64,000 bases of DNA from Bacteroidales bacterium (GTDB lineage: Bacteria > Bacteroidota > Bacteroidia > Bacteroidales > UBA932). The DNA lies in assembly GCA_017439305.1 (NCBI GenBank), contig JAFSJK010000033.1, positions 1 through 64,000 of the forward strand. Direction: 5' to 3'. Below are positions 1-64,000 of the stretch, one piece after another. Under the pieces are notes generated by a model that searched no databases, was not told the DNA's origin, and was given only the letters and a program-made list of their open reading frames with translations. Position 1 is the first letter of the stretch, and the number at the start of each line of letters is the position of its first letter. The position numbers and the translations under genes were made by a program.

Positions 1-1
1 C

Positions 2-1036
2 CAGAACTACAACTTCTTCTGGGACCAGCTGGAGAAGGCCAACCTGTTCCTGCAGGGCATCATCGACACGAAGGACCTTCCGGACGACGACCGGAAAGTG
101 GACTGGCTCTTTGCCCATCCCATCGGTGACGGTGGACAGTTCACCGGCGTGTCCAACCTGATCATGAAATACGGCGTGGTTCCTGCCGAGGTCTTCCCCG
201 AGAGCCTGAACGCCAACAATACCAGCCAGATGCGCGCCCAGCTCGCCCTCAAGCTGCGCGAGGACGGCCTGCGCCTCCGCCAGGCACCCAAGGGCACCGA
301 CCTCCAGAAGATGAAGGTGGAGCAGCTCAAGGAAATCTACCGCATCCTGGCCCTTTGCCTGGGCGTCCCTCCGACCGAGTTCACCTGGACACGGACCGAT
401 TCCAAAGGAAATGTGGTCTCTACCGAGAAGTACACGCCCAAGTCCTTCTATGACAAGTATATCGGCACCGACCTCGAGAACAACTACGTCATGGTGATGA
501 ACGACCCGTGCCGCGAGTTTTACAAGGTCTATGAGATCGAGTACGACCGCCACGTGTATGATGGCGAAAACTGGGTCTACCTGAATCTCCCGATTGACGA
601 CATCAAGCAGATGGCCATCGCCTCCATCAAGGACAACACCGCCATGTACTTCTCCTGCGACGTGGGCAAATTCCTGCTGCGCGACAAGGGATTCGCCGAC
701 CTCGGGAATTACGACTATGAATCGCTGATGGGCGTTTCCTTCGGGATGAACAAGAAAGAGCGTGTCTATACACACGCCAGCGGCTCCACGCACGCGATGA
801 CGCTCATCGCCGTGGACCTGAAGGACGGCAAGCCGGTCAAATGGATGGTGGAGAACAGTTGGGGCGCCAACTCCGGCTATCAGGGAAACATCATCATGAC
901 CGACGAGTGGTTCGACGAGTACATGTTCCGCCTCGTCGTGGACAAGAAATACGTCCCCGCCTCTCTGATGAAGTACCTGGACCAGAAACCGGTCCTGCTC
1001 CCCGCCTGGGATCCGATGTTCCTTCCGGAGGAATAA
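2..1036 (+). CDS. C1-family aminopeptidase (bleomycin hydrolase/PepC type), 5' truncated
   Basis: The frame is open from base 2, so the start and the catalytic Cys lie upstream of the window. What remains is the C-terminal ~344 residues of a papain-fold cysteine aminopeptidase of the bleomycin hydrolase family. The visible catalytic residues are the His in STHAMTL and the Asn in VENSWG, about 25 residues apart as the family requires. FWDQLEKAN near the left edge also matches the family. PepC-type enzymes trim N-terminal residues from peptides as hexamers; whether this copy is cytoplasmic or exported cannot be judged without its N-terminus. Its stop lies nine bases before the ATG of the permease gene, in the same frame, so they are probably cotranscribed although functionally unrelated. 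Confidence 0.85.
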   Translation, partial: QNYNFFWDQLEKANLFLQGIIDTKDLPDDDRKVDWLFAHPIGDGGQFTGVSNLIMKYGVVPAEVFPESLNANNTSQMRAQLALKLREDGLRLRQAPKGTDLQKMKVEQLKEIYRILALCLGVPPTEFTWTRTDSKGNVVSTEKYTPKSFYDKYIGTDLENNYVMVMNDPCREFYKVYEIEYDRHVYDGENWVYLNLPIDDIKQMAIASIKDNTAMYFSCDVGKFLLRDKGFADLGNYDYESLMGVSFGMNKKERVYTHASGSTHAMTLIAVDLKDGKPVKWMVENSWGANSGYQGNIIMTDEWFDEYMFRLVVDKKYVPASLMKYLDQKPVLLPAWDPMFLPEE

Positions 1037-1045
1037 TGTCCTCCG

Positions 1046-2077
1046 ATGCAGCAGGAGAGCCATACATCCAAAAACCGTCGTCTCCGACGACCCCTCCCAA
1101 AGCCAGCTTTGGGTCCCTCCCTCGTATGGGGCCGAGGGTGGCCACAGGTTTTTGGATGTATGGCTCTCCTGTTGGTTGACCTTATGGTCGGCGGCGGAGG
1201 GATGTCGTGGGCGAGCGGGGCGGTGCTGTGGAAGCTCAGGGTGCCGCGGGTGATGACGGCCTTGCTGGCCGGTGGGGCGCTGGCCTTGTCCGGCGCGCAG
1301 ATGCAGGCGGTGTTCCGGAATCCGCTGGCCGATCCGCACATTATGGGCGTGAGCGGCGGCGCAGGACTCGGAGCGGCCATCGCCACAATGGCCCTGGGCG
1401 TTTCGTCAAGCTATTTCACAGGTTTTACCGTAGCGCTGGCTGCTTTCCTGGGGGCGTTCGTAGCAGCAGCCCTGGTGGTCGCCGTGTCCACCCGGTTCCG
1501 CTCAACGACGACGCTGCTGGTATTCGGCGTCATGCTGGGATTCATCTTCAGCGCCCTGAGTTCCGTGTTGCAGTATACGGCCGGAGAAGAAAGCCTGAAA
1601 CTGTTCTACAGCTGGATGGCGGGCAGTTTTTCCGGCAGCCGCTATATGGAAGTCATCTTGATGGCTGGAGCATTGGCCCTCGGGCTGGTCCTGTCCATAG
1701 TCAATGGTAAAGGCCTGGATCTCATCCTGTTCGGAGAAGAATACGCGACCCTCTCGGGGGCATCGACCCGGCGTATCCTGATCCTGTCGATGCTCTCCGC
1801 CTGCCTGATGACCGGAACGGTCACGGCCTTCTGCGGTCCACTCGGCTTCGTGGGCATCGTCGCTCCGCACATCGCCCGGCGCATCACAGGCTCATCGGCC
1901 CATCAGCAGGTCCTCCCCTGGTCCCTCGCGACCGGTGCCACCCTGGCCCTCGCCGCCGACATCCTGGCGAACCTCTGGCCGATTCCCCTCCCCGTCGGCT
2001 CCACCCTGGCCCTCATCGGCATTCCCTTGGTCCTCATCCTCTTGCTTCGCAATCAGTCGTCGAATGCAAAGTATTAA
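1046..2077 (+). CDS. FecCD/BtuC-family ABC transporter permease with a foldback element at its N-terminus
   Basis: Inner-membrane permease of the iron-siderophore/cobalamin importer family. The body matches the family well: LRVPRVMTALLAGGALALSG, QMQAVFRNPLADPHIMGVS, and the C-terminal GPLGFVGIVAPHIARR loop that contacts the ATPase. About nine hydrophobic segments are visible. The first ~45 residues are abnormal. Bases 1052-1171 form a long inverted repeat, read in frame as a basic, proline-rich stretch. The usual first membrane helix is represented only by residues encoded in the right arm and just after it (MALLLVDLMVG). An in-frame ATG at 1160 sits inside that arm and is an alternative start. 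The substrate (cobamide, heme or siderophore) is not readable; no binding-protein gene is seen. The ATPase gene follows 61 bp downstream. Confidence 0.85.
   Translation: MQQESHTSKNRRLRRPLPKPALGPSLVWGRGWPQVFGCMALLLVDLMVGGGGMSWASGAVLWKLRVPRVMTALLAGGALALSGAQMQAVFRNPLADPHIMGVSGGAGLGAAIATMALGVSSSYFTGFTVALAAFLGAFVAAALVVAVSTRFRSTTTLLVFGVMLGFIFSALSSVLQYTAGEESLKLFYSWMAGSFSGSRYMEVILMAGALALGLVLSIVNGKGLDLILFGEEYATLSGASTRRILILSMLSACLMTGTVTAFCGPLGFVGIVAPHIARRITGSSAHQQVLPWSLATGATLALAADILANLWPIPLPVGSTLALIGIPLVLILLLRNQSSNAKY
1052..1171. repeat. Foldback element, copy 1 (25-bp perfect inverted repeat around a 70-nt structured loop)
   Basis: Arms 1052-1076 and 1147-1171 are perfect reverse complements. The loop holds three further hairpins: A 1077-1082/1086-1091 (GTCGTC/GACGAC), B 1096-1103/1106-1113 (CCCAAAGC/GCTTTGGG) and C 1119-1124/1133-1138 (CCCTCG/CGAGGG). 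The loop ends in a CCGAGGGTGG...CACA motif shared with copy 2 at 2305-2433, while the arms are unrelated between copies. Total length is 120 nt, a multiple of three, and the permease frame stays open through it. The right arm encodes what looks like native membrane helix, so the left arm is probably an inverted duplicate of it. Confidence 0.9.
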
Positions 2078-2081
2078 TAAA

Positions 2082-2122
2082 CAATAATTTACCAATTATT
2101 GCCTAGTTAAAAATGTCTAGGC
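2082..2122. other. Two adjacent small hairpins in the permease-ATPase gap
   Basis: The 61-bp AT-rich gap contains CAATAATT/AATTATTG (2082-2089 and 2094-2101, 4-nt loop) immediately followed by GCCTAG/CTAGGC (2101-2106 and 2117-2122, 10-nt loop). Neither is followed by a T-run in the coding direction, so they are not classical terminators. They may stabilise mRNA or modulate translation of the ATPase gene, which begins with TTG at 2139. Confidence 0.5.
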
Positions 2123-2138
2123 ATTATTTCATAAAGAT

Positions 2139-2942
2139 TTGACAATCAATAATATACATTCGACGGTCCTTCAGATTCAACTCCCTGCTATCGGCTACCG
2201 CGACCGCTTGCTCGTCCGGGACATCTCCTTTGAGTTGGCTCCGGGCGAACTCGTCCTGCTGGCCGGTCCCAACGGAACGGGCAAAACCACCCTGCTGAAG
2301 AGGCTGTCTTCCGGAGGTATAGGTCCCCGAAACCTCCGGTCGCAGAGCGACCTCCGTCCCTCCCATAAATGGGCCCCTCCCTCTAATGTGCCGAGGGTGG
2401 CACAGTTTCGGGGACCTATACCCCCGGAAGACAACATCATCCTCATCCCGACGAACATTCCGAAGGTCAAGGGGTTCACAGTCGAAGGGTTTATCGAGAC
2501 GGGGTGCTACCGGGATAGCGACTGGAGGGGAAGAATCTCGGCCGAGGCGGCCGGAAGAATGGAGGAAGCACTGGAACTGCTTGGTATTCAAGAGCTCCGA
2601 AAAAGGGATATCTCGACCTTAAGTGACGGAGAATTCCAGAAGGCGTGCCTGGCAGTCGGGCTCACCAGGCAGGCGGAAGTATTGTTGCTGGACGAGCCCA
2701 CGGCGCATCTGGATGTGGAAAACCGCATCGACGTCCTGCGGACGCTCCGGGATGTCGCGCGGAAGACCGGGACGGCAGTCCTCTTTTCCAGTCACGACCT
2801 CCACGATGCCCTGCAGGTCGTGGACCGGGTATTCGTCATCACCCGCGACGGGCGGTTCCTGACCTCCGGGCCCTTCGACAAGTTCACGGACCCGGTGTCC
2901 GTTCTCCGTGCAGCCTTCCCCGCCCTGGCCGATACCGTTTAA
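2139..2942 (+). CDS. ABC transporter ATP-binding protein (FecE/BtuD type) with an internal foldback element
   Basis: Cytoplasmic ATPase partner of the upstream permease. Visible motifs: Walker A GPNGTGKTT (around residues 45-53), signature LSDGE (variant of LSGGQ), Walker B VLLLDEPTAHLD and the switch His in SSHDLHDAL. No ATG lies near the family start, so TTG at 2139 is the likely initiator. Between Walker A and the Q-loop region the family normally has ~35-40 residues. Here there are ~52, most of them (SGGIGPRNL to FRGPIPPED) encoded by the inverted-repeat element at 2305-2433. The frame is kept, so a protein could be made, but this region packs against the nucleotide site and function is uncertain. 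The gene overlaps the convergent sensor gene by four bases. Confidence 0.85.
   Translation: MTINNIHSTVLQIQLPAIGYRDRLLVRDISFELAPGELVLLAGPNGTGKTTLLKRLSSGGIGPRNLRSQSDLRPSHKWAPPSNVPRVAQFRGPIPPEDNIILIPTNIPKVKGFTVEGFIETGCYRDSDWRGRISAEAAGRMEEALELLGIQELRKRDISTLSDGEFQKACLAVGLTRQAEVLLLDEPTAHLDVENRIDVLRTLRDVARKTGTAVLFSSHDLHDALQVVDRVFVITRDGRFLTSGPFDKFTDPVSVLRAAFPALADTV
2305..2433. repeat. Foldback element, copy 2 (29-bp inverted repeat, one mismatch, around a 71-nt structured loop)
   Basis: Arms 2305-2333 and 2405-2433 pair with a single mismatch. The loop repeats the plan of copy 1 with changed bases that keep pairing: hairpin A 2338-2343/2347-2352 (GGTCGC/GCGACC), B 2362-2366/2369-2373 (CCCAT/ATGGG) and C 2379-2383/2393-2397 (CCCTC/GAGGG), ending CCGAGGGTGG then CACA. 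Total length is 129 nt, again divisible by three. The loop is read in a different phase relative to its shared motif than in copy 1, yet has no stop codon in either case. Confidence 0.9.
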
Positions 2943-5605
2943 CGGGAAGTCCCCGGCAGGATGCCGAAGAGTTCACGATAACACTTGGAGAAATAAGAAG
3001 GGGAACTGAAGCCCACCTCGTAGGCGATTTCCGCAACGGTCTTGTCCGTGTTCTTCAGACGCTTTTCCGCTTCCTTAAGCCGCATGATCCGGATGACTTC
3101 CACGGGAGAATAACCCGTCAACGCCTTCACCTTCCGGTAGAGCTGGACCCTGGAAAGACCGATCTCGGAAGCAAGCTGCTCCACGTTCAGGTCCGGATCC
3201 GACAAGTGGCTCTTCGCATAGGAACGGAAGCGGGACAGGAAGTCGTTTTCCCGCTCCGGCGCATCGATGGAACCGTTTTCCAGATAGTACTGCTTGAGTT
3301 GCAGACGGCTTTTCAGGAGATTTCCGACCCGCGAGAGCAAGACCTTCTCACTGAAAGGCTTGCTGATGTAGGCATCCGCTCCGGAAGCATATCCCTCCGC
3401 ACGCTGGTCCTCCATGTTCTTCGCCGTCAGCAGAATGACGGGGATATGGCTTGTCGCGAGCTGGGCCTTCAGCGCCTGGCAGAAGGCAAGCCCGTCCATG
3501 ACCGGCATCATCACGTCACTGATAACCAGGTCAGGAAGCTGCCGCCCGGCCACCTCCAGCGCCTCTTTTCCATCGGCCGCGAGAAGGACCCGGTATTCAT
3601 CTTTCAGCAACGAGGCGATGAAAGTCCTGAGGCTCTCGTTGTCATCCACGACCAGCACGGTGGGACGCTGTTCCTCAGTATCGGTCATCAGTTCCAGTTG
3701 CTCGGATTCCCGACGGGAGAAGCCTTTGTCGGCATAGGTACTGCTGAACTTTTCCTGATATTTGCCGGCATCTTCAGCCTCGACAATCTCCACGCCAGGC
3801 TGTTCCAAGGGCAGTCTCACGGTAAAAGTGGTTCCCTCACCCACCCGGCTTTCCACGCCGACGGTTCCTCCGTGCAGTTGGGCGATGCTTTTCACCAGAG
3901 CCAGGCCGATGCCCGTTCCGGATGAACGGTTGCTCGCCTGATAAAACCGGTCGAATACCTGTCCCAGCTTGTCGGCAGGAATGCCCTCACCGGTATCGGT
4001 CACCCAAAGACGGACAAAGTTTCCATCCGGAGCAAGGCCGACGATGATATCGTCCTCCGCCGATGTATGCTTGAAGGCATTGCTGAGCAGATTGAAAAGC
4101 ACCCTTTCGGTCAAGTGCATGTCGGCTTCCACCATCAGCGAATCGGGCCCCTCATAACGCAATTTCCGCCCGCTGAATCCCAGCATCCATTGCCTGACCG
4201 CAACCGGAAGGTCGAAGCGGGACACCCGCATGGGCATCTTTCCGTTCTCGATTTTCCGGAAATCCAGGATACTGTTCACCAGACGGAGAAGGATGTCCAC
4301 GTTCTCCCGGGCAATTCCCAGCGAGGCCCGGTCCTCCGGATTCAAGGCGGAAGTATCCATGACATGCTCCAAAGGGCCGGCAATCAAGGACAAGGGCGTA
4401 CGGAACTCATGGCTCACGGAAGTGAAAAACTCCAGTTTCGCATCCGTGGTTTCTTCCAGTTTCCTGGACAGATGGTGCAGTTCCTCGTTCCGTCGTTCCA
4501 GTTCCACCGTAAACCGGCGCATCCGGTTGTAGACGAAGAAGGCACCGACGAACAGCAGGATGAGCAAGGCCGTCAATCCGATGAGCAGATACAGGATCAG
4601 CCGTTGCGAATTATATTCCATCAGGGAACTGTCCAGTTGGGCGCTCACTTTTTCCACCATCTCCCGCTGATCGGCGATTTCATGTTCCTGCATGAGGACC
4701 ATCGCCGCATTGTGGCTGTCCACGAGGGCAGACTCCAGTTTTGTCTCCCGGGAATAACCGTTTCCGGACAGGATGTCCATCGCCAGTTTCATCACGAGGT
4801 CACCCCGGGTGGGATAGATGTAGGACGCCGTCAGGACGCCATCCAACACGTCCTGCAGTCCTCCCTCCGGGAGCGCATCCACGCCCAGCAGGGGCAGGCC
4901 TTCCGGCTTTCCCAGGGCCTCCCAAGCGCCCCGGGCCATCCGGTCATTCTGGCCGAAGACGGCATCGAAGGTCACACCTTCCTCCATCCAGTGCTTCATA
5001 ACGCGGGTGCCGCCTTCCTGCAGCCAGTCACCGTAGTCGGAAGCGACCAGTTCCATGCCGGGATGAGCCTCCAGGGCCTCCATGAAACCCCGGTGGCGTT
5101 CGGCCGCCGGCGAAGATTCCTTGAGTCCCTGGATCTCCACCACGCGTCCCTTTCCGTTCAGGATGCCGGCCAGATAGTCGCCCAGGATCCGCCCGACGAG
5201 CACATTGTCGGCCCCGATGAAGGCTGTGTACTTGTCCGAATCGATTTTCCGGTCGAAAAGGATGACCGGAACGCCGGCATCGAAGGCTTCCTCGATGGCC
5301 GGCGTAATCGTATGGCTCTGATTGGGCGAGACAATCAACAGGTCCACCCCGTCGGCCACCAGCTGACGGATCTGCGCCATCTGGCGCTCGCTGTCGTCGT
5401 CGGCCGATGACAGCCGGAGCTGAACGCCGTAGGAATGGGCCGCCAGGGACAGTTCCTCGTTCAGCTTGGACCGCCAGATGTCATCGCTGCATTGGGAAAC
5501 ACCGATAACAAAATCCTTCTTCCCTCCGGTACAACCGAAGAGAAGAAGGAACGTACATAGAAAAAGTAAAGGCTTGATTCTCAATCTAAAGAGCTTTAAG
5601 TTCAT
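2939..5605 (-). CDS. Hybrid two-component sensor/regulator (HTCS) with type-I periplasmic sugar-binding domain; fructan PUL regulator
   Basis: One-protein signalling system of 888 residues from the ATG at 5605, chosen because it opens a lipobox-like signal (LLLFGC, Cys25). Order: periplasmic ribose-binding-protein-like domain (~32-310), membrane helix (~336-359), histidine kinase with SVSHEFRTPLS (His399), ATPase N-box NLLSNAFKH (~505-513) and DTGEGIP, GTGIGLALV, receiver domain with ISDVMMP (Asp697), and an AraC-type HTH (~790-888, AYEVGFSSPSYFSKCYRELFG). The B. thetaiotaomicron counterpart BT1754 binds fructose directly with such a domain; fructose as ligand here is inferred from that and from the neighbours. 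Its 5' end overlaps the fructokinase gene by 20 bp, so it is the last gene of the fructan operon and may be autoregulated. Confidence 0.93.
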   Translation of the reverse strand: MNLKLFRLRIKPLLFLCTFLLLFGCTGGKKDFVIGVSQCSDDIWRSKLNEELSLAAHSYGVQLRLSSADDDSERQMAQIRQLVADGVDLLIVSPNQSHTITPAIEEAFDAGVPVILFDRKIDSDKYTAFIGADNVLVGRILGDYLAGILNGKGRVVEIQGLKESSPAAERHRGFMEALEAHPGMELVASDYGDWLQEGGTRVMKHWMEEGVTFDAVFGQNDRMARGAWEALGKPEGLPLLGVDALPEGGLQDVLDGVLTASYIYPTRGDLVMKLAMDILSGNGYSRETKLESALVDSHNAAMVLMQEHEIADQREMVEKVSAQLDSSLMEYNSQRLILYLLIGLTALLILLFVGAFFVYNRMRRFTVELERRNEELHHLSRKLEETTDAKLEFFTSVSHEFRTPLSLIAGPLEHVMDTSALNPEDRASLGIARENVDILLRLVNSILDFRKIENGKMPMRVSRFDLPVAVRQWMLGFSGRKLRYEGPDSLMVEADMHLTERVLFNLLSNAFKHTSAEDDIIVGLAPDGNFVRLWVTDTGEGIPADKLGQVFDRFYQASNRSSGTGIGLALVKSIAQLHGGTVGVESRVGEGTTFTVRLPLEQPGVEIVEAEDAGKYQEKFSSTYADKGFSRRESEQLELMTDTEEQRPTVLVVDDNESLRTFIASLLKDEYRVLLAADGKEALEVAGRQLPDLVISDVMMPVMDGLAFCQALKAQLATSHIPVILLTAKNMEDQRAEGYASGADAYISKPFSEKVLLSRVGNLLKSRLQLKQYYLENGSIDAPERENDFLSRFRSYAKSHLSDPDLNVEQLASEIGLSRVQLYRKVKALTGYSPVEVIRIMRLKEAEKRLKNTDKTVAEIAYEVGFSSPSYFSKCYRELFGILPGTSR

Positions 5606-6461
5606 CGGGAACCACGGGCATGGCCCCCTTCTGGGTGCAAACATACGCGGACACCTTTACGGCCGTTTCATGGGCGACCGCTACCGACTTTCCCTGCAGA
5701 ATGGAACCGATGAACGCTCCGGTGAAGGAATCGCCGGCACCGACGGTATCGGCCACCTCCACTTTCGGGGTCACCTGATAGGACATGCCACCCGCGTGGA
5801 AGACATAGCTTCCATTGGTGCCGCAGGTCAGGATGAGCATTTGCAGGCCGTATTTGTCAAAGATATGCCAGCATTTCTCCTCCAGGCTGAGTCCCGGGAT
5901 ATCGTACAGGCGGGAAATGGTCACCAGTTCCTCATCATTGATTTTCAGGATGTCGCAGCGCTGGAAGGAAGCCTCCAGCACCTCCTTGGTGTAGAAGCTC
6001 TGGCGGAGGTTGATGTCAAAGACCTTCAGACAGTCCGCGGGAACGGCATCCAGAAAAGCGCCGATGGTTGCCCGGGAGACTTCGCTCCGCTGCGCCAGGG
6101 AGCCGAAGCAAACCGCCTTGCAATCCGCGGCCAGGGCGGCCAGCTCGTCATCGAAGGGAATATTGTCCCAGGCCACATCGGTCTTGATCTCATACTGCGG
6201 TACACCCTGCGCATCCAACGTCACCTGAACGGTTCCGGTCGGATACTCCACCCGGGCCAGATGATAGGGAAGCTGGTGCTCTTCGAAGGCTTCGACGATC
6301 TCTTCGCCCAGCGCATCGTGTCCGATGGCGCTCACGGCGATCCCTTCCAGGCCGAACTGGCGGGCGTGATAGGCGAAGTTGGCGGGGGCGCCACCCAGCT
6401 TCTTTCCTTCGGGAAGCACATCCCAAAGTGCCTCACCGATACCAATAACGTACTTTCCCAT
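5586..6461 (-). CDS. Fructokinase (PfkB-family sugar kinase)
   Basis: Cytoplasmic kinase of 291 residues, a normal PfkB length, phosphorylating fructose released by the GH32 enzymes. The N-terminal substrate glycines are in KLGGAPANFAYHARQFG (residues 21-37). The C-terminal signature DTVGAGDSFTGAF places the catalytic base at Asp244. IGIGEALWDVLPEGKKLGG is typical of the fructokinase branch rather than ribokinase or adenosine kinase. It lies two bases downstream of the transporter gene in the fructan operon, matching BT1757 in order and role. Whether the product is fructose 6- or 1-phosphate is inferred from the family (6-phosphate). Confidence 0.92.
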   Translation of the reverse strand: MGKYVIGIGEALWDVLPEGKKLGGAPANFAYHARQFGLEGIAVSAIGHDALGEEIVEAFEEHQLPYHLARVEYPTGTVQVTLDAQGVPQYEIKTDVAWDNIPFDDELAALAADCKAVCFGSLAQRSEVSRATIGAFLDAVPADCLKVFDINLRQSFYTKEVLEASFQRCDILKINDEELVTISRLYDIPGLSLEEKCWHIFDKYGLQMLILTCGTNGSYVFHAGGMSYQVTPKVEVADTVGAGDSFTGAFIGSILQGKSVAVAHETAVKVSAYVCTQKGAMPVVPDELKAL

Positions 6462-6463
6462 GA

Positions 6464-7615
6464 TTACTTGCGCATTTTAGTCATGTAATAGAGCAGATAA
6501 GCGACGCCCACGGCCATCACGGCGACGGCACCGGCCTGGCCCACTGCATCGGAAGCGAAGCCCATCAGAAGCGGGAACACGGTACCGCCGAAAAGACCCA
6601 TGATCATCAGGCCGGACACCTCATTCTGCTTCTCAGGAACAGCCAGGATGGCCTGGGAGAACACGATGGAGAAGATATTGGAGTTGCCGAAGCCTACCAG
6701 GGCGATGGCCACATACAAGATAGCCTTGGTCGTTCCAAAGAACATGCCGACCATGGCGAGAGCCATCATCACGACGCTAACCAGGAAGAACTTCTTGTGG
6801 CTGAACTTCGCCAGGATGAACGAACCCGACAGGCAGCCCACCGTACGGAAGATGAAATACAGACTGGTGGCAAACCCCGCCTCGGTGAGCGTCATGCCCA
6901 CCCGCTCCATCAGGAGTTTCGGAGCCGTAGTGTTCGTTCCCACATCAATGCCTACGTGGCACATGATGCCCAGGAAGGACAGCAGCACGACCGGCTTGCC
7001 CAGGAGCCGGAAACAATCCGCGAAAGAAGAGGCCTTGTCCGGAGCCGCCTCGCGCTCGATCGGAGAAAGGAGGAGCAGGAGGGAGGCCAGGATACCGATA
7101 GTCATGTACACCGGGAAGAGGACCCTCCATCCGAGACCGAAAGAAGGCATGGCAGCCGTAGCACCCCACATGGCGATATAAGGAGCCATGAAAGAGGCGA
7201 TGGCTTTCACGAACTGCCCGAAAGTCATTGTGCTGGCCAGTCGGTCACCCTTGATGATGTTGGTAATCAGCGGGTTCAAGGAGGTCTGCATAAGTGCGTT
7301 ACCGATGCCCAGCAGCGAGAAGGAGACGAGCATGAGTCCGTAGCTTTCACCGAAGATGGGAAGGAGCAGGGAGATGACCGTCACCACCAGGCTCAGAAGG
7401 ACCGTGTTCTTCCGGCCGATCTTGTTCATCAGCATCCCCGTCGGGACGGAGAAGATCAGGAACCAGAAGAAGACCAGGGAAGGAAAGATATTGGCGGCCG
7501 AATCGCTCAGCCCCAGATCGGACTGTACATAGTTGGAGGCGATGCCCACGAGGTCCACGAATCCCATGGCGAAGAAGCAGAACATCACCGGGATCAGTTG
7601 TATCTTTTTGTTCAT
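6464..7615 (-). CDS. MFS sugar transporter, probably fructose
   Basis: Inner-membrane carrier of 383 residues with about twelve hydrophobic segments and the MFS loop motif in PTGMLMNKIGRKNTVLLSL. The N-terminus (MFCFFAMGFVDLVGIASNYV) resembles FucP-type transporters of Bacteroidetes. Position between the periplasmic GH32 gene (4-bp overlap) and the fructokinase matches BT1758, the fructose importer of the B. thetaiotaomicron locus. Substrate is inferred from context only. Confidence 0.85.
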   Translation of the reverse strand: MNKKIQLIPVMFCFFAMGFVDLVGIASNYVQSDLGLSDSAANIFPSLVFFWFLIFSVPTGMLMNKIGRKNTVLLSLVVTVISLLLPIFGESYGLMLVSFSLLGIGNALMQTSLNPLITNIIKGDRLASTMTFGQFVKAIASFMAPYIAMWGATAAMPSFGLGWRVLFPVYMTIGILASLLLLLSPIEREAAPDKASSFADCFRLLGKPVVLLSFLGIMCHVGIDVGTNTTAPKLLMERVGMTLTEAGFATSLYFIFRTVGCLSGSFILAKFSHKKFFLVSVVMMALAMVGMFFGTTKAILYVAIALVGFGNSNIFSIVFSQAILAVPEKQNEVSGLMIMGLFGGTVFPLLMGFASDAVGQAGAVAVMAVGVAYLLYYMTKMRK

Positions 7616-9381
7616 TTAGCTATCGGATAAAGGGTTACGTCGGCCTTAAGGTTGCCGTAAAGTTTCAGGATGTTATAAGGAGAAGACGGGAACACCAGAT
7701 TGGTCATACAGAAATCCCCGCCGAAGGCCTCGATGCTGGCGCTGTCCACCAGCAGACGCAGTTCCATTTTGCCGCCCACCTGGGCAGGCGCCGTAGTTAC
7801 CGCGGCGAAGGATTTGCTGAACTTGACGTTTCCACTCCCCCGACGGTCCATCGAGAAGGTCTGACTGTCCGGCTCATAGGTGAAAACCACCTGCTCGCCC
7901 GTTTCGTTGGAAAGCACGAATGTAGCACCTTCCTTCTTGGGAAGGGAGAAGCGGATCACGAGTTCGTACGCACGCTGCGGATTGTCAAAGAGCGCCACGG
8001 GAGCTGTGGAAAGCGTATACTGGACCGGATTTCCACGCAGGGCTTCCACCTCCGGAGAGGGGGTGCTCTTCAGGATGACCTCCTTTCCCTTACGGAAAAG
8101 GGACAGGTCGCGAGGAACGGAATTGGAGCTCCGGAACTGCTGCGTCGGGACGGAATTGGCGTACTGCCAGTTGCTCATCCAGGCCAGGGCGACGGTGCGT
8201 CCGGCAGGCGCGTTGCTCCAGGTAACGGTCGCATAATGGTCCTTTCCGTAGTCCATCCAGCGGGTGACGGTGGGAAGATCGTCGCACTTGAAAGTCTTGC
8301 CGTCGAAATTGCCCACGAAATACTGGGTGGCGCTGCCGCCGAAGGGGCCGCCCGGGTTGATGTTCAGGAGCAGGACCCACTTGTCCTTGCCCTCGAAGGG
8401 AAGGCGGATCAGGTCAGGGCACTCCCAGACACCGTTGTGGTTGCCGTAGGCCAGGCCAAAGCTGCTTTCGTACTTCCAGTCCTTCAGGTTGTCGGAGCTG
8501 TAGAACTGCACCTCCTGGCCGGCGGCGAGCACCACTTTCCACTGCCGGGTCTGGTCATCCCAGAACACCTTGGGATCGCGGAAATCGGGCGTATCCTCGG
8601 CCATGATCACGGGATTGCCGGGATACTTGGTGAACGTACGGCCGCCATCGTTGCTGTAAGCAAGGCTCTGGGTCTGGTTATCCCCTGCGGAGGTATACAT
8701 GGCCACGATGGCATCGCGGCCGAAACCGGCCGTATTCTCCTTATCCACGACAGCGCTTCCGCTGAAGATGTCGCCGAGGGCGTCCGGAAGGATGGCATTG
8801 TCCAGCTGTTCCCAATGGACCAGATCACGCGTCACGGCATGTCCCCAGGTCATATTGCCCCAGAAACTGCCATAGGGATTGTACTGGAAGAACAGATGCC
8901 ATTCCCCATCCTTGTAAACCATTCCGTTGGGGTCGTTCATCCAGCCGTATTCCGGAGCGAAATGATAGGTGGGCCGATAGGCCTTTTCCTGGTCGGTCCA
9001 GGTAAAGACGGGAGCGGTCGTCATGTCGCTCCAGCACACGTCGTCGGAAGGATCCCTGCGTACGCCGCGGCCCTGGGTCATCTTCACGTCCAGCAGGATG
9101 CTGCTGCCGCTCCAGGCACCGAGGTCCAGCGGGACCAGGTAATCCGTCTTGTCAATGGCGAGGGATACATTGGCAGCCAGGACTTCGCTGCCGTTGGCTA
9201 TCACTTTCACACGGGCTTCCTGCGCCGTTTCCTGTACCGGAAGCAGCACGTAACGGTCTTTCCCGTTCACCTGGATCATCGTATGCGTGTCGCTCAGATG
9301 ACGGATGGTGAGATTCTGGTTCTGGGCTCCCGCACAAAACGTCAGGGCGCAGAAAGTCAGGAAGGTTATCAGTTTTCTCAT
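7612..9381 (-). CDS. GH32 fructosidase with N-terminal accessory domain, periplasmic
   Basis: 589 residues. Signal peptide MRKLITFLTFCALTFCAGA without a lipobox Cys, so periplasmic secretion is expected. Residues ~22-125 form an extra beta-rich domain found in Bacteroidetes GH32 proteins. The five-bladed propeller follows with WMNDPNG (nucleophile Asp150), FRDPKVFW (transition-state Asp269) and WECPDL (acid/base Glu320), then a C-terminal beta-sandwich. Predicted to be an exo-acting beta-fructosidase that trims imported fructo-oligosaccharides to fructose, the role of BT1759. Levan versus inulin preference cannot be read. Confidence 0.93.
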   Translation of the reverse strand: MRKLITFLTFCALTFCAGAQNQNLTIRHLSDTHTMIQVNGKDRYVLLPVQETAQEARVKVIANGSEVLAANVSLAIDKTDYLVPLDLGAWSGSSILLDVKMTQGRGVRRDPSDDVCWSDMTTAPVFTWTDQEKAYRPTYHFAPEYGWMNDPNGMVYKDGEWHLFFQYNPYGSFWGNMTWGHAVTRDLVHWEQLDNAILPDALGDIFSGSAVVDKENTAGFGRDAIVAMYTSAGDNQTQSLAYSNDGGRTFTKYPGNPVIMAEDTPDFRDPKVFWDDQTRQWKVVLAAGQEVQFYSSDNLKDWKYESSFGLAYGNHNGVWECPDLIRLPFEGKDKWVLLLNINPGGPFGGSATQYFVGNFDGKTFKCDDLPTVTRWMDYGKDHYATVTWSNAPAGRTVALAWMSNWQYANSVPTQQFRSSNSVPRDLSLFRKGKEVILKSTPSPEVEALRGNPVQYTLSTAPVALFDNPQRAYELVIRFSLPKKEGATFVLSNETGEQVVFTYEPDSQTFSMDRRGSGNVKFSKSFAAVTTAPAQVGGKMELRLLVDSASIEAFGGDFCMTNLVFPSSPYNILKLYGNLKADVTLYPIAK

Positions 9382-9410
9382 GCTTGAATCAGTTCCAACT
9401 GCTAAGATAC

Positions 9411-10949
9411 TTATTTTTTCCAGATACTGGACAGCTCACGGATTTGCGCCTTGGCGCTCACGCCCGTGACCTCCAGGTGGTCATAGATGCTGCCCGGAAA
9501 GACGAGGTTCGTCATGGACAAGGTCCCTTCGCGGGTGAACAGTTCCACGGAAGACTGGTCCACGAAGAAGTCCAGCGTCACCTCGGAACCCTCCGTGCAA
9601 AGAGGGCCCTGCATCGAAGGGACCGAGAAGGTGCCGTTGAAGGATGTATCGCCCGTAGCGGAAGAACGCTTCAAAGCGATAGTCCGTGCCGCAGCATAGA
9701 CCTCCACGACCAGTTTCTGTCCCTTGTCGTTACTCAGGGTGATAGTGGAGTTCTTGTCCAGAGGAATTGTCACACTGAGTTGATAAGCGGCCATATCGCC
9801 CCAGGAACCACCTGCATCTTTCCACGATCCGGCGATGCCGTCGATTTCTTTGACTACCGTGCTGCAGAGCAGCGGCTTCCCGTCATATTCCACCAGTTTC
9901 AGTTCGCGCGGCAGAGTCATGGCCGAACGCCAGGGACTGCACGGGACATTCCCCGCATAGCTCCAGTTGTTCATCCAGCCCAGCATGACGAGGCGGTTTC
10001 CGGTATTGGACCAGGTGACGCCGGCATAGTTGTCCATGCCATAATCCAGCCAGAGCGGATACTCCCGGTCATCGGCCGTGAACGTCGTTCCGTCAAATTC
10101 ACCGGGAAGATACATGGTACCTGACCCCAGGATGGGACCGCCGGGATTCACACTCACGATGAGGACCCATTTCTTGCCACCCTTGTAATCCATCCGGACA
10201 AGGTCCGGGCACTCCCACTGCAGGTCCGGCCGGCCGGAAAGCGGAACGAAGAATGTGCTCAGATGGTTCCAGGTCTTCAGGTCAGAAGAGCCGTAGAACT
10301 CGATTCCCTTCGCCCAGCCTTTCGCCAGGGACATGACCCATTTCCCGGATTCCTCGTGCCAGAAAACCTTGGGGTCCCGCAGGTTGTCATCATTGTTGCG
10401 GATGACCGGATTGCCGCTATACCGGGTGAAGCTCTTTCCACCGTCCATACTGTAGGCCATGGACTGCTGCTGGGCGCTGCCGGCCGATGTATAAAGGGCG
10501 ATCATGGCTCCGGCGCCGAACCCGGCCGTATTGTCCTTGTCAACGACAGCAGATCCGGAGAAGATGTCACCCAGGTCATCCCGCGTGAGGGCCACCTCCT
10601 GTTCTTCCCAATGAACAAGGTCCGAAGAAGTGGCATGTCCCCAGGACATGTTACCCCAGTCATTTCCCCGTGGGTTATACTGATAGAACAGGTGATACAC
10701 GCCACCGGCATACACCATGCCGTTAGGGTCGTTCATCCAGTTCCTCGCAGGCGTAAAATGAATCTGAGGACGGTAAAGTTCGCTCCAAAGGCCATCGCCC
10801 GAGGGCGTCACGGGATCCGGGTCGGTCTTATCGTCGATCATCGGGTTATAGTCCTGCTTATAGCTGTCATCCGGCTGACATCCGATGACAGCCACCGTCA
10901 CGAGGACGGAGGCTGTCAGCAGACGCAGACCTTTTTTCACGGTACGCAT
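9411..10949 (-). CDS. GH32 fructanase, surface lipoprotein
   Basis: 512 residues with a lipoprotein signal (lipobox VIGC, Cys24) and a D/P-rich linker to ~residue 50, so likely displayed on the cell surface. Catalytic set: NWMNDPNG (Asp74), LRDPKVFW (Asp192), WECPDL (Glu246). Unlike the neighbouring GH32 it lacks the N-terminal accessory domain. By position it matches BT1760, the surface endo-levanase, making it the enzyme that cuts fructan for SusCD import. Endo action is inferred from location and synteny. It lies 29 bp upstream of the periplasmic GH32 gene and 2 bp downstream of the binding-protein gene. Confidence 0.92.
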   Translation of the reverse strand: MRTVKKGLRLLTASVLVTVAVIGCQPDDSYKQDYNPMIDDKTDPDPVTPSGDGLWSELYRPQIHFTPARNWMNDPNGMVYAGGVYHLFYQYNPRGNDWGNMSWGHATSSDLVHWEEQEVALTRDDLGDIFSGSAVVDKDNTAGFGAGAMIALYTSAGSAQQQSMAYSMDGGKSFTRYSGNPVIRNNDDNLRDPKVFWHEESGKWVMSLAKGWAKGIEFYGSSDLKTWNHLSTFFVPLSGRPDLQWECPDLVRMDYKGGKKWVLIVSVNPGGPILGSGTMYLPGEFDGTTFTADDREYPLWLDYGMDNYAGVTWSNTGNRLVMLGWMNNWSYAGNVPCSPWRSAMTLPRELKLVEYDGKPLLCSTVVKEIDGIAGSWKDAGGSWGDMAAYQLSVTIPLDKNSTITLSNDKGQKLVVEVYAAARTIALKRSSATGDTSFNGTFSVPSMQGPLCTEGSEVTLDFFVDQSSVELFTREGTLSMTNLVFPGSIYDHLEVTGVSAKAQIRELSSIWKK

Positions 10950-10951
10950 GT

Positions 10952-12454
10952 TTAACGGGTCTTCAGGTATTCGAGGGAATTCTTGGCCAGCGTAAGGACA
11001 TTGTCCTGATAGATGTTGTTCTTCGGATGGGCGCTCTTGTCCGGAGTGCCGTCCGGATTCTTCATGGAGAACTCACAGCCGCCATTGCCGATGCACAGGA
11101 GCGTGCCCTGGAACTCGGTGTTGCCCTGCTGGGCCTCCCAGACGTTCATCTGGCTCACCCAGTCGATCTGGCTGTCCCAGGTACCCAGCGGATAGATGCC
11201 GAAGGTCTGGGTCAGTTGCGTGTAGCAGGCTTCCTCCTGGTTGCCAATACCGGTAAGAAGGCTCGGCAGGTTGAAGTACAGGCAGTTGTGATCTTCCGTC
11301 CAGCCCGGACCCTTGAACGCAATGAGCTTCGTACGGTCCGTAGTTTCAACTTCCAGGCCCTTGTAGATAGGATGCGTGGAGTGGTCTTTGGAGAAGCGGG
11401 AACCCGGATTGAGCTGGACTGCCATCTTCCAGACATCGTTGTTGATACCGCCGACGCCGAAACCGAAAGCATGGTCATTGCCCTTCATGTCGTCCAGGTT
11501 CAGACGGCCCAGGTGACCGGCATATACGGTGGCATGACTCCAAAGCAGGAGGCTGCCGCCATTCATGTACCACTCGCGGATGGCCGGCGTTGCAGCCTCG
11601 ACGGTGGAAGGGATGTTCCAGACATCGGCCTCGCCGACACCCTCCAGGTCACGCAGCCAGAACAGGACGCGGAAAGGAGTCAGGTCGCTGGCGGAAGTGA
11701 TGGACGTGAAGGGAACGAAGATTGCCGTCGGATAGGTGTCATGCAGCCACAGCCAGGCGGAAGCCTCATCGTCATCACCGTTCGCGACAAGTTCCTCAGG
11801 CGTGTCATACACGCTCAGGAAACCGATGGCGGTCTTTCCGATACGGAGCGAAGACCGGGAAGCAAGGGCGGAACCCTCGTTGTTGACGGCCGTGATGGAA
11901 ACGGTCCAGGTTTCACCATCCACCACATCAGTAATCTTGTAGCTGGTGGCGTTGCCCGGGAGGGTCTCATTGACAGTCCGGGACCCGCTGGTGGCGCTGA
12001 ACTTGATCGAGGTGGCATCAGAGGCAAGGTCCCATTCCACAAGGGCATCATAGCCGCCCACCTTGTCAAGCTGGCTCATGGTGATGCCAGAGATGCTGGT
12101 GGCGCCGGGACGGGTGTACTGCTTCACAACGCCGACGGAATAGTTTGTACCGTCTGTGCGCTTGAACACATACTCGAAGGGCACGTTTGTGGGAACATCC
12201 TTGTGGGTATAACTGGTTCCGTCCACGACAACGTCGGAGGACAGGGTACCGTTGCGGTAAGTGACCACCCGCATCTTCTCAGGCTGGGAAGACCAGGTCC
12301 AGACGTAATCGTCCCCGTTGAGGGTACCGTTGATCGCCGAGGCGTCCGGAGCCTGAAGCACGGGTTCGGTCCGCACGATTTCCTTTTTCTGGCAGGCGTT
12401 CAGGACGCAGAGGGCCGCGCCGAAGGCCATGAAGAATTTATAGAGTGTTTTCAT
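10952..12454 (-). CDS. Surface fructan-binding lipoprotein (BT1761-like, DUF4960 type)
   Basis: Start taken at 12454 because MKTLYKFFMAFGAALCVLNAC opens a clean lipoprotein signal; four upstream codons are dispensable. 500 residues: two fibronectin-like segments (~25-200) followed by a Rossmann-like DUF4960-type domain (TAIGFLSVYDTPEEL, then GGSLLLWSHATVYAGHLG). No catalytic motif is apparent. BT1761, in the same place of the B. thetaiotaomicron fructan locus, is a cell-surface levan-binding protein, so glycan capture beside SusCD is the expected role. Its 5' end is adjacent to the end of the SusD gene, indicating cotranscription. Confidence 0.82.
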   Translation of the reverse strand: MKTLYKFFMAFGAALCVLNACQKKEIVRTEPVLQAPDASAINGTLNGDDYVWTWSSQPEKMRVVTYRNGTLSSDVVVDGTSYTHKDVPTNVPFEYVFKRTDGTNYSVGVVKQYTRPGATSISGITMSQLDKVGGYDALVEWDLASDATSIKFSATSGSRTVNETLPGNATSYKITDVVDGETWTVSITAVNNEGSALASRSSLRIGKTAIGFLSVYDTPEELVANGDDDEASAWLWLHDTYPTAIFVPFTSITSASDLTPFRVLFWLRDLEGVGEADVWNIPSTVEAATPAIREWYMNGGSLLLWSHATVYAGHLGRLNLDDMKGNDHAFGFGVGGINNDVWKMAVQLNPGSRFSKDHSTHPIYKGLEVETTDRTKLIAFKGPGWTEDHNCLYFNLPSLLTGIGNQEEACYTQLTQTFGIYPLGTWDSQIDWVSQMNVWEAQQGNTEFQGTLLCIGNGGCEFSMKNPDGTPDKSAHPKNNIYQDNVLTLAKNSLEYLKTR

Positions 12455-12465
12455 ATCGGCCGTCA

Positions 12466-14199
12466 TTAATTATAGTTCTTATTCTGAGTGTACAGACCGG
12501 GCACGTAGTACATCTGGATGTAAGGGAGGGGGAAGTACTCGTTCTTTCCGGAGGTAAAATGGGCATCCTTGTAGTAAGCGGCATAGGCCTGACCCTCGTA
12601 GACGCTGTTTTGCTCGGTCTCGAAGAAACCGTTCAGCGTGGAGGAGGCGATGCCCCAGCGGCGGAGGTCGAAGAAGCGGCCGTCTTCCATGGCCAGTTCC
12701 AGCCGGCGCTCCCACTGCAGGCGGACGCGGGCCTTTTCCTTGGTGCTGAAATCATTGGCGGAGTACAGGGAAATCTCGCACTGGTTGGCGGCGTACCCGA
12801 TGTGCTTGCCCACGGAATTCTTAGCACGCTGACGGATGTCATTGATGATGGCACGGGCCTCTTCCAGGGCATCGGTCTCGATGAGAGCTTCCGCCCGCAT
12901 GAGCATTACGTCGGTGTAGCGCAAAACGTAGTCGTTCATCGGGAAGGCCTGCCAGGGGTTGTCGTAGGACTCGCCTTTGGAACGCTGCGGAACTTCCTTC
13001 AGGGAAGCGTAGTAGCCGTAGGTGCTGGGGTTGCGGGAATTGTCCGTCGTCATGGTGTAGGCTTCCTCATACTTGTAAGGGAAGGTCGGCATGCCGACGG
13101 TATGGAACAGGCGCGGATCCCATTTCTGTTCGGTCGGGACACCGTTCACCGGATAGTCGATCTCCTTGTTATAGTCGTCGAACATCGGCAGGCCGTCCTT
13201 GGTCTTGAAAGCGTTCACCAGGTTCTGGGAGGGTTTGTGGAAATCCCAGCCGCAGCTCCACATGCCCCAACAGCCGTTGAGCATGTTGCTCCAGTTGGCG
13301 CGGCCGAAGCGGGTGTTATCATCCTCATAGTTGGAATGCTGGACGGCGAAGATGCTCTCCTTGGAGTTCTTGTACTCCGGGAGGAAGATGTCGCCGAAGT
13401 CCTCCAAGTAGCCATACTGGGAGTTCTGGACATCCTTCGTGTAGGTGAGAACCTGCTGCATGTACTGGGGATTGATGTGGCTGACGCCCGTATTGGCCTC
13501 ATAGCCATCACCCCAAGCCATGGTCAGGTAGCACTTTGCGAGATAGGCGGCAGCGGCGATCTTGTTGGCACGTCCGCCCTCAGGCTGGGTAGCCGGAAGG
13601 TTGTCATAGGCGAACTTGAAATCGGCCACGATCTTTTCCATCAGTTCCTCGTGGGTGAAGGCATTGTTGGGCGTCTGCTCCTCGGTATGGTTCTCGTAGA
13701 CTTCTTCGTCCACCCAGGGAACCTGGTACCACAGCTGGACCAGCTTGAAATAGAAGTGGGCGCGCAGGAACCGGACCTCGGCCTCACGGACCGTCTTCTT
13801 GTCCCCCAGTTTCTCATCCCCGAATTCGCGGATGGAGACGAGGGCGCGGTTGCAGCGGCTCACGGCGCAATACAGGTGATACCACAGCTCGTCCATATGG
13901 TCCGGCGTCGAGGCCGTGAGGGTGGACCAGACTTCCAGGGAATGGTAGTTGGTGTCGGTCGTTCCGGAACCGCCTTTGTAGGAGTCATCACTGGTCAGGT
14001 CACCGAAAGGCCACAGGTTGAAAGGATAGGTGTACCAGTCATCTCCCAGACGGGCGTAGGCGGCGGTGACCATCTCCTCGGGCTGGCTCATGGCCAGGTC
14101 TTCGCTGATGACGCCCTTGGGCTCGACGTCAATGAACTTGTCGCAGCCCATGAAAGCGACGAGGCAGCTGATAGCGAGAACTTTATATATTGTCTTCAT
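12466..14199 (-). CDS. SusD/RagB-family outer-membrane lipoprotein (fructan PUL)
   Basis: 577 residues with a lipoprotein signal (LVAFMGC) and the SusD start CDKFIDVEPKGVISEDLAMSQPEEM. The C-terminal RagB/SusD segment contains RVRLQWERRLELAMEDGRFFDLRRWG. SusD lids bind glycan over the SusC channel. It lies 23 bp downstream of the SusC gene, the standard pairing, and corresponds to BT1762. Confidence 0.95.
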   Translation of the reverse strand: MKTIYKVLAISCLVAFMGCDKFIDVEPKGVISEDLAMSQPEEMVTAAYARLGDDWYTYPFNLWPFGDLTSDDSYKGGSGTTDTNYHSLEVWSTLTASTPDHMDELWYHLYCAVSRCNRALVSIREFGDEKLGDKKTVREAEVRFLRAHFYFKLVQLWYQVPWVDEEVYENHTEEQTPNNAFTHEELMEKIVADFKFAYDNLPATQPEGGRANKIAAAAYLAKCYLTMAWGDGYEANTGVSHINPQYMQQVLTYTKDVQNSQYGYLEDFGDIFLPEYKNSKESIFAVQHSNYEDDNTRFGRANWSNMLNGCWGMWSCGWDFHKPSQNLVNAFKTKDGLPMFDDYNKEIDYPVNGVPTEQKWDPRLFHTVGMPTFPYKYEEAYTMTTDNSRNPSTYGYYASLKEVPQRSKGESYDNPWQAFPMNDYVLRYTDVMLMRAEALIETDALEEARAIINDIRQRAKNSVGKHIGYAANQCEISLYSANDFSTKEKARVRLQWERRLELAMEDGRFFDLRRWGIASSTLNGFFETEQNSVYEGQAYAAYYKDAHFTSGKNEYFPLPYIQMYYVPGLYTQNKNYN

Positions 14200-14222
14200 A
14201 ACTCTGTACTTGTTTATGGGAA

Positions 14223-17200
14223 TTAGAAACCAACCTGCACGCCGAGGGTGAAGGAAGTGCAGTTCGGGTAGGCCCAGTTCGGGTTCTCGGGATCGGAGCA
14301 GGTAAGGCCCCGGCTCTTGATGGTAAGCAGGTTCTGGCCGGACACATACAAACGGGCGTTCGTCATGTGGAGCGCCTTGAGCAGGTTCTCAGGGAGCTTG
14401 TAACCGAACTGCACCTGGCGGAGTTTGGCATAGGAACCGTTCTCCACGAAATAGGTGCTGGCGCGGCCTTCATTGCCGGTGTTGTTGGTAGTAAGGGCCG
14501 GAATAGTGGAAGAAGTATTGGCAGCTGTCCAGGCGCCCAGCATACGGTCACCCTTGTTGGAACCCGGGTCGGTGATGCTGAAGAAGTCGGTCTGGAACTT
14601 CTGGTTGTTGTACACATCCTGTCCGCCGACACCTTGCCAGAACATGTTGAAGTCGAAGTTCTTGTAGGCCAGATCGAAGTTCAAGCCCCAGGAGAAGTCC
14701 GGAACGGGAGAGAAAATCCAGGTCTGGTCCCACTCGTTGATGATGCCGTTTCCGTCCAGGTCGGCATACTTGAGGCCGCCCACGCGGGCATTCTCCTGGC
14801 CGCTGGCGATCACTTCATCGCGGTTCTGGAACAGGCCGTCCACGACGTAACCGACGATGGAACCGTACGGACGACGGGATTCCACCAGGTTTTCCGTAGC
14901 AGTGTGGACATAGGAACCGGTGGTCGTTTCCGGCAGATAGGTTACACGGCTGCGGTAGAAGTCCATATTGCCATAGATATTGAAGTACAGGCCATTCTCC
15001 AGGGTCTTTCGGTAACCCACGGCGAGTTCCATACCCCAGTTCTGCAGGCTCGGGCCATTGAGCCACGAAGCGCCGCCTTCACCCATGGAGCCCAGGTAGG
15101 CCGGGTTGATGAGCATGTCCTTCACGTTCTTGACATAGGCGTCGAATGAACCGTACAGGGAGCTCTTGAACAGGGAGAAGTCCAGACCGGCGTTGTACTG
15201 TTCCGTGGTTTCCCACTTCAGGTTGTTGTTCTGGGCCTGGGTGGCGCGGAAACCGGACGGGAAAATACCGGAGCCGGCCAGGGCCAGGTCATAGGCCGTG
15301 GACTGGTTGCGGTCGCCGCCGTAAGTAGCCTCGTACAGACCATAACGGGCATAGTTGGAGATGGCCTGGTTACCGGTCTCACCCCAGGAGGCGCGGACCT
15401 TCAGGTCGTCCAGCCATTCGTAATTCAGGTGCTGGGACACACGGTAACCGAGGGTAAAGGCCGGGAAAGTACCGTAGCGGTTGTTGGAGCCGAAACGGGA
15501 GGAACCGTCGTGACGGATGGTGAAGGAGGCCAACAGGAGGTCTTTCCAGTTATAGTCGATCTTGCCGAAGAAGGACACCAGGTTGTAGCCCTCCTCGATA
15601 CCGTAGGAACGCTGGGTTCCAGTCGCGGCGCGCGGGAACATGTAGTTGTAGTTCTCCAGGGCGAACATCTGCGCATAGGCGTTGAAGTCGGCCACGCGCT
15701 GGCTATAGAGCTCGACACCGGCCAGGGTGACAAACGTATGGTCGGCACCCAGCTTGAACGTATAGTTGGCTGTATTGGACCAGGTCCACTTCATATCGTT
15801 GGTCTGGGCCATCGTCGTGGACGGAGTATCGTTGTTCACCACGTCAGAGTGCCAGGTATAGGTCACCGAGTGGATATAGTTGCTGTTGTAGTCCACACCG
15901 AAGTTGGAACGGAGAAGCAGGCCTTGGATCGGAGTGACGTCGATGAAGGCGTTTCCGAAGATGCGCCAGACCTTGAGGGCATTGTCGCGGTTGTGATAGA
16001 GCTCACGGAGCGGGTTCTGACGGTCGCTCATGCCGCCGACAGGACCGGAGAAGGTTACTCCGTCCTCTTCATAGACGGGCAGGGTCGGGGCCATCTTGAG
16101 GGCGTTCTCCATCGGAGCGCCGTCCACCTGGGTCGTATGAGTGATGGTCAGGTTCTCGCCGATGGTGACAATCTTGTTGACCTTGAGGCTGGTGTTGATA
16201 CGGGCGGCCAGGTTCTGGAAGTCAGTGTACTTCAGGATACCCTGGTTATCCTTGTAACCCACGGAGACCAGCACGGAAGAGCGCTCGCTCACGTTGGAAA
16301 GGGAGAGGTCGTAGCTCTGCAGGAAACCCATGCGGGAGATGGCCTTCAGCCAGTCGGTGTCGCTGTAGCGCATGGTCTTCTTCCCGTTCAGGAAACCTTC
16401 GTACAGACCGTTGACCGTATAGGAGTTCATCTGGCCGGTGGCCGGATCGTAAGCCTGGATGGGCGTTCCCTTGGGAGCATTCAGGTCCAAGCCGTAGTTG
16501 GCGGCATACTGGACGGGATCCAGTCCGTCATTCAAGGCAGCCTGGGCCATGGCCGTCGCATATTCCTGGCTGTTGGACAGGGACATCATGGACTGGCGGT
16601 TGTAGGTCTGCGCAGTCAGGTTGGCGGAGAAATCGACACTTACCTTGTCACCCTTCTTGCCCTTGCGGGTGGTGATGACGATGACACCGTTCGCAGCCCG
16701 GCTTCCGTAGATGGAGGCCGAGGCGGCGTCCTTCAAAACCTGCATGGACTCGATATCGTTCGTGTTCAAGGAGTTGAGGCCGCTGGTGGTCGGAACACCA
16801 TCAATAATATAAAGCGGATCCTGCGAAGAGTTGAACGAGCCGATACCACGGATGCGGACGGTACCCTGTCCGCTCGGAGAGCCGTTGCTGGTAATGGTCA
16901 TGCCAGGAACGCGGCCCTGCAGCGCCTTCATGGGGTCGGTGCTGCTGGTGGTTTTCATCTCGTCGGTCTTGATGACGGAAACGGAACCGGTCAGGTCGGC
17001 CTTGCGTTGGGTCTGGTAACCCGTGACCACGACCTCGGAGAGTTCGCTCACGTCTTCGGGAAGGATGAGGGACATGGGCTCGGCGGTAGCAGTCACCTCA
17101 AGGGTGGCGTAGCCGATGCAGCTGATGACCAAGGTCTTGCCGGGCTCCACCTTGATCGTGAAGTTGCCGTCAAAATCTGTGACCACACCATTGGAGGTTC

Positions 17201-17342
17201 CTTTCTCCATGACAGCGGCCCCGATGACTCCGTAGCCGTCGGCAGCGGAAGTCACGACGCCGGTCACTTCGATCTGCTGGGCGAAGGCCGTGAAGCCTGC
17301 GAACAGAAGGAAGCTTGCGAAAATCGTTTTTAAATGATGCAT
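14223..17342 (-). CDS. SusC/RagA-family TonB-dependent transporter (fructan PUL)
   Basis: 1039 residues: signal peptide to FTAFAQ, a carboxypeptidase-like regulatory domain (IEVTGVVTSAADGYGVIGAAV...), the plug beginning VVVTGYQTQRKADLTGSVSVI, and a 22-strand-type barrel ending in an aromatic residue (LGVQVGF). Imports fructo-oligosaccharides with TonB energy. It is the first gene of the fructan operon, with a TATCTTTG box 42 bp upstream of its ATG and a weak -33 element, as expected for an activator-dependent promoter. Confidence 0.96.
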   Translation of the reverse strand: MHHLKTIFASFLLFAGFTAFAQQIEVTGVVTSAADGYGVIGAAVMEKGTSNGVVTDFDGNFTIKVEPGKTLVISCIGYATLEVTATAEPMSLILPEDVSELSEVVVTGYQTQRKADLTGSVSVIKTDEMKTTSSTDPMKALQGRVPGMTITSNGSPSGQGTVRIRGIGSFNSSQDPLYIIDGVPTTSGLNSLNTNDIESMQVLKDAASASIYGSRAANGVIVITTRKGKKGDKVSVDFSANLTAQTYNRQSMMSLSNSQEYATAMAQAALNDGLDPVQYAANYGLDLNAPKGTPIQAYDPATGQMNSYTVNGLYEGFLNGKKTMRYSDTDWLKAISRMGFLQSYDLSLSNVSERSSVLVSVGYKDNQGILKYTDFQNLAARINTSLKVNKIVTIGENLTITHTTQVDGAPMENALKMAPTLPVYEEDGVTFSGPVGGMSDRQNPLRELYHNRDNALKVWRIFGNAFIDVTPIQGLLLRSNFGVDYNSNYIHSVTYTWHSDVVNNDTPSTTMAQTNDMKWTWSNTANYTFKLGADHTFVTLAGVELYSQRVADFNAYAQMFALENYNYMFPRAATGTQRSYGIEEGYNLVSFFGKIDYNWKDLLLASFTIRHDGSSRFGSNNRYGTFPAFTLGYRVSQHLNYEWLDDLKVRASWGETGNQAISNYARYGLYEATYGGDRNQSTAYDLALAGSGIFPSGFRATQAQNNNLKWETTEQYNAGLDFSLFKSSLYGSFDAYVKNVKDMLINPAYLGSMGEGGASWLNGPSLQNWGMELAVGYRKTLENGLYFNIYGNMDFYRSRVTYLPETTTGSYVHTATENLVESRRPYGSIVGYVVDGLFQNRDEVIASGQENARVGGLKYADLDGNGIINEWDQTWIFSPVPDFSWGLNFDLAYKNFDFNMFWQGVGGQDVYNNQKFQTDFFSITDPGSNKGDRMLGAWTAANTSSTIPALTTNNTGNEGRASTYFVENGSYAKLRQVQFGYKLPENLLKALHMTNARLYVSGQNLLTIKSRGLTCSDPENPNWAYPNCTSFTLGVQVGF

Positions 17343-17383
17343 AAGTTTATTGGTTGATTATAAGGTGCAATGCGGTCTTGCCG

Positions 17384-17391
17384 CAAAGATA
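17384..17391 (-). promoter_or_regulatory. -7 element of the fructan operon
   Basis: TATCTTTG on the minus strand, 42 bp ahead of the SusC start. No good TTTG lies 19-21 bp further upstream; GTTACA occurs there instead. A weak -33 fits dependence on the HTCS regulator. Confidence 0.6.
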
Positions 17392-17449
17392 ATCCCACAC
17401 GGCCGAAAGGGATGTAACGTTTGTTGCGGATGATGCATCAAATGTTTCC

Positions 17450-17482
17450 TTGTAACATTTCTTGCATTTTTCTTTATATTTG
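17450..17482 (+). promoter_or_regulatory. Promoter of the SDR gene
   Basis: TTG at 17450-17452 and TATATTTG at 17475-17482, separated by 22 bp (slightly long), 20 bp before the ATG at 17503. Divergent from the fructan operon promoter. Confidence 0.5.
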
Positions 17483-17502
17483 TAGCAGTAACCTTCCTGC
17501 CC

Positions 17503-18285
17503 ATGCCCGACCTGCAGAAAACCGCCCTCGTCACCGGAGCCAGCTCCGGAATGGGACTCGAATTCGCCCGTCAGCTGGCGCAGAAGGGATATGCCCTCGC
17601 CATCGTGAGCAATCAGGAGAAGGAACTGGCCGAGGCGGCGGAAAGCATCAAGGCGGAATTTGGCGTTCCCGTACAATCCCTTTGCATCGACCTGGCGCAG
17701 CATGGCATCGCTGAAAAAGTGCTCGCGTGGTGCCCGTCTCCCGATATCCTCATCAACAACGCCGGCATTTTCTTCATGGAGTATCTGGGACCGGAAAACC
17801 TGGGAAAGGTCCGGACCATGATGGCGCTCCATATGGAGACGGTGACGGAACTGTGCATCCTTGCCGGAACGCAGATGAAGGAGAAAGGAGGCGGACGCAT
17901 CCTCAACATTTCTTCCATGACCGCCCGGATCCCGGCCCCGGGCATCGCCATTTACTCGGCCACGAAAGCCTACCTGAAGAGCTTTGGCAAGAGCCTTTCC
18001 TACGAGCTCCGCCCCTTCGGCGTGACCGTGACCACGGTCTGTCCCGCCGCCGTCGACACCGGCCTTTACCCGCTGGGCTACCGCCTGCGCCGGTTTCTCC
18101 GCCAGATCGGCCTCATCCGCACGCCCGAATGGCTCGTTCGCCGTTCTCTCAAGGCGATGTTCCGCGGTCGGCGCACCTTCTCCCCCGGCCTGACCAACTG
18201 CCTCCTCCCTCCCCTCATCGCCGTTCTTCCGGCCCGCCTTATCGATTACCTGGGGCTGAAATGGATTCGGAAAGAAACGGAATAA
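17503..18285 (+). CDS. Short-chain dehydrogenase/reductase
   Basis: 260 residues, classical SDR length. NAD(P)-binding TGASSGMG (residues 10-17), NNAG in the central strand, catalytic Ser in ISSMTAR and YSATK with the Tyr-Lys pair. The C-terminal ~60 residues are basic and hydrophobic (RRFLRQIGLIRTPEWLVRR, LLPPLIAVLPARLIDYLG), resembling SDRs that associate with membranes and act on lipids or long-chain substrates. The substrate is unknown. It is divergent from the fructan operon and ends 18 bp before polA. Confidence 0.85.
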   Translation: MPDLQKTALVTGASSGMGLEFARQLAQKGYALAIVSNQEKELAEAAESIKAEFGVPVQSLCIDLAQHGIAEKVLAWCPSPDILINNAGIFFMEYLGPENLGKVRTMMALHMETVTELCILAGTQMKEKGGGRILNISSMTARIPAPGIAIYSATKAYLKSFGKSLSYELRPFGVTVTTVCPAAVDTGLYPLGYRLRRFLRQIGLIRTPEWLVRRSLKAMFRGRRTFSPGLTNCLLPPLIAVLPARLIDYLGLKWIRKETE

Positions 18286-18289
18286 TGTT

Positions 18290-18297
18290 TATATTTG
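18290..18297 (+). promoter_or_regulatory. Candidate -7 element giving a leaderless polA transcript
   Basis: TATATTTG ends six bases before the polA ATG at 18304. Transcription starting ~7 nt downstream of this box would place the 5' end at or next to the start codon. No clear -33 element was seen. Confidence 0.45.
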
Positions 18298-18303
18298 TTG
18301 GAT

Positions 18304-20934
18304 ATGGACAAACTGTTTCTCATTGACGGGCATGCGCTCATCTTCAAGATGTACTACGCCTTCCTGCGAAGGCCGATGATCAACTCGAAGGGGGCGGACA
18401 TGTCCATCCTGTACGGGTTTACGAAGTACTTGCTGGAAATGGTCGAGCGGGAGAAGCCGACACATCTGGCGGTGGCGTTCGACCCGCCGGGAGGGACGTT
18501 CCGGAACGAGTTGTATCCCGAATACAAGGGTACGCGGCCCCCTACTCCGCAGCTGGTTATCGACGCGCTGAAACCGCTGACCGAACTGGTACAGGCGATG
18601 AACATTCCTGTGCTGATGGTCAAGGGGTTCGAAGCCGATGATGTGATCGGGTCGATGGCTCTCCGCAGCGCCCGGGAAGGGATGGACGTGTACATGGTCA
18701 CGCCCGACAAGGACTATGGGCAGCTCATCGCGGAGCACATTTTCCAGTACAAGCCTGGAAAGGCCGGCGGGGATGACGAGATCATCGACCGCTCAGCCAT
18801 CTGCGGGAAATGGGGCATCCTGGATCCGGTGCAGATCATTGACATGCTCGCCATCTGCGGCGACTCGGCGGACAATGTGCCGGGCGTCAAGGGTATCGGT
18901 GAGGTGGGGGCCGGAAAGCTGGTCTCCAAGTACGGCAGCATCGAGAACATCTATGCCCATCTGGGCGAGCTTTCCGCGCGCCAGCAGGCGCAGTTCGAGG
19001 AAGCGCGCCCCTATATCGGCCTGTCCAAGGAACTTGTGACCATCAAGACCGACATCCCGCTGGAAACGACGGCGGAGGACATGCGTCTGTCCACTTCCTT
19101 CAAGCCGGAGATCGCTGACCTCTTCGAGAAATACGAGTTCAATTCCCTCAAGCGGTTCATCGCGCACGTGGGGCCGTCGACAGCCTCCCAGGAAAGGAAG
19201 GAATTCATTGTCAACGAAGTATCCCCCGCCGAGATCATCCGGGCCATCCGGAAGGCCGGCTGCTGCGGCCTGATTACGGAATCCTATGCCGAGGGAATCT
19301 TCTCCCCTGTCAAGCGTGTCATCCTCGGTTGCGGGGAGCAGGCCTGCCCTGTCCCGGGCGACCGGTTGGAGACCGTCCGCGAAATCCTGGAGGATGCCGC
19401 CATCGACAAGTACGGCTATGACCTCAAATTGCAGGCGAACCTGCTTGCCCATGCAGGCATCGGCCTCCAGGGAAAATGGTGCGACATCGAACTGATGCAC
19501 TATCTGGTGGATCCGGAGAAGAGCCACGCCGTGGAAATCCTGTCCCGGAGCTATCTGAATGTCGAACTGGAGGAAGTCCCGGCGGAGACCGGAACGGGCT
19601 CCCTGTTCGACGAAGTACCCGATGCATCGGAGAACAGCCGTTCCCGAGAGGCAGCCGCCCTGGTACAGCTGGGACAGAGAATCAGTCTGGAACTCGGGGA
19701 GCGGATGAAGCTCTACGAGGAAATGGAGGAGCCGCTTGCCAAGGTGCTTGCGAAAATGGAGCGCGCCGGCGTGAAAGTGGACCTGAAGCAACTGGACACC
19801 TTTGCCCAGGGCCTCCGGAAGGAGATGGAAGAAAGGCAGGCCCGCATCCGCGAAATGGTGGGCGAACCGCAGCTGAACATCTCCTCCCCAAAGCAGGTGG
19901 GCGACGTCCTTTTCGACAAGCTGAAACTGGACCCGAAGGCGAAAAAAAGCGCCCGCGGCCAGTATTCCACCGACGAAGCCACCCTCCTCGCCATTGCGGA
20001 CCGGCATCCCGTCGTGGATGAAATCCTGGAATTCCGCGCCGTCAAGAAACTGCTGTCCACCTACATCGAGCCGTTCCCGACCTATGTTTCTCCGGTTGAC
20101 GGCCGTGTCCATACCACGTTCAACCAGGCGCTTACGGCAACTGGACGCCTGTCCAGTTCCAACCCGAACCTGCAGAACATCCCCATCCGCACCGAACGCG
20201 GCAAGGAAATCCGCAAGGCGTTTATTCCCGGAACTCCGGAAGGAGTGATCGTGTCGGCGGACTACTCGCAGATTGAGCTCCGCATTATGGCCCATTTGAG
20301 CCAGGACGAGCATATGGTCAAGGCTTTCCGCGACGGGGAGGATGTCCATGCCGCCACGGCTGCGAAGATCTACGGTCTTCCCCTGTCCGAAGTGACGCGG
20401 GAGCAGCGCGGCCGGGCGAAAACGGCGAACTTCGGCATCATGTACGGCATTTCGTCCTTCGGTCTGGCGCAACGGCTGCATCTCGGCCGCAAAGAAGCCA
20501 AGGACCTGATCGACGGATATTTCGCCACCTTCCCGGCCATCCGTTCCTTCATCGACGACAGCATCGCCTTTGCCCGCGAGAACGGTTATGTGGAGACGCT
20601 TTTCGGCCGCCGGCGTTACCTGCCGGACATCAATGCGAAGAACGCCACCGTCCGCGCCCTCGCCGAGCGGAACGCTGTCAACGCCCCTATCCAGGGCACG
20701 GCGGCCGACATCATCAAACTCGCGATGATCGGCGTGGACAAGCGGCTTGCCGAAGCCGGCCTGAAGAGCCGGATGGTCCTGCAGATCCACGACGAACTGA
20801 TGTTCGATGCCGTTCCGGACGAAGTCCCGCAGCTGGAGAAAATCGTCGTTGACGTGATGGAGCATGTCCTGAAACTGTCCGTCCCGCTCACCGTGGAATG
20901 CTCGGGCGGCAAAAACTGGTTGGAGGCACATTGA
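18304..20934 (+). CDS. polA: DNA polymerase I
   Basis: 876 residues from ATG 18304 (an in-frame TTG three codons upstream is less likely). Order: 5' nuclease domain (FLIDGHALIFKMYYAF, EADDVIGSMA, TPDKDYGQLI), a reduced 3'-5' exonuclease-like domain (~300-440), and the polymerase domain with motif A VSADYSQIELRIMAHLSQDE, motif B RGRAKTANFGIMYGISSFG and motif C QIHDELMFD. The 3'-5' exonuclease motif that usually reads DTET appears as CGLITESY, and the third motif lacks the usual Tyr/Asp pair, so proofreading is probably lost. The role is Okazaki fragment maturation and repair. The next gene starts one base after its stop. Confidence 0.96.
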   Translation: MDKLFLIDGHALIFKMYYAFLRRPMINSKGADMSILYGFTKYLLEMVEREKPTHLAVAFDPPGGTFRNELYPEYKGTRPPTPQLVIDALKPLTELVQAMNIPVLMVKGFEADDVIGSMALRSAREGMDVYMVTPDKDYGQLIAEHIFQYKPGKAGGDDEIIDRSAICGKWGILDPVQIIDMLAICGDSADNVPGVKGIGEVGAGKLVSKYGSIENIYAHLGELSARQQAQFEEARPYIGLSKELVTIKTDIPLETTAEDMRLSTSFKPEIADLFEKYEFNSLKRFIAHVGPSTASQERKEFIVNEVSPAEIIRAIRKAGCCGLITESYAEGIFSPVKRVILGCGEQACPVPGDRLETVREILEDAAIDKYGYDLKLQANLLAHAGIGLQGKWCDIELMHYLVDPEKSHAVEILSRSYLNVELEEVPAETGTGSLFDEVPDASENSRSREAAALVQLGQRISLELGERMKLYEEMEEPLAKVLAKMERAGVKVDLKQLDTFAQGLRKEMEERQARIREMVGEPQLNISSPKQVGDVLFDKLKLDPKAKKSARGQYSTDEATLLAIADRHPVVDEILEFRAVKKLLSTYIEPFPTYVSPVDGRVHTTFNQALTATGRLSSSNPNLQNIPIRTERGKEIRKAFIPGTPEGVIVSADYSQIELRIMAHLSQDEHMVKAFRDGEDVHAATAAKIYGLPLSEVTREQRGRAKTANFGIMYGISSFGLAQRLHLGRKEAKDLIDGYFATFPAIRSFIDDSIAFARENGYVETLFGRRRYLPDINAKNATVRALAERNAVNAPIQGTAADIIKLAMIGVDKRLAEAGLKSRMVLQIHDELMFDAVPDEVPQLEKIVVDVMEHVLKLSVPLTVECSGGKNWLEAH

Positions 20935-20935
20935 G

Positions 20936-21520
20936 ATGGGATACCTGGAACTGTCTGAAAAAGAGTTGGTCCAACGCGCCGTCGCCGGGGACCAGATGGC
21001 CTATCGCGCCATCTACCAGCTGCACGAGAAAGCGATCCGCGGCCGTGTCAGCGGATACTTCAAATGGAAGGCCGACGTGGATGACGTCGTGTCGGAAAGC
21101 TTCCAGAAGGCCTTCGCCAATCTGGCGAGCTTCGACCTCTCCCGGGAGCTCCGTCCCTGGTTGTCCACCATCGCCACCCGCACCGCCCTGGACCATCTGG
21201 ACCGCATCAAGCGGGAAGATGAGAAGAAGGAGGGCATCCTGCTCAAGGCCTCCGGCGAGAACCCGGAAGGACAGGGACCGCTCACCGAGGTGGACCCGGA
21301 GGAGGAAATCATCAACGGGGAGAACCACGAGCGCCTGATGGGCTTCATCGAGGAACTCTCCCCCCTGTACAAGGAGGTTATGGTCAAATACATGATCGAG
21401 GAACTGGAATACGAGGAAATCGCCAAGGCGCTGGACCTGGAACTCAACACCGTCCGCACCCGCATCCGCCGGGGCAAACAGCACCTGGCGGAAATGATGC
21501 TCAGAGGAGAAATCGAATGA
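20936..21520 (+). CDS. ECF-type RNA polymerase sigma factor
   Basis: 194 residues. Region 2 is visible as ELVQRAVAGDQMAYRAIYQLHEKAIRGRVSGYFKWKADVDDVVSESFQKAFANL. Region 4 is LMGFIEELSPLYKEVMVKYMIEELEYEEIAKALDLELNTVRTRIRRGKQHL, with a typical HTH. An acidic linker joins them. No anti-sigma gene is adjacent, so it is not a standard sigma/anti-sigma pair and its regulon cannot be read. It is tightly coupled with polA (1-bp gap) and rsmG (4-bp overlap). Confidence 0.88.
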   Translation: MGYLELSEKELVQRAVAGDQMAYRAIYQLHEKAIRGRVSGYFKWKADVDDVVSESFQKAFANLASFDLSRELRPWLSTIATRTALDHLDRIKREDEKKEGILLKASGENPEGQGPLTEVDPEEEIINGENHERLMGFIEELSPLYKEVMVKYMIEELEYEEIAKALDLELNTVRTRIRRGKQHLAEMMLRGEIE

Positions 21521-22170
21521 CACCGCAGGAATTCATCGACTTTGTCAAGGCCGACTTCGGCCTGACGCCCGCGCAGGAGGAAAAGTTCCTGGCCTGCGAC
21601 GCCCTGTACCGCGACTGGAATGCGAAGATCAATGTGATCTCGCGCAAGGATATCGACAGCCTGTACGACCACCATATCCTCCACTCCCTGGCCATTGCCC
21701 GGTATATGCTCACCCTGCCCGGCCTGACGGAGAAGTTCTGCACGGCCGATGTCCTGGATCTCGGGACCGGCGGCGGCTTTCCCGGCATTCCACTCGCCAT
21801 CCTTTTCCCGGATGCGCATTTTGTGCTTTGCGACTCCATAGGCAAGAAAACCATGGTCGCCCAAGCGGTTGCGTCGGCCTTGGACCTAAAGAACGTGGAA
21901 GTGGTGAACGCGCGCGCGGAATCCCTCCAGCGGAAATTCGGTTTCGTCGTCTCCCGGGCCGTCGCATCCCTTACGGATTTCTATCCGTGGGTGAAGGGCA
22001 AGTTCACGGAAGGCATCCTGTACCTCAAGGGCGGCGATGTCGTGGAGGAAATCGCCGAAGTGATGGCCCGGCACCGGCTCCGCCGGGGCTCCGTCCACAC
22101 CTGGCCGGTCTCGTCGTGGCTCCACGACCCGTACTATGAGGGAAAGCTGGTTCTTTTTTTAGAAAAATAA
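21517..22170 (+). CDS. rsmG: 16S rRNA (guanine527-N7)-methyltransferase
   Basis: 217 residues, normal for RsmG/GidB. Class I methyltransferase fold with the SAM-binding VLDLGTGGGFPGIPLAILFPD and the family hallmarks NVISRKDIDSLYDHHILHS and VVSRAVASL. It methylates G527 of 16S rRNA in the decoding centre. Starts inside the sigma gene stop (ATGA overlap) and is the last gene of the polA transcription unit before the rpmH promoter. Confidence 0.95.
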   Translation: MTPQEFIDFVKADFGLTPAQEEKFLACDALYRDWNAKINVISRKDIDSLYDHHILHSLAIARYMLTLPGLTEKFCTADVLDLGTGGGFPGIPLAILFPDAHFVLCDSIGKKTMVAQAVASALDLKNVEVVNARAESLQRKFGFVVSRAVASLTDFYPWVKGKFTEGILYLKGGDVVEEIAEVMARHRLRRGSVHTWPVSSWLHDPYYEGKLVLFLEK

Positions 22171-22171
22171 A

Positions 22172-22203
22172 TTTGGCGGTTTCCCCCGAAATTGCTACCT
22201 TTG
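22172..22203 (+). promoter_or_regulatory. rpmH promoter
   Basis: Textbook Bacteroidetes promoter: TTTG at 22172-22175, 20-bp spacer, TACCTTTG at 22196-22203. The leader to the rpmH ATG is about 45-50 nt. Confidence 0.8.
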
Positions 22204-22256
22204 CAGTCCGTCCGTGAAAACGGCCTCCAAACGCATAATATAAAAAGAGAAATACG

Positions 22257-22409
22257 ATGAAAAGAACATTCCAACCCTCCAATCGCAAGCGCGTCAACAA
22301 GCACGGCTTCCGCGCCCGCATGGCTTCCGCCAACGGCCGCCGCGTGCTGTCCGCCCGCCGTCGTCACTGCCGCAAGAAACTCACCGTCTCCGACGAGGAG
22401 CGCTGGTAG
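22257..22409 (+). CDS. rpmH: 50S ribosomal protein bL34
   Basis: Fifty residues beginning [20 protein letters not shown] and containing the invariant [15 protein letters not shown] core; very rich in Arg and Lys as expected for this RNA-binding protein. The C-terminal tail [11 protein letters not shown] is a few residues longer than in E. coli. It has its own strong promoter at 22172-22203 and a rho-independent terminator at 22431, so it is monocistronic. Confidence 0.96.
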
Positions 22410-22430
22410 TCCCCCGGCACACAGGAATTG

Positions 22431-22466
22431 AAAAAGCAGACCTCCGAAAAGGGGTCTGCTTTTTTT
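22431..22466 (+). terminator. Rho-independent terminator after rpmH
   Basis: Stem AAAAAGCAGACC / GGTCTGCTTTTT with a ~10-nt loop followed by Ts. The A-run on the left arm makes it usable in both directions, serving the convergent epimerase gene as well. Confidence 0.9.
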
Positions 22467-23640
22467 ATACGAGCGAAAGCACCTGGAGACACATCCGGGT
22501 ATTATGGTAGGGACATTTCCAGAAGCCGGCCTTCGGGGAATCCTTGTCGGGGGTTCCGTCGGGATGGACGCCCCAGAACCACTCGCCGTTGTCCCAGTCC
22601 ACGATGTTGTCGCGGATATAGGCCCAGGTCGCCAGGGCGCGGTCCGGTGCCTGCAGGTCACCGTGAAACTTCCAGAGCCACAGGTTACCCACGACAGCCT
22701 CGGCCAGCACCCACCATTGGCGGGAAAGGTCCAGGGAACCGTCTTCCAGTTTCTCATACATCATCGACCCGTCGGCACGGTAGCCTTCGTTGCCCGCCTT
22801 TCCCATCAGCAGGGCCGCCGGACGCACCCGGTTCACCACGTCGATGTCATGAAGGGCCGACGCGCACTCGAGGGCGAGCCAGGAGGTCTCAATGTCGTGA
22901 CCATAGGAAACGCCGCCGGGAAGTACGGACCAGTCGCGGCGGAAATAAAGCCGCAGATGGCCATCCGGGCCCATGACCTTGTTGCAGACGATATCCAGCA
23001 GTTCCTCCACGGCTTTCTTCAGGGAAGGATCCGGCCACACCTGATACAGGTTCGCATAGGCTTCCAGGATGTGCAGGTGGGAGTTCATCGTCTTGTCTGC
23101 ATTGATGTCGTGGGCGCTGAGGGACATGTCCTCCAGCGGCGAGAAATCCCGGGCAAGCGCCTCGATGTAGCCGCCGTTCTCCGCATCCCGGAACTTCGCC
23201 TCCACGACCCGGAACAGGTCGATGGCCGCCCGGAGCGTCTCTTCATCGGAGGAAACCTTATACAGTTCACTGAGGCCATAGATGGCGAACCCCTGCGCGT
23301 AAAGTTGCTTCTTTTCATCCAGCGGCTCTCCGGCAGCGGTCACGCTCCAAAAGACACCTCCGTTCTTCCCGTCGCAGAAGTGCGCCAGAAACCAGTCTTT
23401 CGCATGGATGGCCGCTTCCAGATACCTGGAATCGTGCAGCATCCCGTAGGCCGCGGAAAACGCCCAGATGATCCGGGCGTTCAGGATGACACCGCGGGGG
23501 GCTCCACGCTGGATCTCCCCCGTGCCGTCGGCTTCTCCGAAGAACCCGCCGCGCGGGTCCTTCAGGGTCAGCCAGTAATTCAGGATATTGCTCTCGAGGA
23601 CCTTCCGGACCTCTTTGCGGAAAGTATCGGTACGATTCAT
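22465..23640 (-). CDS. Cellobiose 2-epimerase (AGE family)
   Basis: 391 residues, an (alpha/alpha)6-barrel sugar epimerase. Hallmarks of the cellobiose 2-epimerase branch: NSHLHILEAYANLYQVW, YGHDIETSWLALE, WWVLAEAVVGNLW, GEWFWGV and KCPYHNTRMCLQVL, carrying the catalytic His pair and Trp platform. It interconverts the reducing-end glucose and mannose of beta-1,4 disaccharides. In B. fragilis this enzyme feeds mannosylglucose phosphorylase. That phosphorylase gene lies here at 38132, in the mannan PUL, so the two probably cooperate although unlinked. It has its own promoter (23662-23692) inside the end of the preceding operon. Confidence 0.9.
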   Translation of the reverse strand: MNRTDTFRKEVRKVLESNILNYWLTLKDPRGGFFGEADGTGEIQRGAPRGVILNARIIWAFSAAYGMLHDSRYLEAAIHAKDWFLAHFCDGKNGGVFWSVTAAGEPLDEKKQLYAQGFAIYGLSELYKVSSDEETLRAAIDLFRVVEAKFRDAENGGYIEALARDFSPLEDMSLSAHDINADKTMNSHLHILEAYANLYQVWPDPSLKKAVEELLDIVCNKVMGPDGHLRLYFRRDWSVLPGGVSYGHDIETSWLALECASALHDIDVVNRVRPAALLMGKAGNEGYRADGSMMYEKLEDGSLDLSRQWWVLAEAVVGNLWLWKFHGDLQAPDRALATWAYIRDNIVDWDNGEWFWGVHPDGTPDKDSPKAGFWKCPYHNTRMCLQVLSLV

Positions 23641-23661
23641 CAGAAAAAGGGATCAGGTATA

Positions 23662-23692
23662 CAAAGATACCGTTTTATCCCGAACCGGACAA
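23662..23692 (-). promoter_or_regulatory. Epimerase gene promoter
   Basis: On the minus strand TTG at 23692-23690, 20-bp spacer, TATCTTTG at 23669-23662; the gene starts at 23640. Confidence 0.7.
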
Positions 23693-23695
23693 GGC

Positions 23696-24697
23696 TCAGT
23701 CGCCCAAAGTGGCGACCATTACTGCCTTGATCGTGTGCATCCGGTTCTCGGCTTCGTCGAAGACGATGCTGTTCCTGGATTCGAACACGTCCTCCGTAAC
23801 CTCGATGCCATCCAGGCCGAACTGCTCGTAGACATCACGGCCGGCCTTGGTCTCCAGGTTGTGGTAGGACGGGAGGCAGTGCATGAACTTGCAGTCCGGA
23901 TTGCCGGTGCGCTCCATCAGCTTCGCATTGACCTGATAGGGCATCAGCATGGCGATGCGCTCCTTCCAGACCTCCACGGGCTCGCCCATGGACACCCAGA
24001 TATCGGTGTAGATGAAGTCGCAGCCTTTGACGCCGGCATCCACGTCATCGGTAATGGTGATGCGGGCGCCGGTCTCCTTCGCAATCTCGCGGCATTGGGC
24101 CACCAGCTCCGCAGCGGGCTGCAGGGGCTTCGGAGCCACGATCCGAACGTCCATTCCCATCTTGGCACCACCGACCAGCAGGGAGTTGCCCATATTGAAG
24201 CGGGCATCGCCCAGGTAGGCGTAGGAAACGTCCTTCAGGGGCTTGTCCGTGTGCTCGGACATGGTCAGGAAGTCCGCCAGGATCTGCGTGGGGTGGAACT
24301 CGTTGGTCAGTCCGTTCCAAACCGGGACACCGGAATACTCGGCCAGCTGCTCCACGGTCTTCTGGGCGAATCCCCGGTACTCGATGCCGTCGAACATCCG
24401 GCCGAGGACCCGGGCGGTATCCTTCATCGACTCCTTGATGCCGATCTGGGAACCCGAAGGACCCAGATAGGTGACGTGGGCGCCCTGGTCGTGTGCCGCG
24501 ACCTCGAAGGCGCAGCGGGTACGCGTGGACGTCTTCTCGAAAATCAGGGCGATGTTCTTCCCGGTGAGCGTCGGACGCTCGGTTCCGGCATATTTGGCCC
24601 GCTTGAGGTCACGGGCGAGGTCCAGCAGGTACTGGATTTCCCTGGGACTGAAGTCCAGCAGCTTCAGGAAACTGCGGTTTCTGAGGTTGTATGCCAT
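23696..24697 (-). CDS. argF: Ornithine carbamoyltransferase
   Basis: 333 residues from ATG 24697 ([16 protein letters not shown]). Carbamoyl phosphate site STRTR in [15 protein letters not shown], ornithine-side [12 protein letters not shown], and FMHCLPSYH, a slight variant of the usual HCLPAFH. The operon also holds carbamate kinase and ornithine aminotransferase genes, so catabolic use (phosphorolysis of citrulline, ArcB role) is likelier than arginine synthesis. The sequence alone does not settle direction. It starts two bases after the carbamate kinase stop. Confidence 0.93.
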
Positions 24698-24699
24698 AA

Positions 24700-25641
24700 T
24701 TACTTGAGTATGATTCGGGTTCCACAGGCAGGATTGCCGAGCTGCCCGGCCTCGGTGATGATGCATTCCCCACCGCCGTGCCGGACGAAATAGATGCCCG
24801 CACGGACCTTCGGAGCCATCGACCCTTCGGCGAACTGTCCCTCCGCGAGATACTTCTCCGCTTCGGCGACCGTCAGGACGTCCAGGGCCTTCTCCTCCGG
24901 CTTCCGGAAATTGATGTAGATCTTCGGGACGTCGGTGAGGATGTAGAAGGCGTCCGCACCGATCTGGCAGGCGCAGAGGGCCGACGCCAGATCCTTGTCG
25001 ATGACGGCTTCCACGCCCTTGTAACCGCCTGCGTCACGGACGACGGGAATGCCGCCGCCTCCGCAGGTGACAACGATGATCCCCTCCCGGGCGAGCCGGC
25101 CGACCAGGTCCACGTTCGAGATGCGGACCGGAACCGGGGACGGAACGACTTTCCGCCAGCCACGGCCCTTCGGATCCTCGCGATAAACGCCTCCAGACAC
25201 AGCCTTCAGTTGCTCTACCTCGGCCGAAGTATAGTACGGACCGACCGGCTTGGTCGGGTTCTGGAACATCGGATCGCGGGGATCCACCTCCACCCTGGTG
25301 ACCAGGGAGAGAACCCGCCGGTCCAGTCCGCCCGCATACAGGACGCGGTCCATCGCCGTCTCGATGAGATAGGCGATGCCGCCCTGCGTCTCGGCGCCGC
25401 AATAGTCCATCGGCATCTGCTGGAGGCCGAATTCCCGGTGGCCCGCCTCGTTCTGGAGCATGACGTTGCCTACTTGCGGTCCGTTCCCGTGACAGATGAC
25501 GATGTCATATTTCCGGAGCAGGAGCGGAAGGAGCTGCCGGCACGTGTTCTCCACGTTCTGGAACTGCTCCTCGTAGGTGCCTTTCTGGTTACTCCTAAGC
25601 AGCGCGTTGCCACCGAAGGCAAGCACGGCTAGCGGTCTCAT
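24700..25641 (-). CDS. arcC: Carbamate kinase
   Basis: 313 residues, amino-acid-kinase fold. Motifs: [40 protein letters not shown] and the C-terminal [14 protein letters not shown] with its Lys. Converts carbamoyl phosphate and ADP to ATP, CO2 and ammonia, the ATP-yielding end of arginine deiminase-type fermentation. Overlaps the end of rocD by four bases and is followed at two bases by the carbamoyltransferase gene. Confidence 0.94.
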
Positions 25642-26870
25642 AGCGACTCGAAGACGTCCTTGATGATGGCGATGGCTTCCCGGAGCTGCTCCTCGGTGAT
25701 GACGAGCGGCGGGGCGAAGCGGATGATGTGACGGTGCGTCGGCTTGGCCAGGAGACCTTTCTCAGCCATCTTCAGGCAGATGTCCCAGGCCTCGATGCCG
25801 TTCTGGGGTTCCGTCACGACCGCGTTCAGGAGGCCCTTGCCGCGGACGAACTTGAAGAAAGGAGACTTGATCTTGTCGATCTCCTCCCGGAAAATCTCGC
25901 CCAGGCGGGCGGCATTCTCGGTCAGATGCTCGTCACGGATGACCTCGAGGGCGGCGACGGCGACCTTGGCAGCCAGCGGGAATCCGCCGAAGGTGGATCC
26001 GTGCTCGCCGGGACCGATGGTAAGCATGATCTCGTCGTCAGCCAGGACGGCGGAGACGGGAAGCGTACCGCCGGAGAGCGCCTTGCCGATCGTAATCATG
26101 TCCGGGCGCACGCCTTCATGGTCGCAGGCGAACATCTTGCCGGTACGGCCGATGCCGGTCTGGACCTCGTCGGCAACGAACAGCACGTTGTGCGCGTGGC
26201 ACAGGTCGTAGCACTTCTTGATGTATCCATCGTCCGGGACATACACGCCGGCTTCGCCCTGGATGGGCTCCACGATCATCGCGGCGACCTTGTCTCCCTT
26301 CTCGTCCAGGACCTTCTTCAGCGCTTCCGTATCATTGTAAGGGATGGAAACGAATCCCGGAGTGAAAGGGCCGTACTGGCCATAGCTGTCGGGATCGGAG
26401 GACATCGTGACGATGGTGATGGTGCGGCCGTGGAAGTTGCCTTCGGCCACGATGATGAGGGCTTCGTTCTCCGGAATGCCCTTCACTTTGTATCCCCAGC
26501 GACGGGCCAGCTTGAGGGCGGTTTCGACGGCTTCGGCGCCGGAGTTCATCGGCAGGAGCTTGTCATAGCCGAAGAACTTGGTGGCCATCTCCTCATAAGG
26601 ACCGAGGCAGTCGTTATAGAAAGCACGGGAAGTCAGGCACAGCTTGTGGGCCTGGTCGCAGAGCGCCTTCACGATCTTCGGATGGCAGTGCCCCTGGTTC
26701 ACGGCGGAATAGGCCGACAGGAAGTCGAAATAACGTTTTCCGTCCACATCCCAGACGAACACGCCTTCGCCCCTTTCCAGGACGACGGGAAGCGGATGGT
26801 AATTATGGGCGCCATACTTCTCCTCAAGGGCGATAAGCTCGGCGGCGGAATACTTCTTGGTCATAGTCAT
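25638..26870 (-). CDS. rocD: Ornithine aminotransferase
   Basis: 410 residues from ATG 26870 (26864 is equally possible). PLP fold type I, class III aminotransferase: [47 protein letters not shown] and the PLP Lys in [10 protein letters not shown]. Ornithine-aminotransferase features are [20 protein letters not shown] and [21 protein letters not shown]. It moves the delta-amino group of ornithine to 2-oxoglutarate, giving glutamate semialdehyde. In this operon it gives ornithine a second exit besides excretion. Confidence 0.94.
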
Positions 26871-26893
26871 TATAGTGTTTAAGTGGTTGATTA

Positions 26894-27808
26894 TCAGTCT
26901 CTGCGAAGCGGAAGAGTGGAACAGCGCAGGAGGCCTCCCATCTTGGAGATCTCCCGGTACGGCACCGTTTCGACCGTCATTCCCCATTCCGTCCGGAGAT
27001 GGTCGTTGAGGCGCGTGAAATGCTCCTCGGTGACGACGATGTCCTCGGAAATGGAGAAGATGTTGGAGTTCATCCAGTACATTTCCTCCCGGGTGAGTTC
27101 GAAGACATTCTCCTTGCCGAACAGTTCCACGAGGTGGTCGGCGTCGCGGGGGTTCATGAAGCCGTCCTTGTAGATGATGGCCTTGTCCCGGCCCACGGGC
27201 ATGAAGGTGCAGTCGAGGTGCAGGATGCCCTCGTAAGGATCGGTATCGCTCTTCCGGAGGTTGAGCGGGATGATGGTCTTCCCGGGGAAGATCATCCGGA
27301 GATAGTCCAGCGCCAGGCGGTTGGTCCGGGCCGTCTTCACGGAAGGATAGTCCCGGAAGTCATACTGGCCCAGGAAGATCATGTCGTTCCAGAGGATGAC
27401 GTCGCCCCCTTCCACATGGACGGTTTCGGGCAGGTTGTAGATGTTCTTGTAGTGGATCTGGCGGTAGATGTCGCCGTAGGCATCGATCTCGTCCTGCCGG
27501 TCCGGAATGATGTTGGAGACGATGATCTTGTCGTCGATGACGAAGCCCACGTCGCGGGCGAACACCTGGTTGCATCCTTCCACCAGGGACGGCCGGTACA
27601 CCTGGACGCCATACTTGCGCAGGACCGACTCGAAGGCGCCCATTTCGGCGACGATATCCTTGTCCGAAGGATAGACTCCGTGAAGGACCGACTCGTAGGA
27701 CTTGCTGTCGAACGTTTCGTCGAGGGTCGGGACCGGTCCGTTGGACTGGGGAAGTCCGAGGACCACGGCACGGAGACGGGAGGTTTCGTTGGTAATATGA
27801 AGTTCCAT
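26894..27808 (-). CDS. Arginine deiminase/amidinotransferase-superfamily protein
   Basis: 304 residues from ATG 27808. Guanidino-modifying fold with all expected residues: [20 protein letters not shown] (catalytic His) and [11 protein letters not shown] (catalytic Cys near the C-terminus). It is much shorter than classical ArcA (~410) and lacks its extra helical domain, resembling a short form seen in Bacteroidetes. Leading the rocD-arcC-carbamoyltransferase operon, it most likely makes citrulline from arginine. Reaction inferred from motifs and context; an amidinotransferase or other guanidine hydrolase cannot be excluded. Confidence 0.8.
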
Positions 27809-27829
27809 CGTTGTATGCTTTAAGCAGCA

Positions 27830-27837
27830 CAAAGTTA
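27830..27837 (-). promoter_or_regulatory. -7 element of the arginine operon
   Basis: TAACTTTG on the minus strand, 22 bp before the deiminase start. The expected -33 position lacks TTTG and lies beside the palindrome at 27861-27874, suggesting activation by a bound regulator. Confidence 0.6.
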
Positions 27838-27860
27838 ACAAAAGAATCGAGAATACCGCA

Positions 27861-27874
27861 TATTCGCGCGAATA
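27861..27874. promoter_or_regulatory. Perfect 14-bp palindrome, candidate operator
   Basis: TATTCGCGCGAATA is fully self-complementary, in the divergent gap between the arginine operon and the nucleobase permease operon. It is centred about 34 bp upstream of the arginine -7 box and about 110 bp upstream of the permease -7 box. The regulator is unknown. Confidence 0.55.
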
Positions 27875-27951
27875 ATTTCGGAATGGATGAATATCGCTTT
27901 CAGATTGTCATCCAAGGGGCAGTTATGAACAGGTACCGGTGGATAAGTTTG

Positions 27952-27983
27952 TTTGGCGGAAGCCCGTTTTTATGGTAATTTTG
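27952..27983 (+). promoter_or_regulatory. Promoter of the nucleobase uptake operon
   Basis: TTTG 27952-27955, 20-bp spacer, TAATTTTG 27976-27983, followed by a ~45-nt leader. No purine riboswitch core was recognised in the leader. Confidence 0.75.
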
Positions 27984-28034
27984 TTTTTGGTCATTAGCAA
28001 CCGGCAGAAAGGACAACCCTAAAACCTCACTATA

Positions 28035-29399
28035 ATGACAAAACAACAGCAGGCCATCTATGACGCCCGCTCCCTCGGCGGCGGCAAGATGCTCACCCTC
28101 GGTCTCCAGCACATGTTCGCCATGTTCGGAGCCACGGTCCTGGTCCCGGTCATCACCGGACTTTCGATGTCCGCCACCCTGCTCTTCGCAGGTCTCGGCA
28201 CCCTGATTTTCCACCTTCTCACCAAGATGCGGGTCCCGGCATTCCTCGGCTCGTCCTTTGCTTTCCTGGGCGGTTACGCAGCCGTTGTCGCCATGGGAGA
28301 ATCGCAAGGGATGTCCGCCGCCGAATCACTGCCCTACGCCTGCATCGGAGTCTTCTGTGCAGGCCTTTTTTATTTCGTGCTCGCAGGGCTCTTCGCAGCA
28401 TTCGGCGCGAAGAAGGTGATGCGGTTCTTCCCGCCCATCGTGACAGGCCCGATCATCATCGCCATCGGCCTCACCCTGTCCGGATCGGCCATCCAGAACT
28501 GCTCCCAGAACTGGTGGATCGCCCTCCTCGCCATCCTGATCATCATCGTGTGCAACATCTGGGGCAAGGGCATGATCCGGATCATCCCCATCCTGCTGGG
28601 CGTCCTGGGCTCCTACCTAGTCGCCGCCTGCTTCGGAATGTGCGACTTCTCTTCCGTGAAGGAAGCCGCCTGGATCGGCCTGCCGTTCCAATGGAAGAAC
28701 ACCGCCTTCCACGTGTTCCAGAACCCGAACTGGGGCCTCGTGGTCTCCGCCATCATCGCCATCCTGCCCATCTCCCTCGCGACGATGATCGAGCACATCG
28801 GCGACATGTGCGCCATCTCCTCCACCGTGGGCATCAACTACCTCGAGGAACCGGGCCTGCACCGCACCCTGATGGGCGACGGTCTCGCCACCGCCCTGGC
28901 CTCCCTGTTCGGCGCCCCGGCCAACACGACTTACGGCGAGAACACCGGCGTGCTGAACCTCACCAAGGTCTATGACCCCCGTGTGATCCGCATCGCCGCC
29001 TGCTTCGCCATCGTCCTGGCCTTCTGCCCGAAGTTCTCCGCCCTCATCAGCGCGATGCCGGCCGCCACGATCGGTGGCGTCTCCCTGGTCCTGTACGGTA
29101 TGATCTCCGCCGTGGGTGTCCGCAACATCGTGGACAACCAGGTCGACTTCACCTCTTCCCGGAACGTCCTCATCGCCGCCCTCATCCTCGTGCTCGCCAT
29201 CGGCATCAAGTACGGCGCCAACGACAGCATTTCCCTGGGCTTCACCTCCCTCTCCGGCCTCGCCGTCGCTGCCCTCGTGGGCATTTTCCTGAACGCCGTC
29301 CTGCCGGGAAAAGATTATGAGTTCGGCAAGAACCCGAAGGGGGACAAGGCTGTCGACTTCGAAATCAATCCGTCCCTCCGCAAAGACAGGTCATCCTAA
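28035..29399 (+). CDS. NCS2-family uracil/xanthine permease
   Basis: 454 residues, ~14 membrane segments. Recognisable UraA-type features: LQHMFAMFGATVLVPVITGLS, FLGSSFAFLGGY, the binding-site segment ATMIEHIGDMCAIS and NTTYGENTGVLNLTKVYDPRVI. Proton-coupled uptake of a nucleobase, uracil by closest resemblance, with xanthine possible. First gene of a three-gene operon with an outer-membrane channel gene and an AzgA-type permease gene, indicating a salvage uptake system across both membranes. Confidence 0.9.
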   Translation: MTKQQQAIYDARSLGGGKMLTLGLQHMFAMFGATVLVPVITGLSMSATLLFAGLGTLIFHLLTKMRVPAFLGSSFAFLGGYAAVVAMGESQGMSAAESLPYACIGVFCAGLFYFVLAGLFAAFGAKKVMRFFPPIVTGPIIIAIGLTLSGSAIQNCSQNWWIALLAILIIIVCNIWGKGMIRIIPILLGVLGSYLVAACFGMCDFSSVKEAAWIGLPFQWKNTAFHVFQNPNWGLVVSAIIAILPISLATMIEHIGDMCAISSTVGINYLEEPGLHRTLMGDGLATALASLFGAPANTTYGENTGVLNLTKVYDPRVIRIAACFAIVLAFCPKFSALISAMPAATIGGVSLVLYGMISAVGVRNIVDNQVDFTSSRNVLIAALILVLAIGIKYGANDSISLGFTSLSGLAVAALVGIFLNAVLPGKDYEFGKNPKGDKAVDFEINPSLRKDRSS

Positions 29400-29424
29400 T
29401 AATATTAACCATAAACTACGCTTT

Positions 29425-30159
29425 ATGTCCAAGAAACTCCTCGTCGCTGCCGTCGCAGCCCTGGCGCTGGGCACCACCGTCCATGCGCAGACCAATCTCC
29501 AGACGTTCTACGACTTCGGAAGGAACCGTAATCACTTCACCACCACCCTCGAGGGATTCTACAACGATGATTGGGGAAACACCTTCTTCTTCATCGACTA
29601 TGACTACAATGCCAAGAACAGCAAAGGCGTCAACCAGGCACCGAGCGGAAGTTATATGGAAATCGCCCGCTGCCTGAACTTCTGGCAGGGAAGCGCCCTC
29701 GCCCCGCTCAGCCTCCAGGTGGAATACAACGGCCTGGTGGGCGTGAACCAGAATTTCCTGTTCGGCGTGGATTATTTCCTCCACAATGCCGATTTCAGCA
29801 ACACGTTCAATTTCAAGCTTCTGTACAAGACCTTCAGCAACGGCGCCACCAGCAACGTTCCCATCCAGTTCACCTTCGTCTGGGGCATGCAGGACCTGTT
29901 CGGCGTGAAGGGGCTCCGCTTCAGCGGCTTCGCCGACATCTGGGGCGAGAATGTCGTGAACTTCGCCGAAGCCCTTCCCGGTTTCTATACGGCCCGCAAG
30001 TTCGTCTTCATCTCCGAGCCGCAGCTCTGGTACAACATCGGCCAGCACATCGGCATCCCGAACCTGCACATCGGAACCGAGGTGGAATTGACGATGAACT
30101 TCGCCGGCTATGACGGCTTCTACGCCCGTCCCTGCCTGGGTACCAAGTGGGTTTTCTAA
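29425..30159 (+). CDS. DUF5020-type outer-membrane beta-barrel, putative nucleoside/nucleobase channel
   Basis: 244 residues from ATG 29425, where a good signal peptide starts (MSKKLLVAAVAALALGTTVHAQ). The mature part has alternating aromatic beta-strand patterns (LQTFYDFGRNRNHFTTTLEGFYND, FFFIDYDYNAK) and ends in F (LGTKWVF), as beta-barrels do. It resembles Bacteroidetes DUF5020 proteins, which look like Tsx nucleoside channels; that link is from memory of the family, not a search. Its place between two nucleobase permeases supports a channel for the same substrates. Gaps of 25 and 10 bp indicate one transcript. Confidence 0.72.
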   Translation: MSKKLLVAAVAALALGTTVHAQTNLQTFYDFGRNRNHFTTTLEGFYNDDWGNTFFFIDYDYNAKNSKGVNQAPSGSYMEIARCLNFWQGSALAPLSLQVEYNGLVGVNQNFLFGVDYFLHNADFSNTFNFKLLYKTFSNGATSNVPIQFTFVWGMQDLFGVKGLRFSGFADIWGENVVNFAEALPGFYTARKFVFISEPQLWYNIGQHIGIPNLHIGTEVELTMNFAGYDGFYARPCLGTKWVF

Positions 30160-30169
30160 TCGCTGACCC

Positions 30170-31489
30170 ATGAGCAAGTTCCTCGGCAAGGCTTTCGGAT
30201 TCGATTCCGAGAAGCACAATGTCCGGACCGAGATTGTCGCGGGCATCACCACCTTCCTGACGATGGCCTACATCCTGGCCGTCAACCCGAGCATCTTCGG
30301 CAACCTGGATATGCCCAAGGGCGCCGTCTTCACCGCCACCGCCCTCGCAGCCCTCATCGGTACGCTCGTGATGGCGTTCTACGCCAAGAAGCCGTTCGCC
30401 CTCGCCCCGGGCATGGGCCTGAACGCCTTCTTCGTGTTCACCGTGTGCCTGACGATGGGTCACGACTGGAAGTTTGCCCTGACGGCTGTGTTCCTGGAGG
30501 GACTCCTGTTCATCATCCTCACGCTCACGAAAGTACGCTCCTGGATCCTGAACGCGATTCCGCTCTCGCTTAAGCACGCCATCGGCGCGGGCATCGGCCT
30601 GTTCATCGCCTTCATCGGCCTGCAGAACGCCGGCATCATCGCGAACAACGAGTCCACGCTCGTCTCCCTCGGTGACATCACGCATGGAGCCGCCCTTCTC
30701 GGCATCATCGGCATCGTCATCACCGGCGCCCTCGTGATCCTGAAGGTCAAGGGCAGCATCCTCATCGGCATCCTTGTAACGGCGATCATCGGCCTGTTCA
30801 TCAAGGATCCCGCCTCCGGCCAGGCCCTCACGAAATTCTCCGGTGTCATTTCCGCCCCGGACAGCGTCGCACCCATCTTCTGCAAGTTCGAGTGGGGCCA
30901 GATCCTGAGCTGGGACATGCTCGCGGTGGTCTTCACCTTCCTGTTCATCGACATGTTCGACACGATGGGCACCATCATCGGTGTCTCCCAGAAAGCCGGC
31001 ATGGTGGATGAGAAGGGCAACGTGGACGGCATCGACAAGATGTTCATGGCCGATTCCATCGCCACCGTGTGCGGCGCCTGCCTGGGCACTTCCACCACAA
31101 CGACCTATGTCGAAAGCGCTTCCGGCGTGGGTGAAGGCGGACGTACCGGCCTGACGGCCTTCACGGTCGCTATCCTCTTCGCCCTGGCCCTGCTGTTCTC
31201 CCCTGTTTTCCTCGCTATCCCCGGTGCCGCCACGGCTCCGGCCCTCGTGATCGTGGGTGTGATGATGATGAGTCCGGTCGCGAAGATCGACTGGGAGGAC
31301 TACTCCGAGAGCATCCCGGCGTTCATCACCGTGCTGATGATGCCCGTTGCCTACTCCATCTCCGACGGTATCCTCCTCGGCGTCATCTCCTACGTGCTCC
31401 TGAACGCCTGCGCAGGCAAGTTCAAGAAGATCTCCCTCACGATGTGGATCCTAGCCGCGCTGTTCATCTGCAAGTACATTTTCATCTAA
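30170..31489 (+). CDS. AzgA-type hypoxanthine/guanine/adenine permease
   Basis: 439 residues with ~13 membrane segments. Family hallmarks: TEIVAGITTFLTMAYILAVNP, FALAPGMGLNAFFVFTVC, LKHAIGAGIGLFIAFIGLQNAGI, FLFIDMFDTMGTIIGV and GTSTTTTYVESASGVGEGGRTGLTA. Proton-linked uptake of purine bases. Last gene of the operon; a long hairpin starts 21 bp after its stop. Confidence 0.92.
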   Translation: MSKFLGKAFGFDSEKHNVRTEIVAGITTFLTMAYILAVNPSIFGNLDMPKGAVFTATALAALIGTLVMAFYAKKPFALAPGMGLNAFFVFTVCLTMGHDWKFALTAVFLEGLLFIILTLTKVRSWILNAIPLSLKHAIGAGIGLFIAFIGLQNAGIIANNESTLVSLGDITHGAALLGIIGIVITGALVILKVKGSILIGILVTAIIGLFIKDPASGQALTKFSGVISAPDSVAPIFCKFEWGQILSWDMLAVVFTFLFIDMFDTMGTIIGVSQKAGMVDEKGNVDGIDKMFMADSIATVCGACLGTSTTTTYVESASGVGEGGRTGLTAFTVAILFALALLFSPVFLAIPGAATAPALVIVGVMMMSPVAKIDWEDYSESIPAFITVLMMPVAYSISDGILLGVISYVLLNACAGKFKKISLTMWILAALFICKYIFI

Positions 31490-31510
31490 ATAGCTGAAAA
31501 TTAATATTTT

Positions 31511-31552
31511 AAGTGAAGGTCTATGTTCCAAAAAGGACATAGACCTTCACTT
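31511..31552. terminator. Long hairpin after the nucleobase operon
   Basis: Arms 31511-31529 and 31535-31552 pair over 18 bp with one bulged T and an A5 loop. There is no T-run after the stem, so it may be an mRNA 3'-end stabiliser or a factor-dependent terminator rather than a classical one. Confidence 0.65.
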
Positions 31553-31572
31553 ATAGTGCTAATTGACAGTCG

Positions 31573-31787
31573 TTTAGGGGCACCGGGTCTATTCTGCGGA
31601 GATCGGGTTTCAGCAGGGCAGCGAGCCGGAGGGAAGGCGCGTGCCCGGCAGGGATGACGGCGTTTGTTTGACGACGTTACGGGCCCGGGACGGGACCGTA
31701 AAAGGAGGAGTTCGCCGTCAAGCGCCTTCCCGACAGGGCGTAGCGGCTGAAAGCCGTACGAAGCAGAATAGACCCGGTGCCCCTAAA
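31573..31787. repeat. 215-nt nested foldback element in a convergent intergenic region
   Basis: Outer arms 31573-31597 and 31763-31787 are perfect 25-bp reverse complements. Inside, further pairs nest in order: TTTCAGC/GCTGAAA, GGGAAGGCGC/GCGCCTTCCC, TGACGGCG/CGCCGTCA and TTACGG/CCGTAA, so nearly the whole element folds into one long interrupted rod. No ORF of note, no TAnnTTTG box and no match to the loop motif of the 1-kb and 2.3-kb elements. It could be a MITE-like repeat, an inverton or a structured RNA. Confidence 0.8.
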
Positions 31788-31849
31788 TCCATCATTACCA
31801 GTAGGTCCATACGATGTACCGAAGGACGAAGAATCAGGTAGAAAAATAC

Positions 31850-31878
31850 CCCGTAGGTACAGTCGAAGTACCTACGGG
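31850..31878. terminator. Hairpin downstream of the zincin-like lipoprotein gene
   Basis: CCCGTAGGTAC / GTACCTACGGG, an 11-bp perfect stem with a 7-nt loop. On the minus strand it follows the lipoprotein stop by ~45 bp and is followed by GGTATTTTTC, a moderate T-run, so it plausibly terminates that gene. Confidence 0.6.
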
Positions 31879-31922
31879 AGAAGTTGATGATGGAAAACCT
31901 ACGACATGCCTCGGCGGGAAAT

Positions 31923-32816
31923 CTATTCGTAATCGAAATGATAACCCGTCAGGAATTCTTCTGTGTATACCGTGGATAAGAGCTCATACATGTCAGGATC
32001 GTGGGCCTTGAGCTGGTCGCGGGTCTTGAGAGTGAAGGTTTTACCCGTCGAGGTATCCTTCACGATCATCCGGCAGGTGTTGTACCAGGCCTGGGAGGCT
32101 TCTGCGAAATATTCCTCGGAATTGGTCATCGCATAGTCATAGACGCCACCCTGCCAGAGGCCGGAATTCTTGGCATGGTTGTAACAGGTCAGGAGGCGCT
32201 TCTCGAATCCCGTCCAAGCCTTGCGGAGGGCATAGTCCACATTGTGGGCAAACTCGTGGACCATGATGCTCTCCGAGTAGTAACGCTCCTTAAAATTCGG
32301 AATCTTGACGATGTTCTCCTCGCCGATGCTCATCACGGGCAGGGCTTCGGTCGCTCCGTAGCCACGGCCGCGCTCATTCCAGTCGGTATCCGGCCACCAG
32401 ATGGGCATCATCGCGCATTCGGGGATGTCGGTAATGTTCTGCTGATAGCCGCAGATGGCCACCCGCCAATGCATCTTGATCATCTGTTCCCGAGCCTCGG
32501 GATGCTTCTCCAGCATCGTGTGGACAATGTATCGGCACTGGATCAAGGCCTCGTCACGGACCACTTCCGACGCCAGGATGGGAAATCCTTCATCAGAGAT
32601 GTATTTCTTATACCAGGAACTGAGCGGTGACGGCCTTCCTTCCAGCCACTGCTGCAGATCGGACGGAGGAGCCGTAATCTGGTTTTCATCCTGGCTGCCG
32701 GGGACCTCCTCCTGCTCTTTAGGGTCTTTGGGATCCTTGGCCGGATCGTAAGGGCGTTTGGTACAACCCGGGACGACCAGCGTCATCCCCACGAGAAACA
32801 ACAATAACCGTTTCAT
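31923..32816 (-). CDS. Lipoprotein with zincin (HExxH) metallopeptidase signature
   Basis: 297 residues. Lipoprotein signal MKRLLLFLVGMTLVVPGC followed by a D/P/E-rich linker to ~55. The centre contains MVHEFAHNVDYALRK (HEFAH zinc motif) and, ~50 residues later, NSEEYFAEASQAWY, whose Glu could be the third zinc ligand as in lethal-factor-like gluzincins. ERYYSESIM precedes the motif as in related secreted peptidases. Substrate unknown. It is 14 bp downstream of the SASA-type esterase gene and likely cotranscribed. Confidence 0.7.
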   Translation of the reverse strand: MKRLLLFLVGMTLVVPGCTKRPYDPAKDPKDPKEQEEVPGSQDENQITAPPSDLQQWLEGRPSPLSSWYKKYISDEGFPILASEVVRDEALIQCRYIVHTMLEKHPEAREQMIKMHWRVAICGYQQNITDIPECAMMPIWWPDTDWNERGRGYGATEALPVMSIGEENIVKIPNFKERYYSESIMVHEFAHNVDYALRKAWTGFEKRLLTCYNHAKNSGLWQGGVYDYAMTNSEEYFAEASQAWYNTCRMIVKDTSTGKTFTLKTRDQLKAHDPDMYELLSTVYTEEFLTGYHFDYE

Positions 32817-32830
32817 ATCCGAAGCATTGC

Positions 32831-34279
32831 TTAAAGTTCCCAGTCATCGCTCCGGAAGGGCGGGACAGGGATGCCCATCGAAGTCTGCATGTTCGCGCCC
32901 ATCCAGTTGCGGAAACCGTAGCGGACCGCGACCGGGGACGGCACCTCGGGACACTGGACGAAGATGGTCTGGCCGTCCCAGTCGACCTCAGCCTTGGCAA
33001 GATGGAACTGACGGTCCCCGCCGGCGAGCTCGAAGCCCACGATATCCCGGGCTGAAATGGACTGGAGATTGGACCAGACATGCGTAAGCCTGACCTTCAC
33101 ACGACCGTCTTCCAAATATTCAACCGACTGGATTTCAGGGAGTTCGATATCGAAATTCAGATTCTGTCCATAGACGGACTGGAGGGCGCGCAGGACCATC
33201 ATGTCGGCCACTTCCTTCTTCTGCGAAGGATGGACCGTCACCTTGTTGCCCAGAGTCTCGGTACACACTGCGAAACTGTTCGGGATGGTCTTTAGGCTCC
33301 GCATCTGGACTTCCACGAAGTGCGGACGCCAGCGGCCGTCGGCATCTCCATGCTCATAAGGAGCCAGGAGGGTGAAGATGAAGGGCATGTCTCCCCTTCC
33401 CCAGGTGTAGCGCCAGAGTTGAACCATGGCGGCCTGGAGCTTGTCATAGCATTCCTGGCCGATGTTGGAGCATCCCTGATACCAAAGGAACCCCCGGGCG
33501 CCATAGCCGGCAATCGGAGCCATCCGGCCGTTCCAGATGAGTTCCGGCGTCTCCGGCCAGCGGTCGGCCTTTTCCTCGATGGCGTCGATAGCCGCCCGTT
33601 CCTTGGCTGTAATACCCGCTCTGTCAATGGCTCCCTTCGTCATCCAGGGCTCAATCCGGCTGCCTCCCCAGGGATTGACGATGACGCCGACAGGGATGTC
33701 CAGGTTATCGGCCAGACCGGTCGCAAAGAACCACGCCACAGCGGACGTATGGGCACAGACGCCGGCCGAAGCCACCGTCCAGGTCGCATCCACATCATCA
33801 ATGGGTGAGGTGCATTTCGGTGTCCGGATGTCAAAGACCCGAACCTTGCCGGCATAGGTGGCCGCCTTCATGACAGCATCCCGCGCACCGTCCACCTGCT
33901 GGAAACCGAAACCGGCGATGGGCATTTCCATATTGGACTGGCCGGCACAGACCCAGACCTCGCCCAGGAGGACATCCTGGAACTGGATCCGGTCATTTCC
34001 GGACCAGACCGTCACCACATAGGGGCCGCCGGCTTCCGTGGTCGTCATATCCACCCGCCAGGTACCATCGGAGGCCACCCGGGTCGTTTCCGTCCTTCCG
34101 TTCCAGGAAGTGAGGACGGATACGGTCCGTCCGGGAACGCCCCATCCCCAGACCGGAACCTGTGTTTCGCGTTGAAGCACCATATGGTCGGAGAATACGT
34201 GTGGGACACGAAGGTTATCCGCACTCAAAAGCGCTGCGGGAAGGAGAAGCAGCGCGAAAAAAAGGAGGACACGTTTCAT
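32831..34279 (-). CDS. SASA-family carbohydrate esterase (sialate O-acetylesterase-like)
   Basis: 482 residues with signal peptide MKRVLLFFALLLLPAALLSA. An N-terminal beta domain (LRVPHVFSDHMVLQRETQVPVWGWG) precedes an SGNH-type hydrolase with VCAGQSNMEMP (catalytic Ser in GQSNM) and FLWYQGCSNI. The usual His region appears near VTVHPSQKKEVADMM, though as VHPSQ rather than the common DIHP. The family removes O-acetyl groups from sugars, including sialic acid and plant glycans. Near a mannan PUL it might deacetylate mannan, but it is on a separate unit. Confidence 0.8.
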   Translation of the reverse strand: MKRVLLFFALLLLPAALLSADNLRVPHVFSDHMVLQRETQVPVWGWGVPGRTVSVLTSWNGRTETTRVASDGTWRVDMTTTEAGGPYVVTVWSGNDRIQFQDVLLGEVWVCAGQSNMEMPIAGFGFQQVDGARDAVMKAATYAGKVRVFDIRTPKCTSPIDDVDATWTVASAGVCAHTSAVAWFFATGLADNLDIPVGVIVNPWGGSRIEPWMTKGAIDRAGITAKERAAIDAIEEKADRWPETPELIWNGRMAPIAGYGARGFLWYQGCSNIGQECYDKLQAAMVQLWRYTWGRGDMPFIFTLLAPYEHGDADGRWRPHFVEVQMRSLKTIPNSFAVCTETLGNKVTVHPSQKKEVADMMVLRALQSVYGQNLNFDIELPEIQSVEYLEDGRVKVRLTHVWSNLQSISARDIVGFELAGGDRQFHLAKAEVDWDGQTIFVQCPEVPSPVAVRYGFRNWMGANMQTSMGIPVPPFRSDDWEL

Positions 34280-34366
34280 CTTTTCATGCGATTAATACCC
34301 ATAAAGATAAACATTTTTCTTATATTTAACGAACGCTATTTGCAAACACTTGACATTCAACGCTAT

Positions 34367-35371
34367 ATGAAAAAGCTTTTCTTCCTGTTCCTCCTTGCCG
34401 GCACCGTAGCCGCCTCTTTTGTCTCCTGCGCTCCCCGTATCCCGGAAACCAAGAAAGGAATCATGGACGCCTTCGTAGCCGGCACGCTGGACCCGTCTTA
34501 TGCGCCGGCCGCCTTCTTCATCCATTTCGGCAACGACCAGAAGGTCGGAGACGCTGCCGTCCAGGCGCATCTGAAGTACTTCCGCGAATCGGACATGGAC
34601 ATCCTGAAAGTGCAGTTTGAGCAGACGGTGCCGAGGATTCCCGCCGGGGAAGAGAATGCCTTCGAACCCATTCCGGAAGATTTCTACCGGCCCACGCTCG
34701 AAATCATCGCCAGCCTGCAGGAAGCTGAGGGAAAGGACGTGTATGTCCTCCCTACCATCTACAGCACGTACCAAGTCGCACGCCAGTCGCTGGGAGAGAA
34801 TCGGATCAAGGCCGCAGCCAAGGAGAATCCCGAATTTCTGAAGGCCGTTTTCAACGCCTACCGGGACGCCCTGCTCTGGCTCATCAAGGAATGCAAGAAG
34901 GCCGGCATCCTCGGGTTCTACATGTGCACGCAGGGCGGCGAGATGACCTTCAACGAGATCCCCGGATTCTTCGAAACCTTCATCCGGGACTACGACCTGG
35001 CGGTCATGGGCGAATGCACCCGGGACACGAAGATGAACATCCTCCACATCTGCAACTGGGAAGGGCCCTATGAGGACCTGACCCGCTACAAGGACTATCC
35101 TGCCCAGATCATCAACACCCCGCTCGACTTGAACGGTGTCCCGTTCACGCTGCAGGACGGCATTGACCTGTTCGGCCGCCCCGTCCTCGGAGGCTTCGAC
35201 CGCAAGGGCTCGTTCAACACGCTATCCGCCGAGGAAGTCACGGCGGAGGCTCACGCTATCCTGAAGGCCAACCCGGCCAGCCGCGTGATGATCGGCGCCG
35301 ACTGCACCGTCGGTTCTGCCCCGCTCGCCAACATCCAGGCAGCCGTCGCCGCGGCGCACGGCGCAAAATAA
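34367..35371 (+). CDS. Exported lipoprotein of the uroporphyrinogen decarboxylase (URO-D)-like superfamily
   Basis: 334 residues from ATG 34367, chosen because it opens the lipoprotein signal MKKLFFLFLLAGTVAASFVSC. The mature part resembles URO-D/methylcobamide methyltransferase TIM barrels: MDILKVQFEQ early, FYMCTQGGEM at the barrel centre, HICNWEGPYEDL, and the C-terminal ASRVMIGADCTVGSAPLANIQAAVAAAH. Canonical HemE substrate residues were not recognised. Export as a lipoprotein is odd for a family known as cytoplasmic; a binding or altered enzymatic role is possible. Divergent from the esterase gene. Confidence 0.6.
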   Translation: MKKLFFLFLLAGTVAASFVSCAPRIPETKKGIMDAFVAGTLDPSYAPAAFFIHFGNDQKVGDAAVQAHLKYFRESDMDILKVQFEQTVPRIPAGEENAFEPIPEDFYRPTLEIIASLQEAEGKDVYVLPTIYSTYQVARQSLGENRIKAAAKENPEFLKAVFNAYRDALLWLIKECKKAGILGFYMCTQGGEMTFNEIPGFFETFIRDYDLAVMGECTRDTKMNILHICNWEGPYEDLTRYKDYPAQIINTPLDLNGVPFTLQDGIDLFGRPVLGGFDRKGSFNTLSAEEVTAEAHAILKANPASRVMIGADCTVGSAPLANIQAAVAAAHGAK

Positions 35372-35396
35372 CCGCCGTCCCGGATCGGAACGGCGG
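35372..35396 (+). terminator. Hairpin after the URO-D-like gene
   Basis: CCGCCGT / ACGGCGG, 7-bp stem with 11-nt loop directly after the stop codon; only a short T-run (CCGTTTC) follows. Confidence 0.55.
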
Positions 35397-35398
35397 CC

Positions 35399-35574
35399 GT
35401 TTCGCAAGAAAGAAGCACAGGCTACAGGGCCTTGGAATCCAGGTTGAAACCGGAGATTTCAAGGCCCGCCTTGCCATGGAGGTCCTCCGGCGCGGCTTCG
35501 ATGCCGATCTCCCGGAGGGCATGACCCCCATCGAATACCGGAAGTTCATCACCCAGATGCTGATCAAATACTGA
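35399..35574 (+). pseudogene. Probable gene remnant, C-terminal ~58 codons only
   Basis: This ~180-bp stretch has strongly coding-like third positions (mostly G/C) in one plus-strand frame, ending at TGA 35572-35574. It reads ...GLGIQVETGDFKARLAMEV and ends TPIEYRKFITQMLIKY. No plausible start lies upstream because the preceding bases are the terminator of the URO-D-like gene; the only internal ATG (35476) would give 32 residues. It looks like the tail of a deleted gene. The family was not recognised. Confidence 0.4.
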
Positions 35575-35580
35575 GTTTCC

Positions 35581-36678
35581 TCAGAAAGCGCTGAAAGCGG
35601 GATCGGAAGCGCCCGTGATGGCGAGGCACTCCATTTCCACCAGCCAGGAAGGACGGCAGACGGGGGCCAGGACATACAGGGGGCGAAGGTGCGGACAGGC
35701 GGTCGAAACGATCGGACGGACGATAGGGTAATCCGCCGCATCCCGAAGATACACGATGCCCATGGCCAAGTCCGGAAGACCGGCACCGGCCTCGGCAAGC
35801 AGGGCCGAGATATTCTCCAGCATACGTCCCGCCTGGGCGGCGACATCACCCTGGTGCATCACCTGGCCGGCCGCGTCGATGCTGGCTGTTCCGCTGATGA
35901 AGACATGACGGCGGTCGCCATACGTCACGGTCGCGCCGCGCTCGAAAGTGACGCCATAGTCATAGGTGGGGCTGAGATGGTCCTTCGCATACAGGAACCG
36001 GATCTGGCCCGGCTGCAGACCGTCCACGCTATAGGCGTCCATCTCGACCAAGTAACGCGCATCGGGATGGCGTCCTTCGATGCCGGTGCTGGCGATGTAG
36101 TGCGTGGAAGGGGTAAGGCCGATGCGGTCGAAGTAATTCCGGCGGCCTACGACGACCCCGTGGTAGTTCGTGTCCACGTCGCGGACGAAGATCCAGGTGC
36201 GGACCGTATCCGAAGCCACGGAAAGCCCGGTCTTTCGCAAGTCATCGCCATAGTTCTCGAAGATACCTTCCATCTGCGCGCAGGAATCCGCGCCAGGGCA
36301 GACCATCGATCCGGACCAGCGGTGGGTATACCCGTTGTGGAAAGGCATGCCGGCAGGAACATCCATCGGAGAGGTGCAATAGACCCAAAGGGCAATCCGA
36401 GTACCGTCAAGCGGAGCCTGCTGGACGATGGAGGTCGGGACAGACGGCAGCGACGCCAGGGCTGCTTCCAGCAGCGGGGCCTGGTTCGCCCCGTCACTGA
36501 GGAAGAATCGGCGGAAATGGACGGTACGGTCCTCCGTGGCGCGTGTATAGGCGTCGAGCACCTCTTTCAGCTGGCAGGCATAGGGAAGCGACGGATCCGT
36601 CACCGTGATCATCAAGTGATATTCACAGACCGCATCTCTTCCGGGAGAAAAAACGAAGTTTCCAGTTTGGGTTTTCAT
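35581..36678 (-). CDS. RidA/YjgF-like protein with extended N-terminal domain (chorismatase-like architecture)
   Basis: 365 residues from ATG 36678 (MKTQTGNFVFSPGRDAVCEYHLM). The last ~120 residues match the YjgF/RidA fold (HVFISGTASIDAAGQVMHQGDVAAQAGRMLENISALLAEAGAGLPDL). The first ~240 resemble the FkbO/Hyg5-type chorismatase architecture (SVASDTVRTWIFVRDVDTNYHGVVVGRRNYFDRIGL, STGIEGRHPDARYLVEMDAYSV). Activity is not established. It lies 82 bp downstream of the GPH symporter gene on the same strand, so it could be the last gene of the mannan operon, although no link to mannan is known. Confidence 0.55.
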   Translation of the reverse strand: MKTQTGNFVFSPGRDAVCEYHLMITVTDPSLPYACQLKEVLDAYTRATEDRTVHFRRFFLSDGANQAPLLEAALASLPSVPTSIVQQAPLDGTRIALWVYCTSPMDVPAGMPFHNGYTHRWSGSMVCPGADSCAQMEGIFENYGDDLRKTGLSVASDTVRTWIFVRDVDTNYHGVVVGRRNYFDRIGLTPSTHYIASTGIEGRHPDARYLVEMDAYSVDGLQPGQIRFLYAKDHLSPTYDYGVTFERGATVTYGDRRHVFISGTASIDAAGQVMHQGDVAAQAGRMLENISALLAEAGAGLPDLAMGIVYLRDAADYPIVRPIVSTACPHLRPLYVLAPVCRPSWLVEMECLAITGASDPAFSAF

Positions 36679-36760
36679 ACGGGCACGAAGATACGCATTT
36701 TCCCCGCGCTTGCCAAAATTTGACACATCGCTTCCTGCCCCACTCCTTTGGTTGTTTGCG

Positions 36761-38101
36761 TTATTTCTTGATCGGATAGAGCCGCAGCAGCAGCACGATC
36801 AGCAAGGCGATCGCCGCCGGGAAGAGCGAGAACAGCATCCAGATCATCCGCTGGACGGCCGGTTCGTTCGTGATGGTGACGACCGTCTGGCCGGTGGCGT
36901 CCGTGCCGGAGACGAAGCCTGCGATGCCGAGGAGGAGGGCCACCAGGGCGCCGGAAATGGCCGATCCGAACTTCTGGGCCATCGTACCGGAGGAGAAGAT
37001 GAGGCCCGTCGAGGAGGTGCCGTTCTTCTCGGTGGCGTAGTCCGCCACGTCGGCGTACATCGACCACAGGAGCGGCGAGTAGAAGCCGATGCCGATGGAG
37101 GTGAGGATGACCATCGCGATCATCAGCCAGATGTACTTCGGGTCCATCGGGATGAAGAAGAAGGCGATGGAGGTCACGGCGCAGATGATGGCCGCCCAGT
37201 TGAAGGCCTTGCGCTTGGAACCCACCCACTTGGTGAACGCCGGGGACAGGCCGCCGAAGATCATGCAGGTCACCTCGCCGAAGGTCATGAACACCGTGTA
37301 GTTGATGATGAGGCCCGAGACGGTGACATTCCCGTGCAGGCAGTATTCCAGCAGGTAGCCGGCCACCGCATAGCGGAATCCGTTGAAGAAATTCGTGCAG
37401 ATGCCGATGAGCGTCAGGATGATCCACGGCTTGTTGCGGAACAGGTCCGCGAACGGCTTGAAGGAGAACTTCTCCGCCCGGATGGGTTTGAGGCGTTCCT
37501 TGGTCAGGAGTCCGCAGGCCAAGGTGCCCAGCGCGGCAAGCGCGCCCAGGATCACGCCCAGGACGGCATACTGGTGCGCCGGCGTGCCGCCCACCATCTT
37601 CTGCAGGTACGGGAACGACAGCAGGGTGACAAAGCCCATCGCGTAGGCGCCGACCATCCGGTAGGACGAGAACTCGTTCTTCTCGTTGTCATCGGCGGTC
37701 ATCACGCCCAGCAGGGAGCCGTACGGCACGTTCACGGCGGTGTAGACCGCCATCATCAGCAGGTACATCGAGTATGCGTAGATGCGCTTGCCCACGGGGC
37801 CGAAATCAGGCGTGTACAGCAGCAGGGCGAACACGAGGCCCAGCGGAATGGCGCCGAAGATGAGCCAGGGGCGGTAGGTGCCCCACTTGGACTGCGTCCG
37901 GTCGGCGAGTGCGCCCATCATCGGGTCGGTGATGACGTCGAACAGGCGGGCGACCAGCATCAGGGTGGCGGTGTCGGCCACGGTGAGTCCGAAGATATTG
38001 GTAAAGAACAGGGGGAACGCAATGGACATCACCTTCCAGGTGATTCCGCCGGCGGCGGCATCCCCGAGGGCATATCCGATTTTCTCTGAAAGTTTGGCCA
38101 T
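36761..38101 (-). CDS. GPH-family glycoside:cation symporter
   Basis: 446 residues, ~12 membrane segments, no signal peptide. The N-terminus KIGYALGDAAAGGITWKVM and GALADRTQSKWGTYRPWLIFG are the melibiose-carrier family signatures. Imports disaccharides or small oligosaccharides with Na+ or H+. Directly after the GH130 phosphorylase gene (30-bp gap) it most likely brings mannobiose into the cytoplasm, as proposed for the equivalent symporter next to mannosylglucose phosphorylase in B. fragilis. Confidence 0.88.
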   Translation of the reverse strand: MAKLSEKIGYALGDAAAGGITWKVMSIAFPLFFTNIFGLTVADTATLMLVARLFDVITDPMMGALADRTQSKWGTYRPWLIFGAIPLGLVFALLLYTPDFGPVGKRIYAYSMYLLMMAVYTAVNVPYGSLLGVMTADDNEKNEFSSYRMVGAYAMGFVTLLSFPYLQKMVGGTPAHQYAVLGVILGALAALGTLACGLLTKERLKPIRAEKFSFKPFADLFRNKPWIILTLIGICTNFFNGFRYAVAGYLLEYCLHGNVTVSGLIINYTVFMTFGEVTCMIFGGLSPAFTKWVGSKRKAFNWAAIICAVTSIAFFFIPMDPKYIWLMIAMVILTSIGIGFYSPLLWSMYADVADYATEKNGTSSTGLIFSSGTMAQKFGSAISGALVALLLGIAGFVSGTDATGQTVVTITNEPAVQRMIWMLFSLFPAAIALLIVLLLRLYPIKK

Positions 38102-38131
38102 GGTTGCGTAGGTCTTTCTTGCAAAGATAGG

Positions 38132-39292
38132 CTATTTTTTCAAATTCCGGTCGATGAGCCGGTTCAGGGTTTCCACCGACAGACCGGTGCGGAGGCCGTC
38201 GGGGGCCGTATGGAGACAGTAATCCACCAGGCGGTCGACCGTCGAGGTAGCCACATGCATCCGTGTGTCGGAGGAAGCGTAATAAATGAACACCTTGCCG
38301 TCCTCGTCGCAGATCCAGCCATTGGCGAACAGCACATTCATCACGTCACCGATGTATTCCTCCCCTTCCGGAGCCATGAAGAAGCCGGCCGGTTCGGCAA
38401 TCACGCGTGTAGGATCGTCCAACGCCGTCATGTACAGATAAAGCACGTAGCGGAGACCGCTGGCGCAGCCGCGCACGCCGTGCGCAAGATGCAACCAGCC
38501 CTGCGGGGTCTTGATGGGATGCGGGCCTTCGCCGTTCTTGCACTCCTTGATGGTATGGTAGTGGCGGGCGTTGATGATCTTCTCCTCCGTCACCACCGCG
38601 TGTTCCATCGAGTCCACCAGCGCCCAGCCGATGCCGCCACCGTTGCCAGCGTCAATGAAACCGTCCTGCGGGCGTGTGTACAGGGCATATTTCCCGTCCA
38701 CGAACTCCGGATGCAGCACAACGTTCCGCTGCTGGCTCTTGGACTTCAGGTCCGGAAGGCGTTCCCAGTTCACCAGGTCTTTCGTCCGGGCGATGCCGGC
38801 GGCCGCCACGGCCGATGACAAATCCCCGGGCGCCGCAGACGGATCCTTCCGTTCCACACAGAAGATTCCGTAGATCCAGCCGTCCTCGTGGGCCGTCAGA
38901 CGCATGTCGTACACGTTAGTCGCAGGTTCTCCCCACTCCGGCATCGTGATGGGACGGTCCCAGAAGCGGAAGTTGTCCACGCCGTTCGGGCTTTCCGCCA
39001 CGGCGAAGAAGCTCTTCCGGTCGGCACCCTCCACCCGGACCACCAGCACATATTTTCCGTTCCACTTGATGGCGCCGCTGTTCAGCGTCGCGTGGATGCC
39101 GAAGCGCTCCATAAGGTAGGGGTTCGTCTCTTCATTCAGGTCGTACCGCCAGAACAGCGGAGCATGGTCCGCCGTCAGGATGGGATACTTGTAGCGCTCG
39201 TACACGCCGTTGCCCTGGACGGCCTCGTTCGGCCGCGCCAGCAGCTGCTCGTGGTTGAAGGTCAGGTCAACCAGTCTCTCATTGAATTTCAT
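38132..39292 (-). CDS. GH130 phosphorylase, 4-O-beta-D-mannosyl-D-glucose phosphorylase type
   Basis: 386 residues, cytoplasmic (no signal). Five-bladed propeller family GH130; the N-terminal LLARPNEAVQGNGVYERYKYPILTADHAPLFWRYDLN and NVYDMRLTAHEDGWIYGIF (probable proton donor Asp129) fit subfamily 1, the mannosylglucose phosphorylases. It would split Man-beta-1,4-Glc with phosphate into mannose 1-phosphate and glucose. Its substrate would come from mannobiose through the cellobiose 2-epimerase encoded at 22465. Sits between the GH26 lipoprotein and symporter genes with 4- and 30-bp gaps. Confidence 0.9.
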   Translation of the reverse strand: MKFNERLVDLTFNHEQLLARPNEAVQGNGVYERYKYPILTADHAPLFWRYDLNEETNPYLMERFGIHATLNSGAIKWNGKYVLVVRVEGADRKSFFAVAESPNGVDNFRFWDRPITMPEWGEPATNVYDMRLTAHEDGWIYGIFCVERKDPSAAPGDLSSAVAAAGIARTKDLVNWERLPDLKSKSQQRNVVLHPEFVDGKYALYTRPQDGFIDAGNGGGIGWALVDSMEHAVVTEEKIINARHYHTIKECKNGEGPHPIKTPQGWLHLAHGVRGCASGLRYVLYLYMTALDDPTRVIAEPAGFFMAPEGEEYIGDVMNVLFANGWICDEDGKVFIYYASSDTRMHVATSTVDRLVDYCLHTAPDGLRTGLSVETLNRLIDRNLKK

Positions 39293-39296
39293 AAGA

Positions 39297-40397
39297 TTAT
39301 GGTTTCAGGAACACGATATCTTCCAACTCGCTGAACGCTTTCATGTCGGAGGCGTTCTCAAAGCCCTCCCAGGCCGCATAGAAATGGCCCGGTTTGTCGT
39401 GGGCGTTGCGCCAGGTGAGGACATAGGCAACCGGGAAATCCGCGATGGCGGGATACAGCACCCGGGTCCACCAGGTCGGGTCTCCGAGGCCTTCCAGGCC
39501 GGTTTCAGAAAGGCACATCAGCTTGTGATGGTCCTTGGCCAGTTGGTTCATATAGGTCAATGACCGCTTGATCTCATTGGCAAACCGGACGCCGGATTCT
39601 TCGGGGCCGTCGGCGTCGATATGCCCGTAATGGTCGATTCCGAACATATCCACGAACTCATCTCCGGGATACCGGGACATATACTCCTCTACGGAAATGT
39701 TGCTGTTCGGGGAATAGCACCAGACAATATTGTCCAGTTTCCTGACCTCGGTCAGATAGATCCAGGTGGTCCTGTACAAGTCCTTGTATTCCTGCTCCGT
39801 ACACAGTTTTCCACCCCACCAGAACCAACTTCCGATGTTTTCATGCCAGGGCCGGAAGATGACGGGCGTACCCTCCAGGCTCTCCAGAAAGTCGCCCAGC
39901 CGCTTGAGCCAAACGTTCTTGAACAGGTCGTTGAGTTCCCCGCCCTCGAGAAGGGATTTCACCACCTGGTCGGATGAGATGTCCCATGCGTCTCCGCCGG
40001 TGAGCGGGTTCCGCGGATGCCAGGAAAAAGTGACGATTCCGCCGCGTTCGGCGTGGAGCATCGCCGCCTTCCGGATGAGGCCGAAAGCGACGCTGTCCAG
40101 ATTGGCCTTGTCGCCCATCTCGATGCCGCCCAGGTCAAAGCCCACGACGGCAGGATACATCCCGGTCACGGCTTTCACGTCGGAACGGGTCAGGGAGTCG
40201 GTCTCCCAATCCTCCACTTTCCAGACGTGGCCATAGGAAAGGTCATCCTGGTGGCCATAGAGGATATCCCCTTTCCCCACGTAGGAAAAGAGCTTCGCAA
40301 CCAGCTGGTCTTTCGGGGTTTCCATCGGTTTCTTGTCGCCGGACGAGCAGGCGGTGATGAGCGTCAGGGCGCACAGGAGGGTCATCGTTTTTTTCAT
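39297..40397 (-). CDS. GH26 beta-mannanase/mannobiohydrolase, lipoprotein
   Basis: 366 residues from ATG 40397 with lipobox LITAC (Cys17). GH26 barrel: ILYGHQDDLSYG, VVGFDLGGIE, TFSWHPRNP, acid/base Glu186 in IFRPWHENIG, and nucleophile Glu298 in LSETGLEG. WFWWG after the acid/base is typical of GH26 mannan enzymes. No accessory domain, unlike the other GH26 here. It may act in the periplasm or at the surface to release mannobiose; exo or endo action cannot be read. Five bases after the GH5 gene. Confidence 0.92.
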   Translation of the reverse strand: MKKTMTLLCALTLITACSSGDKKPMETPKDQLVAKLFSYVGKGDILYGHQDDLSYGHVWKVEDWETDSLTRSDVKAVTGMYPAVVGFDLGGIEMGDKANLDSVAFGLIRKAAMLHAERGGIVTFSWHPRNPLTGGDAWDISSDQVVKSLLEGGELNDLFKNVWLKRLGDFLESLEGTPVIFRPWHENIGSWFWWGGKLCTEQEYKDLYRTTWIYLTEVRKLDNIVWCYSPNSNISVEEYMSRYPGDEFVDMFGIDHYGHIDADGPEESGVRFANEIKRSLTYMNQLAKDHHKLMCLSETGLEGLGDPTWWTRVLYPAIADFPVAYVLTWRNAHDKPGHFYAAWEGFENASDMKAFSELEDIVFLKP

Positions 40398-40402
40398 AGG
40401 CG

Positions 40403-41977
40403 TCAAAAATTGGGTGCACTGTCATAGACGGTTTGGAGGGTATAGGCGGCATCCTCCGTAAAACGGGCCTTCACCATCCGGTCGACCGGGATCTTGCTGC
40501 TGCCCAGATAGCCGCCGGTTCCATGGTTGATGTAGCCGTGCTGCTCCTGGCCGACGTCCGTTCCACCGTTATCCCATAGGAAACACGGCATGCCGTAAAC
40601 CTTGGCCGCCTTGACCACATACTCCAGATAGTAAAGGAAGAAATACCAGGCACGGGTATCCTTGGCACGCATCGAGCAGCCAAATTCGCCGATATATACC
40701 GGGATATTCTTGTTCACATAGTTGGTACACAGCATATTGAATACCTCTTTCACGTGGTCCTCATCGCCCCCCGGGGCTTTTTTCCCAACAGCTCCGGTAT
40801 GGCCCCATTCGGAATACTGCTTGTCACCGATGGTATAGTCGGAAGGATCGTAGAAATGGACGGAAACCATCAGTTTCCCGGCCGGGTCCTGCGGCAGGGT
40901 GAGATACTGCGTGAACTGCGGATTGGCTGCGTACGTGGGGACGCCCAGCCAGCGGGTGGCATTGTTTCCGCCGGTCGCCCGGACGGCATCCACGAAGACC
41001 TGGTTCCACTCGTTCAGGATATTGCACTGGCGGGTGGGATCAGCCCGGAAATCGGCGCTCCAGCCCCAGCCGCCGTCGTTGAGTTCGTTGAAACCTTCCA
41101 TGATGAGCCAGTCGCCGCAATCCTTGAACTTTTCGGCGATCTGGGTCCAGACCGCCGCAATCTTGGCCTTGATCCGGACATTGAGTTCGCTCTTGGCCGC
41201 GGCATTCTTGATGTCCAGCCACTGGTAGTCGTTGTTCACGCCGTGATTCTCGTCGTGATGGGTATTGATGATGACATCGAGCCCGGCCTTGTGCGCATAC
41301 TGCACCACCTCATAAATCCGGTTCATCCAGGTCGGGTCGATCTTGTAATCCGGCGCATCACCGATCATCTTGAGCCAGGAAACGGGAATCCGGACACTGG
41401 TGAAACCGGCTTTCTTGACGCCGTCGAAGGTAGCCTGGGTGGCTTTCTTGGCCCCGTCGGGCTGCCAGACGCCTTCATCCGGATAACCTTCCTTATCCCC
41501 GGCCCACGAGCCGTTGTAATAGCCGTCGAACTGATTGCCCAGATTCCATCCCAGGCCCAGCCTCTCCGACATTTTCCAGGCATCGTTGGTACCCGGCGTC
41601 GGGTCCGGGACAACGGCCTTGCCTTCCTGTTTCACCGTAAAGGCAGCGTCGGCGACACCACTGGCCTTCACGTTCACTGTGGCCTCACGAACCGCATAAC
41701 CTTCATTGGCCGCGACGGTCAGGCCGACCGTAATCTTGTAGTCCTTGTAGGTTCCGTCCTTGAGGACAATCCAGTCTGGAAGACCGGTCAACTTCGGTCG
41801 CGAAGGGGACGTAATGGTCAGCGAAAGGGTCTCTCCCGCCTGGGCAGGCGTGAAAGAGGAGGAACTGAGGGTGATGGCCGTAGGGGCTTCGGGAGTCGTC
41901 GACTCCGAAGCCGGATTTTTCTCGCAAGCGAGGGCCGCCAGGAAAGCGGCGGCAAGGGTCAGGTATCGTTTCATCAT
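40403..41977 (-). CDS. GH5 endo-glycanase with N-terminal BACON-like domain, lipoprotein
   Basis: 524 residues. Lipobox LAALAC (Cys18), then a BACON-like beta-sandwich (~33-118; ITLSSSSFTPAQAGETLSL, FTVKQEG) and a GH5 barrel from ~132: LGLGWNLGNQFDG, VRIPVSW, INTHHDENHG, acid/base Glu298 in EGFNELN, nucleophile Glu431 in VYIGEFG. The WNLGN start and overall layout resemble GH5 subfamily 4, which cuts beta-1,4-glucans including mixed or glucomannan chains. A role on glucomannan would complement the GH26 enzymes; specificity is inferred. Overlaps the upstream GH26 gene stop by four bases. Confidence 0.88.
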   Translation of the reverse strand: MMKRYLTLAAAFLAALACEKNPASESTTPEAPTAITLSSSSFTPAQAGETLSLTITSPSRPKLTGLPDWIVLKDGTYKDYKITVGLTVAANEGYAVREATVNVKASGVADAAFTVKQEGKAVVPDPTPGTNDAWKMSERLGLGWNLGNQFDGYYNGSWAGDKEGYPDEGVWQPDGAKKATQATFDGVKKAGFTSVRIPVSWLKMIGDAPDYKIDPTWMNRIYEVVQYAHKAGLDVIINTHHDENHGVNNDYQWLDIKNAAAKSELNVRIKAKIAAVWTQIAEKFKDCGDWLIMEGFNELNDGGWGWSADFRADPTRQCNILNEWNQVFVDAVRATGGNNATRWLGVPTYAANPQFTQYLTLPQDPAGKLMVSVHFYDPSDYTIGDKQYSEWGHTGAVGKKAPGGDEDHVKEVFNMLCTNYVNKNIPVYIGEFGCSMRAKDTRAWYFFLYYLEYVVKAAKVYGMPCFLWDNGGTDVGQEQHGYINHGTGGYLGSSKIPVDRMVKARFTEDAAYTLQTVYDSAPNF

Positions 41978-43380
41978 TTCAGGGAAGGCATTTGTTCACG
42001 GGTCAGTACGCGGCTGGAAGTCATCAGGCTCTTCCAATAAGCGTCCGTATTCAAGGGATAGATTTCCAAATCCCAGGCCAGGAACCAGTTCCAGGTTTCC
42101 CCTGCAGAGAGGCACTTGCCGGGATCGGGGATGTTGCCGCATTCGCTCACCGTCACCAGCTTATGTCCGCCGGAGAGGTCCACGGCAGCCTTGTGCTGAC
42201 GGGACTTGGCATCGGTATCGTCGGCATAGATGTCTACGCCGACAATATCCACCAAGTCATTGCCCGGATACCAGTCGGCATACTGATTCTCGGCTCCCGG
42301 AGTTGCATCCAGGGTCCATACCCAGATCAGATTGTCCAAGCCATACTCTCCTTCCAGTTTGTCACGAAGGAGTTTCCAGAGTTTCTTGCAGGGTTCGGCA
42401 CCGCCGCGCCCCCACCAGAACCAGGCACCGTTGGACCCGTACAGGGTGTAGTTTCCGGCAGCTTCATGCAGCGGACGCCACAGGACCGGGATTCCTTCCG
42501 CCTGGAGGAGTTTCAGATAACCGGCCACCTTCTCGATATCCTGGAGGATGAACTCGTTCTCCCAGGTCCCTTCCTGGAGGGCCCGGACGATGCTGAAGGA
42601 GGTCTTGTCGCAGTAGAAGTTATAACCGTCGAAATCGCCCGCCTTGCCCTTCGTCCAGTCCGCTTCCGAATTGGGAACGTTCCAGTGCCACATGAAGGAG
42701 ACCAGGCCGTTGTTCTTCCACTGTTCCTTGGCAGCGGAGATGTCACCGTAATTCACCACCCAGTCCCAGCCGGCCGGAGTCGGCGAATACTGCAGGAAGA
42801 TATAATCATAGCCGGCCAGCGCAGGATGCTTTCCGGTCTTCTGGAAGATCTCATTGATCCGGTCATTGTTGTTGGCCGTTCCGCCGGACTGCACGCCGCT
42901 CAGGATTTTCTGGCCGGCCTGTTTCCGCAGGAACTCATAGACCTTGCGGGCGGAAGCACTGGCCTGGGCATTGGTCAGGTCGGCATCGACGGTGGCGGGC
43001 TCCGGAGGCGTCGGCCTTTCCGCCGCAGCCTGTTTCACGGAAACCGTCTTGGAAAGGGTGCCGGACGTGACGGTCAGGGTAGCCGTCCGCTCCTCATAGT
43101 CCGTATTTTCCGCCACCTGGAGACCGAGGGTAATCTTGTAGTCCTTGTAAGTCCCGTCCGTCAAGGCGATCCAGTCCGGTAGGCCGGTCAATTTCGGGCG
43201 GGAAGGCGCCGTGACCGTCAGGGTCAGGGACTGCCCTTTCTGCGGCACGTCGAAGGAAGCGGCATCCAGGGTGATGTCCTTCGGGGCATTGTCCATCGGA
43301 TCCGGTGTCACCGGATCTTTCTTGCAGGCCCAAAGGGCCAGGATGGACACAGCCAGGATGAGAAGCCTAGTGTATTTCAT
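41974..43380 (-). CDS. GH26 beta-mannanase with N-terminal BACON-like domain, lipoprotein
   Basis: 468 residues from ATG 43380, which opens MKYTRLLILAVSILALWAC (lipobox Cys19). A BACON-like domain (~35-118) is very similar to that of the next gene (SRPKLTGLPDWI, DGTYKDYKIT in both). The GH26 barrel follows: KILSGVQSGG, ALAGYDYIFLQYSP, FMWHWNVPN, acid/base Glu306 in LWRPLHEAAG and nucleophile Glu413 in VSECGNIPD. Probably a surface endo-mannanase supplying SusCD. A hairpin lies in the gap to the upstream gene. Confidence 0.92.
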   Translation of the reverse strand: MKYTRLLILAVSILALWACKKDPVTPDPMDNAPKDITLDAASFDVPQKGQSLTLTVTAPSRPKLTGLPDWIALTDGTYKDYKITLGLQVAENTDYEERTATLTVTSGTLSKTVSVKQAAAERPTPPEPATVDADLTNAQASASARKVYEFLRKQAGQKILSGVQSGGTANNNDRINEIFQKTGKHPALAGYDYIFLQYSPTPAGWDWVVNYGDISAAKEQWKNNGLVSFMWHWNVPNSEADWTKGKAGDFDGYNFYCDKTSFSIVRALQEGTWENEFILQDIEKVAGYLKLLQAEGIPVLWRPLHEAAGNYTLYGSNGAWFWWGRGGAEPCKKLWKLLRDKLEGEYGLDNLIWVWTLDATPGAENQYADWYPGNDLVDIVGVDIYADDTDAKSRQHKAAVDLSGGHKLVTVSECGNIPDPGKCLSAGETWNWFLAWDLEIYPLNTDAYWKSLMTSSRVLTREQMPSLK

Positions 43381-43400
43381 AATTACGAGTTCAGTGGAAC

Positions 43401-43426
43401 CCGGAGGGAGGGTCAGCCCCCTCCGG
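43401..43426. other. Hairpin in the mannan operon between binding-protein and GH26 genes
   Basis: CCGGAGGG (43401-43408) / CCCTCCGG (43419-43426) with a 10-nt loop and no T-run. It may adjust downstream enzyme expression relative to the surface proteins; not a clear terminator. Confidence 0.4.
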
Positions 43427-43435
43427 ATTGAAAAA

Positions 43436-45874
43436 CTACTGGATGGTGATCTTGTCAATGACCCAGTCAGAGCCCTGGATGACCATGCCTACACGGCCGT
43501 CACCCTGGTATGCGGTATTCACGCCGAAATAATCTCCGGCCCTGGACCGGATGATCTCCAGGAGACTCGCCGTCAGGGTCAGTTCGATCTTCTCGACATC
43601 CTTTCCCCCGACATTGTCCGTATTCAGGTATGCGCCACCGAGTTCGGGAAATACAATGTCACCATTGCCCCACCAGCCGTCATTGAACTGGACCTGGCCC
43701 CAATTATCCGTCTGATGGAAGTAGATGATGAGTTTGGAGTCGGCAGTGGCGGCATTGAAGAAGGACATGGCCAGGCCGAAACGCCCGTCATCACCCCAGG
43801 TCAGGGAAACCGGTCCTTCGAAGACCGTCGTTTCCGTCGCGCCATACTGGATGAGGGAGATCTTGGTCACTTCCACATTTCCGTCGCCGTTGATGATGAA
43901 AGCGCCGCCCCAGCCCGCATCTTCCGTCAGGGAAGCCAGGATGCCGGCCGTAACATTGAAGGAGAACGTTTGGGTTCCGCCGGGGAATGCTCCCTGCTTG
44001 ACCTCGTTGCCGCCGTCCAGTTCGTCGATGGAGAGACCGCCCCAGTGACCGTTGCAAAGCTGGAGATCCCACCATCCCTCTTCCGGAGCGGTGAAATAGA
44101 TCTTGATGACATCGCCTTCGCGGATACCGTTCTCGGCCCAGACGAAACGGTTGTCACCGAAAGTAACTCCGCTCCATCCATTGATGATCTGGCTGCCTTC
44201 CCAGATGGTGATTTCCGTGAAGGGGGCCGTCACCTCGAAAGGAACCGCCCATGTGAGTTCCGTACCGTCCACCAGCACAAGGGACAGGCGATAGGCACCC
44301 GGACTCACAATTTCTTCCGGCAGGGAGAAGGACATGGCGTCATCGGCATGGAGCTGATAGTCCAGGACCTTCTTGCCCTTGATCTGGATGGATTCGATCT
44401 TCAGGAGATTCGTACCATGGATCGTAATCTTCTTGCCCAACGCATAGGAAGGCTCGTCGAAAACGATGTACACCGGCTCGTCATAAGTGACGGCGATCTC
44501 ATCCGTTGCAGACGTATAACCGGCTGCGGATGACACGGTGACAGGACCCGTATAGGCATTGCGCGGAAGGGTGACCTCCAGGAGCACACTGCCATCCTCG
44601 GCAGGAACCGTCAGGAATTCGCAGGGAATGAGTCCGTTGAAGTCGTCGCCGATGGTCACGCCGGTAACGAGATCCAGGTCGGTGCCGCTCACGGTGACGA
44701 CCGTCTCGCCGGCCACGCCGTCCGGGCTGTCGCAAGCCGTGATGACGGGCTTGACCACCTCGATTTCAGGCGTGTAAGCCTGCTTGCCGGAGCCCAGGGT
44801 CACGGTCACGCTGCCATCCTTGGCAGCAGCGGGAAGCGTGGCGTAAAGCTTTCCTCCATCCAAATAGAAGGAAGCCGGGGCATTGACGAAGTCCACCTTG
44901 GTCACGAGATCCAGGTCGGAACCGGTGATCTCCACCTCGCAGCCGGCCTTGTAGCGACCGTCCTCAGCGAGGGACTTGATGGCGAGGTCGGCGACCGTCA
45001 CGGTCTCGATCTCACCGGCGGAGAAGGACTTGCCAGCAAAGGAAGTGAGGGTGACCGCACCGTCCGTTGCAGAAGCCGGCAGGGTGAAGGAGAGGCTCTT
45101 GCCGTCTTCAGCCACGGAGAACTCGACATCCGCCGCACCGACGAGGTCCACTTGCTGGATCATGTCCAGATGGGCACCGGTGACGGTGACGACATCGCCG
45201 CTCTTGTAAGTCGCTTTCGCAGCCTCGTCCACGGTAGGGTCCCCGACGACGAGTTCCGTCGCGGAATAGATCTGGTTCGGAATCGTGTTCGGATCGGCGA
45301 TCTCGTTCACATCGCCCACGATCACAAAGCCGGTGACAGCGTCATAAGGGACGACGAACTTCAGTTCGTGGCGTTCCTTGCTCACGAATTCAGTGATGTA
45401 CACCCCGCCCAGGATCACTTCCTGCACGTTGTTCAGGTATTCACCCTTTACGGTAACCACATCGCCGGAGAGGACCTCCGCCGGAGAGAAGGAATCCAGC
45501 TCGATGGGCTCGGTGAATTCCAGGTCCGCGAAGGACTCCAGGACGGTGCCGTCCTTGGTCACGATGGACACTTTTCCCACTTCGGGTCCCTCGACGGGGA
45601 CCATGACCCGCAACTCTCCATGGTCACCGGACTTGGTGACGGTAAAGTCGGTCACCGTGATGCCGCCGGCGAAACGGATCTCGGAGACATTCTCCAGGTT
45701 CGTACCCAGGATGCGGAGTTCGCCGCCGCGCATCACCGGATTCGGGGCGACGGCGCTCAGCGCTACGGCGCCGGCATACTGGTCAGTATCGTACTCTTCA
45801 TGCTTGCAGCCGGTCAGGGAGACGGCAGCCAGGCAGAGAGCCGCGATGGCAGAATATTTCAGTATTTTCTTCAT
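43436..45874 (-). CDS. Multi-IPT surface glycan-binding lipoprotein with two C-terminal CBM-like modules
   Basis: 812 residues, lipobox SLTGC (Cys23). About six IPT/TIG immunoglobulin-like repeats run to ~550, recognisable by recurring GEELRILGTNLENV-like motifs such as GDVVTVKGEYLNNV, GDVVTVTGAHLDMI, GCEVEITGSDLDLV and GETVVTVSGTDLDLV. Two similar beta-sandwich modules follow (~555-690 and ~690-812), each with TIWEG or TVFEG starts, Trp-rich middles and a KISLIQY or KITIQ end. This rod-plus-binding-head layout is typical of SGBPs that catch polysaccharide beside SusCD. Mannan as ligand is inferred from the operon. No catalytic motif. Confidence 0.82.
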   Translation of the reverse strand: MKKILKYSAIAALCLAAVSLTGCKHEEYDTDQYAGAVALSAVAPNPVMRGGELRILGTNLENVSEIRFAGGITVTDFTVTKSGDHGELRVMVPVEGPEVGKVSIVTKDGTVLESFADLEFTEPIELDSFSPAEVLSGDVVTVKGEYLNNVQEVILGGVYITEFVSKERHELKFVVPYDAVTGFVIVGDVNEIADPNTIPNQIYSATELVVGDPTVDEAAKATYKSGDVVTVTGAHLDMIQQVDLVGAADVEFSVAEDGKSLSFTLPASATDGAVTLTSFAGKSFSAGEIETVTVADLAIKSLAEDGRYKAGCEVEITGSDLDLVTKVDFVNAPASFYLDGGKLYATLPAAAKDGSVTVTLGSGKQAYTPEIEVVKPVITACDSPDGVAGETVVTVSGTDLDLVTGVTIGDDFNGLIPCEFLTVPAEDGSVLLEVTLPRNAYTGPVTVSSAAGYTSATDEIAVTYDEPVYIVFDEPSYALGKKITIHGTNLLKIESIQIKGKKVLDYQLHADDAMSFSLPEEIVSPGAYRLSLVLVDGTELTWAVPFEVTAPFTEITIWEGSQIINGWSGVTFGDNRFVWAENGIREGDVIKIYFTAPEEGWWDLQLCNGHWGGLSIDELDGGNEVKQGAFPGGTQTFSFNVTAGILASLTEDAGWGGAFIINGDGNVEVTKISLIQYGATETTVFEGPVSLTWGDDGRFGLAMSFFNAATADSKLIIYFHQTDNWGQVQFNDGWWGNGDIVFPELGGAYLNTDNVGGKDVEKIELTLTASLLEIIRSRAGDYFGVNTAYQGDGRVGMVIQGSDWVIDKITIQ

Positions 45875-45892
45875 AGACTCAATCTCCTCTCA

Positions 45893-47200
45893 TTATTTGT
45901 AAGGGACCGCGCGGATGTTGTCGATCTTGATGATCGGCGTGCAGCTCGTTCCGACAGGTTCCATGCCGCCGTCGGTGATGAACATCCACATGCTGGTAAA
46001 ACTGGAGGCGTTCAGGCTGGTGCCGGCGGGCTGGGCATTCCATCCAAGGTTGAACTCGGTGAACGGGATGGCCACCGTCATCCACTGGTCGCCGGTATCG
46101 AAGGAACCGGTCGCCTTCCAGGGCGTGAAGAACGCACGTGGCGCGTCATTGCCGGACATATACGTATTGTTGGCACCGGCCACGATGTTGCCGTCGATAT
46201 CCTCGATGCCTCCGTTGCCGAAGGTCACGAAGTCCACGCCGGCGAAGCAGATCTGCATCGGAGTGTTGTTCCACGGGTTGGAGGCAGGGACCAGGATCTC
46301 GAACTTGAGGGCCATGTTCTGCCAGTCCGAGAAGTCCGCGAAGTCGGTCAGGCGGGCACCCATGGCACCGTCCTGGTAATTCTCGGGCGTATTCCAGGAA
46401 CCCGGCCAGTAGACGAAGGAGAAGTGGGCTTCCTCCCAGCCACCGTTGAGTTCAGTGGCTCCGTCGCCAAACTGGAAGAAGCGGCCGGCGATGCCGGTTC
46501 CGTCATCATCCTGCGAACTGTGACCGTTCCAGCCGTGGTTGTCCAGGCCGGTCAGGCCGTCGAAGTCGAAGAGCATGCCCCGGCTGTCCTTGTACATGAA
46601 CACGGACTGTGCGGTACCGGAATCGTTGTTGACCTTGATCTTGCCCGGCTGTGCGCCGGCAGGGACCTTGAGCGAGAGCGCCGTACCGTCGCCGGAAGTG
46701 ACCTCGACCGGGTCCGCACCGGGGAATTCGACGGTGATCGGCGGGAAGAGGTAAGAACCGTAGATGCTGACGGTCTCACCGGCCTTCGCCCACTCGTTGG
46801 ACATGCCGGTGATCTTCGGTGTCGGAGGAAGGACCTTGAAGTCATAAGCCACGACAGAACTGTCGCGGGTGATCAGGTACATCTTGTCGGTCTGCTCCAC
46901 GGGCATGTTCTTGGGCACCGCCACCACGATGGTATGCGGGGTCATGTAGCTGGAGTTCAGGACGGCGGCCTGGTCGTTGAAGTAGATGTCGTGGACGCTG
47001 GTCAGGTTGTCACCGACCACGCACACGAGCTCTTCCATATTGGCCTGGGTAATGGCGATGTCCCGGTCCGCATAGCGGACGAAATGGACGGTCGGAACGC
47101 CGGTTGTCTCCTTGTAGCGGTCCGGATAGTCCAGGTTGGTACAGGAAGCGGCCAGGACCACACCCAGGATGATGCCAGTATATTTGGTTATCGCTTTCAT
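45893..47200 (-). CDS. Surface glycan-binding protein (SGBP-B-like), lipoprotein
   Basis: 435 residues with lipobox LAASC (Cys20). N-terminal Ig/IPT-like segments (~30-205; PKITGMSNEWAKAGETVSIYGSYLF) and a C-terminal ~230-residue binding domain starting GMLFDFDGLTGLDNHGWNG with many Trp and aromatic residues (GGWEEAHFSFVYWPGSWNTPENYQ, WKATGSFDTGDQWMTVAIPF). This matches the SGBP-B architecture known from xyloglucan and mannan PULs. It lies 12 bp after the SusD gene and precedes a second glycan-binding protein gene. Confidence 0.82.
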   Translation of the reverse strand: MKAITKYTGIILGVVLAASCTNLDYPDRYKETTGVPTVHFVRYADRDIAITQANMEELVCVVGDNLTSVHDIYFNDQAAVLNSSYMTPHTIVVAVPKNMPVEQTDKMYLITRDSSVVAYDFKVLPPTPKITGMSNEWAKAGETVSIYGSYLFPPITVEFPGADPVEVTSGDGTALSLKVPAGAQPGKIKVNNDSGTAQSVFMYKDSRGMLFDFDGLTGLDNHGWNGHSSQDDDGTGIAGRFFQFGDGATELNGGWEEAHFSFVYWPGSWNTPENYQDGAMGARLTDFADFSDWQNMALKFEILVPASNPWNNTPMQICFAGVDFVTFGNGGIEDIDGNIVAGANNTYMSGNDAPRAFFTPWKATGSFDTGDQWMTVAIPFTEFNLGWNAQPAGTSLNASSFTSMWMFITDGGMEPVGTSCTPIIKIDNIRAVPYK

Positions 47201-47211
47201 CGTTTCACGGA

Positions 47212-48990
47212 TTAAAAGTCATACGAATAAGTCGCGCGGACATCCACGTGGACCGGTTCGGCGGTGGAGGCCACATTCGGGTTCATCACGACGTCTTCCG
47301 TCGGGAAAGGGATCGTGAACATGTGCGGCTTCACGTCGGCAAGGTCCTCGACGGGGTTATAGGTAATGGCGCTGGAATCCCACTCGCGGGCTCCGGGGCC
47401 TACATAATTGCCTTGTGCATCCGTCACGAAGTTCTTATACACGCCGTTCAGGTCACCCTCCCATCTGGAGCGGCGCTGGGCCAGCAGGTCGGCGATGCAG
47501 GCGTTCACGTCATAGTAGGAACGACGCACATAATCGTACCAGCGGTCACCTTCGAGGGCGAGTTCCAGGCGGCGTTCCTTCCAGATGTCCTCATAGGTGA
47601 CACTCGCAAGCGGCTCGGCATGGGCACGTTCGCGGATCTTGTTCACATAGGTGAGGGCGTCGGAAGAATTGCCGGTCAGGAAAGCCGCCTCGGCATAGAC
47701 CAGGTAGATGTCGCCCAGACGCAGGATGTGCGTCGGCAACTGGTTGTACATACCGAAGGAGGGGTATCCGAAGGCCGCCACATGGTCAGCGACATCACCG
47801 TAGAGGTGCTTGCAATAGTTGGCGCCGGTAGCGCAGCCGAAGGACTTGCTGGAGGCATTGGCCGTCAGGCCGCCCGGAGCATAGCTGTCGTCATAGAAGA
47901 AGCGGTAGAAGTCGAAACCGCCCATGTCGGTCCAGAAGTAGTCGTACTGGTCACCGAACATCATCATCGTCGCCTGGCGGCGGTCGTCATGGTTGACACG
48001 CTTGGTAGGGTCGTCCGTGGCCAGCACGCCGAAGGCTTCCTGCAGGTCGATGGAGGGACCCTTCCAGTCTCCCCAGAGATTGCCGTTCTCGTCGAATCCG
48101 ACCAGGCCCACGTCGCACTGGATGGAGTTCTGGGAAGTCCAGGTCTCCTGCTTGCACTGCCAGTGCCAGGTGAAGAGTTCCTCACCGGTCTGCTGGAACT
48201 TGTCGGGGGTCATCCGGAAAATGTCGGAGTATTTCGGGGTCAGGGTACGTCCGGAATTGTCAATGACATCCTTCGCATACCGCGCCGCGGCAGCCAGGTC
48301 ACCCTGGTTCAGGGAACCGGTGACACCGGCCTTGGTCAGATAAACCTTCGAAAGAAGGGCCTCGGCGGCGTAGTAGTCGATGCGGTTGAGCTTGCCGATG
48401 TAGGCGTTCTTCGGAAGCAGTTCCATGGCCTTCTCCAGGGTCATGACGATGTACTCGTAGACATCGGCCTTCTGGACCTTGTTCACCTCGTTGTAGCTGG
48501 CTTCCTTGATCACCTCGGTGTTGTCGTGGATGATCGGGACGTCGCCGAAGGTGCGCACAAGCAGGAAATAGGTCATCGCCTTCCAGGCAAGGGCCTCGCC
48601 GATGCAGCGGTTCTTGACAGCTGCGGAGGCGGTGGTTTCCGCATTCAGGATGTTGTTGATCACCGTATTGCACTGCGCGTTCACGGCCCACAGGGAATAG
48701 GCCATGTTCTTGAGGTCCTGGTCCGTACCGTTCACGGTCAGCGTGGAATAGGCGTTCTGGCCCTGGTAGACATTGCCGCACATCGTTTCGGAACCGTAGA
48801 TGTAGAAGCGGATGATGTCGTACCACGGGGAATTGTAGAGGTAGTTGATACCCTGCTCGACCTGCGCGTCATTCTTGTAAAAGTCGCCGGTGGTGTAGGA
48901 ATCCTCGGACGGACGGTCCAGGAATTTCTCGCAGGAGGCGGCGGTCAGCACGGCCGCGGCAAGGATGATATATTTGAATGTATTTTTCAT
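47212..48990 (-). CDS. SusD/RagB-family outer-membrane lipoprotein (mannan PUL)
   Basis: 592 residues from ATG 48990 (MKNTFKYIILAAAVLTAASC), five codons inside a longer frame, chosen for its clean lipoprotein signal. Typical SusD start CEKFLDRPSEDSYTTGDFYKN and C-terminal IWKERRLELALEGDRWYDYVRR. Binds mannan fragments as the lid of the SusC transporter encoded 19 bp upstream. Confidence 0.95.
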   Translation of the reverse strand: MKNTFKYIILAAAVLTAASCEKFLDRPSEDSYTTGDFYKNDAQVEQGINYLYNSPWYDIIRFYIYGSETMCGNVYQGQNAYSTLTVNGTDQDLKNMAYSLWAVNAQCNTVINNILNAETTASAAVKNRCIGEALAWKAMTYFLLVRTFGDVPIIHDNTEVIKEASYNEVNKVQKADVYEYIVMTLEKAMELLPKNAYIGKLNRIDYYAAEALLSKVYLTKAGVTGSLNQGDLAAAARYAKDVIDNSGRTLTPKYSDIFRMTPDKFQQTGEELFTWHWQCKQETWTSQNSIQCDVGLVGFDENGNLWGDWKGPSIDLQEAFGVLATDDPTKRVNHDDRRQATMMMFGDQYDYFWTDMGGFDFYRFFYDDSYAPGGLTANASSKSFGCATGANYCKHLYGDVADHVAAFGYPSFGMYNQLPTHILRLGDIYLVYAEAAFLTGNSSDALTYVNKIRERAHAEPLASVTYEDIWKERRLELALEGDRWYDYVRRSYYDVNACIADLLAQRRSRWEGDLNGVYKNFVTDAQGNYVGPGAREWDSSAITYNPVEDLADVKPHMFTIPFPTEDVVMNPNVASTAEPVHVDVRATYSYDF

Positions 48991-49008
48991 ATGCATGTCC
49001 TCCATCGT

Positions 49009-52000
49009 TTAGAAAGTGATGTTCAGTCCGAAGGAACAAGTCATCGGGGAAGGATAACGTCCGTTGTCCACACCGAAGGTCAGACCGGAGGAATCCTGTG
49101 TGGAGGCACCCACTTCAGGGTCGAAACCGGTGTACTTGGTGAAGGTGTAGAGATTCTGGATGTTCATGTAAACACGCACATTGTCGATCTTCACCTTCTG
49201 GAGCACAGTTTTCGGGAAGGTGTAGCCGAGGGTGATGTTCTTGATGCGGAGATAGCTGCCGTCTTCGATGTAACGGGTGCTCAGGCGGTCGTTGTCGTTC
49301 GGGTCCTGGATGGACGGGCGCGGCGTCCTGGTACCGGTATTGGAGACACGCACGTTCGTGATGTCGTCATACCACATGGATCCGTCGGTATAGGTCTTCC
49401 CATCGTCGATGACGACGAGGCGGGCGCGGTCCTGGACGGACACGTGCTGGTTGGTCCAGGTGCTGTTCATGTGCACGAGGCCGTTGTAACCCTGACCCAT
49501 CATATTGTAGTTGAGGACCTTGTTCCCATAGGAACCGTTCAGGAAGATGGACAGGTCCAGGTTCTTGTAACGGAAACTGTTGGTCCAGCCGAAGGTGAAC
49601 TTGGGAAGCGGGGATCCGATGTTGGTCTGGTCATATTCGTTGATCCTGCCGTCCGGAACGCCTTCCGGTCCGCTGATGTCCTTGAACTTGAGGTCACCCA
49701 CCCACACGGTCGTAGCGCGGTTGAACACGCCGTCCGCCGGGTATTTCTCGGCCTTCGGGGAATTCTCGATGTCTTCGAAGGTCTCGTAAACACCGTCCAC
49801 GATATAGCCGTAAAAATTGTACAGGGACTGGCCGATCTCGGTCACGGAGACGATGTCGCTCCACTGGCCGTAACCCACAAGCTGCGCATTGGCGGAGCCG
49901 TCCAGGGCGACCAGCTTGTTCCGGTTGAAGGAAATCTGGAAGTTGCTGTCCCAGCCGAAGTTCTTCGTGTCGACAGGATGGGTGTCGAGCGTGATTTCCA
50001 GACCCTTGTTCTCGATGGTACCGAAGTTGCCCTTCGGGGCGGCCAGGGCGGAAGAACCGTTACCCTGGGTACCCATGTAGGACGGGAGCGTCAGGGACAT
50101 CAGCATGTCGGAGGACACCTTCCTGTAAAGGTCGACGGTCAGGTTGATGCGGTTCTGCAGGAAGTTGAGGTCGATACCGACGTTCGTCTGCACCTGCTTC
50201 TCCCAGTGGATACCGGTGTTGGAGATATTGGCCGGACGCTGGCTGTCGCCGAGGCCGGTAGGCATCTTGGACATGCCGGACTCCCAGGCGCCGCCGCCGA
50301 TGTTGGCGTTACCGGTCTGGCCCCAGCCCACGCGGATCTTACCGTTGTCCAGGCCGAAGGAACGGGTGAAATCCTTCAGGAAGGCCTCGTTGGTGAATCG
50401 CCAGGAGGCGGCGAAGGAATGGAAGTTCGCCCAGCGGTTGTCCGGTCCGAAGTTGGAGGAACCGTCCCGGCGGAAGGTATAGGTCGCGAGGTAGCGGTCG
50501 TCGTAGTTGTAGGTCTCACGGGTGAAGAAGGACGCCATCGCGGATGAGCCGAAGCCGGAATTCACGGTCGGGTTGCCAGTGGCGAGCTTGATGTTGTGGA
50601 TATCATCCGAAGGAAGACCGGTGTTGCTGGCACCCAGGTAGTTCCAGCGGGATTCCCAGGCTTCCTGGCCCACCATCGCCGTCAGGCTGTGCTTGCCGAA
50701 GGTATTAGCATAGGTCAGGTAGTTCTTGATGGACCAGTAGGTACTGCCGTTACGCTGGGTGCTCATGGAATTGTTGCCACGCTGCCAACCGCCGAGGTTC
50801 ACCATCGGCTTGTAGGTAGTGGCTTCGGAGTTGGAGACGTCGAAACCCACCTCGCTGCGCCAGGTCAAGTGCTTGACCGGGGTGAGGTCCGCATAGACGT
50901 TACCGGTCAGTTTCTGACGCTTGAGGAGGTTCTGGTCCAACATGGCCAGGGCAACCGGGTTGGCGGAGGTGTAACCCTCGCGAACGGTCGTGGAATAGTT
51001 TCCGTCCAGGTCATAGACCGGGATGTCAGGCAGGGTGGAGAGGGAGTAGAAAATGACGCCTTCCTGACCGTCGGCGAGCTTGATGTCGTCATTGGTGACG
51101 GCGTAGGTCGCGTTCACGCCCAGCTTGAACCATTCCTTGAGCTGCGCATCCAGGTTGGTGCGGAAGGAAAGACGGTTGAAGTTGGAGCCGATGATCGTAC
51201 CCTGCTGGTCCATCCAGGAACCGGACACATAGTACTGGACCTTCTCGGAACCGCCCTGGGCGCTGATCTGGTGCTGCTGCTGGAGGGCGGTGCGGAACAC
51301 CTCGTCCTGCCAGTTCGTACCCTTGCCGAGGATGGAAGGATCGGCATAATAGCCGTTGTGGTCCACGAGGCCCTGCCCGGCGAGGTCGTTGTAGTATTCG
51401 GCGAACTCACGGAGGTTCATCATATGGATGCGGCTGGTCTGGCGGGAAACCGCGAACATGCCGTCATAGGAGAACTTCGCATCACCGGCCTTGCCGTGCT
51501 TGGTGGTGATGAGGACGACGCCGTTGGCGCCCTGGGCGCCGTAGATGGCCGTCGCGGAAGCGTCCTTGAGGATTTCCATCGAAACGATATCGGCCGGGTT
51601 GATGGTCGCGAGCGGGGAGATGGTGGAAACCTTACCGTTGCCGAGGCCGCCCAGACCGAAGTCTCCGCCGGAATTGCCGCCGCCCTGGACGATGACGCCG
51701 TCAATGACGTAGAGCGGTTCGGCATTGGCGTTCACCGTGGCCTGGCCACGGACACGGATGGAGGACGAGGAACCCGGAGCACCGGAAGTCTGCACCGCGG
51801 AAACACCGGCGGCACGGCCCTGCAGGGACTGGTCCAGGTTGGTGATGATGGACCCCTTCAGGTCCTCCTCCTTCATGGAGACGGACGCACCGGAAAGGTC
51901 GCTCCGCTTCATGGTACCGTATCCCACGACGACGACTTCGTCGAGGAATTCGGTATCCTCTTTCAGCAGGACATTGATCTGGGTCTGGTTTCCCACGACC

Positions 52001-52239
52001 ACTTCCTGCGTGGCATAGCCGATGGAAGAGAACACGAGCGTCGCACCGGGCTTCACCGTGATCACGTAGTTTCCATCCAGGTCTGTGACGGCACCGTTCT
52101 GGGTGCCTTTCTCCATCACGCTGGCGCCGATGACCGGTCCGATATCGTCGGTGACGGTACCGGTGACCCTGTTCTGGGCGAACAGGGTCCCTGCGGTTGC
52201 CATAAGCGCGAGCATGAAGGCTAACAGCTTGTTTTTCAT
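49009..52239 (-). CDS. SusC/RagA-family TonB-dependent transporter (mannan PUL)
   Basis: 1076 residues: signal peptide to GTLFAQ, carboxypeptidase-regulatory-like domain (NRVTGTVTDDIGPVIGASVMEKGT), plug starting VVVVGYGTMKRSDLSGASVSM, and a large barrel ending CSFGLNITF. Imports manno-oligosaccharides. The first gene of the operon (GH5_7-like) lies upstream, so unusually SusC is second. Confidence 0.96.
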   Translation of the reverse strand: MKNKLLAFMLALMATAGTLFAQNRVTGTVTDDIGPVIGASVMEKGTQNGAVTDLDGNYVITVKPGATLVFSSIGYATQEVVVGNQTQINVLLKEDTEFLDEVVVVGYGTMKRSDLSGASVSMKEEDLKGSIITNLDQSLQGRAAGVSAVQTSGAPGSSSSIRVRGQATVNANAEPLYVIDGVIVQGGGNSGGDFGLGGLGNGKVSTISPLATINPADIVSMEILKDASATAIYGAQGANGVVLITTKHGKAGDAKFSYDGMFAVSRQTSRIHMMNLREFAEYYNDLAGQGLVDHNGYYADPSILGKGTNWQDEVFRTALQQQHQISAQGGSEKVQYYVSGSWMDQQGTIIGSNFNRLSFRTNLDAQLKEWFKLGVNATYAVTNDDIKLADGQEGVIFYSLSTLPDIPVYDLDGNYSTTVREGYTSANPVALAMLDQNLLKRQKLTGNVYADLTPVKHLTWRSEVGFDVSNSEATTYKPMVNLGGWQRGNNSMSTQRNGSTYWSIKNYLTYANTFGKHSLTAMVGQEAWESRWNYLGASNTGLPSDDIHNIKLATGNPTVNSGFGSSAMASFFTRETYNYDDRYLATYTFRRDGSSNFGPDNRWANFHSFAASWRFTNEAFLKDFTRSFGLDNGKIRVGWGQTGNANIGGGAWESGMSKMPTGLGDSQRPANISNTGIHWEKQVQTNVGIDLNFLQNRINLTVDLYRKVSSDMLMSLTLPSYMGTQGNGSSALAAPKGNFGTIENKGLEITLDTHPVDTKNFGWDSNFQISFNRNKLVALDGSANAQLVGYGQWSDIVSVTEIGQSLYNFYGYIVDGVYETFEDIENSPKAEKYPADGVFNRATTVWVGDLKFKDISGPEGVPDGRINEYDQTNIGSPLPKFTFGWTNSFRYKNLDLSIFLNGSYGNKVLNYNMMGQGYNGLVHMNSTWTNQHVSVQDRARLVVIDDGKTYTDGSMWYDDITNVRVSNTGTRTPRPSIQDPNDNDRLSTRYIEDGSYLRIKNITLGYTFPKTVLQKVKIDNVRVYMNIQNLYTFTKYTGFDPEVGASTQDSSGLTFGVDNGRYPSPMTCSFGLNITF

Positions 52240-52257
52240 GCTACTTGTGTTGGTTGG

Positions 52258-53538
52258 TTAATTGTTAAGGTTGGATATAGATTGTCTGATGATTTCCACC
52301 GTGGTGTCATCCACATACACACCGTTCAGGCCCTGGGCTTCCTGTGCAGGGTCGCCGGCATAATCGTCACCCCGCTCCCACTGGGTGTGCTGCGGACGGG
52401 CAAAACCGCTCCATCCCCAGAAATTGGCGCCCGCCAGTTCCGCACCCACCTTGGAGAACAGATGGCGGTAATAGGCGTCGCGACCGACGGTCGTGGCACT
52501 GCGCTCCGGCGAGAAGCCGTCCCGCGGGAAGCCGAATTCCTCCGCAACGATGGGGAGGCCGTATTTCGCAGCCACTTCCACGTGCGCACGGATATACTCA
52601 TCGGTCTTTTCCAAAGCGGAGGGAAGGTCTTCCACCAGGCTCTCCGCACGGGCCCAGTTCCAGTTGTAGGGCCAGATATGGATGGTCATGTAGTCGACCC
52701 CGGGAATGGCGGCGACTTCCTCCAGCAGGGCTGGATCGGCCTCGCAGCCCATCAGGCCCTCATTGCCGGTGGAGACCAGGTGGTTCGGGTCGATTTCCTT
52801 GATCAGGCGGGCCGCTTCGGTGAGCCACATGATGAAGCCCTTGCGGACCGCGGGATCGTCGGAGAAGCACCGGGGCTCGTTGCCGATCTGCCAGGAAAAG
52901 ATGGCGGGATCCTCGCTGTAAGGCTTTCCGGTAACGGAATTCGTGCGTCCGACAATGAATTTCAGATGGTTGAAGAACAGTTCCTGCGCTTTTTCATCGG
53001 TCGCGAATCCGGCCATCTGCTGCATGAACGGGCCATAGCCGTCCAGCAGCGGGATCAGCGCCTTGCCGGAACCGGCCCATTCCATATACTGTCCGTAACC
53101 GCCGGACCACTCCCAGGAATTGTTCAGGTACAGGACCGCCTGCATCTCCCGTTTCCCGAGTTCCACCAGGAAACGGTCCAGTCCGGTCAAAATAGTATCA
53201 TTATAAACGCCCGGGGCCTTCTGAAGCGTAGGTTCGATCCGGGAGAACACACCGTCCGGCCCGTCTCCGCCCACCAGGACGCGGAGATTGTCGATGCCCA
53301 ATGACTTGAGCGTGTCAAGTTCCCGGACAAGGCGGTCGAAATTCCCGCCCTGCCCATCGGAGGCCAGGATGGGTCCGTACCAGAAATTGGTTCCAATATA
53401 CGAATATGAACGGCCGTTACGGATGAACTGACCATCCTCGGTCCGGACGAAGGAAGAAAGTCCGGCTTTGGGGCCGCAAGCGGCGGCCAGGAGGGTGATT
53501 CCTGCCAGGAGAGCCGATTTCAGTGTCTGCTTAATCAT
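52258..53538 (-). CDS. GH5 beta-mannanase (subfamily 7-like), lipoprotein
   Basis: 426 residues from ATG 53538 (MIKQTLKSALLAGITLLAAAC, Cys21); the longer frame would run through the promoter. GH5_7 features: YSYIGTNFWYGPILAS, LKSLGIDNLRVLVGG, FSWQIGNEPRCF (acid/base Glu221), IHIWPYNWNW and IVAEEFGFPRDG (nucleophile Glu334). Cuts internal beta-1,4-mannosidic bonds, probably at the cell surface. It is the first gene of the mannan operon, directly behind a consensus promoter and next to the AraC-type regulator gene. Confidence 0.92.
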   Translation of the reverse strand: MIKQTLKSALLAGITLLAAACGPKAGLSSFVRTEDGQFIRNGRSYSYIGTNFWYGPILASDGQGGNFDRLVRELDTLKSLGIDNLRVLVGGDGPDGVFSRIEPTLQKAPGVYNDTILTGLDRFLVELGKREMQAVLYLNNSWEWSGGYGQYMEWAGSGKALIPLLDGYGPFMQQMAGFATDEKAQELFFNHLKFIVGRTNSVTGKPYSEDPAIFSWQIGNEPRCFSDDPAVRKGFIMWLTEAARLIKEIDPNHLVSTGNEGLMGCEADPALLEEVAAIPGVDYMTIHIWPYNWNWARAESLVEDLPSALEKTDEYIRAHVEVAAKYGLPIVAEEFGFPRDGFSPERSATTVGRDAYYRHLFSKVGAELAGANFWGWSGFARPQHTQWERGDDYAGDPAQEAQGLNGVYVDDTTVEIIRQSISNLNN

Positions 53539-53564
53539 GTCGGTGCGCATCAATGGGTACAGTA

Positions 53565-53596
53565 CAAAGATACGCGATGCACCGGTCAGGGACAAA
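53565..53596 (-). promoter_or_regulatory. Mannan PUL promoter
   Basis: On the minus strand TTTG at 53596-53593, exactly 20 bp, then TATCTTTG at 53572-53565; the ATG at 53538 follows after 26 bp. A near-consensus promoter for a regulated PUL suggests considerable basal expression or repression-type control. Confidence 0.78.
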
Positions 53597-53655
53597 TATA
53601 ATAAAGCCCAATTCCGATACAATTTTGACTCCCTGAAAAACAGCTTTCGGGACCT

Positions 53656-54534
53656 TTATACGAACACGCGGTTCTTCTTGAAAAGCGTCCGGAAATCCCG
53701 GGGCGTATAACCCCGCCTGGACTTGAAGGCGCGGTTGAAATTGGACAGGTTGTTGAACCCGCAGGCATAGCTGATTTCGGAAATGCCCATCGTCGTGTCC
53801 ACCAGGAGCCGGGCGGCGTTTCCCAGGCGGATGTCGATGATGTAATCCATCAGCGTCCGGTTCGTATGCTGCTTGAAGAACCGGCTGAACGCCGAAGGAG
53901 ACATCCCGACCATCGCCGCACAATCCTCCAGCCGGATTTCCTCGTGGTAGTGCGCATTGATATACTCCTGCACCTTCCGGACCCGGCGGCTCTCCGTGTT
54001 CCGCTCCTCCTTCGCAAAAGAAGAACTGGCCAGCACGCGCGCCTCCGCGTCGTTCGACAGCACGTAGAGAATCTGAAGCAAGTGCTGAAACTGCTCAAAT
54101 CCATCCGGTTCCGAAGCCAGGACATCCAGCAGGGAATACACTTTCATGATGGCTTTCAGCGAGAACGTGAGTCCGTTGGCCGCCTTCTGGAACATGTCCC
54201 GGATGGTCCGGAACTGCTTGCGCGCAAGAAGTTCCTCCGGGAAAAGCGTCCGGGAAAACTGGATGGTAATCTCGCGGATATCCCCATTGCGGCAGTTTCC
54301 CTGCTCCCAGGCATGTTCGAGCCGCTCCCCCGCCACTAACGTAAGTTCATAGTCCCTGATCTCCTCCACACTGTCCCCGACAATCCGGCGCACACCGGCT
54401 CCGTTCTCGATGAAATTGAGTTCATACTCGGCATGGCTGTGGATGGGGAACAGGAATTCCGACTTGTGGCGTTCCACCACATAGAAGCAGTCCTTGTCGG
54501 ACAACGGGGTGATTTCTTGCAGGACCTGGCTCAT
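53656..54534 (-). CDS. AraC-family transcriptional regulator
   Basis: 292 residues. N-terminal cupin-like sensing domain (FPIHSHAEYELNFIENGAGVRRIVGD, ~28-100), an alpha-helical linker, and a C-terminal double HTH (~190-285): VQEYINAHYHEEIRLEDCAAMVGMSPSAFSRFFKQHTNRT and ISEISYACGFNNLSNFNRAFKSRRGYTPRDFR. Soluble, with no receiver or membrane segment. Located 117 bp upstream of the mannan operon start on the same strand, it is the obvious candidate regulator, sensing a sugar in the cytoplasm rather than the periplasm. The inducer is unknown. Confidence 0.88.
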   Translation of the reverse strand: MSQVLQEITPLSDKDCFYVVERHKSEFLFPIHSHAEYELNFIENGAGVRRIVGDSVEEIRDYELTLVAGERLEHAWEQGNCRNGDIREITIQFSRTLFPEELLARKQFRTIRDMFQKAANGLTFSLKAIMKVYSLLDVLASEPDGFEQFQHLLQILYVLSNDAEARVLASSSFAKEERNTESRRVRKVQEYINAHYHEEIRLEDCAAMVGMSPSAFSRFFKQHTNRTLMDYIIDIRLGNAARLLVDTTMGISEISYACGFNNLSNFNRAFKSRRGYTPRDFRTLFKKNRVFV

Positions 54535-54596
54535 GCGACAAAGGTAGGAATTTCTCCGAATTACTGCAAGAATGATACTATTTCAACATTTTTCCG

Positions 54597-54604
54597 TATC
54601 TTCG
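54597..54604 (+). promoter_or_regulatory. Candidate -7 element for tadA
   Basis: TATCTTCG, one base off TAnnTTTG, 19 bp before the ATG at 54624; -33 not clear. Confidence 0.4.
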
Positions 54605-54623
54605 CGACATCAACACGCACGCC

Positions 54624-55058
54624 ATGGACCAGGACGAGAAATACATGCGGGAGGCCTTGCGCGAGGCAAGCGCCGCTTTGGAAGCCGGGGAGATCCCCAT
54701 CGGAGCCGTCATCGTCTCCCGGGGACGGATCATCGGCCGGGGGCACAACATGACCGAACGGCTGCACGACACCACCGCCCATGCGGAAATGGTGGCCATC
54801 ACCGCGGCGACGGAGGCCATCGGCGGGAAATACCTGACGGATTGCACGCTGTATGTAACCGTAGAACCCTGCCCGATGTGCGCGGGCGCCCTGAACTGGT
54901 CCCAGGTCGGACGGATCGTATACGGCGCCATCGACCCGCGCCGGGGCTACTCCCTCTTCTCCCCTTCCCTCCTCCATCCCCGCACGGAGGTCACGGCCGG
55001 TGTCCTGGCGGACGAATGCACGGCCCTGATACAGGATTTCTTCCGCTCCAAACGCTGA
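54624..55058 (+). CDS. tadA: tRNA-specific adenosine deaminase
   Basis: 144 residues, cytidine/deoxycytidylate deaminase fold. Zinc and catalytic residues in AHAEMVAI (His, Glu) and EPCPMCAGALNWSQVGRIVYGA (two Cys). GEIPIGAVIVSRG and the length point to TadA, which converts A34 to inosine in tRNA-Arg(ACG); a guanine deaminase is less likely. Divergent from the AraC gene and followed by two small conserved genes. Confidence 0.9.
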   Translation: MDQDEKYMREALREASAALEAGEIPIGAVIVSRGRIIGRGHNMTERLHDTTAHAEMVAITAATEAIGGKYLTDCTLYVTVEPCPMCAGALNWSQVGRIVYGAIDPRRGYSLFSPSLLHPRTEVTAGVLADECTALIQDFFRSKR

Positions 55059-55074
55059 TTTGAAAGGAATTTGC

Positions 55075-55082
55075 TATCTTTG
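55075..55082 (+). promoter_or_regulatory. Candidate -7 element giving a leaderless small-protein mRNA
   Basis: TATCTTTG ends six bases before ATG 55089, the same spacing as at polA. Confidence 0.5.
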
Positions 55083-55088
55083 CATCCG

Positions 55089-55319
55089 ATGGCAAGAAAA
55101 CGCAAGATTCCCGGCGTGGATCCCGCCTATCTCGAGAAGCAGAAGGCGGCGCTCCTCCGCAAGAACCGCTACGTCCTGTATTTCAACGACAGCGAGATGG
55201 CGGCCGTAGACGAATACTGCTCCCGGTTCAAGGTCCACGCGAAAGCCGCCCTTTTCCGGGAAGCCATCATGTCCAAGATCCTCTCGGAACTGGAGGAAAA
55301 CCATCCGACCCTGTTTTAG
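55089..55319 (+). CDS. Small conserved Bacteroidetes protein, RHH-like
   Basis: 76 residues from ATG 55089 (MARKRKIPGVDPAYLEKQ); six upstream codons would include the promoter. A basic N-terminus is followed by RYVLYFNDSEMAAVDEYC, then helices AKAALFREAIMSKILSELEENHPTLF. The strand-helix-helix order resembles ribbon-helix-helix DNA-binding proteins, but identity is not certain. Its stop is two bases before the TSCPD gene start. Confidence 0.7.
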   Translation: MARKRKIPGVDPAYLEKQKAALLRKNRYVLYFNDSEMAAVDEYCSRFKVHAKAALFREAIMSKILSELEENHPTLF

Positions 55320-55321
55320 CC

Positions 55322-55618
55322 ATGGGAGAAGATATCCAGATTGTCAACGATACCGTCCGGGACGGGGTACGGCACGTTACCGCCATCCCATCCGCCCTCG
55401 TCTGTTCCCGCCAGATCGATTTCGACCTCGTGGACGGCCGCATCCATAACCTCCGTTACACCGGCGGCTGCCACGGCAACCTGCAGGCCCTCGGCGCCTT
55501 GCTGGAGGACCAGCCCGTCTCCTTCGCCCTCGACCGCCTCACCGGCATCAACTGCAAGGAGCGTGGTACCTCCTGCTCCGACCAGCTGACCCGCGTGCTG
55601 CGGAAGGTCCTCCCGTAG
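55322..55618 (+). CDS. TSCPD-domain protein (TIGR03905 type)
   Basis: 98 residues. Conserved segments VCSRQIDFDLVDGRIHNLRYTGGCHGNLQALGALLED and INCKERGTSCSDQLTRVL match the small free-standing TSCPD proteins. The same domain occurs at the C-terminus of some ribonucleotide reductases, where its Cys bind metal. Function of the stand-alone form is unknown. Cotranscribed with the RHH-like gene. Confidence 0.8.
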   Translation: MGEDIQIVNDTVRDGVRHVTAIPSALVCSRQIDFDLVDGRIHNLRYTGGCHGNLQALGALLEDQPVSFALDRLTGINCKERGTSCSDQLTRVLRKVLP

Positions 55619-55621
55619 CCC

Positions 55622-55652
55622 TTGCTGCTTTTGGAAAATTATACTATCTTTG
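55622..55652 (+). promoter_or_regulatory. tRNA-Gln promoter
   Basis: TTG 55622-55624, 20-bp spacer, TATCTTTG 55645-55652, 11 bp before the tRNA 5' end. Confidence 0.7.
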
Positions 55653-55663
55653 CACCCCGGAAT

Positions 55664-55734
55664 TGAGATGTGGTGTAATGGTAGCACTAGGGATTTTGGT
55701 TCCCTCAGTTAGAGTTCGAATCTCTACATCTCAA
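55664..55734 (+). tRNA. tRNA-Gln (anticodon UUG)
   Basis: 71 nt. Acceptor TGAGATG / CATCTCA, D-arm with TGGTAG, anticodon stem AGGGA / TCCCT around loop TTTTGGT (anticodon TTG), T-arm TAGAG-TTCGAAT-CTCTA and discriminator A. CCA is not encoded. Confidence 0.96.
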
Positions 55735-55736
55735 CG

Positions 55737-55765
55737 AGAAAAGGTTGGCCGACGCCAACCTTTTC
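55737..55765 (+). terminator. Rho-independent terminator after tRNA-Gln
   Basis: AAAAGGTTGGC / GCCAACCTTTT with a CGAC loop. The A-rich left arm also serves the convergent alr gene. Confidence 0.88.
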
Positions 55766-55768
55766 CTG

Positions 55769-56872
55769 TTATCTGACCACGATGCGTTCGATTCGTCGTG
55801 GAATGGAAGCGAGGATCTCATAAGGGATGGTCCCCAGGATGTCCGCCAGTTCGGAGACGGTAGGATCGGTGCCAAAGACGGTGACCGTATCGCCCACTTT
55901 CACGTCCACCCCGGTCACGTCCAGCATGCACATGTCCATGCAGATGTTTCCGATGGTGGGAACGCGGTGACCGTTGACCGAGAAGGAGGCCCTGCCGCGT
56001 CCCAGGTGCCGGTCGATGCCGTCGGCGTACCCGACGGGAATAGTGGCGATAACGGTGCCCACACCGGCCTTGCCCCAACGGCCGTAACCGACGGTATCGC
56101 CCTCACGCAACCGCTTTACCTGCAATACCTTGCATTTAAGGGAAGCCACGGGGGCGAGCTGCACTCCGGGAAGGGCGCTGATGCCGTAGATGCCGATGCC
56201 CAGGCGGACCATGTCGTACTGGTACTGCGGGAACCGTTCAATGCCGGCGGAATTGAGGATGTGGCGCATCGGCTGATAGCCGATTCCGTCGATGATGGTC
56301 TGCGTGTTCTGACCGAACAGGTCGAACTGAGCCTGCGTGAAAGCATCCTGCTCCGGATCCTCCGCCACGCACAGGTGGGAGAACATCGACCGGACCTTCA
56401 CTTCGGGATGCTTTTTCAGGAACTCGACGAGAGCGGGGATCTCCGAAGTCATGAAGCCGAGACGGTGCATCCCGGTGTCCAGTTTGATATGGACCGGATA
56501 ATCCGTCAGTCCGGTGTCGCGAAGGTGTCCGCAGAAGGCCTCCAGCGCTTCCAGGTTGGGGATGCTGGGTTCCATCCGGGTCCGGATGATTTCCGGGAAG
56601 AAGTCGGTACCGGCAGTCAGGACGATGATGGGAAGACTGATACCGTTTTCCCGGAGTTCCAGCCCTTCCACGGGATAGGCAACGGCCAGGTAGTCGGCAC
56701 CTTGACGCTGCATCATCGCCGCAAATTCCACCGCACCATGTCCGTACGCATTGGCCTTGACGAGAACCAGGAGTTTCGTCGTCGGCTCCAGCAGGGAGCG
56801 GAAATAGCGGTAGTTGCGTCTGCAACCCTTGAGGTCCAGTTCCAACCTGGAAAAATCGTCCTCGCGCATCAT
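55769..56872 (-). CDS. alr: Alanine racemase
   Basis: 367 residues from ATG 56872, chosen because the TAAATTTG box at 56893-56900 lies just upstream and this gives normal Alr length. PLP Lys in VLVKANAYGHG, barrel motifs IKLDTGMHRLGF, HILNSAG and MVRLGIGIYG, and the opposing catalytic Tyr region DTVGYGRWGKAG. Makes D-alanine for peptidoglycan. Divergent from the zinc metallopeptidase gene. Confidence 0.94.
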   Translation of the reverse strand: MMREDDFSRLELDLKGCRRNYRYFRSLLEPTTKLLVLVKANAYGHGAVEFAAMMQRQGADYLAVAYPVEGLELRENGISLPIIVLTAGTDFFPEIIRTRMEPSIPNLEALEAFCGHLRDTGLTDYPVHIKLDTGMHRLGFMTSEIPALVEFLKKHPEVKVRSMFSHLCVAEDPEQDAFTQAQFDLFGQNTQTIIDGIGYQPMRHILNSAGIERFPQYQYDMVRLGIGIYGISALPGVQLAPVASLKCKVLQVKRLREGDTVGYGRWGKAGVGTVIATIPVGYADGIDRHLGRGRASFSVNGHRVPTIGNICMDMCMLDVTGVDVKVGDTVTVFGTDPTVSELADILGTIPYEILASIPRRIERIVVR

Positions 56873-56892
56873 ATCGGTCTTCAAATAGCCTG

Positions 56893-56900
56893 CAAATTTA
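56893..56900 (-). promoter_or_regulatory. alr -7 element
   Basis: TAAATTTG on the minus strand, 20 bp before ATG 56872; the -33 side is weak and overlaps the inverted repeat at 56914-56932. Confidence 0.55.
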
Positions 56901-56913
56901 GCAATAACGGCTG

Positions 56914-56932
56914 ACATTTTCCTATAAAATGT
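56914..56932. promoter_or_regulatory. Inverted repeat between divergent alr and metallopeptidase promoters
   Basis: ACATTTT-CCTAT-AAAATGT, 7-bp perfect arms, immediately before the TATTTTTG box of the plus-strand gene and at the -33 side of alr. Possible operator for both. Confidence 0.35.
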
Positions 56933-56933
56933 G

Positions 56934-56941
56934 TATTTTTG
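56934..56941 (+). promoter_or_regulatory. -7 element of the zinc metallopeptidase gene
   Basis: TATTTTTG, 16 bp before ATG 56958. Confidence 0.5.
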
Positions 56942-56957
56942 TAAAAACTGCAGAGAT

Positions 56958-57635
56958 ATGTCGACTTCGATGATTTGGATTCTGATGATCGTAGTGATGG
57001 TCCTGAGCATGATCATCCAGGCCCGGCTCAAGAGCCGTTTCGAAAAATACTCCGAGATCCCAACCGCCCTTTCCGGCGCCGAGGTAGCCCAGCGGATGCT
57101 GCAGGCGCACGGCATCCACGACGTAAAAATCGTCTCGGTAGAAGGGACCCTGACCGATCATTACAACCCGCAGACCAGAACCGTCAATCTCAGTCACGAT
57201 GTCTATTACGGCCGTTCCGTCGCCGCTGCCGCCGTCGCCGCCCACGAGTGCGGGCACGTCGTCCAGCATGCAACCGGCTATGCACCGCTCAAGATGCGCT
57301 CCGCCCTGGTTCCCGTGGTCAGTTTCGCGAACAACTGGGTGATGTGGGTCCTGCTGGCCGGTGTGGTGTTCATCAACGTTTTCCCGAGCCTGATCTGGGT
57401 CGGCATCGGCCTGTTCGCCCTGACGACCCTGTTCAGTTTCATCACCCTTCCCGTAGAGATCAACGCCAGCGCCCGGGCCGTCAAGTGGCTGGACAACGCC
57501 GGCATCGTAAGCTATGAGACCAAACCGATGGCTGCGGATGCCCTCAAATGGGCGGCCTACACCTATGTGATCGCCGCCATCGGCTCCCTGGCCACCCTGC
57601 TCTACTACATTTCCATCGCTAACCGGAGAAACTAA
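56958..57635 (+). CDS. Membrane zinc metallopeptidase (Zn_peptidase_2 family)
   Basis: 225 residues from ATG 56958. N-terminal membrane helix (MIWILMIVVMVLSMIIQ), conserved SGAEVAQRMLQAHGI, VNLSHDVYYGRSVAAAAVAAHECGHVVQHATGY with the HECGH zinc site, then two to three further membrane segments. This YugP-like family is widespread but its substrate is unknown; membrane-protein quality control is a guess. The downstream DJ-1 gene starts right after its stop. Confidence 0.88.
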   Translation: MSTSMIWILMIVVMVLSMIIQARLKSRFEKYSEIPTALSGAEVAQRMLQAHGIHDVKIVSVEGTLTDHYNPQTRTVNLSHDVYYGRSVAAAAVAAHECGHVVQHATGYAPLKMRSALVPVVSFANNWVMWVLLAGVVFINVFPSLIWVGIGLFALTTLFSFITLPVEINASARAVKWLDNAGIVSYETKPMAADALKWAAYTYVIAAIGSLATLLYYISIANRRN

Positions 57636-58190
57636 ATGCAAGGCGTATACATTTTCCTGGCAGACGGCTTCGAAGACATGGAAGCCATCGCCACCCGCGA
57701 CGTACTCCTGAGGGGAGGCGTCGATGTCCAGACCGTTTCCATCAACGAAGATCCGTTCGTGACCAGTTCGCACGGCATTACCGTGAGCGTGGACCTTACC
57801 CGCGACGACTTTGAAGGAGAGGAACCCGAAGTGATGATTTTCCCGGGGGGCATGCCGGGGTCGAAGAACCTGGCGGCGGACAAGGCCCTGATGGCCCTGA
57901 TGCGCAAGTGCTACGCGGATGGCGGAGTGATCGCAGCCATCTGCGCTGCACCCGGGCTGGTGGCTTCCCAACTGGATGATGTCGCCGGCAAACGCTTCAC
58001 CTGCTTTGAAGGCTTCCAGGATCCGATGATCGCGAAAGGCGCTGTTTACACGCCTGAGAGTGCTGTCGTGGACGGCCATCTCGTCACCGGTCGCGGCGCC
58101 GGCCATGCCGTGAACTTCGGCCTGGCCATCCTGGAACTGCTGAAGGGAAAGGAAACGACCGACCGCGTCCGGGCCGGCCTGATGCTGTAG
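57636..58190 (+). CDS. DJ-1/PfpI-family protein (YajL-like)
   Basis: 184 residues. Reactive Cys nucleophile elbow in AAICAAPGLVAS, supporting acidic residue in GFEDMEAIA, FPGGMPGSKNLA and TGRGAGHAVNFGLAILE. Cytoplasmic. Relatives protect against carbonyl and oxidative stress or act as glyoxalases or deglycases; which applies is not visible. It abuts the metallopeptidase gene with no gap and converges on the thioredoxin-like gene. Confidence 0.9.
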   Translation: MQGVYIFLADGFEDMEAIATRDVLLRGGVDVQTVSINEDPFVTSSHGITVSVDLTRDDFEGEEPEVMIFPGGMPGSKNLAADKALMALMRKCYADGGVIAAICAAPGLVASQLDDVAGKRFTCFEGFQDPMIAKGAVYTPESAVVDGHLVTGRGAGHAVNFGLAILELLKGKETTDRVRAGLML

Positions 58191-58191
58191 G

Positions 58192-59637
58192 CTACAATTC
58201 CAAATACCGGTGCCGTACGACCCCGCCGGGGCCCAGTTGCATCACGTATGGGAGACCGGAAAGGTCGAAGGTGTCCAGCAGGAAGCGGGCCTCATCCGGA
58301 TAATCCGTAAACAGGGAATCCATATCCACCAACAAGACTCTGGCCTTGCTGTCCGCCAGGGTGCGGGCCGCGGCCAGCGTTTCCTGGCAACGGCCGCAAC
58401 CTTGCGTGTAAAAGACCACGTAATCCACTTTCCGTAAAGAAAATATGCCCTTCCTGGACGCTTTCCGGAACAGACAGGGACGGCGGAGAAGCTCCCCATG
58501 GACCTTCCGGTCCGGAACGGTGCTCCCGACAGGAGTCCGGTCCAGGAGGTCCTTCATCATCCGGGCCATAGAGACAATCTGGGAAGTATCCGCGGAACTC
58601 GTCCACACATCCGTGCCCAGAATGTACTTGTCGATGAAAAGGCGGGTTCCTTCCTTGACCGCCTCTCCCCGCCGGGACGAAAGGTAGTACAGCAGGTCGC
58701 CTTCCATCTGCTTGAAAGATTCGACATCCCCTTCCCCATAAGTTCGTTCAGCCATGTAGGAGGCGATGTCCAGGATATCGGAAGGCTTCAAGTCATCGCC
58801 ATACCCCGCGAAGAGCCTGTCAAAAAGAGCCGTACTTTCCTGTGTACCATACACGTAATCCTCCTTCCCGGAGAACTTGGAAAGCAACATGGACAAAGCC
58901 GGTGTATCAAGTCCCCTGCCCACGATGGTTCCGTCCGGGGCGACCAGGAACATCCGGGGCGTCTGGAGCACACCGTACTTGCGCTGGTAATCGGATTCCA
59001 TCTCCGGGTCCCACAGATGAATCATTCCGGGGACATCCAGCGAAGAGGTCCGATAATGCGCCCACGCAGCGGCGTCATCCCCCGTATAGACGGCGACGGC
59101 CGTCAAAGGAAAATCCGTCCCTGTGAGGAACTGGCGGAGCCGGGGCGTTTCGATCCGGCAGGTGGAACAGGAAGTATCGTAGAAATACAGCAGCGTATAG
59201 GAACCGTCCACCGGCATGGACACTTCCGCTCCGGAAGGGTCCTTCATCAGGATGGAAGGCGCCCCCGCCCCCAGGACCGACTGCCGGTTGAACTCGGCGA
59301 ATACCTTGGCATTCAGGAGGTCCAGGTCCGAATGCATCGCCACCTTGCCGGGGATGAACCAGGCGTCGGCGAGATGGACGGCAACGCCGTCGTCCCCCAT
59401 GATCCGGGACTGGAGGTAATGGTCGTAGATTTTCAGGGCGACATACTGCCGCACCAGCGAATCCTTGCAGGACTCGATCAGGAAATCACATTCCGCGTTC
59501 TGGACGGAAAGGGGCTCCCCCGCCAGGGCCGTGAAATACTCTTCCAGTTTGGCGCCCAAAGCACCATACGGGTCGTCTTGCGCCCGAAGCGCCAGCGCGG
59601 CGAAGAGGACCGCTGCGGCGACGAGGAGGCGTTTCAT
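58192..59637 (-). CDS. Exported protein with two thioredoxin-like domains
   Basis: 481 residues; signal peptide [21 protein letters not shown]-terminal helical region (~20-125), a TlpA/DUF5106-like thioredoxin domain with YDTSCSTCRIETPRL (CSTC), VAPDGTIVGRG, a helical stretch, and a C-terminal second thioredoxin-like domain with VVFYTQGCGRCQETL (CGRC) ending ...VRHRYLEL. Two CxxC sites in one periplasmic chain suggest a disulfide reductase or relay. Partner unknown. Four-base overlap with coaD. Confidence 0.75.
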   Translation of the reverse strand: MKRLLVAAAVLFAALALRAQDDPYGALGAKLEEYFTALAGEPLSVQNAECDFLIESCKDSLVRQYVALKIYDHYLQSRIMGDDGVAVHLADAWFIPGKVAMHSDLDLLNAKVFAEFNRQSVLGAGAPSILMKDPSGAEVSMPVDGSYTLLYFYDTSCSTCRIETPRLRQFLTGTDFPLTAVAVYTGDDAAAWAHYRTSSLDVPGMIHLWDPEMESDYQRKYGVLQTPRMFLVAPDGTIVGRGLDTPALSMLLSKFSGKEDYVYGTQESTALFDRLFAGYGDDLKPSDILDIASYMAERTYGEGDVESFKQMEGDLLYYLSSRRGEAVKEGTRLFIDKYILGTDVWTSSADTSQIVSMARMMKDLLDRTPVGSTVPDRKVHGELLRRPCLFRKASRKGIFSLRKVDYVVFYTQGCGRCQETLAAARTLADSKARVLLVDMDSLFTDYPDEARFLLDTFDLSGLPYVMQLGPGGVVRHRYLEL

Positions 59638-60092
59638 AAGACGACTCCCTCAGGGATGAAAGCGGAATAGTCGCCGTGGTGCTTGAGGATGTCCCGTACG
59701 GCGCTGGAGGAGATATGGGCGAACTCCTGCGCGGTAGGGATGATGATGGTCTCGATGTCCGGGGCCAGCCGGCGGTTCGCGTCGGCGATGGAGCGTTCGG
59801 TCTCGAAATCGATCATGTTCCGGACACCGCGGACGATGTGATGGATACCCAGCTCACGGCAGGTGTCGATGGTGAGGTTGTCATACTGGATGACGGAGAC
59901 GCCGGCCAGCCCTTCCGTAGCCTTCCGGATGATCTCCACCCGCTTTTCCATGTCGAAGAAGCCGCGCTTGTCCTGGTTGATACCGACGGCCACGACGACT
60001 TCGTCGAACATCGTCAGGGCGCGTTTAAGAATATTCAGATGGCCGGCCGTAAACGGGTCGAAAGAGCCGGGAAACAGAGCTTTGATTTTCAT
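59634..60092 (-). CDS. coaD: Pantetheine-phosphate adenylyltransferase
   Basis: 152 residues from ATG 60092. Nucleotidyltransferase motifs [18 protein letters not shown] (xxGH) and [17 protein letters not shown] (ISSxxVR), with [22 protein letters not shown] between. Catalyses the penultimate step of CoA synthesis. Lies directly after ung (4-bp overlap). Confidence 0.95.
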
Positions 60093-60757
60093 AACTGCCA
60101 ATCAATCGGGGTCTTGCCTTCGGAAAGAAGGATCTGGTTGGTCTGGGAGAAGTGGCGGCAGCCGAAGAAGGCTCCGCCCGCCAGCGGCGAAGGATGCGCC
60201 GCCATGAGGACATGGTGGCGGGACGTGTCGACCAGGGCGGCCTTTCCCTGGGCAAAGCGCCCCCAGAGAAGGAAAACAACCCCGTCACAGCGCTCGGAAA
60301 CGGTACGGATCACCGCGTCGGTGAATTCCTGCCAGCCAATCCGGCTGTGTGAGGTGGGAGTACCCGCCTGCACGGTAAGCACCGAATTCAGGAGCAGGAC
60401 ACCTTGGCGGGCCCAGGGCTCCAGGTCAGGGCTGCCGCTCATCGGGATGCCCAGGTCGTCATGGATTTCCTTGAAGATGTTCTTCAGCGAGGGAGGCGCA
60501 GGAACGCCCTGCGGCACGGAAAAGCACAAACCCATCGCCTGGCCGGGACCGTGGTACGGGTCCTGACCCAGGATGACGACCTTCACCTCGGGAAGGGGCG
60601 TGAGTTCAAAGGCCTTGAAAATCTGGCGGCCGGGAGGGTAGATCACCCTTCCGGCTGCCTTTTCGCCGTGGAGGAAGCGGACCAGGGACTCGAAATACGG
60701 TTTCTCGAATTCGTCCCGCAGGGCTTCCTTCCAGGTCTGTTCTATCTTGACGTCCAT
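60089..60757 (-). CDS. ung: Uracil-DNA glycosylase, family 1
   Basis: 222 residues. Catalytic water-activating motif [35 protein letters not shown] and the DNA-intercalation loop [10 protein letters not shown]. Removes uracil from DNA. Directly downstream of lon (no gap), in a lon-ung-coaD-thioredoxin transcription unit. Confidence 0.96.
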
Positions 60758-63157
60758 TTAGAAGATGGCTTCGATCACTTCCGTGATACTCTTCACATAG
60801 ACAAAGGTAAGACCTTTTACGTAAATTTCCTTGATATCCTCGATATCTTTCCGGTTTTCCTCGGAAATGACGATGGTATGGACACCGGCCCGCTTGGCGG
60901 CCAGGATCTTCTCCTTGATGCCGCCGACCGGCAGGACACGACCGCGGAGGGTCATCTCGCCCGTCATCGCGATGCCGCTCTTCAAGGCCTGTCCCCGGAG
61001 GGCTGAGACCATCGAACTGACCATCGTGATGCCGGCGGAAGGGCCGTCCTTGGGAACCGCACCTTCAGGAACATGCACATGGATGTCCTTTTCCATGAAC
61101 TGGTCGGTAGTCATTCCGGCCAGCTCCGGATGAGCCTTGATATACTGCCAAGCGATCTGGGCGGACTCTTTCATCACGTCACCGAGGTTGCCGGTCATCG
61201 AGAGGACACCTTTTCCCTTGGAGACGGAACTCTCGACAAAGAGGATCTCCCCACCGAGTTCGGTCCACGCCAGGCCGGTCACCACACCCGGGGCCTCATT
61301 CCCCTTCTGCATATCGTGGAAAGCTGTCGGAAGGCCCAGATACTCACGCAGATGCTCTTTCTTCACCACCTTGGGATAATCCTCCCCGAGGGCGATCTTC
61401 TTTGCCGTCACGCGGGCGATCTTCGCAATCTGCTTTTCCAGGCCGCGGACACCGGACTCGTGCGTATACTCGTCGATGATGTCGGCCAGGCAGTCCTTGT
61501 CGATCCGGAGTTCGTCCTTTTTCAGGCCATGCTCTTCCAACTGCTTGGGAACCAGGTAGGTCTTGGCGATCTCCAGTTTCTCCTCGGCGAGGTAGCCGGT
61601 CACGTTGATCATCTCCATGCGGTCCTTCAGGGCGGGCTGGATGGTGGAGATGCCATTGGCCGTCGTGATGAACAGGACATTGGACAGGTCGTAGTCGATG
61701 TCCAGGTAGTTGTCGTGGAAGGTGCTGTTCTGCTCCGGGTCCAGGGCCTCCAGCAGGGCGCTGGAAGGGTCGCCCTTGAAATCGGAGGACAGCTTGTCGA
61801 TCTCGTCGAGGACGATGACCGGATTGGAGGTGCCCGCCCGGAGGATTCCGTTCAGGATCCGGCCCGGAAGGGCGCCCACATAAGTCTTGCGGTGACCGCG
61901 GATCTCGGCCTCATCGTGCATGCCGCCCAGGGATATCCGGACGTACTTGCGGCCGAGGGCCCGGGCGACGGACTTGCCGAGGCTGGTCTTCCCCACTCCG
62001 GGAGGGCCGTACAGGCACAGGATCGGGGATTTCATATTCCCTTTGAGCTTGAGGACGGCCAGATATTCGATGATACGGTCCTTCACCTGGTCCAGGCCGT
62101 AATGGTCCTCGTCCAGCACTTGCTGGGCGTGCTTGAGGTCCAGGTTGTCGTCGGACAGTTCGCCCCACGGAAGGTCCAGCATGAACTGGATGTAATTGTA
62201 CTGGATGCTGTAATCCGGCGAAGAGGGATTGTACTTCTCCAGCCGGGCCATCTCCTTGTCGAAGATGGCGCGGACCTCCTTGGACCACTTCTTTTCGTCA
62301 GCGCGGGCGCGGAACTTGGCGAAATCCTCGCCCTCATCCATTCCGAGCTCCTCCTGGATGGTCTTCAGCTGGTTGTTCAGGTAATACTCCCGCTGCTGCT
62401 GGTCGATGTCGCTCTTGACCTTCTGGTTGATTTCCTGCTTGATCTGCAGGAGCTGGACCTGGGTATCCAAGACCTTCAGCAGTTCCATCCCGCGGTCCTT
62501 CAGGTCGGACAGGCCGAGCAGGCGGAAGCGGTCGGAGAAATTCTCGACCTCGATGGTCGTCGCGATGAAATTCACCAGGAACTGGAAGTTGTCGATGGAC
62601 TTGAGGGCGCCCACCGCCTCCTTCGGAGCGAAGGAAGAGGACCGGATGATGTTCGCGGCCCGCTCCTTGAGCGCGTCGGACAGGACGTGGATCTCCTGGT
62701 CGTCCGCAGCCGGAAGCTTGTCTTCCAGATAGTCGACGCGGGCGACCATGTAAGGCTCGAATCCGAGGAAGGCATCCAAGTGCACCCGCTTGAATCCCTG
62801 GACGATCGCCGTCAGGGAGCCGTCGGGCATCTCCAGGGTCTTGACGACCTTGCACACGGTTCCGAATTCGAACATATCCCCGGCCCGGGGTTCCTCGACG
62901 GTGACGTCGGACTGGGGAACGGCGGCGAACACACCGTCCTTCTCCTCCATCTCCCGGATCAGGAGGATGGATTTTTCCCGGCCGATGGTCACGGGGAACA
63001 CCGTGCCCGGGAAGATGACGGCGTTGCGCAGGGCAAGCACCGGCAGGTCGTCGGAGAGTTGGGACTCGTCCAGTTTCAGCAGGGACGAATCACCGATCAC
63101 CGGCATGATATTCACTTCTACGCCCGGATGGGCGGACATCTCCTTGAAATCTTTCAT
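60758..63157 (-). CDS. lon: ATP-dependent protease Lon
   Basis: 799 residues from ATG 63157 (an in-frame GTG at 63163 is possible). N-terminal substrate domain (LPVLALRNAVIFPGTVFPVTIGR), coiled-coil linker, AAA+ domain with GPPGVGKTSLGKSVARALGRKY and VIVLDEIDKLSSDF, and C-terminal Ser-Lys protease with PKDGPSAGITM (Ser707) and GGIKEKILAAKRAG (Lys750). Degrades misfolded and regulatory proteins. Its promoter region contains the inverted repeat at 63177-63193 and allows a leaderless start. Confidence 0.96.
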   Translation of the reverse strand: MKDFKEMSAHPGVEVNIMPVIGDSSLLKLDESQLSDDLPVLALRNAVIFPGTVFPVTIGREKSILLIREMEEKDGVFAAVPQSDVTVEEPRAGDMFEFGTVCKVVKTLEMPDGSLTAIVQGFKRVHLDAFLGFEPYMVARVDYLEDKLPAADDQEIHVLSDALKERAANIIRSSSFAPKEAVGALKSIDNFQFLVNFIATTIEVENFSDRFRLLGLSDLKDRGMELLKVLDTQVQLLQIKQEINQKVKSDIDQQQREYYLNNQLKTIQEELGMDEGEDFAKFRARADEKKWSKEVRAIFDKEMARLEKYNPSSPDYSIQYNYIQFMLDLPWGELSDDNLDLKHAQQVLDEDHYGLDQVKDRIIEYLAVLKLKGNMKSPILCLYGPPGVGKTSLGKSVARALGRKYVRISLGGMHDEAEIRGHRKTYVGALPGRILNGILRAGTSNPVIVLDEIDKLSSDFKGDPSSALLEALDPEQNSTFHDNYLDIDYDLSNVLFITTANGISTIQPALKDRMEMINVTGYLAEEKLEIAKTYLVPKQLEEHGLKKDELRIDKDCLADIIDEYTHESGVRGLEKQIAKIARVTAKKIALGEDYPKVVKKEHLREYLGLPTAFHDMQKGNEAPGVVTGLAWTELGGEILFVESSVSKGKGVLSMTGNLGDVMKESAQIAWQYIKAHPELAGMTTDQFMEKDIHVHVPEGAVPKDGPSAGITMVSSMVSALRGQALKSGIAMTGEMTLRGRVLPVGGIKEKILAAKRAGVHTIVISEENRKDIEDIKEIYVKGLTFVYVKSITEVIEAIF

Positions 63158-63164
63158 CTGCACT

Positions 63165-63172
63165 CAAAGTTG
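63165..63172 (-). promoter_or_regulatory. Candidate lon -7 element
   Basis: CAACTTTG on the minus strand (T-to-C in the first base of TAnnTTTG), seven bases before ATG 63157. Confidence 0.4.
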
Positions 63173-63176
63173 GGGA

Positions 63177-63193
63177 TATGACAATTTGTCATA
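63177..63193. promoter_or_regulatory. Inverted repeat in the lon promoter, candidate operator
   Basis: TATGACA-ATT-TGTCATA, 7-bp perfect arms, within the spacer of the candidate lon promoter. It is flanked by GGGG on the left and CCCGGG on the right, extending the dyad. Position fits a repressor site. Confidence 0.5.
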
Positions 63194-63307
63194 CCCGGGC
63201 TTTACATTTTTCCAGCCGGATATATTGTCAATCTCCGTGCCAAGGGGCGGAATACGCTCCGTACGGCCGCCAAATGCCTGAATGTTAATAAAAAATGCCG
63301 TCCGCGC

Positions 63308-63338
63308 TTTGTTTTTTGAAAATTTAACCCTACTTTTG
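63308..63338 (+). promoter_or_regulatory. Promoter of the HU gene
   Basis: TTTG 63308-63311, 19-bp spacer, TACTTTTG 63331-63338. The rest of the 234-bp lon-HU gap (63194-63300) shows no other recognisable element. Confidence 0.75.
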
Positions 63339-63342
63339 CAAA

Positions 63343-63359
63343 TCGCTTAACTTAAGCGA
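63343..63359 (+). promoter_or_regulatory. 17-bp inverted repeat at the HU transcript 5' end
   Basis: TCGCTTAA-C-TTAAGCGA, 8-bp perfect arms, starting about at the expected transcription start. Could be a DNA operator (possible autoregulation) or a 5'-end stem. Confidence 0.5.
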
Positions 63360-63391
63360 ATGAAAAACAACCAAATAAACCATTTTTTACT

Positions 63392-63670
63392 ATGACAAAG
63401 GCAGAGATCGTCAATGAGGTTGCGAAATCGACCGGAATTGAGAAAGTACAGGTTCAGAGCGTTATCGAGGAATTCACGAAGGTGGTCAAGGATTCCATCA
63501 TCGCCGGCGAGCCGGTCTATCTCCGTGGCTTCGGCAGCTTCATTGTCAAGCACCGCGCTGAGAAGGCCGCCCGCAACATCACCAAGAAGATGACGATGAC
63601 CATTCCCGCCCACAACATTCCGGCATTCAAGCCTGCGAAGGTTTTCGTCAATGCCGTCAAGGAGAAATAA
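63392..63670 (+). CDS. HU-family DNA-binding protein
   Basis: 92 residues, full family length. MTKAEIVNEVAKSTGIEKVQVQSVIEEF dimer helices, then YLRGFGSFIVKHRAEKAARNI and IPAHNIPAFKPAKVFVNAVK, including the flexible DNA-clamping arm around the conserved Pro. Nucleoid protein. Strong promoter upstream; the tiny basic protein gene follows 20 bp downstream. Confidence 0.94.
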   Translation: MTKAEIVNEVAKSTGIEKVQVQSVIEEFTKVVKDSIIAGEPVYLRGFGSFIVKHRAEKAARNITKKMTMTIPAHNIPAFKPAKVFVNAVKEK

Positions 63671-63690
63671 ACCATTAAAACATCATCATT

Positions 63691-63780
63691 ATGCCTAGCG
63701 GTAAGAAAAGAAAAAGACATAAGATGGCGACGCACAAGCGTAAAAAACGCTTGCGCAAGAACAGACACAAGAAGAAGTAA
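63691..63780 (+). CDS. Tiny basic protein of the AURKAIP1/COX24 (mS38-like) family
   Basis: 29 residues, MPSGKKRKRHKMATHKRK followed by KRLRKNRHKKK; about two thirds Lys, Arg or His. It matches the short AURKAIP1/COX24-domain proteins conserved in Bacteroidetes and related to mitochondrial ribosomal mS38, so a small-subunit ribosomal role is likely. Lies between the HU gene and a terminator, as commonly in this phylum. Confidence 0.85.
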   Translation: MPSGKKRKRHKMATHKRKKRLRKNRHKKK

Positions 63781-63825
63781 TCGACCTTCTTCTTTGCCGC
63801 GTCTGCCATTTTAGCAGTCTGCTGA

Positions 63826-63865
63826 AAGAAAAGGGCTCGCCGGAATTCCGGAAGCCCTTTTGTCT
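63826..63865 (+). terminator. Rho-independent terminator after the HU/basic-protein operon
   Basis: AAAAGGGCT / AGCCCTTTT enclosing the palindrome CCGGAATTCCGG, followed by TGTCTTA. Confidence 0.85.
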
Positions 63866-63889
63866 TAGTCCAACACACAAAATTTCCTG

Positions 63890-64000
63890 ATGGAGTCTGA
63901 AAAACCCGACAAGGACCTGATCGTCGACGTATCGTCGAACGAAGTACACATCGCCCTGATGGAGAATCACCGGCTGATCGAGTACAACACGGAGTCCAGC
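63890..64000 (+). CDS. rng: RNase E/G family ribonuclease, 3' truncated by the window
   Basis: Only the first 37 residues are present: MESEKPDKDLIVDVSSNEVH followed by IALMENHRLIEYNTESS. The DLIVDVSSNEVHIALMENHRLIEY segment is the usual start of Bacteroidetes RNase G. Location just after the HU gene and the mS38-like gene is also typical. Endonuclease for rRNA maturation and mRNA turnover. Confidence 0.82.
   Translation, partial: MESEKPDKDLIVDVSSNEVHIALMENHRLIEYNTESS

Follow-up and report, generated by a model that had tools for sequence, protein, structure and literature searches.

A dispersed family of foldback elements with a covarying, pseudoknotted core and variable arms in uncultured Bacteroidales

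Results

Two foldbacks at a transporter locus

The window, by which we mean the whole 64,000-nucleotide stretch of Bacteroidales DNA analyzed here, contains near its start a peptidase gene with its stop codon at 1034-1036, followed by a permease and by an ABC ATPase ORF at 2139-2942. Two foldback copies were located at the positions given in the original prediction. Copy 1 is placed between the peptidase stop and the permease and is crossed by an open frame at 1046-2077. Its left arm (1052..1076, plus strand) and right arm (1147..1171, plus strand) pair perfectly over 25 bp, and with one mismatch the palindrome spans 1049-1174. Between the arms lies a 70-nt core (1077..1146), assigned to the minus strand from arm mismatches only. 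The core holds four helices, to which no strand of their own was assigned: P1 (1077..1091), in which 1077-1082 pairs with 1086-1091; P2 (1096..1113), in which 1096-1102 pairs with 1107-1113; P3 (1119..1138), a pseudoknot helix in which 1119-1123 pairs with 1134-1138 and which is never broken among 103 sequences; and P4 (1127..1146), in which 1127-1133 pairs with 1140-1146, positions 1129/1144 being mismatched.

Copy 2 interrupts the ATPase ORF directly after the Walker A motif and keeps the frame. Its arms (2305..2333 and 2405..2433, both plus strand) pair over 29 bp with one mismatch and enclose a 71-nt core (2334..2404, minus strand, again from arm mismatches only) of a CTCC/CTCCG subtype around P1. 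Here P1 pairs 2338-2343 with 2347-2352, P2 pairs 2362-2366 with 2369-2373, P3 pairs 2379-2383 with 2393-2397, and P4 pairs 2387-2392 with 2399-2404. When folded as single-stranded DNA, neither copy was matched in stability by any of 200 dinucleotide shuffles (z of -11.2 for copy 1 and -8.5 for copy 2). A perfect 25-bp inverted repeat with a loop of 50-100 nt is expected by chance about 3e-9 times per 64 kb, given equal base frequencies.

The arm lengths, pairing, and positions first predicted were confirmed in the window sequence, and the three hairpins and the common CCGAGGGTGG..CACA end of the core are present as described. The last of these hairpins, CCCTC/GAGGG, exists, but a second helix, TGnGGCC/GGCCACA, overlaps it, so that the core ends in a pseudoknot. 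Both copies had also been thought to be inserted in adjacent genes of one transporter. For copy 2 this holds: among seven ATPase orthologs collected by a motif scan, the window and its sister species (L027) carry the insert and the other five (L030, L031, L035, L036, and L040) lack it; these five are the orthologs without the element that the prediction had suggested should be sought. Copy 1, in contrast, lies at the peptidase/permease junction. Its counterpart in the sister species is intergenic, with the permease start downstream of the element, and in the window the permease start is probably ATGGCTCTCCTG, which forms the outer part of the copy 1 right arm; by reading, the right arm probably serves likewise in L274. 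Copy 1 is therefore not a clear in-gene insertion, and as the sequences read, only copy 2 clearly sits in frame inside a gene.

The core is a covarying structure

A covariance model, R1, was made from 16 copies of the window's own genome and two sister copies with a supplied structure. Fitting 103 distinct rows to this model gave alignment A3, which is consequently biased towards helices P1, P2, and P4. In A3, 94.2% of cells pair, and 16 of the 26 pairs have changed on both sides, in 272 cells versus 65.7 for shuffled data, and none of 500 shuffles reached this number. The covariation score dropped from 0.285 to 0.02-0.06 when partners were shifted by one to three columns. P3 (CCCTC/GAGGG) lies outside model R1 and is 100% paired; three of its five pairs are invariant, and the remaining two have changed on both sides in 5 and 4 of the 103 sequences (CCCGT/ACGGG and CCCAC/GTGGG). 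P3 crosses P4 to give an H-type pseudoknot in which both helices covary; P4 pair 191/206 is left unpaired in the majority of rows. The strong covariation marks the core as a structured nucleic acid, and the 16 pairs changed on both sides support the homologous, covarying core of the original prediction.

Core and arm dimensions were taken from 167 distinct elements having arms of at least 12 bp, a cut-off set since the search pattern, which matches the reverse strand too, gave false elements with short arms; truncated copies and copies with indels in the arms are missed by this count. The core has a median length of 70 nt (range 57-152 nt) and the arms a median of 26 bp, with the total element size being roughly 100-200 bp.

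The arms are paired but variable

Perfect pairing was found in 47 of 125 arms of at least 20 bp. The conserved middle with unrelated, local arms that had been proposed stood in part: the arms are not conserved between loci, but a weak positional consensus, GGAGGGTAT..TTCC.GAAACC, can be made out in the left arm to about 26 nt, with next to none past about 30 nt. Between orthologs, arm pair changes were compensated in 67 cases versus 27 uncompensated, when the most similar non-identical orthologous pair was taken at each of 21 loci, and in 364 versus 119 when all orthologous pairs with arms at least 50% identical were counted. At one locus (L072/L073) three of three arm changes are compensated, and at another (L324/L327/L331) the arms are identical across three species.

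The remaining arm mismatches are asymmetric. Read on the core strand as written, A.C mismatches number 100 and G.T mismatches 28 among 4205 pairs, a ratio of 3.6 (95% interval, 2.5-5.7); the A.C:G.T counts are 34:5 for sense elements, 25:10 for antisense elements, and 41:13 outside long frames. Where one strand has an A.C mismatch, its complement has a G.U or G.T wobble. If the excess is read as wobble on the complement, the complement strand would be the one that is folded or more often mutated. We consider that the complement is probably the folded strand, or else the more often mutated one, and the asymmetry could be a mutation bias. Of 60 sampled elements, 59 also had the lower RNA folding energy on the complement strand. 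The core mismatches were tried as further support for one active strand. In raw counts they stand at 61 A.C versus 15 G.T, but two positions account for 53 of the 61, one doubtfully aligned and the other with an A opposite any base; when these uninformative positions are dropped, the count becomes 8 A.C to 15 G.T, and this line of support fails.

The family is widespread in one genus and enters many genes

The original prediction called for a covariance model with which to search this genome and related Bacteroidales. With R1, 17 places were found in the window's own genome (16 distinct places by blastn), and within the genus, 151 of 200 genomes score one match or more at E 0.001, many carrying from 10 to at least 24. 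In the family, 35 of 149 genomes match, in nine of 25 genera including the window's own genus, and in the order 5 of 295 genomes match, three of these outside the family; at both ranks matches were taken without individual inspection. A DNA pattern search of named genome contigs gave at least 118 stretches, and the 80 titles listed for these are all uncultured Bacteroidales or Bacteroidia, many naming ruminant hosts or RUG isolates, which we take to be from the rumen. Viral contigs held no exact match to the pattern, and the copy 1 core had no blastn match in plasmid and phage collections.

A permissive search of six loci against Rfam 15 returned no family match: on the elements themselves only miRNA-precursor models appeared, all below the gathering score. 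Elsewhere in those loci, off the elements, ROSE_3 and neisseria_FSE models matched. Searches of open-licence literature for this family or close kin, and for mitochondrial hairpins, found no paper describing it. The view that no named family has this plan is thus in agreement with both searches, and the elements apparently constitute a large repeat family of uncultured Bacteroidales without a name.

By an ORF criterion rather than annotation, 96 of 155 elements lie in open frames extending at least 150 nt before and at least 90 nt after them. Elements within genes occur in both orientations (55 versus 45). Over six frames they average 4.1 stops versus 6.2 in dinucleotide shuffles, and elements outside long frames average 4.9 versus 6.8. 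Host genes, by reading, include those for the tRNA methyltransferase TrmB, the pseudouridine synthase TruA, RecO, a MurB-like protein, and the ABC ATPase; many other host genes and intergenic places are also occupied. The family is, then, common inside conserved genes.

Relatives carry filled, empty, and scarred alleles

Relatives were searched with the joined flanks of copies from the window's own genome and from two further clades, and the alleles were read side by side. Three kinds were seen: filled, clean-empty (including L359, L371, and L384), and scarred by internal deletion (including L370, L132, L126, L109, and L307). The presence/absence pattern could include losses. As the pairs of empty and filled alleles were too diverged to fix exact ends, no target-site duplication was established.

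The original prediction held the arms to be an inverted copy of the flanking target, and this found support at a handful of loci but not in general. Among 128 filled/core-less pairs at 27 loci, an arm-like stretch of at least 9 nt was present in 14 pairs at seven loci, where shuffles lead one to expect 0.67 pairs; read by eye, the majority of the 14 are deletion scars. At 20 of the 27 loci the core-less relative has no arm-like 9-nt stretch, although many relatives' flanks are below 85% identity and short native stretches could escape. With both flanks at least 85% identical, nine of 15 loci lack such a stretch, one of the nine (L144/L126) being by eye a scar with an 8-nt stretch. On the positive side, the left arm of L322, compared with the empty allele L361, is at 13 of 13 nt the reverse complement of native sequence (0 of 2000 shuffles), a case selected from the many pairs that were read. 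Insertions recur in TrmB, a hot spot for the element (the pattern matched 20 of 30 loci read); in TrmB alleles L165, L306, and L310 one arm contains the native E-G codons in its outer part, and the other arm carries them inverted. By these comparisons, arms can include native flank, but not as a rule.

Two ideas on targeting were discarded. The idea that the core inserts into the tip of an existing hairpin arose from allele L370, which has arms only, and from a hairpin in L372 that resembles a terminator; several clean empty alleles without a palindrome rule it out as a general rule. A fixed target motif, GGAGG, occurs at L361 (as CCTCC) but by eye is absent at the remaining clean empty junctions, those of L359, L371, L384, L382, and L131.

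Cores and arms have largely separate histories

We compared core and arm identity in 152 non-orthologous pairs from the same genome, drawn from 53 elements in 12 genomes. Arm identity (positions 6-24) was 0.52, 0.52, 0.49, 0.46, and 0.47 over bands of core identity descending from at least 97% (n = 5) to below 80% (n = 76), and orthologous arms average 0.64. A slight rise of this kind is expected from partial co-movement. Core and arms are coupled loosely at most, with largely separate histories: either the core moves without the outer arms, or sites exchange cores, or arms turn over much faster than core loops. Different P2 hairpins occur within similar arms at L321/L329/L333 and L320/L332. 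Cores at least 93% identical make up 25 of the 152 same-genome pairs versus 40 of 1204 different-genome pairs, and identical cores could be the product of gene conversion.

The core also changes orientation. Among 85 orthologous pairs, which are not independent, 59 have the core in the same orientation and 26 have it flipped; counted by locus, 15 of 29 show an inversion between orthologs, and in seven of the 15 the arms are 70% or more identical. Clear in-place flips by eye are L321/L329/L333, L010/L144, and L149/L150, and those at L200/L272 and L208/L340 look like separate insertions close together.

A candidate mobilizer co-occurs with the element

The Y1 transposase family (PF01797) was detected in 143 of the 200 genus genomes at E 0.001, and in 129 above the family cut-off. 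Element and Y1 occur together in 126 genomes, the element only in 25, Y1 only in 17, and neither in 32, giving an odds ratio of 9.5 (p 3e-10) with genomes counted regardless of relatedness or completeness. A control, DDE_Tnp_1, is found in 73 of the 200 genomes and has an odds ratio of 0.40 with the element. Six genomes with at least five element copies have no Y1 hit. At 28 Y1 loci (26 distinct places, about 1.5-2 kb per side) no significant element was found, the best match having an E of 0.22; other inverted repeats surround the Y1 gene in three of five examined loci (L397, L404, and L413). RAYT linkage was accordingly set aside as proof, since no element lies near these Y1 genes despite the strong co-occurrence, and RAYT stays a candidate. 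That no mobilizing gene is linked to the element counts against the reading that we favor below.

Discussion

The reading we favor, tentatively and at somewhat short of an even chance, is that the foldbacks are copies of a non-autonomous mobile palindrome, recognized by its structure and moved in trans. The recognized and copied unit would be the conserved pseudoknotted core, to which some 10 bp of inner stem may belong, and the outer arms would be locus-specific, not faithfully carried between copies. Hairpin-templated synthesis or conversion between arms would keep the arms paired and at times rewrite them. The active form would probably be a single strand, the complement of the window plus strand, folded as ssDNA or RNA, and the first candidate for the enzyme moving it in trans would be a RAYT/TIRYT-type Y1 HUH transposase. 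Insertions would survive in genes through having few stops in any frame and, by reading, through landing in protein loops. Observed directly are the covarying structure, the dispersal, the differing occupancy among relatives, the core flips, the loose linkage of core and arms, and the asymmetry of arm mismatches between strands; enzymatic movement, a single-stranded intermediate, the rewriting of arms, and the choice of enzyme are inferred. Under a bolder version, which we think unlikely though worth serious attention, the unit carries the pseudoknotted core only and makes or remakes its own stem wherever it lands; the core would enter as a single strand of fixed polarity, with the arms made by later foldback synthesis, partly from the target. 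If this is true, each copy would have private arms while the core spreads and flips, and the terminal repeats would be a product of integration and not its substrate. Because the core mismatch count gives no strand support, both the mobile palindrome and this core-only version are held less firmly.

Similarly unlikely, in our judgment, is an account in which the arms travel with the core, as in the Rickettsia palindromic elements (RPEs), and diverge by mutation under selection for pairing, the core being held invariant by strong constraint. It agrees with the weak arm consensus out to about 26 nt, the intermediate mismatches including the 27 uncompensated changes, the identical arms in three species at L324/L327/L331, and the slight rise of arm likeness with core likeness. 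The nine of 15 well-flanked (at least 85%) loci without an arm-like stretch in the core-less allele also fit, as there both arms came with the insertion or arose later. However, cores that are 97-100% identical, loops included, have arms that are hardly more alike (five pairs only), and P2 differs within similar arms at L321/L329/L333 and L320/L332. A still less probable reading dispenses with dedicated mobility at present: replication template switching and ectopic core conversion, which would also flip cores, shuffle old hairpins, and absences are deletions. The flips at 15 of 29 loci, the internal-deletion scars (L370, L132, L126, L109, and L307), and the more frequent likeness of same-genome cores at 93% or above are what it would predict, but the scar-free core-less alleles in close relatives (L359, L371, and L384) and the scattered lineage-specific copies are more easily gains.

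We find it distinctly improbable that a mobile core, each time it inserts, copies the flanking target in inverted form, as first proposed. L322 and its empty counterpart L361 (13/13 nt), the native E-G codons inverted in the opposite arm of some TrmB alleles, and the probable permease start within the copy 1 right arm speak for such copying, but 20 of 27 loci show no arm-like stretch of at least 9 nt in the core-less relative, and a locus would look no different if hairpin repair had later extended the palindrome outward. Least probable of all, and very improbable in itself, is a functional RNA, cis-regulatory or antisense, kept for the benefit of the host. The strongly covarying pseudoknotted core and the lower RNA folding energy of the complement strand (59 of 60) would suit such an RNA; set against it are the use of both orientations in genes (55 versus 45), the many different host genes and intergenic places, and the patchy presence among close relatives. 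Whichever reading applies, the family offers natural experiments in the upkeep of arm pairing in a palindrome, in the movement of structured DNA or RNA, and in the tolerance of proteins to repeated in-frame loop insertions.

Several known systems invite comparison, RPEs and REP/RAYT systems being the nearest. MITEs retain the terminal inverted repeats of the transposon from which they derive. Our elements are like MITEs in being short, dispersed, and without a gene of their own, but their ends are the variable part, the reverse of the MITE plan. The double-hairpin elements and GC clusters of mitochondria are small mobile hairpins; they are organellar and smaller than the Bacteroidales element, and we know of no conserved core inside variable arms among them. 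An RPE family is recognized by sequence conservation that covers the entire element up to its ends. Two reports describe RPEs as about 150 bp, palindromic, and in many cases in frame inside unrelated genes (PMC10969869, PMC3733652). The present family shares with RPEs a dispersed palindrome lying in frame in unrelated genes (here 96 of 155 in long open frames). It differs in its locus-specific arms, in a middle that is conserved, covaries, and forms a pseudoknot, and in the flipping of its core; RPE hosts belong to a different phylum, and the comparison made here is one of plan. REP palindromes are small and sometimes lie inside genes, and Y1 HUH proteins are presumed to move them in trans (PMC3733652, PMC6006769). 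They measure 20-40 bp with an unpaired GTAG or CGTC tag and form GTAG and CGTC superfamilies. The Bacteroidales element instead has two arms of about 26 bp around a core of 57-152 nt without a GTAG or CGTC tag, a CGTC at the core edge belonging to the arm and helix P1 and not to an unpaired foot. In a REPtron the element flanks the Y1 gene, whereas here none of the 28 Y1 loci carries a significant match. We therefore class the element under neither RPE nor REP/RAYT, having found neither conserved ends nor a tagged short hairpin nor REPtron linkage. Although it is not classed as a REP, the element may, by analogy, work like one.

The core of the element diverges into subtypes at four loci (L294, L169, L166, and L071), where CCCTC/GAGGG of helix P3 is replaced by CCCGT/ACGGG or CCCAC/GTGGG. 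At L294, one element appears to be nested within another.

Within the window, the gap between the permease and ATPase genes holds an AT-rich stretch (2058-2165) having 49-nt arms of 71% complementarity and centered on CTAGGCA/TGCCTAG; no counterpart of this stretch was seen in the same gap of the sister species (L027). The window's own assembly also encodes a second permease fragment (G000:C76:22506-23087), 88% identical, which is perhaps from a contaminating relative or a paralogue.

Further small palindromes (GTCATTCCCGGCTTGACCGGGAATCT; also GTCATTTCGAGCGAAG..GAGAAATCT) were found in the TruA (L133, L134, L151, and L153) and TrmB (L294 and L301) genes of relatives, in the same protein loops as the element. 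Palindromes of the GGACCTGGTCCA type are repeated in L302 and L367, those of L302 lying within the TrmB loop. The GTCATTCCCGGCTTGACCGGGAATCT palindrome resembles CGTC-type REPs. The Y1 transposase genes of L397, L404, and L413 have their own inverted repeats on both sides (ATGCCCTGTGA..; CCTCGTTC..GAACGAGG; ATAGGGGGACGATATT), the same arrangement as the gene-bracketing inverted repeats described for TIRYT genes.
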